From Candidatus Poribacteria bacterium (GTDB taxonomy: Bacteria > Abyssobacteria > SURF-5): a DNA stretch of 35,493 bases. Shown one piece after another: positions 1-35,493 of this stretch (its first letter is position 1; every line of letters begins with the position of its first letter). The notes beneath the pieces were generated by a model. That model had not been told where the DNA came from. It made no database searches and worked only from the letters and a program-made list of their open reading frames with translations. The stretch is taken from the NCBI GenBank assembly GCA_016215705.1, contig JACRIR010000031.1, positions 1 to 35,493 on the forward strand, read 5' to 3'. A program made the translations under genes and the position numbers.

Positions 1-434
1 ATATTAACCGAACTGACTTCTTTACAGAAGCGCGCTCTCGAACTGCTGGGGTTGTAGCCAGAGAGCAGAATCCAATTCCGGCTATAATCCCTTCTATCTC
101 AACAGGATACTCATTTGGTTAAAGGGGAACTTCAGTCTAAACTGATTTACGCAGATTTCAGGCAAAAGAAGAAAAGAAAATCACGGCGAAAATTCACGAT
201 TTCGAACGTGAATAGTAGAGAGCCCACCGGGAAGGAGCAAAACGAAAGGAGGAAGGGGAGAAACATCATATAGTCTTTATCTCTTCCATTCAACCTTTTT
301 TCCCGCTTTGCACTCTCGATGATCTCCGTAAATGGCGTTCATTGTCTTTATTACCTCCTCAAAAACCGCTGCTTTCCTCATCGCTGCTCAATCCCCATTT
401 TTCTTGTGAAATGAAAGTACTCTCTTTTACTCTA
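1..434. other. Intergenic stretch without a recognisable gene
   Basis: I see no convincing coding frame here. Positions 179-220 hold a diverged copy of a roughly 43-bp dispersed repeat that recurs at 20975-21017 and, inverted, at 24834-24876 (shared words AATCACG and GATTTCGAA). The rest is AT-rich with purine runs and no long perfect palindrome. Confidence 0.5.
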
Positions 435-463
435 TTGACGGGCCGAATGATTCATGGTATGAT
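435..463 (+). promoter_or_regulatory. Sigma70-type promoter of the HTH/surface-protein operon
   Basis: TTGACG at 435-440, a 17-nt spacer, then TATGAT at 458-463. Both boxes are 5/6 to consensus at the optimal spacing. The predicted start of transcription is near 470, about 45 nt before the ATG at 517. The -10 box is also the first of the phased repeats described separately. Confidence 0.7.
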
Positions 464-505
464 AGTATATGATAGCTTATAATAGTAATGACAACTCTAT
501 GATAT
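458..505 (+). promoter_or_regulatory. Helically phased TATGATAG repeats, candidate operator
   Basis: TATGATAG starts at 458 and 468, TATAATAG at 478, a degenerate copy (AATGACAA) at 487 and TATGATAT at 498. The register is therefore about 10 bp, one helical turn, with all copies in the same orientation. They cover the -10 box and the whole leader up to the ribosome binding site of the HTH gene. Direct repeats at one-turn spacing are the kind of site bound by BldC-type MerR-like proteins, and the first gene encodes such a domain, so autoregulation is inferred. Confidence 0.5.
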
Positions 506-516
506 GAGGAGTGACA

Positions 517-975
517 ATGGCTGATTCAGGGACGGCAGATGGCTGGTTGACCACTAAAGAGGCGGCAAAGTATCTCGGGGTGAGCGAGCCGACTATTTTC
601 CGTTGGATGCGGGAGGGCACGTTGAGTTTCTTTAAGCTCGGAGGGGCAACACGTTTCCGGCGTGAGAATCTCGACATGATCGCCCAGAAAGTGACCGGAA
701 AGAAAGAGGCCGAGCAGAGCATCGCCAGATGCTCGGTATGCGGACACGGCTTCTTGCTGTCGGGAGATGTGCGGTCGACCGGCAAAGTCTATTTCATGCC
801 AAAAAAAACCAAGTTCTTCGTTTGGAGTGAATCTGTGGTCGAGGTTTCGGCACTGGCTTGTCCGGTTTGTGGACACGTCGAGATGTTTGCTGATACTGCA
901 AAGATCGCCAAGTTGATGCGTCAGCAGGATTCAGAAGCGAATCGCAGAGCAAGAGAGGAGGATATTCCGGAATAG
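517..975 (+). CDS. BldC/excisionase-type HTH protein with two CxxC pairs
   Basis: A 152-aa protein. Residues 10-58 form a compact winged-helix of the MerR-like/excisionase (HTH_17) type: LTTKEAAKYLGVSEPTIFRW, then a wing with LGGATRFRR. The second half has CSVCG (Cys72, Cys75) and CPVCG (Cys115, Cys118), a likely zinc-ribbon pair. The frame also opens with GTG at 511, but the GGAG at 508-511 places ATG 517 at a correct distance, so I start there. It is probably a DNA-binding regulator rather than a true excisionase, because no integrase is present in the window. It leads a run of same-strand genes (next start 84 nt downstream) and lies directly behind the phased repeats. The HTH call is strong; the target and metal binding are inferred. 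Confidence 0.8.
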   Translation: MADSGTADGWLTTKEAAKYLGVSEPTIFRWMREGTLSFFKLGGATRFRRENLDMIAQKVTGKKEAEQSIARCSVCGHGFLLSGDVRSTGKVYFMPKKTKFFVWSESVVEVSALACPVCGHVEMFADTAKIAKLMRQQDSEANRRAREEDIPE

Positions 976-1059
976 CTGTGGCAGAGATTGGCCTGAGCTT
1001 TGTCGAAAGATCTATCTGGAAAGAACTGCGCTGATGTATTTGAAGATGAGGGACCGACG

Positions 1060-2049
1060 GTGGAAAACCCAAAGCTGAAAACCAGAGTCAGCGTGCTGGC
1101 CACAGTAAGCGCCTCATTGGTTCCGCTGTATTGTCTGGCGCTTATTGTCCTCGCGCCATATATGTCATGCACCCGGAGTTTTGTCACCATAGGACTTCCA
1201 ATCACAGCCCTTGTGGGGGTCGCGCTCAGCGTTGTCGCGTTGCGAAAAGTGCGGATGTCAAGAGGAAGATTGCTGGGAACTTTTCTTGCTGAATTCGGTA
1301 TTTTTCTCGACGTTCTAGTTCTCTTTCTGGCTCCCATCCTATATCTGGCGAACAGGTCCGACAGGGATTATGCAAGAAGGCCGGCTTGCATAAACAATCT
1401 GAAGCAACTCGGTTTGGTGCTCGGGTTATACGCCACGGAGAATGGCAACCGCTATCCGCCGATAGATGACGTCAAGAACAATTTCATTTTTGAGAGTGAT
1501 GCTATCTATCCGGAATACCTTACGGATAGTATGATTCTCGCCTGTCCGTCCAATCCAGAGACGAACCCTAAAGCCAACTTCCGGCTGCGTGATAACAAAA
1601 ATCATGCGAATTGCGATATCGTGACTGTTCATCCTGATTGCATCACGGATATGAGTTACTGCTATCTCGGATGGCTGGTGACAACGGATGAAGAAGCAGA
1701 AGCATTTTTCCGTGCGTACGACAATCTGGCTCCCAAGGATTATGAAGGAGATATCACTGTGCCTGAAAGAAAGGGTAATGGAGGCGGAAACGTGATCCAC
1801 CGGATTCGGGAAGGCGCCGAACGATTCATGAGAGACCCTTCAATAACCGCCCATGAAATTCCAATCATGTGGGACAAACCATCCGCCGACCCCGCGAATT
1901 TAAGTCACCTTCCGGCGGGTGGAAATGTCCTCTATCTAGACGGGCATGTCGAGTTCATCGCTTATCCGGGCAAATTACCGATGACTGAGACGATGGCGCG
2001 GTCGCTGGATGAAAGACCGCGCGCGCCGATCCCGGACTGTGAGGAATAG
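1060..2049 (+). CDS. Membrane-anchored H-X-DG surface protein, copy 1
   Basis: About 329 aa from GTG 1060, which has GAGGG 7 nt upstream. The frame stays open to TTG 1000, which has a poorer ribosome site. Residues 11-34, 41-61 and 71-96 are membrane segments, an anchor unlike a pilin. The rest is a soluble domain shared with the next two genes: an AC-NNL start, an ATENGNRYPP region, a DCITDMSYCYLGW block, GNGGGNVI, and near the C-terminus GGNVLYLDGHVEF. The last block is the H-X9-DG signature of prepilin-type processing-associated proteins in Planctomycetota and relatives, here with ten residues between His and DG. Four conserved cysteines could form disulfides outside the membrane. No enzymatic motif is visible. 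A role as an envelope or surface protein is inferred. Confidence 0.75.
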   Translation: MENPKLKTRVSVLATVSASLVPLYCLALIVLAPYMSCTRSFVTIGLPITALVGVALSVVALRKVRMSRGRLLGTFLAEFGIFLDVLVLFLAPILYLANRSDRDYARRPACINNLKQLGLVLGLYATENGNRYPPIDDVKNNFIFESDAIYPEYLTDSMILACPSNPETNPKANFRLRDNKNHANCDIVTVHPDCITDMSYCYLGWLVTTDEEAEAFFRAYDNLAPKDYEGDITVPERKGNGGGNVIHRIREGAERFMRDPSITAHEIPIMWDKPSADPANLSHLPAGGNVLYLDGHVEFIAYPGKLPMTETMARSLDERPRAPIPDCEE

Positions 2050-2092
2050 GAATTTGCGCTGAACCCATGACGAGCATTGGAGGTGAATGATA

Positions 2093-3023
2093 ATGGACGA
2101 ATTATTACTCATCAAGATGAAGAATCTGGCCTTAGGCGCTATTCCTTTATTCATGCTCGTCATCCTTCTCATGGCCATTGTTTATATAGATAGGAATCTC
2201 CGTTCTCGTCTAAAGTCCGGCAACAGGAAGGAAGCCTTAGTAGATACGGCGGTCAGTGCAATTGGTGTTATCCTTCTCATTCTTTCATTTCTCATACTGT
2301 TACTCGCTTTTCCACATCATCATGATCCGCCGAGGCGTCTTTACTGTGCGCAGAATATCAAGAAGATTTGGAAAGCGACCCAGGCCTACGCCGCTGATCA
2401 CGGAGGTCTTCTTCCGCCCCTTGATGAAACCAAGAACAACTTCATAATGAACGGCAATAGCCTATATCCTCATTATGTGAAAGACCCAATGCTATTTGCA
2501 TGTACATCTGACGCGGAGACTAACCCGAACAAGAATTTTCGGCTTGCCTCCACAGCGAATCACGAGAATTCCTCGCTTGGCGATCAGCATTGCGATTGCA
2601 TCACTGATATGAGCTTTTGCTACTTGGGTTGGATAGTCACGAGTCAAGAGGAAGCCGAGGCGTTTCTTGAAGCCTACGATAAAATGTCTCCGGAGGATTA
2701 CGACAAGGACATCATCGTGTCCGAGGGCAAGGGCAATGGGGGAGGGAATGTCATTTATTGGTTGCGGACCAATCTAAGTCAGTTGCCGGCTGACCTCAAG
2801 CTTGATCCCTCCTCGAGTGCCGGTGGTATGGGATAACCCGTCGGCGGACATCACCAATATCAGCCATGTTCCCGCCGGATGCAATGTGTTGTATTTGGAC
2901 GGACATGTCGATTTTTTTCGTCTTGAGAGAGAACCCGAAATCACTCCGTTTCCCGTGAGTTTCCCCTTTGGGAAAATGCTCGACGAGCGTCCACGCGCGC
3001 CCATACCGGATTGCGACGGATAA
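2093..3023 (+). pseudogene. H-X-DG surface protein, copy 2, frameshifted
   Basis: Paralogue of the genes on both sides. The start is ATG 2093, 6 nt after GGAGGTGA (2079-2086); ATG 2087 abuts the Shine-Dalgarno. The first frame stops at 2836 after NVIYWLRTN and runs out of homology near 2790. The homologous C-terminus (VVWDNPSAD, then GCNVLYLDGHVDF, ending PIPDCDG) continues in the +1 frame to 3023. A single inserted base, or two lost, between about 2775 and 2825 explains this. Joined, the product would be about 310 aa with two membrane segments (residues 11-31 and 51-72), again a different anchor from its neighbours. It could be a real pseudogene, an assembly error or, less likely, programmed frameshifting; I see no slippery heptamer. 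Confidence 0.7.
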
Positions 3024-3066
3024 GAGACGCCTGGCGCGAGAAAATGTGAATGAAAGGAGGGCTGTC

Positions 3067-3858
3067 GTGCGCAAAAGGGGATTGACCTTTGCCGATATAG
3101 GTGTGCTCCTTTTGGTTGTGGGCGTTCTAGCTGTTTTCGTATTTGTTCCCTTACATCCTCGGTATCGGAAAGCGTCTTTGAAGCGCGTGGCATGCGCTAA
3201 CAATCTATACCAAATGGGAATGGTATTGAAGCTATATGCAACAGAAAACAACGGACGCTTCCCATTTATTGATGCCACCAAAAACAACTTCAGCTTTGAA
3301 GCGAGCGCCATTTTCCCGGAATATCTGACGGATCATATGATCGTTGCTTGTCCCGCCAGTCCGAACTGGGACGCCAAAACAAATTCTCGATTACGGGCCA
3401 ATGTTTTCCATCCAGATTCTGCTGTGGGCGCTGTTCATCCTGATTGTTTCGTGGACATGGGTTATTGCTACCTTGGCTGGGTTGTCACAAGTGACGAGGA
3501 AGCAGATGTGTTCCTTGCGGCTTACGACAGACTTAGTCCCGAGAAGTATGACAACGACGTGGTGGTAGCCGAAGGCAGAGGCAATGGGGGCGGGAATGTG
3601 ATTCACCGAATACAGTCCGACAGTGCAAGAGTTCTGAACGATGTGTCCAAAAGCAATCACGATATTCCCGTGATTTGGGACAACCCTCGACAGATCAACC
3701 ATGAACAGATAGGCGGCAACGTGCTCTATTTAGATGGCCATGTCGAGTTCATCGCTTATCCGGGCAAATTCCCAATGACCGAGACGATGGCGCGATTGCT
3801 GGAGGAACGCCCGCGTGCGCCGATTCTGGACTACGACCTACCGGTGCCACAACCATAG
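3067..3858 (+). CDS. H-X-DG surface protein, copy 3, with prepilin-like N-terminus
   Basis: A 263-aa protein from GTG 3067, 6 nt after AAGGAGG (3055-3060); the frame opens further upstream without a better start. It begins RKRG/LTFADIGVLLLVVGVLAVF, which fits a type IV prepilin leader: short basic leader, Gly at -1, hydrophobic helix. Asp replaces the usual Glu at +5. The rest is the same domain as copies 1 and 2: ACANNLYQMG, HPDCFVDMGYCYLGW, GNGGGNVI and GGNVLYLDGHVEF. It is the only one of the three that looks like a substrate for prepilin peptidase. The stop codon overlaps the ribosome site of the following peptidase gene, so the two are probably co-translated. Confidence 0.8.
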   Translation: MRKRGLTFADIGVLLLVVGVLAVFVFVPLHPRYRKASLKRVACANNLYQMGMVLKLYATENNGRFPFIDATKNNFSFEASAIFPEYLTDHMIVACPASPNWDAKTNSRLRANVFHPDSAVGAVHPDCFVDMGYCYLGWVVTSDEEADVFLAAYDRLSPEKYDNDVVVAEGRGNGGGNVIHRIQSDSARVLNDVSKSNHDIPVIWDNPRQINHEQIGGNVLYLDGHVEFIAYPGKFPMTETMARLLEERPRAPILDYDLPVPQP

Positions 3859-3867
3859 GAGGAAAGC

Positions 3868-4698
3868 GTGATAACCTACTATTTGAGCGTGGTCGGGGTC
3901 ACTGGCGTGGCCTTGGTTGGAGTGTTTCTCGGGGTGGTCTTTTCGCGCCTTCGGAGGCCGTACTGGGCACTCGGGTATGCTGTGCCTTTCATAGTTATTG
4001 CCGCTGTGGCGGTCTCGCGGCGATGGCCCGCGTTCTCATTTGTTGCTCCGTTCTCGTATATCATGGCCGGCCGTACGGAATTTATCGCCCTGTCGCTGGC
4101 CTGTGCCATGATGCTGACAACGGTGCTTGGAAGACTCCCGCATAAGAGGCAGAAGATTGCGCTAGGCATGTTCATGGTCTTGGCTGTTGTGTGTCTTTCT
4201 GTCCTGCCTTTCCTGCTTCCGGTCTTTCTTCGAAACAAGCTATCCAAGCTCGAATCGAATTTCGATTCAGACGGCGTCTGCGTGCAAAGCAATCACTACA
4301 ACTGTGGTCCGGCCTCCGCTGTAACGGTGCTTCGGAGACTCGGGGTGCGTGCTGCCGAAGGCGAGATCGCCGTTCATTCGTATTCAAATCCCGTCTCCGG
4401 CACAGAGCCCGATTCGCTCTGCGCCGCCGTCAGTGAGCTATATGGGCAAGACGGAATATTCTCCGAACATCGGATATTCAGATCGGTTTCCGAATTGCGG
4501 TACAACGATTACGCCATAGTGTTGGTGAAGTACTCGCCTCTTGTCGACCATTATGCGGCTGTCCTCGTCGTGACCAAAGACAACATTGTGCTCGGCGACC
4601 CGCTTGACGGCAAAAGAACGCTTTCCCATGAAGAGTTCGAGAAGATTTGGCGGTTCTCAGGTATTGTGCTTCAACGAGCCGCTCGGCGAAGTTGGTGA
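3868..4698 (+). CDS. Membrane-anchored C39-type cysteine peptidase
   Basis: A 276-aa protein from GTG 3868 with AGGAGG at 3857-3862, overlapping the previous stop. Four hydrophobic segments (about 8-25, 33-50, 68-88 and 96-121) precede a papain-like domain with Gln140, Cys146 (QSNHYNCGPAS), His228 (VDHYAAV) and Asp244 (GDPLDG). These are the oxyanion Gln and the catalytic Cys-His-Asp of peptidase family C39. The basic loops suggest the peptidase domain faces the periplasm. There is no ABC transporter ATPase domain, so it is not a standard bacteriocin exporter. C39 enzymes usually cut after double glycine; the three upstream proteins share a GNGGGNVI motif, which makes them candidate substrates, but this is inference. 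Confidence 0.8.
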   Translation: MITYYLSVVGVTGVALVGVFLGVVFSRLRRPYWALGYAVPFIVIAAVAVSRRWPAFSFVAPFSYIMAGRTEFIALSLACAMMLTTVLGRLPHKRQKIALGMFMVLAVVCLSVLPFLLPVFLRNKLSKLESNFDSDGVCVQSNHYNCGPASAVTVLRRLGVRAAEGEIAVHSYSNPVSGTEPDSLCAAVSELYGQDGIFSEHRIFRSVSELRYNDYAIVLVKYSPLVDHYAAVLVVTKDNIVLGDPLDGKRTLSHEEFEKIWRFSGIVLQRAARRSW

Positions 4699-4864
4699 AT
4701 AGGGGTTACAGATCAGGAAACAAGCTGGCTGGCTTTTGGCAATAGCGAAGGAGACTAAAGTGTCTTATCTCAAGGGCTGACCCCTTTCATTTTTCGCCTT
4801 GCTTGCTACTCACTGCTCCTACGTGACCCCTGAGACCCTCGTAGTTTCACTGCTGTCTCCACAA

Positions 4865-4940
4865 TGGATTCCCACTTTCGCGGGAATGACAAGAAGAAAG
4901 CTGTTCATTCGTGTAATTCGTATGATTCGTGACATTCGTG
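4865..4940 (-). repeat. Composite dispersed repeat (hairpin plus ATTCGTG tandem)
   Basis: Positions 4868-4887 form an imperfect hairpin (ATTCCC-ACTTTCGC-GGGAAT) of the widespread GGATTCCCGC/GCGGGAATGAC type. Positions 4907-4940 hold degenerate tandem ATTCGTG words. The same two modules, in the same relative order but opposite orientation, lie at 11836-11902. The 4699-4995 gap holds nothing else I recognise. Confidence 0.6.
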
Positions 4941-4995
4941 TTCCCAGAGTTTCTTCTTCTTTTTTGGCTTCTTCTTTGCTGTGCAATCCATGGTT

Positions 4996-6402
4996 TCAAA
5001 CCCTCCGCTTTATCTCCGCATACTTCACCAATCCGTACATAGCTTTGGCGCAGTCCATGGGGTTGTCGAAGAAGGGGATGTGTTTGCCTTTGAAGATTTC
5101 GAAGACCGGGCCGGAGAGTTCGTGCTCGTTCGCGCAGACGACGGGCTTGCCGAACTTTTCCGGAATGGCGGCAATCGCCTCGGCGTTCTTGATGCGCTCT
5201 ACCATTTTATCCGCCGTCATTTTGCGATCGAATTTGCCGAGGTGCGGACTCAGAATCAACCCGTCTATGTAGTCCTGCCTCGCAACAGTTTCGATTATGT
5301 CAACATATGCCTTGTTGTTCTTGCGGGCGATGCAGTCGATGGGATTGACTGGAGGCGGCGCAAAGTCGCGCATGTGTCCGCGCAGTTCCGCTTGCGTTTC
5401 AACGCTCATTTCGGGCAGGTCCATACCCATCCGACCGCATGCCTCTGCGGCGGTCACGCAGAATCCGCCTGCTGCGGAAATGACCGCGATGCGGTTTCCT
5501 TTCGGCAGCGGTTGATAGCAGAGCGCCTCGGCCATATCGAATATTTCCATGAAGTCGTGCCAGCGAATCACACCCGCCTGGCGACAGGCGGCGTCGAAGA
5601 TGGCATCGTTGCCGACCATGGCTGCCGTGTGCGAGCGCGCGGCGCGCGCGGACGCTTGCGATGTGCCGGCTTTATAGACGAGGAGAGGTTTATTCGAGGC
5701 GACCCTGCGGGCGACCTCGAGGAATCGGCGTCCGTCGCCGACATCCTCGACGTAGCCGATGACCACGCGCGTGGTCGGATCGTCGCCCATATATTCGAGA
5801 ATGTCGTTGAAACTGACACATGCCTGATTTCCGCAACTGGCGAATTTGCTGATGCCGTAGCCGCGGCTCTGTGTCGCATTGTAGAGATATTCTCCGAGCG
5901 AGCCGCTTTGTGAGACAAACGAGATGGGGCCTTTTGGCGGAAGGTCCCAGAAGAGAGTGTTCACGTTTGCCTCGGAACTCCAAATCCCCCAACAGTTGGG
6001 GCCGATGAAATAGAAGCCTGCCTCGACTGCTTCCCGGGCTATTGTCTTTTGAAGCGCGGCCCCATCGGAGCTGACCTCGGCGAAACCTGCCGTGATTACA
6101 ATCCCGCCCTTTACATGTTTTCGGATGCATTCACTCAGAACGGCCGGCACGGCTGACGCATTCACGACTATGACGGCGAGGTCGATCCCATCGGGCGCGT
6201 CGGACAAGCTCGCATAACAGCGAACTCCCTGAACTTCGTTCTCGTTCGGATTGATAGGGTAGAGCGCGTTCCGGTAGCCGGCCGCCAGCATGTTGAACAT
6301 TGTGCTGTAACCCCATCGCTCCCTCTTGTTGCTTGCGCCAATGATTGCGACTGAACGGGGCTTGAATATTGCGTCCAGTGATTCTCTCATTCGGGTGTTC
6401 AT
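4996..6402 (-). CDS. ADP-forming acyl-CoA synthetase alpha-type subunit
   Basis: A 468-aa protein. Residues 9-105 are a CoA-binding Rossmann domain (KPRSVAIIGAS), followed by two succinyl-CoA-ligase-like domains. SHTAAM carries His258, the residue phosphorylated in the ADP-forming acetyl-CoA synthetase (ACD) alpha subunit. GPNCWG and SFVSQSGSLGEY are typical of the family. The reaction class is acyl-CoA + ADP + Pi to acid + CoA + ATP. The ATP-grasp beta subunit, either fused or encoded next door, is absent here, so it must act with a partner encoded elsewhere or have another role. GAGGAG lies about 10 nt upstream of the ATG. The acyl substrate cannot be read from the sequence. Confidence 0.85.
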   Translation of the reverse strand: MNTRMRESLDAIFKPRSVAIIGASNKRERWGYSTMFNMLAAGYRNALYPINPNENEVQGVRCYASLSDAPDGIDLAVIVVNASAVPAVLSECIRKHVKGGIVITAGFAEVSSDGAALQKTIAREAVEAGFYFIGPNCWGIWSSEANVNTLFWDLPPKGPISFVSQSGSLGEYLYNATQSRGYGISKFASCGNQACVSFNDILEYMGDDPTTRVVIGYVEDVGDGRRFLEVARRVASNKPLLVYKAGTSQASARAARSHTAAMVGNDAIFDAACRQAGVIRWHDFMEIFDMAEALCYQPLPKGNRIAVISAAGGFCVTAAEACGRMGMDLPEMSVETQAELRGHMRDFAPPPVNPIDCIARKNNKAYVDIIETVARQDYIDGLILSPHLGKFDRKMTADKMVERIKNAEAIAAIPEKFGKPVVCANEHELSGPVFEIFKGKHIPFFDNPMDCAKAMYGLVKYAEIKRRV

Positions 6403-6473
6403 TCAGTAGTCTCCTCGGATTGCTCGAAATACTTGGATGTTATTCTCACCCACGGGGGATTAGCTTTTCGATT

Positions 6474-6501
6474 GAGATTCTTCGCTTCGCTCAGAATGAC
6501 A
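6474..6501 (+). repeat. Dispersed repeat of the TTCGCTTCGCTCAGAATGACA type
   Basis: A short sequence familiar from many environmental bacterial genomes as a non-coding repeat. It is the only copy I see here. It lies between the acyl-CoA synthetase gene and the palindrome array. Confidence 0.4.
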
Positions 6502-6566
6502 GAGGAGCGACCAGGATAACATGTTTGGATTGCCTCATCTTCGACCTGCGACTCGCGGGTTGCGTC

Positions 6567-6736
6567 AATTCGAGGACGCGATGCGGCACTGTTGCCCCTA
6601 ATTCGGGGACGCGATGCGGCACTGTTGCCCCTTAATTCGGGGACACGATGCCGCACTGTTACCCCTAATTCGGGGACACGATGCGGCACTGTTGCCCCTA
6701 ATTCGGGGACACGATGTCGCATCGTGTCCCCGAATT
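6567..6736. repeat. Array of five AATTCGGGGACACGATG units ending in a perfect palindrome
   Basis: Units start at about 6567, 6600, 6634, 6667 and 6700 (33-34 bp each). Unit 5 (6700-6736) is a perfect palindrome: 17-bp arms AATTCGGGGACACGATG around TCG. Units 1-4 keep the left arm but end in CACTGTTGCCCCT or a close variant instead of the matching right arm. There are no unique spacers, so this is not a CRISPR. The array lies just downstream of the priA stop, where the last palindrome could act as a transcription terminator. Confidence 0.8.
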
Positions 6737-6745
6737 AAGGGGGGC

Positions 6746-9211
6746 TTACATCATCGAAAGCGCGTCCATGTCAACCGTGAGACGTGTGCGCGAAGTATGT
6801 TTCTCTTTGTGTGTCGCAATGATCTCCTGACCCAACGACCTGAGCAAGCCGGTACTCGCTGCGAGCACGAGAAACCGGAATCGGAAATGTCCCTTAATCT
6901 TTGCAAGCGGGGCCGCCGACGGGCCCATAACCGTTAACCCCTGCACACGTTTTTGCGCCTCGAGCGGAATCTGCGCAAGCCGGCGGATAGCTTCCAGGGC
7001 GTGCTTTTGCGACATCGAATCCATGAGAACGTTCATAAGGTGGCGATATGGAGGGAAACCCAATTGCTGCCTGTGTTTCATTTCCTCGGTATAGAAGCCT
7101 GCATAGTCGTGTCGGGTGGCGGCCTGAACGGCATAGTGAGCCGGATTGTATGTCTGAATAATGACTTCGCCGCCGAGGTGGCTGCGCCCGGAGCGGCCGG
7201 CCACTTGCATGAGTAGTTGAAAGGTTCTCTCGGCCGCGCGGAAGTCCGGGAGATTGAGCGCGACATCGGCGAGCACGACACCCACGAGCGTAACGCGGGG
7301 AAAATCCAGCCCCTTTGCCAGCATTTGTGTGCCGACGAGAATATCAATCTCTCCCTTTTGGAATGATTTGAGGATTTTCTCATGCCCCCATTTTGTGGAG
7401 GTGGTGTCGGCGTCCATTCTGCAGATGCGGGCCTTCTGGAAAATATTTTCGAGTTCTTCTTCCACGCGTTCCGTGCCGCTTCCAAACTTGGCAAGCTTGG
7501 GATTGCCGCAATATGGACATTGCTCGATTACGGGTTGCATCGAGTTGCAGTAGTGGCATTTCATCCGATTCTCTTTGGCGTGATACGTGAGCGCGACACT
7601 GCAATGCCGGCAACTCAATGAAATCCCACATTTGGGGCAAAGGAAGAATGGTGTGTATCCGCGCCGATTCAGGAAAATAATTATCTGCTCTCCGCGCGAG
7701 AGTTTCTCTTCGATCTTGAAAGAAAGCTCGTCGGAAAGAACAGTCTCGACCGTCTGACCTTTTCGCGTTTGGCGAAGGTCTATCAAATGAACTTTCGGCA
7801 TCGGCTGGTTCTTCACGCGTGTCGTCAGTCCGGAGCGCCGATATTTACCTGATTCGGCGTTGTGATAGCTCTCCAGCGAGGGCGTGGCCGAGCCCAGTAT
7901 CACGACCGCTCGCGCGTCGCGCGCCCTTATGATAGCGACGTCCCGCCCGTGGTAGCGCGGGGTTTCCCCTTGTTTGTAAGACGCTTCGTGCTCCTCGTCA
8001 ACCACGACGAGACCCAGCTTGCGGACGGGCGCGAAAATGGCGGAGCGAGCGCCGACAACGATGTTGCAGGTTCCCGCCCGCACTTGCCTCCATTCGTCGT
8101 AGCGCTCGCCGGAGGAAAGACGGCTGTGCAACACCGCGATTGCATCGCCGAACCTTGCCCGGAAACGAGCGACCGTCTGTGGCGTCAATGAGATTTCGGG
8201 GACAAGCACAATTGCGCCTTTTCCCTGCTTGACTACGAGGTCGAGGGCCTGAAGATAGACTTCGGTCTTCCCGCTTCCGGTAATACCTTCGAGGAGGATC
8301 GTTTGAAATTCGCTTTGCTCGATGTATTTGCGCACAAGGTCGAGCGCCGCCTGCTGTTCGCCCGTCAGACTGTGCCGTATATGCGCAGATTCATCGACGT
8401 ATCTCTCGGGATACGAACGCATGATTTCTTTGACGAAGAGATCGACCAATCCTTTCTTGACCAGTCTGTGGATTGTGTCATACGAACAGCCTGTGGCCTG
8501 TATGAGTTCGGGGGTGAGCATTTCTCCGCGGTCGGCCAGCATCTTCAAGACCAGCGCCTGTTTGGGCGATGCGCTGCCCAGTTCGCTGACAGCCGACCGT
8601 ATATCAACGCCGCTCGCGACTCTGACTGCGCTCAGTTGTTTTGCCTGCGCACCGGGGCGAATGGACGATTCGCGCGCTATGACTCCCCGCTTCTCGAGGG
8701 CCGCTATCGAGCTATGGAGTCCATCGGTTCCAAGAAGCTTTTGCAGTTGCGCAACGCTCACATGTTGCTTTTCGAGGATGAGCTTCATGATCTCGTATTG
8801 TCTGGGCGCGCCGCTACGGAGTTTGTCCATTAGCTTCGTCAATTCATACGCCGGCAGAGGAACCGTGGTAACGTGCGTTCGAGCGGCCAGCCGCACGCCG
8901 GGCGGGAGCGCACAGTCGAGCGCTTGTCCCCACGAACACAGATAGTAATCCGAAATCCAGCGCGTAAGCCGGAGAAGTGAATCATCAAACAGAGGTTCGG
9001 AATCAAGGACATCATCTATCGGCTTGATGTCTTTGTCAGGCGCCTCTGAAGAGATACCCACGACGTAGCCGGTGGCAAGGTGTTTGCGCAAACGCACGGC
9101 AACACGAATGCCGGTCTGAACATACTCTCTGAGTTCATCCGGCACTGAATAAGTGTAGGCGCGATCAAGGGGAAGATTAAAGACGACTTGCGCAAACATC
9201 AGATCGGACAT
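6746..9211 (-). CDS. priA: Primosomal protein N' (replication restart helicase PriA)
   Basis: 821 aa from ATG 9211. The open frame extends to 9319, but that part runs through a palindromic repeat and has no family similarity. The N-terminal DNA-binding domain begins MFAQVVFNLPLDRAYTYSVP. The helicase core has Walker A (GITGSGKTEVYL), VVDEEHEASYKQ and GSATPSLES. Eight cysteines of the zinc-binding region follow (CPKCG, CRHC, CHYC, CPYCG), then VGTQMLAKGLDFPRVTLV and a QVAGRSGR motif VI. All expected motifs are intact. PriA reloads the replisome at stalled or collapsed forks. The gene stands alone, with palindromes of the same family near both ends. Confidence 0.97.
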   Translation of the reverse strand: MSDLMFAQVVFNLPLDRAYTYSVPDELREYVQTGIRVAVRLRKHLATGYVVGISSEAPDKDIKPIDDVLDSEPLFDDSLLRLTRWISDYYLCSWGQALDCALPPGVRLAARTHVTTVPLPAYELTKLMDKLRSGAPRQYEIMKLILEKQHVSVAQLQKLLGTDGLHSSIAALEKRGVIARESSIRPGAQAKQLSAVRVASGVDIRSAVSELGSASPKQALVLKMLADRGEMLTPELIQATGCSYDTIHRLVKKGLVDLFVKEIMRSYPERYVDESAHIRHSLTGEQQAALDLVRKYIEQSEFQTILLEGITGSGKTEVYLQALDLVVKQGKGAIVLVPEISLTPQTVARFRARFGDAIAVLHSRLSSGERYDEWRQVRAGTCNIVVGARSAIFAPVRKLGLVVVDEEHEASYKQGETPRYHGRDVAIIRARDARAVVILGSATPSLESYHNAESGKYRRSGLTTRVKNQPMPKVHLIDLRQTRKGQTVETVLSDELSFKIEEKLSRGEQIIIFLNRRGYTPFFLCPKCGISLSCRHCSVALTYHAKENRMKCHYCNSMQPVIEQCPYCGNPKLAKFGSGTERVEEELENIFQKARICRMDADTTSTKWGHEKILKSFQKGEIDILVGTQMLAKGLDFPRVTLVGVVLADVALNLPDFRAAERTFQLLMQVAGRSGRSHLGGEVIIQTYNPAHYAVQAATRHDYAGFYTEEMKHRQQLGFPPYRHLMNVLMDSMSQKHALEAIRRLAQIPLEAQKRVQGLTVMGPSAAPLAKIKGHFRFRFLVLAASTGLLRSLGQEIIATHKEKHTSRTRLTVDMDALSMM

Positions 9212-9278
9212 TCGGCGCTGCTTCCATTCAGATTCGTCAGTTCTATCGTGATTGTTCTTTGTGGCTCTGGAGCGTTTG

Positions 9279-9311
9279 TTCGGGGACACAATGTCGCATC
9301 GTGTCCCCGAA
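9279..9311. repeat. GGGGACAC-family palindrome upstream of priA
   Basis: Arms TTCGGGGACACAATG (9279-9293) and CATCGTGTCCCCGAA (9297-9311) around TCG, with one mismatch. Outer arms TTC/GAA. It lies between the HNH and priA genes. Confidence 0.75.
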
Positions 9312-9327
9312 TAAACCAATAAATCAA

Positions 9328-9352
9328 ATGGGCCTGCTCAAGTCAGGCCCAT
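9328..9352 (-). terminator. Probable intrinsic terminator of the HNH gene
   Basis: A perfect 9-bp stem, ATGGGCCTG (9328-9336) with CAGGCCCAT (9344-9352), and a 7-nt loop. On the minus strand it is followed by TTTGATTTATT. It is 53 nt downstream of the HNH stop. Confidence 0.65.
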
Positions 9353-9404
9353 GAATTAGAATTCCTACGGATTACAGGCGACCGGCTATGTCAGAGGGGG
9401 TTTC

Positions 9405-9995
9405 TTAGTCCTTCAACTCGACATCCCAGTATGCGGCGTCAACGAATCTTTGCCAGCTTTGCTTGCGGACCGAGGAAAAGCTCTCTCCGGAGTATGGTAT
9501 CCACCGGGGTTTGCGCGGCTTACGAATGAGGGGCATCTCCGCCTCGTCCGGCAAGCGGCTGCCTTTCTTGACGTTGCAAGGAACGCACGCAAGCACGAGA
9601 TTTTCCCACGTCGAGCGTCCGCCGAGGCTGCGCGGCACGACGTGATCGAGCGTGAGTTCCCACTTTTTGAATTTCTCGCCACAGTATTGGCAGGTGCTCT
9701 TGTCTCTTTCAAATATATTGCGTCGGGAGAACTTTATGTCGCGGCGATAAATGCCGTTAAAGGCCGTCAGGACAATGACTTCCGGTATCATGATCTTGAA
9801 GTTGACGGCTTGAATATAGTAGTCGTCCGCTGTCTTGGATAGTTCCTTCCAGTTGTCGAAATCATAAGTGGAAAAATCGTGTGGTGAGACTACCTTGGCA
9901 TAGCCCTGATAAAGCAGAGTAATCGCACGGCCGGCGTTCGCGACCTGTATCGCGATCCACGAACGGTTCAGTACCAGGACACTTTCATTGAGCAT
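9405..9995 (-). CDS. HNH endonuclease family protein
   Basis: 196 aa from ATG 9995, which has AGGA 7 nt upstream; GTG 10001 in the same frame overlaps that site. The N-terminal part (VLVLNRSWIAIQVANAGRAITLLYQG) is the conserved region of a common stand-alone HNH family. The nuclease part has CQYCG, LDHVVPRSLGGRSTWENLVLAC and CNVKKG, so the zinc cysteines and the catalytic His of the HNH motif are intact. These proteins occur in many phyla as single genes of unproven function, probably DNA-acting. It has its own promoter and terminator, with no restriction or phage genes nearby. Confidence 0.9.
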   Translation of the reverse strand: MLNESVLVLNRSWIAIQVANAGRAITLLYQGYAKVVSPHDFSTYDFDNWKELSKTADDYYIQAVNFKIMIPEVIVLTAFNGIYRRDIKFSRRNIFERDKSTCQYCGEKFKKWELTLDHVVPRSLGGRSTWENLVLACVPCNVKKGSRLPDEAEMPLIRKPRKPRWIPYSGESFSSVRKQSWQRFVDAAYWDVELKD

Positions 9996-10020
9996 ATTCA
10001 CTTCCTTTTATACAAGCCTT

Positions 10021-10049
10021 ATTATAAATGTCCGGCTGACAAAAGTCAA
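10021..10049 (-). promoter_or_regulatory. Sigma70-type promoter of the HNH gene
   Basis: On the minus strand, TTGACT (10044-10049), a 17-nt spacer, then TATAAT (10021-10026). It is close to consensus, with the start codon 26 nt downstream of the -10 box. Confidence 0.8.
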
Positions 10050-10133
10050 GTGTGGGGCAATGGTAACAATGGTTACGTGTGTGTGCGTGAGGCAAGAGCG
10101 GTTCGCGCTCTCGTGAGGAGCGGGGAACGAAGA

Positions 10134-10157
10134 GGGCGCAATGAATTGCGCCCCTAC
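10134..10157 (-). repeat. REP element with 5' GTAG
   Basis: On the minus strand it reads GTAG followed by a GGGCGCAATTCATTGCGCCC hairpin. A GTAG tetranucleotide 5' of a hairpin is the hallmark of REP sequences recognised by TnpA-REP (Y1) transposases. Relatives lie at 10897, 12383, 20878, 20923 and 24909. Confidence 0.75.
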
Positions 10158-10173
10158 AGGGGAGAACAAACAG

Positions 10174-10354
10174 AATAGGGACAGGCTTGAACCCGGGGTC
10201 TGCCCCGTGATTGGCGAGTTCGCGTAGGCTTCTGCAGGCGCGAATCTATTTGCACGGTTTTTCCGGCCTGTTTTGGCCATATGCGCGCGAATGAATTCGC
10301 ACGCACAGAATTGAGGGACAAGTCCACAACCCGAACTTTGGGTCTGTCCCTATT
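10174..10354. repeat. 181-bp element with 11-bp terminal inverted repeats
   Basis: AATAGGGACAG at 10174-10184 is mirrored by CTGTCCCTATT at 10344-10354. A second GGGACA word lies near the right end. The inside has no plausible gene. It resembles GGGACAG-bounded non-autonomous elements linked to REP-type transposases; the link is inferred. The right end lies 11 nt past the thioesterase stop, so it may also end that transcript. Confidence 0.6.
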
Positions 10355-10364
10355 GTAAATGGCA

Positions 10365-10838
10365 TCATGTAGCCGGGCCGACACGCACTGCAACCACTTC
10401 GCCGCGAACACACTCTTCTCCATGAGCGCGAAGGACAGTCTCGACAACGATGCTGCGGTTCCCCTTTTTAACGACTTTCGAACGCAGTTCGAGTGTTGTG
10501 TCCATCGGAGTTCGCTTCAGATAGGTGACCGTCAGCTTGGCTGTTGCGTAATCGATGTCATTCCCTTCACCGATTTGGCGTCCCTCAAGTTTATAGGCGG
10601 TCGCAACTGCGGTGTATACGCTGTGACAATCAATCAGAGTGGCGGCAACTCCTCCGTTGAGAGAGTCGGATGGTCCGGATGAATGAAAGGGTTGAGGTGT
10701 CCAGCGGCAGACAGCCTCGTCACCATCCCAGTAGCTCTTGATGTTGAGCCCCCGCACATTGTCAGCGCCGCACCCATAACAGTGTCGTCTGGGAGACGCG
10801 GCGGAGACTAAATCCTGAAACGCTTTCTTCTCGTTCAT
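10365..10838 (-). CDS. PaaI-family hotdog thioesterase
   Basis: 157 aa. The hotdog core is recognisable: SDSLNGGVAATLIDCHSVYTA (loop and catalytic helix), then LTVTYLKRTPMDTTLELRSKVVKKGNRSIVVETVL as the beta-sheet. An N-terminal CYGCG precedes the fold, as in a subgroup of PaaI-like enzymes. The reaction is expected to be hydrolysis of acyl-CoA thioesters; the substrate is not predictable. GAGGATC precedes the ATG. It could relate functionally to the acyl-CoA synthetase subunit on the same strand, but priA and an HNH gene lie between them. Confidence 0.88.
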   Translation of the reverse strand: MNEKKAFQDLVSAASPRRHCYGCGADNVRGLNIKSYWDGDEAVCRWTPQPFHSSGPSDSLNGGVAATLIDCHSVYTAVATAYKLEGRQIGEGNDIDYATAKLTVTYLKRTPMDTTLELRSKVVKKGNRSIVVETVLRAHGEECVRGEVVAVRVGPAT

Positions 10839-10896
10839 AATGATCCTCGGTATATGGTTTCATAAATGCGGTAACGTATGCGCTCGAGTTCTGTGA

Positions 10897-10921
10897 GGGC
10901 GACTCACCGAGTCGCCCCTAC
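10897..10921 (-). repeat. REP element with 5' GTAG, different stem
   Basis: On the minus strand, GTAG then GGGCGACTCGGTGAGTCGCCC. The inner stem differs from the copy at 10134, but pairing is preserved. Confidence 0.7.
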
Positions 10922-11000
10922 AAAATAAGATTCATCACATGGGACCTCTCCGGCGCTCTATGAGCGAATGAGGTGACGACTGGAGAGTAGATGCCTTCGG

Positions 11001-11091
11001 AAAACCGGGGACACGATGGGGCATCATGTCCTATGATTTTCCCCGCGCATGAAATTTGGGGACACGATGGGGCATCATGTCCCCAAATTTC
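11001..11091. repeat. Two GGGGACAC-family palindromes in tandem
   Basis: The first copy, 11001-11040, has a damaged right arm (GTCCTATG in place of GTCCCC). The second copy has arms 11051-11069 and 11073-11091, 19 bp with one mismatch, and outer arms GAAATTT/AAATTTC. It lies just downstream of the PEBP stop codon on the minus strand. Confidence 0.75.
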
Positions 11092-11107
11092 GTTGCAGGC
11101 TTGCGTT

Positions 11108-11683
11108 TCATCGACCGTACCTGCCCATCAACTGGGCCTCAGCAAGGATGTGTCCCTGGATCGCTTTCATGACGTCGGCCTTTGTTGCGCCGATCTTCAA
11201 CTGCGGCTCAATATCGACGGCATAAAGCTTGAAGAAATATCTGTGCGGTTTCCCCGGCGGGGGGCATGGGCCGCCGTAGCCGAGATTGCCGAAATCATTC
11301 CGCCCCTGTTTCGCGCCACCGAGCACGTCGCCGGTTTTGGGCACACCTTCGGGCAATTCACTGACATTTGGTTTCAAGCCGAAGAGGACCCAGTGAACCC
11401 ATGTGCCCACGGGCGCATCGGGGTCGTCGCAGATGAGGACAAGGCACATGGTTCCGGCCGGGGTCGCCGACCACGATAGGGCAGGGGAGACGTCTTCGCT
11501 GTCGCACGTGTGTTTCTTCGGAATCATGCCGCCTTCTTTGAATGCGCTGCTTTGGATTAGCATTTTCGCGACTCCTTCTTTGGTTTCGCTTCCGCTTGCG
11601 GTCAAGGCATGGTCGCAAATGCCTGCAAGAGAAAACAGGAACACGGCCATCTGTATTATGAAGGTACTGAGTTTCTTCGCCAT
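11108..11683 (-). CDS. Secreted YbhB/YbcL-type PEBP (Raf kinase inhibitor-like) protein
   Basis: 191 aa from ATG 11683, with GGAGG 7 nt upstream. An N-terminal signal peptide (KKLSTFIIQMAVFLFSLAGICDHALTAS) precedes the mature domain. Family motifs are SSAFKEGGMIPKKHTCDSEDVSPALSW, LICDDPDAPVGTWVHWVLF and GGPCPPPGKPHRYFFKLYAVD, which together form the anion-binding pocket. Bacterial members bind small anions or phospholipid headgroups and have no agreed function. The signal peptide suggests a periplasmic version. The gene stands alone, with a MITE-like element inserted about 60 bp upstream. Confidence 0.9.
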   Translation of the reverse strand: MAKKLSTFIIQMAVFLFSLAGICDHALTASGSETKEGVAKMLIQSSAFKEGGMIPKKHTCDSEDVSPALSWSATPAGTMCLVLICDDPDAPVGTWVHWVLFGLKPNVSELPEGVPKTGDVLGGAKQGRNDFGNLGYGGPCPPPGKPHRYFFKLYAVDIEPQLKIGATKADVMKAIQGHILAEAQLMGRYGR

Positions 11684-11740
11684 CGCAGGTCCTCCCGACG
11701 TTCTCCCATATCTCCCAGCGCGGGTCATTCATAAATATAA

Positions 11741-12160
11741 CACTGCTGTCCAAAATAAAAAAGCCTGAACCGCAGAGGGCGCGGAGGGGCGCAGAGCAGC
11801 ACAGCCGCAACCAAGCAAAGAAGAAAAAGTTTGGATCACGAATTACACGAACTACACGAATACAACTTCCTGAATGTCATTCCCGCGAAAGCGGGAATCC
11901 ATTTTGTGACAACGACTTATATGAGGACTTTGCCAAAACTCACGACGGAAATTCAAGAAATTGACAGTGAGCAATGCAGAGAAGAATGGCAAAAAGCCAA
12001 TGTCCTTAGCGTACTCTGCGCACTCTGCGGTTGATGATTTGTGCAAGTTGTTTCGCCTTTGCTGTTCATGACAAAGGGGTTTTCTGGTTTGTGCATGTCA
12101 GCGTTATTCAGTGGTGATAGGCTCTTTCGGGGATTCCGTTCTATTTTTTTGGACACGAGT
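11741..12160 (+). mobile_element. MITE-like element A with perfect 10-bp target duplication
   Basis: ATAAATATAA lies on both sides (11731-11740 and 12161-12170). The ends are imperfect inverted repeats: CACTGCTGTCCAAAA on the left, TTTTTTTGGACACGAGT on the right. The 420-bp interior has no transposase. It carries an ACCGCAGAGG-type block and the composite repeat at 11836-11902. Its right half (about 11965-12132) is homologous to element B at 16192-16420. End sequence and duplication size fit a non-autonomous derivative of an IS4-type element; the family assignment is inferred. Confidence 0.8.
11836..11902 (+). repeat. Composite dispersed repeat, inside MITE-like element A
   Basis: Degenerate CACGAAT tandem words, then the hairpin ATTCCCGC-GAAA-GCGGGAAT. 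It is the inverted counterpart of 4865-4940, with the same order of modules. Confidence 0.6.
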
Positions 12161-12382
12161 ATAAATATAATTCAAATTTCGATAAATGACAACTGCGACT
12201 TGAACTACCCGCGCGGAAATGTGTATGATTGCCCCACTTGTTTTTTATCGGAGGGGGATTGTTCACGGGGGCGACTGGAATAATGCACGGGCGTCGTTGC
12301 GCGCCGAAGCAGTTCCTATTTTCACCGTGGCAGGCTGCAAAAGGCTAGTGTTCTGACAACTTTGTCTTGTCGGTTTCTGTAA

Positions 12383-12406
12383 GGGCGCAGCACGCTGCGC
12401 CGCTAC
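12383..12406 (-). repeat. REP element with 5' GTAG, diverged
   Basis: On the minus strand, GTAG then a GGCGCAGCGTGCTGCGCC hairpin. It lies 56 nt upstream of the symporter start. Confidence 0.6.
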
Positions 12407-12462
12407 AAGACCATACTGCTCAGACTTGCGGGCACAGGTGTGAAAATGACACCAGTCGGGCA

Positions 12463-13971
12463 ATGAAAACTACAAACTCAAGAAACAAAGTCTCGATATT
12501 CGAGAAATCGTGTTATGGGGCGTCCGGTTTCGGAATCGGACTTACCCGCAACATGATCGGCATATATCTGCTTTTCTACTATGCGGACGTCATCGGGTTG
12601 AGCCCTGCATATATCAGCCTGGCCATAATGATCGGCAATGTGTGGGATGCGATCACTGACCCGCTGATGGGGTTCATCTCCGACCACACGCACACCCGAT
12701 GGGGGCGACGGCGCGTATATATTCTCGGGGCCGCGCTTCCGCTCGGCGTACTGGTGTTTCTTACGTGGGCGCCCCCGTCCGGGCTTATGGGATTACCGCT
12801 CTTCGTATATGTGAGCGTTTTGCTTGCGTTCCTCTATGCTGCATTTACCGTCGTGTGCGTTCCGCAGCTTGCATTGGGCGCAGAACTGAGCTCAGACGCC
12901 GACGAGCGCTCAAGCATCTTCGGTTTCAGTTTCGCGTTCACGCGGTTCGGCGAGCTTTGCGGCGCAATTGTCCCGAACGTAGCGATCGAATTTTCCGACG
13001 ACATCATTCGCTTTCTCCATGCGAAGGCCGGTCTGTTCAGCGAGGAGTTCACGGCGAATGCAATTAGCTATTTCAGCCAGCAGACCAACGCCTTCAAATG
13101 GACGGCGGCTTTCATGGGTATAGTGATAACGCTCGGCGCGGTGACGACATTTCTAGGCACGCATGAGCGAGTTCCGCACGAACCTGAACGTAGATCGCTC
13201 AAGGGCGCGCAAGGATTCAAAACTCTCTATGGCGATTTGTTCGGAACCTTGAAAAGCCGTCCGTTCTTCCTTCTGCTTATGGCAATGACCACGATCGATA
13301 TCGGGAGCGGCATTACCGGCTCGATGATGATGTTCGCTACGGAATATTGGCTCAAGATGGCGGACAAAGTGTCTCTCTTCTACGCGACGTACATGGCGTT
13401 CGCGATGGGCGCGGCCATTTTCTGGGTGCAATTCTCGAAACGAACGAGCAAGAAAATGGCATATCTTCTCGGGCAGGCGATACTGACTGTCGGTTTGTTC
13501 GCGACGTTCTTTATGGCGGAAGGAAAATTTCTGCGGGTGTTCGCGCTGCTGGCATTCAACGGGTTCGGCCTCGGAGCATACGTCATGCTGTGGTCGCTTG
13601 TGGCCGACATAGTTGACTACGACGAGTATGCGACTCACAAGAGGCGCGAAGGAGCGTATTACGGCGTCTACACGCTTTTCAGCAAGACAGCCTACGGCAT
13701 TGGCGTCTTTATTACCGGCTTATACTTGAAACTAATCGGTTTCGAGAAAGGTGTCGAGATAACGCCCGAAATATTATTCCGCATAAAACTGCTCTTTGGT
13801 CCGTTGACCGCTCTCATCAATCTTGCCGGCGTCGCTATCTTCTTTTTCTTCCACTATGATAAGAAGGAGCATGAGGGCATTCAACGCGAGCTCGCGTTGC
13901 GGAAGGCGCGCCTGAGCGAGGAATGTGCCGTCACCGCAGGCCACAATGATGCGGACGGCTTGGATCGCTAA
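12463..13971 (+). CDS. GPH-family (MelB-like) sugar:cation symporter
   Basis: 502 aa from ATG 12463; the upstream extension of the frame runs through a REP element. About 12 membrane segments. The signature WDAITDPLMGFISDHTHTRWGRRRVYI (residues 61-87) is the conserved loop 2-3 motif of the glycoside-pentoside-hexuronide (GPH) branch of the major facilitator superfamily, including the Asp residues used for cation coupling in MelB. DYDEYATHKRREGAYYG in the second half is also typical. It is expected to import a glycoside or uronide with Na+ or H+. No glycosidase or regulator is adjacent, so the substrate is unknown. Confidence 0.93.
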   Translation: MKTTNSRNKVSIFEKSCYGASGFGIGLTRNMIGIYLLFYYADVIGLSPAYISLAIMIGNVWDAITDPLMGFISDHTHTRWGRRRVYILGAALPLGVLVFLTWAPPSGLMGLPLFVYVSVLLAFLYAAFTVVCVPQLALGAELSSDADERSSIFGFSFAFTRFGELCGAIVPNVAIEFSDDIIRFLHAKAGLFSEEFTANAISYFSQQTNAFKWTAAFMGIVITLGAVTTFLGTHERVPHEPERRSLKGAQGFKTLYGDLFGTLKSRPFFLLLMAMTTIDIGSGITGSMMMFATEYWLKMADKVSLFYATYMAFAMGAAIFWVQFSKRTSKKMAYLLGQAILTVGLFATFFMAEGKFLRVFALLAFNGFGLGAYVMLWSLVADIVDYDEYATHKRREGAYYGVYTLFSKTAYGIGVFITGLYLKLIGFEKGVEITPEILFRIKLLFGPLTALINLAGVAIFFFFHYDKKEHEGIQRELALRKARLSEECAVTAGHNDADGLDR

Positions 13972-14558
13972 TGTCATAAGTCAAACGACTTGCGCTCCTT
14001 GAGAAACAAGAAGGAGCAGGTCTGCATTCCTGATAATGGCGCAAAGAACATGATGTCAGATGCGTAGACCTGACCTAATGCTGTTCACTTGGGTATCAGC
14101 GCCCTTGCTTGCGCGATGTTTGCTCTAATGTCTTGGTCCTTTTTCGACTATGGGTTGCGATGTCCGCTGTGAGAATACGGCACGTTACAGTGCACGGATC
14201 GTCAAGAACAAAGAGAAAATATGTCTACCACGGGGAACACGGGGAGTCACGGGGTAAAGACGACAAAGCGAGAATGTTCGCTCCTGATCGCGTTTGCTCT
14301 GTCGAAACTTTTTGGGATTCTATTCTCAGCGGTCGCACACCCGAACACAGACTGTCACACCGAAGACGGTGACCCTGTCAAAAGCGTAGCTCTTTGTGTC
14401 TTTCGAAGACGCCCCCCTTATTCAGATCGAATGATTTGACCGCAAGCGGGGCGAAGCGATCACGCGAGAAACCAGAAAGTAAAGGGTAAAGATTTGACCC
14501 CATATGATTCAATCAGCGGATCGTCATTGAAGAGAGCAGGCTCTCCGCGGTAAAATAT
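13972..14558. other. Intergenic region between symporter and ankyrin gene
   Basis: I find no credible gene in this 587-bp stretch. It holds the first copy of the 66-bp direct repeat (14195-14260) and, near 14480-14505, a GGGTAAAGATTTGACCCC-type repeat. The open frames crossing it lack ribosome sites and recognisable domains. Confidence 0.5.
14195..14260 (+). repeat. 66-bp direct repeat, copy 1
   Basis: Matches 16498-16563 at 64 of 66 positions (my alignment by eye). It includes the CACGGGGAACACGGGG word. The two copies bracket the ankyrin and Rhs genes. Confidence 0.85.
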
Positions 14559-15365
14559 TTATTTCTTCGCGCCGGCGCCCTTCAGCATTTTGACGACATC
14601 GGGTTTATTCAGCTTTTCCGCAACCCTCAAGGGCGTTGGGCCCATTTCTGTTTTGACATTTGGATCGGCGCCGTGTTCCAGCAGATACTGAACAATTTCA
14701 GGAGGACAGCTTTGCGTTGCGTCCGTTAATACTGTTCTGTATCCCCTGTCTTTGCCATTGACGTCAGCCCCGTGCTCTACCAGATATCGCACCAAATCAA
14801 AATTACCTTTCCATGCTGCCTGCATCAATGCTGTTGCGTCGTCTTTGGGTTGGGCATTAACATCGGCTCCATGTTCCACCAGGAATCGTATGACCTCAGT
14901 ATGGTTTCCTCCTTCTTCATCGGCCAAATCTGCTGCCGCCGAGTTCAAGGCTGTGCTGCCGTACATATTCTTTGCATTAACGTCGGCTCCGTGTTGCACG
15001 AGAAACCCTACGATTTCAGGACTGCCTTGATATGCCGCATACATTAATACCGTGCCACCGTCTTTCTCCGTCGCGTTGACGTTGGCTCCATGCTCCACAA
15101 GGAGTCGGACGATATCGGCATGGCCTTTGTGCGCTGCCTTCATCAAGGCTGTCTTGCCCTCTTTGTCAGCCGAGTCCGGATCCATTCCTGCGGCCAGAAA
15201 GAGCTCCACGACGGCATGGTTGCCGCTTTCGGATCGGTCCAGAAACTCATGTTTGGTATACTTCACGTTCAACCTGGCCAATTCTTTACGAGCGGGGTTT
15301 CTATCGCATGCAGCAAGCAAAGCGAGCACTGAAATTAGCACAACGACGGCTAATCTCCGGCACAT
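14559..15365 (-). CDS. Ankyrin-repeat lipoprotein, candidate immunity protein
   Basis: 268 aa. The signal peptide ends in the lipobox LLAAC (Cys20), so the protein should be lipid-anchored in the envelope. At least five ankyrin repeats follow, with repeated LLVEHGADVN, TALMKAAHKGH and similar units up to the C-terminus. AGGAGG sits a few nt upstream of the ATG. It begins 86 nt after the stop of the Rhs remnant on the same strand, the place where Rhs toxins keep their immunity gene. Ankyrin-repeat proteins are among the known immunity types of polymorphic toxin systems. Ankyrin lipoproteins also occur in other roles, so the immunity assignment is an inference from position. Confidence 0.85.
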   Translation of the reverse strand: MCRRLAVVVLISVLALLAACDRNPARKELARLNVKYTKHEFLDRSESGNHAVVELFLAAGMDPDSADKEGKTALMKAAHKGHADIVRLLVEHGANVNATEKDGGTVLMYAAYQGSPEIVGFLVQHGADVNAKNMYGSTALNSAAADLADEEGGNHTEVIRFLVEHGADVNAQPKDDATALMQAAWKGNFDLVRYLVEHGADVNGKDRGYRTVLTDATQSCPPEIVQYLLEHGADPNVKTEMGPTPLRVAEKLNKPDVVKMLKGAGAKK

Positions 15366-15450
15366 GGTTCCTCCTATTCAGTATTTCTGTGCCCAGGCAT
15401 TCGTGACTCCGCATCCACTTCTCCCTGTCCTCCCCTAGACTCCTGGGTTA

Positions 15451-16527
15451 TCATGGTTGACGAAACCAGACCGCATGGGCGCCGGGAGAGTAGGCTTGCG
15501 GCCCAGAAGGAGTGTTTGTCATCTCGCCTTCCCATCCCATTACATCTCTTTGGAACCAGGCGCTGAACACTTCGGCCATTGAGGGTCCACCGTTCGGTTG
15601 CTTCCCGGCTGTGTTGCACCCGTTCAAGAATATCTGCGCGTCCGGCGAAAGATTCGATGTATTCAGCTTCTTCACGCTGTGCACGTCAAACTGACCACCA
15701 ATTGATGGATACAGCATGCCAAGCCAGGCATGGCCGTCATACGTGAATTTCGTGATGTTTTCATTATTGGTCAAGGCATCCTGAAAGTCCTGCCAATCTC
15801 TCGCTTGGATGATTTTCACTTCCTCCGGATACTTGCCATCTGCCCAGGCAAAGGCGACATTCGTCCTGTATGCAATACTTTCCTTCTCGTCCAAAGTTCC
15901 ACCCACGAGGATAAGTTCGATCAGGCCTAGCGGGTCGATCGCCATGACCGGCGTGTTTGAAACATAGGCGTATTGATTTGGACCGGCTGCGACGCCGGCT
16001 GGGTCCTGACTTATGAATCTGCCGATTGAGGGATCATAGAACCGTGCGCGGTAGTAGTAGAGGCCGGAGCGGGAGTGGAATTCACGGCCGGTGTAGGTGA
16101 AGCCGCCGGGGATGGCGGGGCCGGTCTCCTGGAGGATTTTGCCGTAGGCGTCGTATCTATAGGTTTTCACGATGCCGCCGCTTGAGTTCAGCACAGTCTT
16201 GTCCAAGGTAGCGGAATCAAACCATCGAAAAAGTCTGACACCACTGAGTAACGCTGACATTCACGAACCAGGAAACCTCTTTTTCATAAACTGCAAAGCA
16301 GAAAAAGCATGCAAGAATCGTTAACCGCAGAGTACGCTGAGGACATTGGCTTTCTACCGTTTTTTCTCTGCGCCCCTCCGCGCCCCCCGCGGTTCAAGCT
16401 TTTTTGTTTTGGACAGCAATGAGTTCAGTATCTGCGTTACACTGCCTTGGCGGGTCTTGTGGTAGTAGTAATCAACGCCATTGTACCGCACGATGAGCGG
16501 ATCGTCAAGAACAAAGAGAAAATTTGT
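15451..16527 (-). pseudogene. Rhs C-terminal tip with caspase-like domain, split by a MITE
   Basis: Remnant of an Rhs gene. The upstream piece (16527 down to 16420) reads LDDPLIVRYNGVDYYYHKTRQGSVTQILNS. After the insertion, the frame continues SSGGIVKTYRYDAYGK, YYYRARFYDPSIGRFISQDP and AIDPLGL, the Rhs core. Removing 16192-16420 and one copy of the 9-bp duplication joins them exactly in frame. A C-terminal domain of about 155 aa follows the core, with YDGHAWLG (His177) and IFLNGCNTAG (Cys215), numbered from the ATG at 16260. This spacing and context look like the His-Cys dyad of caspase-like (CHAT/C80/DUF4347-type) peptidases. The rest of the Rhs shell is missing: beyond a stop at 16528-16530 lies only the 66-bp repeat. 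The MITE supplies ATG 16260, leaving a 269-aa open frame. Confidence 0.8.
16192..16420 (-). mobile_element. MITE-like element B inserted in the Rhs gene
   Basis: TGAGTTCAG occurs at 16183-16191 and 16420-16428 as a target duplication (the last base may belong to the element). The ends are CACAGTCTTGTCCAAGG and TTTTGGACAGCAAT, imperfect inverted repeats. Read on the minus strand, the interior is homologous to element A: an ACCGCGGGGGG/CGCAGAG block, GCCAATGTCCT, and a block around ATGTCAGCGTTACTCAGTGG. No transposase. The precise duplication and the restored Rhs frame show a simple insertion. Confidence 0.85.
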
Positions 16528-16563
16528 CTACCACGGGGAACTCGGGGAGTCACGGGGTAAAGA
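16498..16563 (+). repeat. 66-bp direct repeat, copy 2
   Basis: Near-identical to 14195-14260. Its left edge overlaps the 5' limit of the Rhs remnant, suggesting recombination there removed the rest of the Rhs gene. This is an inference. Confidence 0.85.
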
Positions 16564-16647
16564 GAGACGAAAGGAGGGGGGAAGGGAAGGGTTTGCCGTG
16601 CTGATAATTTCTCTGCAAAATGAAGTGATGGGAGAAGAAGAAGCACA

Positions 16648-17667
16648 ATGAAGCTTGTAATAACCGGCGACGTGATGCTGGGGCGTCTCGTCGACCAACA
16701 CGTTATCCGGAAGACGGATATGAGTTCGGAATATGTGTGGGGCGATTGTATGGATTTGTTTTATGAGGCCGACCTTCGTCTCACAAATCTCGAGTGCGTC
16801 ATCTCGAGTTTGGGCGAGCCGTGGCGACCGCTTGAAAAAGCGTTTCATTTCCGCGCGCATCCCCGGGCGATTGAAGCGCTGACTGCGGCGCAAATAGATT
16901 TTGTTTCTCTTGCCAACAATCACACGCTGGATTACGGAACGGAGGCCTTGGTCGAATGCCTGTTCCTGCTCGAGCGGGCCGGTATCACGCATGCGGGCGC
17001 GGGGAGGAATAAGACCGAGGCTGAGGCGCCTGCTTTTCTTGATGCGAAGGGATCGACGGTTGCCGTCATTTCGGTTACCGACAATGAGCCTTCATGGGAA
17101 GCGAAAGACTCGACGCCCGGCACTTTCTATGTGGATTATGGTCCCAAAGGGCTCACAGCGCCTTATCGTTCGTATGTCGAACGAGCCATAGCGAAGGTAA
17201 GGGATCGGGCCGACCTGCTCATTGTCAGCGCGCACGTGGGACCGAACTGGGGACCTCCATCGCGCGCCATGCAGGCGCTCGCGCACGAGCTTGTGGATAT
17301 GGGGTTCGATATGTTCTGGGGGCATTCGAACCATGCTCCGTTGCCGGTGGAGATTTATCAGAAGAGACCGATCCTCTATGGCACGGGTGACTTCATCGAT
17401 GATTACGCCGTGGACCGGAGAGAAAGAAACGACCTTTCTTTTCTGTTCGCGCTCGACTGGCAGGATAATGGTTGGAGGCTGACGCTATATCCGACAAAGA
17501 TAAAGGGTTTTCAGGCAAACAGGGTTTACGGGGAAGAAGCCGCGTTGGTCATGGATCGAATGGCGCTTGGTTCGCGCGTCTTCGGAACAGATGTTCATCG
17601 AATGGATGATCGAATCGTGATATCAGAGGCGAAAGGCGAAAGGGCAAAGGCGAAAGAGAGCGAGTGA
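16648..17667 (+). CDS. CapA-family protein (metallophosphoesterase-like)
   Basis: 339 aa. It has the conserved elements of the CapA/PgsA family: ITGDVMLGR (Asp8), LTNLEC (residues 46-50), SLANNHTLDYG (Asn91, His92), HVGPNW and WGHSNHAPLPVE, ending at the GTGDFIDDY region. These mark a calcineurin-like metal site. CapA is named for poly-gamma-glutamate capsule synthesis, but most family members have no proven role, and no capB or capC genes are near. There is no signal peptide or membrane anchor, unlike classical CapA, so a cytoplasmic enzyme is more likely. The last 12 residues are a low-complexity charged tail. Confidence 0.85.
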   Translation: MKLVITGDVMLGRLVDQHVIRKTDMSSEYVWGDCMDLFYEADLRLTNLECVISSLGEPWRPLEKAFHFRAHPRAIEALTAAQIDFVSLANNHTLDYGTEALVECLFLLERAGITHAGAGRNKTEAEAPAFLDAKGSTVAVISVTDNEPSWEAKDSTPGTFYVDYGPKGLTAPYRSYVERAIAKVRDRADLLIVSAHVGPNWGPPSRAMQALAHELVDMGFDMFWGHSNHAPLPVEIYQKRPILYGTGDFIDDYAVDRRERNDLSFLFALDWQDNGWRLTLYPTKIKGFQANRVYGEEAALVMDRMALGSRVFGTDVHRMDDRIVISEAKGERAKAKESE

Positions 17668-17706
17668 ATGGTGAGTGATGAATTACAAAGATAAGGCAAA
17701 AGAGAA

Positions 17707-17741
17707 AAATGGGGACACGATGCGGCATCGTGTCCCCATTT
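17707..17741. terminator. GGGGACAC-family palindrome between convergent genes
   Basis: Perfect 16-bp arms, AAATGGGGACACGATG (17707-17722) and its complement (17726-17741), with a CGG loop. It sits between the capA-like stop (17667) and the ilvC stop (17778). The stem flanked by A and T runs could stop transcription from both sides. It belongs to the repeat family of 6700-6736 and 24947-24985. Confidence 0.65.
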
Positions 17742-17777
17742 GTTGCGACTCTCTTGCGTCTCGATTTCCGTTTCAGG

Positions 17778-18857
17778 CTATTTCTTCCTCGTCTTCTTCT
17801 TGGTCTCGGCCCAGCGTTCAGGCCGAAGAGAGCGGACGGCTGCGCCTGCGCGCCACATCTCTGAATTCCGCATCTCGGACAGTTCCTTGTCGAGCTTCTG
17901 CTTGTAGTCGGCAGCGCTGTTGGCCTTGAGGACTATCGCGGTCTGCCCGCCTGACGCGACGCTCTTGTAGAGTTTGTCGAAGACGGGCTTGACGGCCTTA
18001 CGGAATTCGTGCCGCCAGTCAAGCGCGCCCCGCTGAGCGGTCGTGCTGCAATTGGCGTACATCCAGTCCATTCCGTTCTCGCCGACCAGCCGGATGAGGC
18101 TCTGCGTGAGCTCTTCGACCGTTTCGTTAAACGCTTCACTCGGGCTGTGGCCGTGTTTGCGCAGGCAGTTGTACTGCGCCTCCATGACGCCCGCGAGCGC
18201 GCCCATCAGCACACCACGCTCTCCGGTAAGGTCGCTGTAGACCTCCTTCTGGAAAGTAGTGGGGAAGAGGTAGCCGGAGCCGATGGCGATTCCGAGTGCA
18301 ATGGTTCTCTCTTCGGCGCGGCCAGTGTAGTCCTGCTGCACCGCGTAGCTGCTGTTGATGCCTGCGCCCGCCAGGAAATTGCGGCGGACAGTAGTGCCCG
18401 AACCCTTGGGGGCCACCATGATCACATCGATATTCTTGGGCGGTATCACGCCTGTCTGTTTCTTGTAAACAATCGAGAAACCGTGCGAGAAATAGAGCGC
18501 ATCGCCGGCTTTGAGAAAAGGTTTTATTTTGGGCCACTGCGCCATTTGGCCGGCATCGGATATCAGGTACTGGATTATCGTTCCGCGTTCCGTGGCCTCT
18601 TCGAGGGAGAAGAGCGTTTTGCCGGGTTTCCAACCGTCTTCCATCGCCTTGTTCCAGTATGCCTTGTCGCCCGGCCACTGCCCGATGATGACATTGATGC
18701 CATTATCGCGCATGTTGAGCGCCTGCGCCGGCCCCTGAATGCCGTATCCGAGCACCGCTACCGTCTCACGCTTGAGGACGCTCCTTGCCTTTGACAGCGG
18801 AAACTCTTCTCTGGTGACCACCTTCTCCATCTCCCCGCCAAAGTTTATTCTCGCCAT
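17778..18857 (-). CDS. ilvC: Ketol-acid reductoisomerase, Bacteroidetes/fungal-like type
   Basis: 359 aa from ATG 18857, with GAGGAAAG upstream. It catalyses isomeroreduction of acetolactate or acetohydroxybutyrate in valine, leucine and isoleucine synthesis. The N-terminal NADPH domain has VLGYGIQGPAQALNMRDNG (GYGIQG at 37-42). Later blocks VAPKGSGTTVRRNF, SSYAVQQDYTG, SDLTGERGVLMGALAG and GHSPSEAFNETVEELTQSL carry the metal-binding acidic residues. The start MARINFGG-EMEKVVTREEFPL and the ending SEMWRAGAAVRSLRPE are typical of the Bacteroidetes/fungal branch, slightly longer than the usual short enzyme. The gene is alone, without ilvB, ilvN or leuA next to it, and has its own promoter. Confidence 0.96.
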   Translation of the reverse strand: MARINFGGEMEKVVTREEFPLSKARSVLKRETVAVLGYGIQGPAQALNMRDNGINVIIGQWPGDKAYWNKAMEDGWKPGKTLFSLEEATERGTIIQYLISDAGQMAQWPKIKPFLKAGDALYFSHGFSIVYKKQTGVIPPKNIDVIMVAPKGSGTTVRRNFLAGAGINSSYAVQQDYTGRAEERTIALGIAIGSGYLFPTTFQKEVYSDLTGERGVLMGALAGVMEAQYNCLRKHGHSPSEAFNETVEELTQSLIRLVGENGMDWMYANCSTTAQRGALDWRHEFRKAVKPVFDKLYKSVASGGQTAIVLKANSAADYKQKLDKELSEMRNSEMWRAGAAVRSLRPERWAETKKKTRKK

Positions 18858-18921
18858 TATCTTTCCTCGCTTTCCATTAGGTCTCTCGGGCAAACAAGCT
18901 TCATCGCAAACAACGCCGCAT

Positions 18922-18950
18922 ATTATAGCCGATTTGCGGATTCGCGTAAA
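18922..18950 (-). promoter_or_regulatory. Sigma70-type promoter of ilvC
   Basis: On the minus strand, TTTACG (18945-18950), a 17-nt spacer, then TATAAT (18922-18927). The leader to the ATG is about 60 nt. I see no leader peptide rich in branched-chain codons. Confidence 0.7.
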
Positions 18951-19040
18951 GTGCGCTGCGTCTTTTTCGTCTGAGCCAGGCAGAAACCGGAAACGGGTAT
19001 ATGTCCGATTTAGCGCAAACGGACTAATAACTCGGGACGG

Positions 19041-20615
19041 CTATGCGACTTCGATGTTCTTCTCGCATGTTCCCTGCGCGCCCAAAGTATTGGTCACAGT
19101 GATGCGCACGCGATAGCGACCGGGTTTGTCAAAGACATGCGGCAACACCGGCCCTTTCACGCCTTCCTCACCGTTGATTTCCCATTTCATATCAACCAGG
19201 ATACCTTCGAGGTCGTCAAGATGTCTCACGTAGATAAGGGCGGGCTCGCCTGCTTTGGGCTTGTCGGGCAAATACGCAAACTCAATCCCCGGCCTGGTCT
19301 GATAGGCTTTGCGTTCAATGAGCGAGATGGGATCGAACCCCTTCGAGCCTGCTGCGCTAATGTCGGCCAAAGAGAGCGTATCAAGTTGTTCGATGATCTC
19401 CATCTGCGCAAGCGTTCCGCGCTCGAGTTGATCGGGCGTACATTTGTCCGGCGTATCCTCTTCTGTGTGATACCAGACAGGTTTGCCAATAATGTCGATG
19501 ACCGGAACGCCTGCTTCAAGGAACCGGCCCTCAAGGTCCTCGTTCGGACACATGATGTCGGCCGGCAAGAACGCCGAAGGTTGCAGCCGGTACTTCTTCA
19601 CGATAGGGAGAATAATGTTCGTCAGCGCGTGATTGGGTGAAGCGAATATGCCCCGGAGTTCATCATGGCCTGTCTTGACGATCTTGCCGCCGATTTCTTC
19701 ATAATTGTCACAACCGATGCCATCGAGGGTTATATAGGCCGCCGTTTTATTCAGAATATGGCTATGCTTCTTTATGAACTCGCGCGCTCCGATAAGGAGC
19801 TCATGACCCGGATGCGTGACGAAAAGAAGGTTCTTTTGGGGCGGTTGCCGCCGGCCGGCGAATTCCTTTGCGATGGCAAGGAGCGCGCAGACACCCGCAG
19901 CGTTGTCAATCGCTCCGCCATATATGCTGTCGTGGTGCGCGCCCGCAATAATGTACTCGTCTGTGCGACCAGGCAACAGGCCCGTCACGTCGCCGGTTCG
20001 TGACATGGTCGCTCTCGCCTCAAGAATGAGATTGACCTCTGTCCGCGATGCTCGCATCCTTTCCTTGAGGCGAGCGCCTTCCGTTCGGTTGATGAGGATT
20101 GCAGGAATGGGATTGTCGAACTTCTCTTCTTCAGCGGTGAAAATCGGAATCAGGTCACAGGGCGTATCCGTGATCACAATCAGCGCCAGCGCGCCTGCGT
20201 TCACCGCCGACTGGTAGCTATTGAAGAAACGGTAAGTGGGCCAGAAGCGGAGGAGAGTTCGGCCGTCCATCACTGCAATTTTGCCGCGTGTGTCGCCGAA
20301 TTGGTGCGGCATTCCGTAACCGGCGTAGGCGCATTCGGCGCGCAAGCCGCCACCCGGCGTTGCGCCGCTGTACCAGACGGGTTTCGATCGAATTGCAGTG
20401 GCCTCGGGCAAGACTTTGAGTTCTACATGTTGGGGTTCCCAGTAGTGTATGTCAAACCATTCGATCGAGACTTCTCCAAGGCCGATCTCCCTGAAGCGTC
20501 CGCTGAGGTATTCCAACGCCCGCTGCTCCTCAGCGCTCCCCGTGCGTCGGTGTCCTATAGCCACGATCTGTTCAACTTCGGTAAGGAGCTCTTTTCCGGA
20601 TATTCGCAGGCTCAT
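19041..20615 (-). CDS. M28-type metallopeptidase with altered active-site motif
   Basis: 524 aa from ATG 20615, chosen for the GAGGG just upstream; ATG 20636 and GTG 20639 are in frame but weaker. Residues about 75-180 look like a PA-type insert. The zinc ligands of family M28 are visible: AGAHHDS (His227, Asp229), GGAIDNAAG (Asp237), GHE (Glu272), LDG (Asp298) and a late His in VWYHTEEDTPD. Where M28 enzymes have GAEE, this one has PGHE, so the Glu acting as general base is replaced by His271. The last 80 residues resemble an Ig/PKD-type domain. No signal peptide is seen. It could be a peptidase with altered chemistry or a non-peptidase member. Confidence 0.85.
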   Translation of the reverse strand: MSLRISGKELLTEVEQIVAIGHRRTGSAEEQRALEYLSGRFREIGLGEVSIEWFDIHYWEPQHVELKVLPEATAIRSKPVWYSGATPGGGLRAECAYAGYGMPHQFGDTRGKIAVMDGRTLLRFWPTYRFFNSYQSAVNAGALALIVITDTPCDLIPIFTAEEEKFDNPIPAILINRTEGARLKERMRASRTEVNLILEARATMSRTGDVTGLLPGRTDEYIIAGAHHDSIYGGAIDNAAGVCALLAIAKEFAGRRQPPQKNLLFVTHPGHELLIGAREFIKKHSHILNKTAAYITLDGIGCDNYEEIGGKIVKTGHDELRGIFASPNHALTNIILPIVKKYRLQPSAFLPADIMCPNEDLEGRFLEAGVPVIDIIGKPVWYHTEEDTPDKCTPDQLERGTLAQMEIIEQLDTLSLADISAAGSKGFDPISLIERKAYQTRPGIEFAYLPDKPKAGEPALIYVRHLDDLEGILVDMKWEINGEEGVKGPVLPHVFDKPGRYRVRITVTNTLGAQGTCEKNIEVA

Positions 20616-20726
20616 AGATCCCTCGCTCGCTGCCATCACTCTCGTGACGAAGCTCTTGTTGATTCACGACAATGTCATTTCCTGATTAGGGTTAGGCAGG
20701 GTTCAGCGTCCGACGTCTACAGGGAT

Positions 20727-20755
20727 ACCATACACCGTTTCACCCAAGTTGGCAA
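20727..20755 (-). promoter_or_regulatory. Probable promoter of the M28 gene
   Basis: On the minus strand, TTGCCA (20750-20755), a 17-nt spacer, then TATGGT (20727-20732). A good -35 and a moderate -10. Confidence 0.5.
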
Positions 20756-20790
20756 GTCTAACGGAGTGCTTGAAACTTGAAATTTGAAAG

Positions 20791-20868
20791 CACTGCTGTC
20801 CAAAACGGCTTTTTTCACCGCAGAGGGTCGCAGACCCGAGGCGCAACGCGGCGTAGCCGCAACCAAAT
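20791..20868 (+). mobile_element. Truncated left end of a MITE-like element
   Basis: It starts CACTGCTGTCCAAAAC like elements A and B, continues with an ACCGCAGAGG block, and shares GTAGCCGCAACCAA with element A. No matching right end or target duplication is visible before the pilin operon, so this is a fragment. Confidence 0.6.
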
Positions 20869-20877
20869 CGCCATATC

Positions 20878-20946
20878 GGGCGCGATGAATCGCGCCCCTA
20901 CAGAAATCCCTCGTATACTCCTGTAGGGGCGCAATTCATTGCGCCC
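20878..20946. repeat. Inverted pair of REP elements (BIME-like)
   Basis: A minus-strand copy (20878-20901) and a plus-strand copy (20923-20946) face each other, with their GTAG ends inward around about 21 bp. The two hairpins use slightly different stems (GGCGCGATTC... versus GGCGCAATTC...). The rest of the 20947-21322 gap holds the 43-bp dispersed repeat and no convincing gene. Confidence 0.75.
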
Positions 20947-20974
20947 GTGTGAGTTTCATACGGTGTGTCATGAG

Positions 20975-21017
20975 AATCACGACAGGAATTCAAGATTTCG
21001 AATGTGAGTAGTACAGA
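20975..21017 (+). repeat. 43-bp dispersed repeat
   Basis: Shares AATCACGACAGGAATTCA and GATTTCGAA with the inverted copy at 24834-24876 and, more weakly, with 179-220. The two better copies flank the pilin operon in opposite orientation. Confidence 0.6.
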
Positions 21018-21322
21018 GGGCGCAAAGAGGGAATCGACGGGGAAAAGAAGAAAGTCTTGTCCTCGGCGGCGGAAAACGTACATACTCCCACAGAGTTTCT
21101 CGTGGAAATATCCTAGAAGGCCTTGGCGCTTCATAACCCATAGGATGTGCTTTGTGTGTGTGCGCGTGAGGTCAATTTTGTAATCCAATTTACGCAAAAT
21201 GTGTCGGTGCGTCTAGAGATTGTAGCTTCTACACCCGAAACTCAAAGAGAGAATACAGTGTAATGCATTCTATCTTAAAGGGTTAAAGCGGAAAGGGTTT
21301 GGCTGCGCGAAGCGAGTGGTTC

Positions 21323-21339
21323 TTGGCATGGTTCATGCT
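21323..21339 (+). promoter_or_regulatory. Sigma54-type promoter of the minor-pilin operon
   Basis: TTGGCATGGTTCATGCT: GG at 21325-21326 and GC at 21337-21338, exactly 10 nt apart, and a near-match to the TGGCACG-N4-TTGC consensus. Predicted transcription start near 21350. RpoN control is well known for type IV pilin genes (PilR). The match is by eye and no activator site was identified. Confidence 0.6.
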
Positions 21340-21398
21340 TCAAAAATGGTCTGATACGCATGTGGTGAAGCCGCTCTCAGCGGAAGGAGCGAAATAGC

Positions 21399-21803
21399 AT
21401 GAGATTTGGAGGACGCACGCGTGGGTCCAACAAGGGGCTTACGCTTATCGAATTACTCGTCGCAATGAGTATCCTGGCCCTTGGGGGTGTTGCCGGGTTG
21501 ATGATTCTCATTCAGGCGCACAAATCCAATACTGTCGCCCGTGTGAAGACTGCGGCCGTCAATGCCGCTGAACAACGACTCGAGGAGATTTTTCGCGACG
21601 CACCATCGAACGTATTCAGTTTCAATAATACCACCTTTCCAGTTGGGGACCTTGTGGCCCCTGCCGGCGGCAACCCGGGCCTGGTCACTGTGACAGGGAA
21701 TAGTCCACCGGTGGTTACTGTTACGGTGACGTGGCGAGGTCAGGGTACATTATCGCCCGGACAGGTGACGATGACCGCGCTTCGAAGCACAGCGCCGAGG
21801 TAG
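21399..21803 (+). CDS. Type IV pilus minor pseudopilin, PilV-like
   Basis: 134 aa. Prepilin leader SNKG/LTLIELLVAMSILALGGVAGLMIL has Gly at -1 and Glu at +5, so it should be cut by prepilin peptidase and inserted in the inner membrane. The remainder is a small beta-rich domain with no cysteines. GGAG lies about 10 nt before the ATG. It is the first gene of a four-gene operon. PilV and GspI are the closest roles by position and size. Confidence 0.85.
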   Translation: MRFGGRTRGSNKGLTLIELLVAMSILALGGVAGLMILIQAHKSNTVARVKTAAVNAAEQRLEEIFRDAPSNVFSFNNTTFPVGDLVAPAGGNPGLVTVTGNSPPVVTVTVTWRGQGTLSPGQVTMTALRSTAPR

Positions 21804-21809
21804 CAGGAC

Positions 21810-22550
21810 ATGAGACGATGGAACGCAGATAGGCGAAGCGGTTTTACTGTAATCGAAATAGCGATCGCGATGGGCATCATGGGAATGTTGACGCTTGTGA
21901 TTGCTACAATATTCCTTAGAACCGTAGACAGCTACGGCCAGATGTCGACCGAGACTGACGCGATCAAGCAAGCCCGATATTGCCTGGACATGATTTCGCG
22001 CGAGATGCGCGAAAGCGTGAACGCGAGTATGAGTGATGCGACTGCCGGACCTCCGCTGGGGGGCGTCGTGGACGCTATCTTGTTGACTTCGGCGAGGCAG
22101 TCGGACGGAACTTTCGCCGTGGACGCAAACAACTTTCCTGTCCCGCGTTCAATAGTCTTCTTTTATCTTAACGTAACACCGGAAGGAATAACGCAGCTTG
22201 TCCGGCATCAACTCTACTATGCTGAGGATCTCCATACTGACGATGTCCCGCTGCCGCTTCATACGCCCCCGTTTGTTCTCGCGAACCCGACTTACTTCGG
22301 GGCGAATATCGTGATGAGAGACAACGGCGGACTCGGCGCTCCGTTTGTCGTCAACAGGTCCACCGGCGCCGTTAACGGGACTGCGCCCACGAAGGCGCCC
22401 AAGATTCTCATGAATAGAGCGACATCGTTTGACCTTATCGATGACGGCACCAATCCGTTGGAAGCGCGCATAACTTGCCAATACGTAGACAGATATGGCC
22501 GTCCTGCGACTTCCCGATTGAACACGCGCATCCAACCAAGGAACCTGTAG
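21810..22550 (+). CDS. Type IV pilus minor pseudopilin, PilW-like
   Basis: 246 aa. Leader RRSG/FTVIEIAIAMGIMGMLTLVIATIF has Glu at +5. Helix continuation ETDAIKQARYCLDMISREMRES matches the PilW/GspJ pattern. It starts 6 nt after the previous stop, with GAGG upstream. It probably forms the pilus tip-priming complex together with the neighbours. Confidence 0.85.
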   Translation: MRRWNADRRSGFTVIEIAIAMGIMGMLTLVIATIFLRTVDSYGQMSTETDAIKQARYCLDMISREMRESVNASMSDATAGPPLGGVVDAILLTSARQSDGTFAVDANNFPVPRSIVFFYLNVTPEGITQLVRHQLYYAEDLHTDDVPLPLHTPPFVLANPTYFGANIVMRDNGGLGAPFVVNRSTGAVNGTAPTKAPKILMNRATSFDLIDDGTNPLEARITCQYVDRYGRPATSRLNTRIQPRNL

Positions 22551-22577
22551 CACAGCATGCTTGAGGAGGCGAAGAAG

Positions 22578-24212
22578 GTGAGAGAATACGTTTCCGTTTT
22601 ATCCGACAACAAGGGCATTGCTCTCGTAGCCGTGACTATGGTGATGGTGGTGGCAGCCCTTCTGGGGGGCGCGATGATCGCGCAGACCACTCAGGACGTC
22701 CAGTTGGCGGAGCGAGTTTATGAGGACAAACGCGCCATTTATCTTGGGGAAAGCGGTAAGGAAAGAGGCTACTACGAAATCAAGAACAATGCAGACTACG
22801 TGCTCGGCGGCGCCTTGACAGCGCTAGCGACGAACGTTACCGTTCAAGGAGGCACATACAGTCTTTCGGGCCGGGAACTTTCGGCCGCGCCCAAAGTCGT
22901 CGAACTCATCTCCACTGGAACCTACGATGGAACGACGCGGACGGTCACGGTCATTTCGGAAGTAATCCGCGAGAACGTAAATGTTTGGAACAACGCAATC
23001 TTCGGAGGCGGCGGCCAGACGGGGGGCGTTGTCAATGGTAACTGCGCGATTCACGGGTCGGTTCACTTGTTGGGGGAGAACGTCGGAGTCGGCGTCAATT
23101 CAATCGAAGCGCTGGATTTGAACGGCACAGCCCTCATCCACAATAACTATGTGGGCATGCCCGCAGCGATGGCTGCTAAGTTACCGGCTCTTCCAACCAC
23201 TGTTTACGGCGGACAGACGGTCTCAACCCTGGACGCAAAACTGAGAGTCAAGAATGGAGCGGTTGGCGTGTCCGGCAACTCGGAAATCGGTGAAGCCAAC
23301 AATGTTTTTAATACGTGGAAAGAAACGATGGACGGCATCTACATCGAGGAAGATGCGAGCGACCTTCGGTGGACGGGGAACCAGGTCACTGACGGCGTGC
23401 CCGATCCGGCCCACGTGCAATCGGATAACGGTACGAATGCGCTCTACGATCTGGCAGATGCAGTTCATTTACCCCTCACATCCGAGCCTTACGGTGGGGA
23501 AGCGAGCTACGATGCCTATTTTGATGTCAATGGTTTGGTGTTGGGGCCGCAACCCCCGGCGACATCCGTCACGCTCACGCTCGATGACACCAATTCGGCA
23601 GCTACCTATATAAGCACGGTTCCCATTCCACCTGGTGGATCAAAGACCGTCAGCGGAAAAAGCTTTACAATCACTGACGCGAAAGGGAATTCTTTTGGTT
23701 ACAATGGCGGCGTTTCGCCTGCCCAAATGACTATTACCGGGATGGTCAAAGTTGTGGGTAATGTCGTGGTTGGCAAGAAAGGTATGACCATCACGTATGA
23801 CGGCAGGGGCACCATTTATGCGAGCGGCGTCGCCAGCACACCAGACATGAATGGCGATTCAGATTCCTTGAAAGGCGACCTCGACGTTCATTCGAATCTT
23901 GTGCCTGTCGGTACCTTTCCGACGAACGACGTGCTTGGTCTTGTTGCAAAGGACGACATGAATCTGGCCACCGGCAGCGGTGACTCGCAACTCATGATGG
24001 CAGGCGCGTTCTATGGACAAGACAAGGTAACGTCGGAAAAGCAGAATGAGATAGCCGGCACGTTTGTAGGCGAATACTTCGATATGGGCACCAACGTTCC
24101 AAGGATTTACCAGGTTCCATCGCTTGTCGACAACTTGCCTCCCGGACTCATCGGCGATGACCCGATTTGGGTCGTAACCGGATTTGACGAAAGAAGCTGG
24201 CGGGTAGATTGA
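22578..24212 (+). CDS. Large PilX-type pilus assembly protein
   Basis: 544 aa from GTG 22578, 8 nt after GAGGAGG (22563-22569); ATG 22557 is in frame but has no ribosome site. The N-terminus DNKGIALVAVTMVMVVAALLGGAMI fits the PilX N-terminal domain, without the usual Glu5. The long remainder is rich in Gly, Val and Asn with turn-like repeats (AIFGGGG..GGVVNGNCAIHGSVHLLG, VVGNVVVGKKGMTI), suggesting a beta-solenoid. That is far larger than the classical PilX of about 200 aa. It could be a tip protein exposed on the pilus. It is the third gene of the operon and ends just before the TPR gene. Confidence 0.75.
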   Translation: MREYVSVLSDNKGIALVAVTMVMVVAALLGGAMIAQTTQDVQLAERVYEDKRAIYLGESGKERGYYEIKNNADYVLGGALTALATNVTVQGGTYSLSGRELSAAPKVVELISTGTYDGTTRTVTVISEVIRENVNVWNNAIFGGGGQTGGVVNGNCAIHGSVHLLGENVGVGVNSIEALDLNGTALIHNNYVGMPAAMAAKLPALPTTVYGGQTVSTLDAKLRVKNGAVGVSGNSEIGEANNVFNTWKETMDGIYIEEDASDLRWTGNQVTDGVPDPAHVQSDNGTNALYDLADAVHLPLTSEPYGGEASYDAYFDVNGLVLGPQPPATSVTLTLDDTNSAATYISTVPIPPGGSKTVSGKSFTITDAKGNSFGYNGGVSPAQMTITGMVKVVGNVVVGKKGMTITYDGRGTIYASGVASTPDMNGDSDSLKGDLDVHSNLVPVGTFPTNDVLGLVAKDDMNLATGSGDSQLMMAGAFYGQDKVTSEKQNEIAGTFVGEYFDMGTNVPRIYQVPSLVDNLPPGLIGDDPIWVVTGFDERSWRVD

Positions 24213-24226
24213 AAAGGGAGCCCTTC

Positions 24227-24784
24227 ATGCTACACGACACCACTTTAAGCGGTCAGCCCGTCAGGAACAGAGGGCTCGTTATCGGCATTGTGGTCGCCGT
24301 TATACTGGTCACCATCGGAATTCTGAAAGCGACCTTGCAACCGTCGGCTCCAAAAGATGCCGCCGCCGTAGGCCAGGTCACCGTGGGCCATACACCACCC
24401 GAGAACTTTTCGGGGATAACGGCCGCCAGGGAAAAAGTCGAAGCGCAGGCAAAGGAAAGGGCTCAGACGGCGATCGCGGAGCACGAGGCCATTATTGAGA
24501 ATAATCCGCGAGCGGATGACACTCCCGACCGCATCATGGCTGTCGGCAATCTCTATAGTTATCAGATAGGCGATTATGCTTCAGCCATTCAGAGATATCG
24601 TGAGGTCGTTGACAGATATCCTGCGCACAGTCAAACACCTCAGGCATATATTGAATTGGCATCCTGTTATGAGCGCCTGGGTAACACGGACCAGGCGCGA
24701 TATATCTATCGCGAAATGGTCGAGAAACTCGATCCATCACTTCAACACACCAAATACGCAAAGCAGAAGCTTGAAGGGAAGTAG
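24227..24784 (+). CDS. Membrane-anchored TPR protein of the pilin operon
   Basis: 185 aa from ATG 24227, 6 nt after GGGAG; a TTG start at 24209 would overlap the previous gene. One membrane segment (residues 17-33, GLVIGIVVAVILVTIGIL), then a charged helix and TPR-like repeats: GDYASAIQRYREVVDRYPAH and PQAYIELASCYERLGNTDQARYIYREMVEKLDP. It is probably a periplasmic scaffold for the pilus machinery. It resembles the C-terminal TPR modules of YbgF/BamD-like proteins but is too short to be either. Confidence 0.8.
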   Translation: MLHDTTLSGQPVRNRGLVIGIVVAVILVTIGILKATLQPSAPKDAAAVGQVTVGHTPPENFSGITAAREKVEAQAKERAQTAIAEHEAIIENNPRADDTPDRIMAVGNLYSYQIGDYASAIQRYREVVDRYPAHSQTPQAYIELASCYERLGNTDQARYIYREMVEKLDPSLQHTKYAKQKLEGK

Positions 24785-24833
24785 CGTCGCTTCCGGCGGA
24801 TGCCTTTCCTCTTTTTGCTTTAATCAGCGCGAA

Positions 24834-24876
24834 TCTGCACTGCTCACGTTCGAAATCATGAATTCCTGTCGTGATT
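24834..24876 (-). repeat. 43-bp dispersed repeat, inverted copy
   Basis: Counterpart of 20975-21017. It sits just after the pilin operon. Confidence 0.6.
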
Positions 24877-24908
24877 GCCTGCACGAACCTAACGCATATT
24901 AATCACAT

Positions 24909-24932
24909 GGGCGCAATGAATTGCGCCCCGAC
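24909..24932 (-). repeat. REP element, 5' GTCG variant
   Basis: The same GGGCGCAATTCATTGCGCCC hairpin as at 10134, but preceded by GTCG in place of GTAG. Confidence 0.65.
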
Positions 24933-24946
24933 AGTCAAGAATGGAA

Positions 24947-24985
24947 AAAATCGGGGACACGATGTTGCATCGTGTCCCCGATTTT
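24947..24985. repeat. GGGGACAC-family palindrome, perfect 18-bp arms
   Basis: AAAATCGGGGACACGATG (24947-24964), loop TTG, complement 24968-24985. Outer arms AAAATC/GATTTT. It lies between the convergent TPR and phosphoesterase genes, where it could act as a two-way terminator. Confidence 0.8.
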
Positions 24986-25066
24986 CTGAAGCGCGATTCA
25001 TCGCACTCGACGCGAACTGTTTAGTCGTGGTTACACCACGCCATGAAATCCGCTGATTCGTCGGAC

Positions 25067-26317
25067 TTATTGCTCTTCCGTTCCTTTCCAGCCGTAGGAG
25101 ACATAGTTCGGCTTGAACTGTTCTCCGTCTACCTGAATGACCGTGAATCCCTCGGGCCAACTGGCGGGGCCAATGGTGCGGTCGCCCTTCCACCATTCAC
25201 CGCAAATTGAGCCGCCGACAACCAGAAGCGCATCGGCCTGATTCGTTTTCCAGTGGATCGCTTCATAGGTATGATAGTGGCCTGCAAGCGCAAGCTTGAG
25301 GTTGTGGTTTCCTAGAACCTCTCCGAACAACTCGGGGAAATTCGCGATCTGGTGTTTTGGCGCCTTTTCGCCCGAGGGGGTGGAGACCACGTCGCCTCTG
25401 AGGCCGTATACGCTCCCAAGCGCATTTACCGTGGGAATATGCGTGACAAGGATCACGGGAGTCGAAGCTTTGATTTGAGACAGGTCCTTTCGCAGCCATT
25501 CGAGTTGTCCCTTATCTACTACTCCATAGTAGGTGCTTCCATCGACCGGGTCTTTTGTTCTGCCGATGCTATCGAGCACCACGAAATGGCAGTGTTTGTA
25601 ATTAAACGAGTAATGCGTGGGACCAAGATATTTCTCGTAGGCTTTTTTCCCGTAGAGTTTCGTCGGACGCTTCGGATTCGGCAGACCGATCCAGCCGAAG
25701 ACGTCGTGATTCCCTATTGTGTGGTAAAAGGGTTGTTTGATTACGGGCGCGAGTTGTCGTGTGTAAAGCTCGTACTGAGCCACCACCTTATCCTCATCCG
25801 CCGCTTTGAGAGCGTCTAATATAACATCACCCCCGTGAATCACAAAAGCCGGATTGAGCTTCTCGACTTCCCCATATGCTTTCCGTATTCCCTCGGGAGC
25901 ATTCCGAATCGCAGCGGCGTGCGTGTCCGTTACGAAAACAAAAGTGAATTCATTATTGTCAACGGTGTCGTCATTCAACGTCAGAGGAAAATCAAGCTTA
26001 TCCTTTCCTTTAGCAAGACTCTCTGTGCGCGTGTAGAACTTGTTCTCAGGCGCGTGATGTGTGCCGGGCGCCGACACAAAGACTATTCTTCCCATGTCCG
26101 TCTGAATCCGGTAGGAACCATTGGCATCGGTTGTCGTGACGGCCTCTCCATCCGATACAACCACGCCCGGCAACGGCTTTTCACCCATATCAAGAACGCC
26201 GTTGGAGTTTGAGTCTTCGAACACGAGTCCGGTAAGGTTCAGGCCGCCGGAAGCAAGGCCGTAGGCCCCCCAAAGGAGCATCAAGATGATGAAAGCGAGC
26301 GACAGTTTTCTGGCCAT
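25067..26317 (-). CDS. Secreted calcineurin-like metallophosphoesterase
   Basis: 416 aa. A signal peptide (residues 1-23) is followed by a SdrD-B/Cna-like domain (GLVFEDSNSNGVLDMGEKPLPGVVVSDG, residues 30-115), as in MetallophosN-type enzymes. The catalytic domain has DTH (Asp131, His133), GGD (Asp164), GNHD (Asn203, His204), VTHIP (His293) and GHYH (His347, His349). The complete two-metal site is present. It is expected to hydrolyse phosphomono- or diesters outside the cytoplasm. Substrate unknown; related proteins are often linked to teichoic-acid-like or phosphonate scavenging roles. It is divergent from the MttB-family gene. Confidence 0.92.
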   Translation of the reverse strand: MARKLSLAFIILMLLWGAYGLASGGLNLTGLVFEDSNSNGVLDMGEKPLPGVVVSDGEAVTTTDANGSYRIQTDMGRIVFVSAPGTHHAPENKFYTRTESLAKGKDKLDFPLTLNDDTVDNNEFTFVFVTDTHAAAIRNAPEGIRKAYGEVEKLNPAFVIHGGDVILDALKAADEDKVVAQYELYTRQLAPVIKQPFYHTIGNHDVFGWIGLPNPKRPTKLYGKKAYEKYLGPTHYSFNYKHCHFVVLDSIGRTKDPVDGSTYYGVVDKGQLEWLRKDLSQIKASTPVILVTHIPTVNALGSVYGLRGDVVSTPSGEKAPKHQIANFPELFGEVLGNHNLKLALAGHYHTYEAIHWKTNQADALLVVGGSICGEWWKGDRTIGPASWPEGFTVIQVDGEQFKPNYVSYGWKGTEEQ

Positions 26318-26405
26318 GTTCTTCCCCTCTCAGTTTTTCTTTCTGCCTTTCTTGAGAACTCTGAACGGTTATTTTAGCACAAAGCGGGGCGCCGTCGAAA
26401 ACCGC

Positions 26406-26434
26406 TGGCAAAGTCGAAAACTGTTGTGTATAAT
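26406..26434 (+). promoter_or_regulatory. Probable promoter of the MttB-family gene
   Basis: TATAAT at 26429-26434, with TGGCAA 17 nt upstream (26406-26411). Perfect -10, weak -35. About 70 nt of leader precede the ATG. Confidence 0.5.
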
Positions 26435-26506
26435 GCAGCGTGATGTTTCTTTGCGAGGATTTTTCTGCGATATAGAAACGCGAAGCAACCAAAGGGGGAG
26501 AATCGG

Positions 26507-27991
26507 ATGAATCCGAAGAGATTTGAGGTTCTAAGCAAGAGCGAAGTCAGGAGCATTCATCAGGGCTCGATGAATGTTCTGATGAAGAAAGGCGTTAAGG
26601 TCGAGGCCGACGATCTTCGCGACATTTTCAGGAAGCGCGGCGCCATAGTCGATGATTCCGAGCAAGTGGTCCGTATTCCCGAAGAGATTGTCATGTGGGC
26701 GGTTGAGCAAGCGCCCAACCGTTTCATGCTTTACGGACACGACCCGAAATTCAAGGTAAAGATCGACAGCAAGGCTTCCCTTTTCTGCGGGCTCGGCACT
26801 CCGACGAATATGCTTGACAGCAAAGGCAACTTCACACCGGCCACTCTCGAGGACGTTCGCAAACACATCATTCTGATTGACGATCTCGATAACCTGACAA
26901 ACGACCAGATGGATATCTGGCCGAGCGACATCCAGATGACCACAATCCACGTGGAGGCTGTTCGCATCTGGGCGCGCGAGGCCCGAAAACCATTCGGCAC
27001 AGGCACACTTGGATACCTTGCCACCAAGGACACAGTCGACATGACTGCGATGGCGCTGGGCGGCATCGGCGAATTGATGAAAAGGCCAAGGCTGGTGGGC
27101 ATTTGCAGTATCGTGAGTCCGCTGAAGATTGATACGGCTCAGGGACACGGCATGAAGGTTTTTGTCGAGCATAATCAGCCGGTCATAATGGCTCCGGAGG
27201 CAATGGCCGGCACTACCGCGCCCGTGACCCTGGCAGGCTTGCTAGTGCAGCAAAACGCGGAAGTGCTCGCCCATATCACGCTTGCACAGATTATCAATCC
27301 GGGCGCGCCTGTCTTCTGGGGGTCATGCTCCACGGTGGCCGACATGAGGACAGGCAACGTGGCGCTCGGGTCATTCGAGACCGGCCTGATCAGCGCCGCT
27401 TCAGCTCAGCTCGCGCGATTCTATAGGATTCCTTCCCGCGGAGTGGCCGGCACGACGGACTCGAAGCTCCTGGACATACAATGCGGCTTCGAGCGAATGA
27501 TGAACATGTATCTCCCGTATGCCGCCGGCATTAACTACATCACTTGCCTCGGCACGCTCGAGAGAACGATGTCCGGCGCGCACGAATTGATGGTGCTGGA
27601 TAACGAGCTTGCGGGAATGCTGAAACGCGTCGCGCGCGGAATAGAGGTCAATGATTCGACTCTTGCGGTTGACATAATCAGCAATCTCGGCTGGTCGGAG
27701 AACTATATGGACCAGATGCATACCGCCGAACATTTCCGTTCGGAACTCTTCCTCTCGAAACTCATTGACCATGATGTTCGCGACGCATGGGCTTCCGCCG
27801 GCTCGAAGACTATGATCGACCGTTGCGCGGAACAGGTCGAGAAAATAATTGCAAATCATCAATCCAATAAACTAAGCCCGGACCTCGAACCTAGAATGCA
27901 GAAGTTCATCGATGAAGTGGCCGCGCGGTCCATCGAGGAGTTCTACAAATATGAAGGGCTGTCGGAAATGCCCGCTACGTTGCCGATTTGA
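26507..27991 (+). CDS. MttB-superfamily methyltransferase, non-pyrrolysine
   Basis: 494 aa, with GGGGGAG 7 nt upstream. The family is recognisable from KGVKVEADDLRDIFRKRGAIVDDSEQVVRIPEEIVMWAVEQAP, LFCGLGTPTNMLDSKG, NQPVIMAPEAMAGTTAPVTLAGLLVQQNAEVLAHI and the C-terminal EEFYKY. True MttB reads through an in-frame amber codon as pyrrolysine. Here the frame is complete with no internal TAG, so it belongs to the non-Pyl branch, which includes the glycine betaine methyltransferase MtgB. The expected reaction is methyl transfer from a quaternary amine to a corrinoid protein. No corrinoid protein or MtbA-like partner is next to it. A PLP enzyme follows on the same strand. Confidence 0.9.
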   Translation: MNPKRFEVLSKSEVRSIHQGSMNVLMKKGVKVEADDLRDIFRKRGAIVDDSEQVVRIPEEIVMWAVEQAPNRFMLYGHDPKFKVKIDSKASLFCGLGTPTNMLDSKGNFTPATLEDVRKHIILIDDLDNLTNDQMDIWPSDIQMTTIHVEAVRIWAREARKPFGTGTLGYLATKDTVDMTAMALGGIGELMKRPRLVGICSIVSPLKIDTAQGHGMKVFVEHNQPVIMAPEAMAGTTAPVTLAGLLVQQNAEVLAHITLAQIINPGAPVFWGSCSTVADMRTGNVALGSFETGLISAASAQLARFYRIPSRGVAGTTDSKLLDIQCGFERMMNMYLPYAAGINYITCLGTLERTMSGAHELMVLDNELAGMLKRVARGIEVNDSTLAVDIISNLGWSENYMDQMHTAEHFRSELFLSKLIDHDVRDAWASAGSKTMIDRCAEQVEKIIANHQSNKLSPDLEPRMQKFIDEVAARSIEEFYKYEGLSEMPATLPI

Positions 27992-28039
27992 GCGGAATAC
28001 GTCAGCTACGAGAATCAGCACAATACAGTCCGAGTTGGA

Positions 28040-28072
28040 AATCCCCCCTGCCCCCTTTACGAAGGGGGGGAA
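28040..28072. repeat. GC-rich hairpin repeat (AAATCCCCCC type)
   Basis: A run of C residues, CCCCCTTTACGAAGGGGG, forms a hairpin. The AAATCCCCC...GGGGG type is a common dispersed repeat. It lies in the 245-bp gap between the MttB-family and PLP genes. Confidence 0.5.
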
Positions 28073-28236
28073 TGGAGATTATCGGCCATTCAGTCGATCC
28101 ATGATTCAATATAGCAGGAAGCTAATGCGCCTCTTTAAGAAATGGGGGGAGAGAGATTCTACAAACCAGAAAATGGCGCTCGAACTCGGGCAGAAAACAC
28201 TTGATCAGTTGAGAAATCCAACGAAAGGACATGAAC

Positions 28237-29526
28237 ATGCCTGACAAAGCCGAGCATGCCGATGCGTACACAAAACAGAGCCGCCTCGTTCATGGCGACT
28301 GGAAGCAGGCGGAACTGGACTACAGTCACGCGCTCACGCCGCCGATTTCCTCGTCCGTCACCTACAGCATGGATTCGTCGGTCTTTGGCGGCAAGAGACC
28401 GTTGGAGTTCTTGATGGAACTCGACGACCTGAGCAAATTGCCGTTCTACATTTATGCTCGTTTCGATGACCCGACATGGTCGCTGCTCGAGCACAAAGTC
28501 GCGTTGGCCGAAGGCGGCGAGACAGCGCTTGTGTTCGGCAGCGGCATGGCCGCGATAACTGCGGCGCTTATGGCGAACCTTTCGGCCGGCGATGAGGTTT
28601 TATATCATCACGTGCTTTATGGAAATACTCACGGCCTGATGACGGGCCGGCTCCCCCGGTTCGGCATCAAGACGCTATCGCTTGACTTCAATGACCAGCA
28701 AGCGTTGGCGGGGGCGATCAGCGAGAAAACTCGAATCGTCTATCTTGAGACTCCGGTCAACCCACTTGTCAATCTCGTGGACATAGCCGCCGTGCGGAAG
28801 GTGGTTGACGACGCTGAGAAAAGGCTGGGGCAATCCGGACAAATCCAGGTGATTGTCGACAACACCTTTCCCACTCCATTTTGCCAGCGGCCCATCGAAC
28901 ATGGGGCCGACATGTTGGTTTGCAGCCTCACCAAAGCGATGGGCGGCTTCGGTGTTGACCTCGCGGGCGCGATTGTCGGACGGAAAGATATACGGCTCGG
29001 TCTCGTTATGTTCCGCGAAGAAACCGGCGGGGTGCTTTCTCCAAAGGCCGCATGGAACGTCGTGACGTTCGGCCTGCCGACCCTTTCTGTCCGGATGAGA
29101 GCGATGCAAGCCAGCGCCCTCGAGATAGCGCGATTCCTCGACGATCATCCTAAAGTGCGAAAGGTGAACTATCCCGGTCTCGAGTCGCATCCACAGCACT
29201 CTATCGCAAGAAAACAAATGCGCGATTTCAAGGGCAATTTCGCACCGGGCTCGATGCTCTATTTCGAGCTTGATACGGATGACGACCGCGCAATCGAGCG
29301 GTTCACGGGCCACGTGGGCGATAACGCCTATTGCCTCTCGCTCGCGGTAAGTCTTGGCCACACCTCGACGCTGGTGGAGAACCCCTACAACATGACGCAC
29401 ATGTTAATGTCGGAGGAAGATAAGGAAGTCATGGGACTGAAAAGGAGCGGAATGAGACTTTCCGTGGGTCTTGAAGATGCGGGCGACATCATAACCGACT
29501 TGAAGGAATGTCTCGCCAGAATCTGA
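28237..29526 (+). CDS. Cys/Met metabolism PLP-dependent enzyme
   Basis: 429 aa from ATG 28237, 7 nt after AGGA; ATG 28231 is too close to it. Cystathionine gamma-synthase family: GSGMAAITAALMANLSAGDEVLYH (PLP phosphate region), YLETPVNPLVNLVDIAAV, VDNTFPTPFCQRPIEHGAD, CSLTKAMGGFG with the Schiff-base Lys, and SLGHTSTLVENPYNMTH plus RLSVGLEDAGDIITDL at the end. The usual GHSD after the Lys is changed (GGFGVD), so it is not a standard MetB or MetC. It could be a gamma-lyase or sulfhydrylase acting on methionine or homoserine derivatives. No other Met genes are adjacent. Confidence 0.9.
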   Translation: MPDKAEHADAYTKQSRLVHGDWKQAELDYSHALTPPISSSVTYSMDSSVFGGKRPLEFLMELDDLSKLPFYIYARFDDPTWSLLEHKVALAEGGETALVFGSGMAAITAALMANLSAGDEVLYHHVLYGNTHGLMTGRLPRFGIKTLSLDFNDQQALAGAISEKTRIVYLETPVNPLVNLVDIAAVRKVVDDAEKRLGQSGQIQVIVDNTFPTPFCQRPIEHGADMLVCSLTKAMGGFGVDLAGAIVGRKDIRLGLVMFREETGGVLSPKAAWNVVTFGLPTLSVRMRAMQASALEIARFLDDHPKVRKVNYPGLESHPQHSIARKQMRDFKGNFAPGSMLYFELDTDDDRAIERFTGHVGDNAYCLSLAVSLGHTSTLVENPYNMTHMLMSEEDKEVMGLKRSGMRLSVGLEDAGDIITDLKECLARI

Positions 29527-29662
29527 TGGGCGGAAGGCGAAAGGAAAGCATGCGGAGCGCGCGGAAAACCGGGTTACATGCTCCGGGCGCCGGGTAAGAA
29601 AGAAACAAGGCGCGAAACGGACGACCCAAATGGGAAAAGGCTGCTGAAGAAGAAGGCGTGGA

Positions 29663-30889
29663 TCAGAGTTGCCGCTCTTCTTTACGTAGGAGTGAGAACG
29701 CCGCTGCCTTCAATCCGGGCAGCAAAACAGTTTGGTTAGGAAGGGCTGCCTCAAGCGGCTGAGTCGTTTCGTCAAGGAGCGAATCGACCACGAACTGAAA
29801 GTCGTTCCCGTCGGGCTGTACGCATTCAAGCGTGTGTCCTCTATCGATGCGCGCGCGCACTTCCACTCGCGCCATGTTTGCCTCCGTAGCCGTTATCAAA
29901 CCGAGAAACGAATGCGTGCTCCTGCGGCGGGCGCCGCCTGCGGGCGTGAGTCCCGCCCGCATCTCTCCGAGATAGAATCCCGTTGTGAAATCGCGATTGC
30001 TGGTTTTGCGAAGGTCGTCGACGCGTGCGGGATCGCCTTCGTATCCCGAATAATTTGCGTCGAGCGATTGCCTATACGCGCGCGTGACTATGCCAACATA
30101 ATATGCGGTCTTCATCCGTCCTTCAATTTTGAGCGCGTTCACCCCGCTCGAGAGAATCTCCGGGATATGGTCAATCATGCAGAGGTCTCGCGAACTGAAG
30201 ATGAGTGTCCCCTTTGGGGTGGCCTCAATGTCGAGCGGGTCATGGGGCCTCGTTTCTTCGACGATTTTATATGCCCATCGACACGGCTGAGCGCAATCAC
30301 CGAGATTGGCGTCTCTACCGACGAAATGCTTGCTCATGAAACAGCGTCCGGAATAGGCCATACACATCGCGCCGTGGACGAAAATCTCCACCTGCATCGT
30401 GGTGCGCGAAGCTATCTCAGCGATTTCCTTCAGGGTGAGTTCCCTCGCCAGGATGATTCGCGAAGCGCCGAGGCGTTCCCAGAACCGCGCCGAGCGCCAG
30501 TTGGTCACGTTCGCCTGAGTGCTTATGTGAATCGGAACATCCGGAGCGTTTTCGCGAGCTATTTCGAAAGCGCCGATATCAGAAATCACGAAGGCATCGG
30601 GTTTGAGCTTTGAGATATAGCTTACCTGTTCCCGGATTTGTTCGAGGTTCTCATTGTGGGGGAATACATTCAACAAAACGAAAGCTCGCGCCGCATTCGC
30701 GTGCGCATGGACTATGCCCTCAGCCATTTGTTCGGGCGTGAAATTTTCGGATTGCGCGCGAAGGCTTAAGCTCTTTCCTGAAAGGTAAACGGCGTCCGCG
30801 CCGAAAGCGACTGCCACTTTCAGCTTCTGAAGGTTTCCGGCAGGGGAGACGAGTTCCGCTCGAGTGTCTCGCGGTTTATCCGCGCTCAT
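29663..30889 (-). CDS. trhP: U32-family protein, TrhP/YegQ-like tRNA hydroxylation factor
   Basis: 408 aa. ELVSPAGNLQKLKVAVAFGADAVYLSG opens the TIM-barrel. The U32 signature EIFVHGAMCMAYSGRCFMS is complete, and further Cys residues (GDCAQPCRW, DLC) match the iron-sulfur ligands of the family. In E. coli and Bacillus such proteins (TrhP) make 5-hydroxyuridine in tRNA using prephenate; older annotations call them collagenase-like peptidases. The ATG overlaps the mltG stop by 14 nt. The position after alaS-ruvX-mltG matches Bacillus, where yrrN and yrrO (trhP) follow that block, and supports this role. The exact paralogue within U32 is less certain. Confidence 0.85.
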   Translation of the reverse strand: MSADKPRDTRAELVSPAGNLQKLKVAVAFGADAVYLSGKSLSLRAQSENFTPEQMAEGIVHAHANAARAFVLLNVFPHNENLEQIREQVSYISKLKPDAFVISDIGAFEIARENAPDVPIHISTQANVTNWRSARFWERLGASRIILARELTLKEIAEIASRTTMQVEIFVHGAMCMAYSGRCFMSKHFVGRDANLGDCAQPCRWAYKIVEETRPHDPLDIEATPKGTLIFSSRDLCMIDHIPEILSSGVNALKIEGRMKTAYYVGIVTRAYRQSLDANYSGYEGDPARVDDLRKTSNRDFTTGFYLGEMRAGLTPAGGARRRSTHSFLGLITATEANMARVEVRARIDRGHTLECVQPDGNDFQFVVDSLLDETTQPLEAALPNQTVLLPGLKAAAFSLLRKEERQL

Positions 30890-31970
30890 CGAGCACCTGA
30901 TATCTTAAGACGGCCTCATTGTGTTCTCTGAGCGAGGCGGAAAACTTGTGCCAGCCATTGTTCATGGAAACAAAATAGAGGTATTTGGTGTCGGCGGGCT
31001 TGAGGGCTGCTTTGATTGCGGCAATACCGGGATTGCATATCGGCGTGGGAGGCAGTCCCCTGAGTTCATAGGAGTTGTAAGGCGAGTCGATCTGCAAATC
31101 CTCACGTGTCAGTTCAACGCCATAGTTGTCAAGCGGATACCGAATGGTTACATCGCATTGGAGCGGCATATTGCGGTGCAGGCGGTTATATATCACGCTT
31201 GCTATCAGAGGTTCCTCATCATCGTGGAGGGCTTCTTTTTCGATGATTGAAGCGACAGTCACAACGTCGCGCAAGGCGGGGCCGCTGTTGAGGATGTCGT
31301 CATCAATCTCCTCATCGCAGGCGTCCCGGAATCTGTCCACCATCATGCGTATTACGCGCTTTGTGGGAAGCCCCGTGGGAATTCTATATGTATCCGGAAA
31401 AAGGAATCCTTCGAGGCCGGAATCACCAAAACCCATTTCTTTGCAAAATTCAGGGTCATTTGCGAGCTCGAGGAACTCATTCTCGTCCGCAAGGTCTCTG
31501 TTACCCAGGGCTCGCGCTATTTCTTTTACCGTATATCCTTCGGGCACAGTGAAACGGTGAAGCACCATATGTCCTCGTTCCAGGCGCGTGAGCGCTTCTA
31601 AGAGCGACATAGGGCCGTCAAAACGATATTCTCCGGCCTTAAGCTTGCGAAAGGAACCTCTTCCGACGGATGTCAATTCAAAGAGGATCGGGCTGGATAT
31701 GATGTTCTGCGCCGCAAGTTTGCCAGCGATATCCGAGACGCTCGAGCCGTGTGGAATATCGACTACTATGCGCCGTGACTGCGCGGTATCGGGGGAAACC
31801 TTGTGTGTGAGCGCCCAGTTCAGCCCATGAATCAGCATCCACAGAACAATGAAAAAAAGGAAGAAACCGAAAGCCGTGAGCTTTTGTCGTCTCCTTTCAC
31901 GGTGTTCGGGAGACGCCACCTCGACGGCTGGTTGCGCTTGTTGAACCGGTTTAGTTTCTGGATCAGACAT
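30876..31970 (-). CDS. mltG: Endolytic murein transglycosylase MltG
   Basis: 364 aa from ATG 31970; a TTG start at 32012 would overlap ruvX. One membrane helix (LTAFGFFLFFIVLWMLIHGL) is followed by a LysM-like subdomain (VVDIPHGSSVSDIAGKLAAQNII) and the YceG catalytic domain. VTVASIIEKEALHDDE carries the catalytic Glu; GFLFPDTYRIP, YNRLHRNMPLQCD and SPYNSYELRGLPPTPICNPG are hallmark motifs. It cleaves nascent glycan strands at the inner membrane. Third gene of the operon. Confidence 0.95.
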   Translation of the reverse strand: MSDPETKPVQQAQPAVEVASPEHRERRRQKLTAFGFFLFFIVLWMLIHGLNWALTHKVSPDTAQSRRIVVDIPHGSSVSDIAGKLAAQNIISSPILFELTSVGRGSFRKLKAGEYRFDGPMSLLEALTRLERGHMVLHRFTVPEGYTVKEIARALGNRDLADENEFLELANDPEFCKEMGFGDSGLEGFLFPDTYRIPTGLPTKRVIRMMVDRFRDACDEEIDDDILNSGPALRDVVTVASIIEKEALHDDEEPLIASVIYNRLHRNMPLQCDVTIRYPLDNYGVELTREDLQIDSPYNSYELRGLPPTPICNPGIAAIKAALKPADTKYLYFVSMNNGWHKFSASLREHNEAVLRYQVLDERG

Positions 31971-32008
31971 TGCGTTGTGAGCTCCGCATTGGGCTCTGAA
32001 GGACGACG

Positions 32009-32440
32009 TCAATCTTCGCTACGATGACAGTCGAGGTAATGTTGCAGCATTATTTGTGCGGCGGTGGAATCGATCACTTTACGCCTCGCTTTGCGCCTCA
32101 CTTTCGCTTCGATAAGGGATGCCTCCGCGCTTCGAGTCGTAAGTCTTTCGTCCCACGTGCCGAGAGGAACAGTCGTACATTTCCCGAGCTCTTCAATGAA
32201 GCGTGCGACTTTCTCCGTCTGCGGGCTCGGGCTTCCGTCAAGCTTTTTGGGTAATCCTAACACAATAAGACTGACTCCGCAAGTCCCTGCTGCCTCGACC
32301 ACTTTGGTGAAATCATCCCGTGTCCCGGTGCGGTGGATTGTTCCCACCGGCTGCGCCGTTATCCCCAACTCGTCGCTGACTGCCAGCCCGATTCGTTTGT
32401 CACCCACGTCAACGCCAAGTATCCGCTTCCGGACTCGCAT
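32009..32440 (-). CDS. ruvX: RuvX/YqgF Holliday-junction resolvase-like protein
   Basis: 143 aa from ATG 32440, with GAGAGGG upstream; the frame extends to ATG 32467 without a good ribosome site. RNase H fold motifs are complete: ILGVDVGDKRIGLAVSD, IVLGLPKKLDGSPSPQ, WDERLTT and IDSTAAQIMLQHYLD. In E. coli YqgF takes part in 16S rRNA 5' maturation; other members resolve Holliday junctions. It lies between alaS (58 nt upstream) and mltG, the common order in many bacteria. Confidence 0.95.
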   Translation of the reverse strand: MRVRKRILGVDVGDKRIGLAVSDELGITAQPVGTIHRTGTRDDFTKVVEAAGTCGVSLIVLGLPKKLDGSPSPQTEKVARFIEELGKCTTVPLGTWDERLTTRSAEASLIEAKVRRKARRKVIDSTAAQIMLQHYLDCHRSED

Positions 32441-32498
32441 CGAATCCCTCTCTTCCGGGATATTCATATATGAGCAAACACCATGCTGGGGAAAATCC

Positions 32499-35120
32499 TC
32501 AAGAGCCCTTCATCATGCGCTCGACGGCAACAGGAACCACATCGAGCGCCTGCCCAAGTTTCGATGGGTCTTTTCCTCCTGCCTGAGCCATGTCGGCCCT
32601 TCCGCCGCCTCCGCCGCCAACAATCTTTGCCACGTCTTTCAAGAGATCGCCTGCATGCAAGCGAGCCGTCAGGTCGGTGGTGACACCCGCAATGAGCAGG
32701 ACTTTCCCCTCCGAAACACCCCCGACGACCACTACGCCCGATTTAAGTCGTGCTTTTAGTGAGTCGGCTGTTTTCCTCAGGTACGTGGCATCATGGTCAT
32801 CCAACCTGACGGCCAGCACCTTGATCCCATCGACATCAACCGTCCCCGCCAACATATCATCAACCTTATTGGAGACAACTGCGCTTTTCAAGCGAGCCAG
32901 TTCTTTTTCGAGTTTCTTTCTCTCTTCAAGCAATTGCAGAACACGCTGAGTCACGTCACCGCGCGGAGAATTCAGGGCGGACGCAGCCTCCTCAAGCAAG
33001 TCCTCATCCTCACGGATCTTGCGGTATGCAGCGCCCCCGCAAACCGCCTCTATCCTGCGCATGCCGGCGGCAATCGAGGATTCCGATGTGATCAGGAACA
33101 GGCCGATGTCGCCGGTCGCGCGCACGTGCGTTCCGCCGCAAAGCTCCATGCTGACATTGCCCATTCTCACGACGCGAACCTCGTCGCCGTATTTCTCGCC
33201 AAAGAGGGCGATAGCGCCCAGTTGTTTTGCCTGCTCGAAGGGCAGAATCCTTGTCTCAACGGGAATGTTCTCGCGAATTCGATGGTTGACAAGGGCTTCC
33301 ACCTGTCGCAGTTGTCGTCTATCCAGCGCGGCGTAATGCGCGTAGTCGAAACGGAATCTGTCAGGCCCGACGAGCGAGCCGGACTGGTAAACGTGAGGAC
33401 CCAAGACTTCTCTGAGGGCGCTTTGGAGCAAGTGAGTGCCCGAGTGGTGAGCCGCAGTGTCACATCGCAAATCTTTCGCCACTTGAGCAAGCACGATCTG
33501 GCCGGTACGAAGTTCGCCCTCCTTCAAACGGACCTTGTGGACGGTCAGGCCGCTAACCGGTTCCTTTGTATCATACACTTCCGCCTTGAGCCCCTTGGCG
33601 TCGAGTACACCCTTGTCACCAATTTGGCCGCCTGATTCGGCATAGAACGGCGTCGTATCAAGCACCACCTCGATGTCCGATTCAGCTTCGACTGAATCAA
33701 TGGGAACGTTATCTCTCAGGACGGCCAGAATTTTCGCGTCCGTGGCCCCTTCAGCATATCCCACAAATCGGGTGGCGGGCAGTTTTTGCGCGAGGTCTGA
33801 ATAGGAACGCAGACTCCCGACGGCTTCGTAGCCCGTGAACGCCGCTCGCGCGCGCTCTCTTTGTTTGTGCATCTCGGATTCAAACTCAGCCCTATTGAGC
33901 TCGAAGCCCCGGGCAGCCGCTATTTCTTCGGTCAGCTCAACCGGGAAACCATAGGTGTCATACAGCTTGAACAACTCGCGCCCACTAATCCGCTTTTGGT
34001 CGGATTGCCTTAGACTTTCCATTATATCTTCAAGCAGTCCAAGCCCTTGCGTAAGGGTTTCATTGAAACGCTCTTCTTCGGTCAGCACAACTTTGCTCAC
34101 GTGCTCTCGCTTGGCTTTGAGTTCAGGATAGGCCGTTTGATAAGTATCGACTACCGCTCCGACTATTCGATAGAGGAACGGTTCCTTCAGACCGAGATCG
34201 CGTCCTCGCTGGAATGCGCGCCGCAATATGCGTCTCTCGACGTAACCCCGTCCCTCATTCGAGGGGAGGACACCGTCCGCAATGAGGAACGTCAGTGCCC
34301 TCACATGGTCGGCGATCACCCGGTATTGCGGGACCGCGTCTTTTGGGTCCACTCCGGTAAGCGTCGCAGCATACTCAATGATCGGCTTGAATAGGTCCGT
34401 CCCAAAATTAGAGTGGGTCCCTTGCATAACTGCCGCAATGCGTTCCAATCCCATGCCGGTATCGATGTTTTTCTTCGGGAGTGGGAGCAGCTTCCCGTCT
34501 TCCTGCCGGTCGAACTGGGTGAAAACGTGATTCCATATTTCGACAAAGCGATCACAGTCACAGCCGAACTTGCATTCGGGACGCCCACATCCGACGCCTT
34601 CCCCGTAGTCATAATGAATTTCGGAACATGGGCCGCACGGACCCGTCGGGCCCATCGTCCAGAAGTTGTCTTTTTCATCCATTCGTACGATGCGCTCGCC
34701 GGGCACGAGCTTTTTCCATATTTCGAGAGCCTCGTCATCGTCTTTATATATGGTTATCCACAGGCGTTTCTTCGGAAGATTGAGTTCCTTTGTGACATAT
34801 TCCCAACCCCAGGCAATAGACTCTTCTTTGAAGTAGTCGCCGAATGAGAAATTCCCGAGCATCTCAAAAAACGTGTGATGCCGCGTCGTCCGTCCGACAT
34901 TTTCTATATCGGAAGTTCGGAAGCACTTCTGACAGGTTGCGGCGCGCGTGAACTTAAGCGGAATTTCCCCAAGGAACTCTTTCTTGAACTGCACCATTCC
35001 GGCGCTCGTGAACAAAAGCGTGGGATCATCGGGTGGAACCAATGGCCAACTTGGCTTTATCGTGTGTCCTTTTCCCTTGAAAAAGTCCAAAAAGCTCTGG
35101 CGAAGCTCGTTTCCAGTCAT
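32499..35120 (-). CDS. alaS: Alanine-tRNA ligase
   Basis: 873 aa, the usual full length. Catalytic core: GHTIKPSWPLVPPDDPTLLFTSAGM, RHHTFFEMLGNFSFGDYF, GPTGPCGPCSEIHYD and GRGYVERRILRRA. The editing domain has the zinc motif AAHHSGTHLL with CGGTHVRATGDIG. The C-terminal DHHA1 part has GGGGGGRADMAQAGG. A Cys-rich insert (GCGRPECKFGCDCDRF, residues about 176-192) follows the catalytic motifs and is seen in many bacterial AlaS. GGAAGG lies upstream of the ATG. First gene of the alaS-ruvX-mltG-trhP operon. Confidence 0.98.
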   Translation of the reverse strand: MTGNELRQSFLDFFKGKGHTIKPSWPLVPPDDPTLLFTSAGMVQFKKEFLGEIPLKFTRAATCQKCFRTSDIENVGRTTRHHTFFEMLGNFSFGDYFKEESIAWGWEYVTKELNLPKKRLWITIYKDDDEALEIWKKLVPGERIVRMDEKDNFWTMGPTGPCGPCSEIHYDYGEGVGCGRPECKFGCDCDRFVEIWNHVFTQFDRQEDGKLLPLPKKNIDTGMGLERIAAVMQGTHSNFGTDLFKPIIEYAATLTGVDPKDAVPQYRVIADHVRALTFLIADGVLPSNEGRGYVERRILRRAFQRGRDLGLKEPFLYRIVGAVVDTYQTAYPELKAKREHVSKVVLTEEERFNETLTQGLGLLEDIMESLRQSDQKRISGRELFKLYDTYGFPVELTEEIAAARGFELNRAEFESEMHKQRERARAAFTGYEAVGSLRSYSDLAQKLPATRFVGYAEGATDAKILAVLRDNVPIDSVEAESDIEVVLDTTPFYAESGGQIGDKGVLDAKGLKAEVYDTKEPVSGLTVHKVRLKEGELRTGQIVLAQVAKDLRCDTAAHHSGTHLLQSALREVLGPHVYQSGSLVGPDRFRFDYAHYAALDRRQLRQVEALVNHRIRENIPVETRILPFEQAKQLGAIALFGEKYGDEVRVVRMGNVSMELCGGTHVRATGDIGLFLITSESSIAAGMRRIEAVCGGAAYRKIREDEDLLEEAASALNSPRGDVTQRVLQLLEERKKLEKELARLKSAVVSNKVDDMLAGTVDVDGIKVLAVRLDDHDATYLRKTADSLKARLKSGVVVVGGVSEGKVLLIAGVTTDLTARLHAGDLLKDVAKIVGGGGGGRADMAQAGGKDPSKLGQALDVVPVAVERMMKGS

Positions 35121-35189
35121 CGTTTCTTGCCTTCCAAATAGTTTGTCAGCAACTCTGATAACATGCGTAAATGCTTCCTAAGTGGGCAT

Positions 35190-35218
35190 ATTATAACAAG
35201 ATACTGAGCTTTTTTCAA
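35190..35218 (-). promoter_or_regulatory. Strong sigma70-type promoter of the alaS operon
   Basis: On the minus strand, TTGAAA (35213-35218), a 17-nt spacer, then TATAAT (35190-35195). The leader to the alaS ATG is about 60 nt. I see no T-box or other riboswitch fold in it. Confidence 0.8.
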
Positions 35219-35241
35219 ATCCTCTTGCGGCATAGCCATCC

Positions 35242-35280
35242 CTATTCGCGGACACAACATCGCACGGTTTCCCCGAATAG
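35242..35280. repeat. Diverged GGGGACAC-family palindrome
   Basis: CTATTCGCGGACAC on the left and CCCCGAATAG on the right. The outer arms CTATTCG/CGAATAG still pair, while the centre is degraded. Confidence 0.55.
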
Positions 35281-35330
35281 GACCCCTTTTCCCCGGACAT
35301 AACAAAAACGAGCGCCGCCAGAAAGCAAAT

Positions 35331-35355
35331 GGCCGCATCTCTTTGAGATGCGGCC
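35331..35355. terminator. Perfect 10-bp hairpin, probable terminator
   Basis: GGCCGCATCT (35331-35340), loop CTTTG, AGATGCGGCC (35346-35355). T-rich stretches lie on both sides, so the direction is uncertain. The remaining sequence to 35493 holds no gene I can support. Confidence 0.5.
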
Positions 35356-35493
35356 CCTCGTGTTTGGCCTTTTCCGGTGGCGGAATAGATTGTCCCCATT
35401 ACTGCCAGGGCCAATTTTTCTCAGGCCGAGGCGTAGAGAACCGCGGAGGGAAGGTGCGGCGTTAATTTCATGGGCTTCAGGTCATGCTTATGA

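Follow-up and report, generated by a model that had tools for sequence, protein, structure and literature searches.

The window, the whole stretch of 35,493 nucleotides analysed here, is one of the 270 contigs (C138) into which a 5.47-Mb genome (G000) is assembled. It carries a single-strand unit that runs from an HTH gene over three H-X-DG copies to the gene of a C39 peptidase, and the next long gene is convergent (Table 1). The HTH_17 gene is the first of a conserved cluster, as a 75% identical orthologue heads the cluster on contig C59 of G002, a genome of the same family.

Table 1. Features of the peptidase cluster and its surroundings in the window.
Feature	Position	Strand	Evidence or remark
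Excisionase-type HTH_17 protein with C-terminal CxxC zinc-ribbon-like part	511..975	+	PF12728, E 3.9e-14
H-X-DG copy 1	1000..2049 (exact start codon uncertain)	+	PF07596, E 1e-5; TIGR04294, 19.2 bits, above cut-off
H-X-DG copy 2, N-terminal part	2087..2836	+	ORF; 40% identity to copy 3
H-X-DG copy 2, C-terminal part, other frame	2814..3020	+	54% match to copy 3 residues 232-290; TIGR04294, 21.8 bits
H-X-DG copy 3	3067..3858	+	Shine-Dalgarno AAAGGAGG upstream of GTG; aligns with prepilin paralogs
Shine-Dalgarno of C39 gene	3857..3867	+	Sequence CCATAGGAGGAAAGCGTG; overlaps copy 3 stop codon
Membrane-anchored C39 cysteine peptidase	3868..4698	+	PF03412; catalytic residues invariant in 18/18 aligned sequences
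Weak terminator-like stem 3' of C39 gene	4772..4786	+	Such stems are no commoner here than in shuffles

The peptidase gene starts with GTG and encodes a 276-aa product, of which residues 138-269 match Peptidase_C39 of Pfam above the curated cut-off (E 7.8e-10, 39.1 bits against 22). The same domain was retrieved in a genome-wide C39 search (G000:C138:4279-4674). Hydropathy analysis predicted four TM segments at residues 6-24, 32-50, 72-90 and 103-121, and the active-site residues were placed at Q140, C146, H228 and D244. A Pfam search of the protein returned no ATPase domain. NCBIfam exporter models matched through the C39 part alone, with about 20 bits against cut-offs of at least 500, and the protein does not have the fused ABC transmembrane and ATPase domains of such exporters. 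Thus, the description given by the sequence-only reading, a stand-alone four-helix C39 peptidase without ATPase, was confirmed. Profile comparison with PDB entries recovered C39 domains of the PCAT/ComA exporters and, with less strength, PeiR, an endoisopeptidase. An AlphaFold model of the C39 protein was unusable (pLDDT 47, from 2 sequences). The only other C39 domains in the window genome lie on contig C118, in a frame with YD/RHS-like repeats, and on C185, in a lipoprotein-like 228-aa frame. Frames of about 1570 aa that include a C39 domain were seen at L001 (G000:C118) and L047 (G001:C81); in L001 the YD/RHS-like repeats come after the C39 domain.

The three upstream proteins have the domain and the H-X-DG terminus in common with the DUF1559/H-X9-DG prepilin-like proteins (PF07596, TIGR04294), while copies 1 and 2 are polytopic instead of carrying a prepilin helix, and copy 3 has Asp for Glu at +5. 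In copy 1 (PF07596 score 26.2 bits), three TM helices replace the prepilin helix and precede the DUF1559/H-X9-DG domain with GKGNGGGNVI; the membrane part is DUF4190-like at a sub-threshold E of 0.0068. The N-terminal part of copy 2 combines two TM helices with a domain that contains GKGNGGGNVI. A frameshift near 2790-2814 ends its open frame early and leaves the H-X-DG end in another frame, which is either a pseudogene or real frameshift, or an assembly error. Copy 3 has one TM helix and a domain with GRGNGGGNVI, and its TIGR04294 score was 18.4 bits in hmmscan, just under 19, and 21.9 in the genome search. Its start is most likely the GTG behind the Shine-Dalgarno sequence and not TTG 2968. 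This start gives MRKRG^LTFAD, a prepilin-like N-terminus, whereas copies 1 and 2 lack the type IV prepilin start (short basic leader, G^[FL]T..E, hydrophobic helix). Five further contigs of the genome encode relatives of copy 3 (38-41% identical), and the ones whose N-terminus is intact are typical prepilins; no C39 gene was found near them in the stretches retrieved around them. The genome also encodes an A24 prepilin peptidase. Given these prepilin-type relatives and the A24 peptidase, copies 1-3 are pilin-derived proteins, two of which have swapped the prepilin helix for a membrane part of several helices. A literature search on H-X9-DG function yielded nothing useful. Another exchange of the prepilin helix was seen at L038 (G002:C42, 5528-7660, - strand), where the H-X-DG domain follows a long ankyrin-repeat array in a 710-aa frame.

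The copy 3 stop codon (3856-3858) overlaps TAGGAGGA, and the GTG of the peptidase gene lies 9 nt past the stop; the ribosome site at the end of copy 3 had been noticed from the sequence before. Because the ribosome site of the peptidase overlaps this stop codon, translational coupling of copy 3 and the C39 gene is plausible.

We then compared the cluster within the phylum, of which three genomes were sampled. On G002:C59 the order is HTH, H-X-DG copy 1, a second H-X-DG gene, a truncated membrane-part ORF and a C39 remnant. The orthologue of copy 1 is 72% identical and carries GKGNGGGNVI, and the second H-X-DG gene is without the motif. The remnant of about 100 aa matches about the last 50-80 residues of the peptidase and has no catalytic cysteine. 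We infer a single deletion in G002 that would have run from a third H-X-DG gene into C39, in which case the ancestral order would be that of the window. Since the G002 cluster is syntenic, with a C39 remnant and the motif kept, the linkage of C39 and H-X-DG genes is real and older than the window genome, yet local and dispensable. Two multi-TM proteins without Pfam match are encoded 3' of the remnant (L037, 2887-4857, - strand); they contain a short segment like the DUF1559 start (C..xL..xG..L.GYA) and are perhaps highly divergent members.

Outside the phylum, 17 homolog loci were analysed, namely L025, which is of a Planctomycetota genome and whose homolog is 43% identical, and 16 stretches that came from 15 genomes. 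Four TM segments were predicted in most of these homologs, and Gln140, Cys146, His228 and Asp244 were invariant in the window protein and all 17 of them. Because these sequences are otherwise little alike, the invariant residues argue for selection on catalysis. In none of the 17 loci did an H-X-DG gene adjoin the peptidase gene, as judged with our own family profile and with some contigs of only about 3 kb. This profile covers the divergent membrane-type copies that PF07596 misses. With PF07596 at 1e-5, 14 of the 15 peptidase-carrying genomes gave no match in a DUF1559 survey that spanned 35 genomes. A single DUF1559-type prepilin was located near a C39 homolog, about 4.8 kb off and on the opposite strand (L086). 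It was discounted as linkage, the genome having 41 DUF1559 matches in 3.3 Mb. The homolog neighbourhoods had no shared partner gene either, and a general linkage of C39 and H-X-DG genes was rejected after the 17 loci and the survey. A conserved neighbourhood, whose absence the sequence-only reading had named as counting against it, was hence not found outside the family. Its coupling of the peptidase to the H-X-DG genes holds as a positional one that was also present in the G002 ancestor, but not for other phyla, where the homologs are lone genes. The peptidase appears to belong to an uncharacterised subfamily whose genes are thinly spread over several phyla and stand alone there, and as far as we found, no function has been described for such solitary membrane C39 proteins. 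Directly upstream of the C39 homolog of G308 on L086, a secreted-looking protein is encoded (1908-2948, - strand) whose C-terminal half is papain/C39-like by eye.

The motif GNGGGNVI is indeed common to all three upstream copies, as claimed before. In the family alignment, however, GNGGGNVIHRI coincides with a stretch rich in glycine, G[SK]GNxxxxxxxRL or G[SK]GNxGGxxIxRL. This stretch reads GSGNARSSTVNRL in the prepilins of the window genome and GSGNAGGSAINRL, GSGNGGSSYIMRL, GSGSAGGNYHHRL and GKGNLGSNIIFRT in the same-family genome G001. No membrane C39 was found in G001, the sole C39 match lying within a 1569-aa frame. Since the glycine loop is also present in prepilins without a C39 neighbour, GNGGGNVI is an internal glycine loop of the domain, and its presence does not depend on the peptidase. 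None of the three adjacent genes encodes an N-terminal leader that ends in GG; GNGGG is internal, near residue 172 of the 263 in copy 3, and belongs to the family-wide loop. As a C39 cutting site, GNGGGNVI was rejected after the alignment of prepilin paralogs. The AlphaFold model of copy 3 (pLDDT 37, from 3 sequences) was too poor to judge burial of GNGGG.

C39 peptidases are regarded as cytosolic scissors of ABC exporters that cut at the leader end. The exporter C39 domains of PCAT, ComA and LahT share the catalytic domain and residues with the window peptidase, those of PCAT and ComA being its best profile relatives among solved structures. They are, however, fused to TM and ATPase domains, are cytosolic and cut after a leader GG, whereas the window peptidase has no ATPase and no GG leader substrate among its adjacent genes, and its domain is predicted to face outward. 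The loops that follow TM1 and TM3 are positively charged, and the N-terminus has no charge; following the positive-inside rule, the C39 domain should therefore lie outside the cytoplasm. The four N-terminal helices would anchor the peptidase and place the C39 domain there, Cys146, His228 and Asp244 would carry out catalysis with Gln140 as oxyanion residue, and the soluble domains of the pilin-derived H-X-DG proteins should face the same compartment.

A non-cytosolic stand-alone C39 peptidase in a surface-protein operon is already known. FapD, encoded in the Fap amyloid operon of Pseudomonas, is a C39 peptidase of the periplasm; FapC secretion requires its active cysteine, and its target was left open (PMC5557850). 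Both proteins have a C39 fold, no ATPase of their own and the company of surface or secreted-protein genes, and the window peptidase would probably, like FapD, lie outside the cytoplasm. They differ in that FapD has a Sec signal peptide where the window peptidase has four predicted TM helices, and its partners are amyloid and pore proteins instead of pilin-like ones (PMC5557850). By score the window peptidase is not a FapD (NCBIfam NF058616, 15.9 against a cut-off of 330), nor is it a PCAT by architecture, yet it may work like FapD. The charge counts and one sub-threshold domain, on which the outward topology rests, lean toward a FapD-like extracytoplasmic placement; the domain is a PG_binding_1-like tail after C39 in the G328 homolog (E 1.8e-4, just under the cut-off). 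By analogy, the C39 domain would act on an envelope or secreted protein and not a cytosolic GG leader, and the GNGGGNVI loop is probably not the substrate. With moderate confidence, we thus read the protein as a solitary, membrane-anchored, probably outward-facing C39 cysteine peptidase that acts in a FapD-like manner on an envelope or secreted target and is loosely tied to the pilin-derived array. Against this reading speak the overlapping Shine-Dalgarno sequence and the C39 remnant kept in synteny in G002, which may point to a functional tie with the H-X-DG genes.

A closer tie can be imagined in several ways. The C39 peptidase might cut the H-X-DG proteins encoded upstream, at GNGGGNVI or close to it, and free part of their outer domain. 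Their genes are adjacent with an overlapping Shine-Dalgarno sequence, both kinds of domain are predicted in the same compartment, the cluster order is partly kept in G002 and the motif is in all three copies. We nevertheless consider this very unlikely, as the internal motif coincides with the loop of prepilin paralogs that have no C39 neighbour, the 17 homologous loci lack adjoining H-X-DG genes, and in G002 copy 1 stays intact with its motif despite a dead peptidase. The dedicated processing system of the sequence-only reading, with a GGG substrate, is unsupported on the same grounds. Cleavage of the H-X-DG proteins elsewhere, for example at a membrane-proximal junction by a quality-control or shedding protease, would fit the one operon-like unit and the common inferred compartment. 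There is no sign of co-occurrence elsewhere, however, and two H-X-DG genes remain intact in G002 despite the C39 loss, which leaves this explanation unlikely. That the outward, membrane-tethered C39 specifically processes or releases the tandem pilin-derived set, in a maturation system confined to this lineage and lost, or on its way to being lost, in G002, seems to us quite unlikely.

A different target would be the cell wall, if the C39 fold acted on the peptides of peptidoglycan or on others of the envelope. The tail of the G328 homolog and the weak profile relationship to PeiR point that way; but such a tail is found in one homolog only and no wall-synthesis genes were seen next to the peptidase gene in the window, and we regard a wall hydrolase as improbable. 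The link to pilin-like genes matters less than the C39 subfamily itself. The gene marks a scattered group of solitary C39 peptidases that are anchored in the membrane, probably face outward and have their active site fully conserved; such a subfamily would extend the FapD precedent.

Elsewhere in the window, a short tandem repeat reading RHRVPELG... was noticed between two genes, in an ORF on the - strand (6399-6722).
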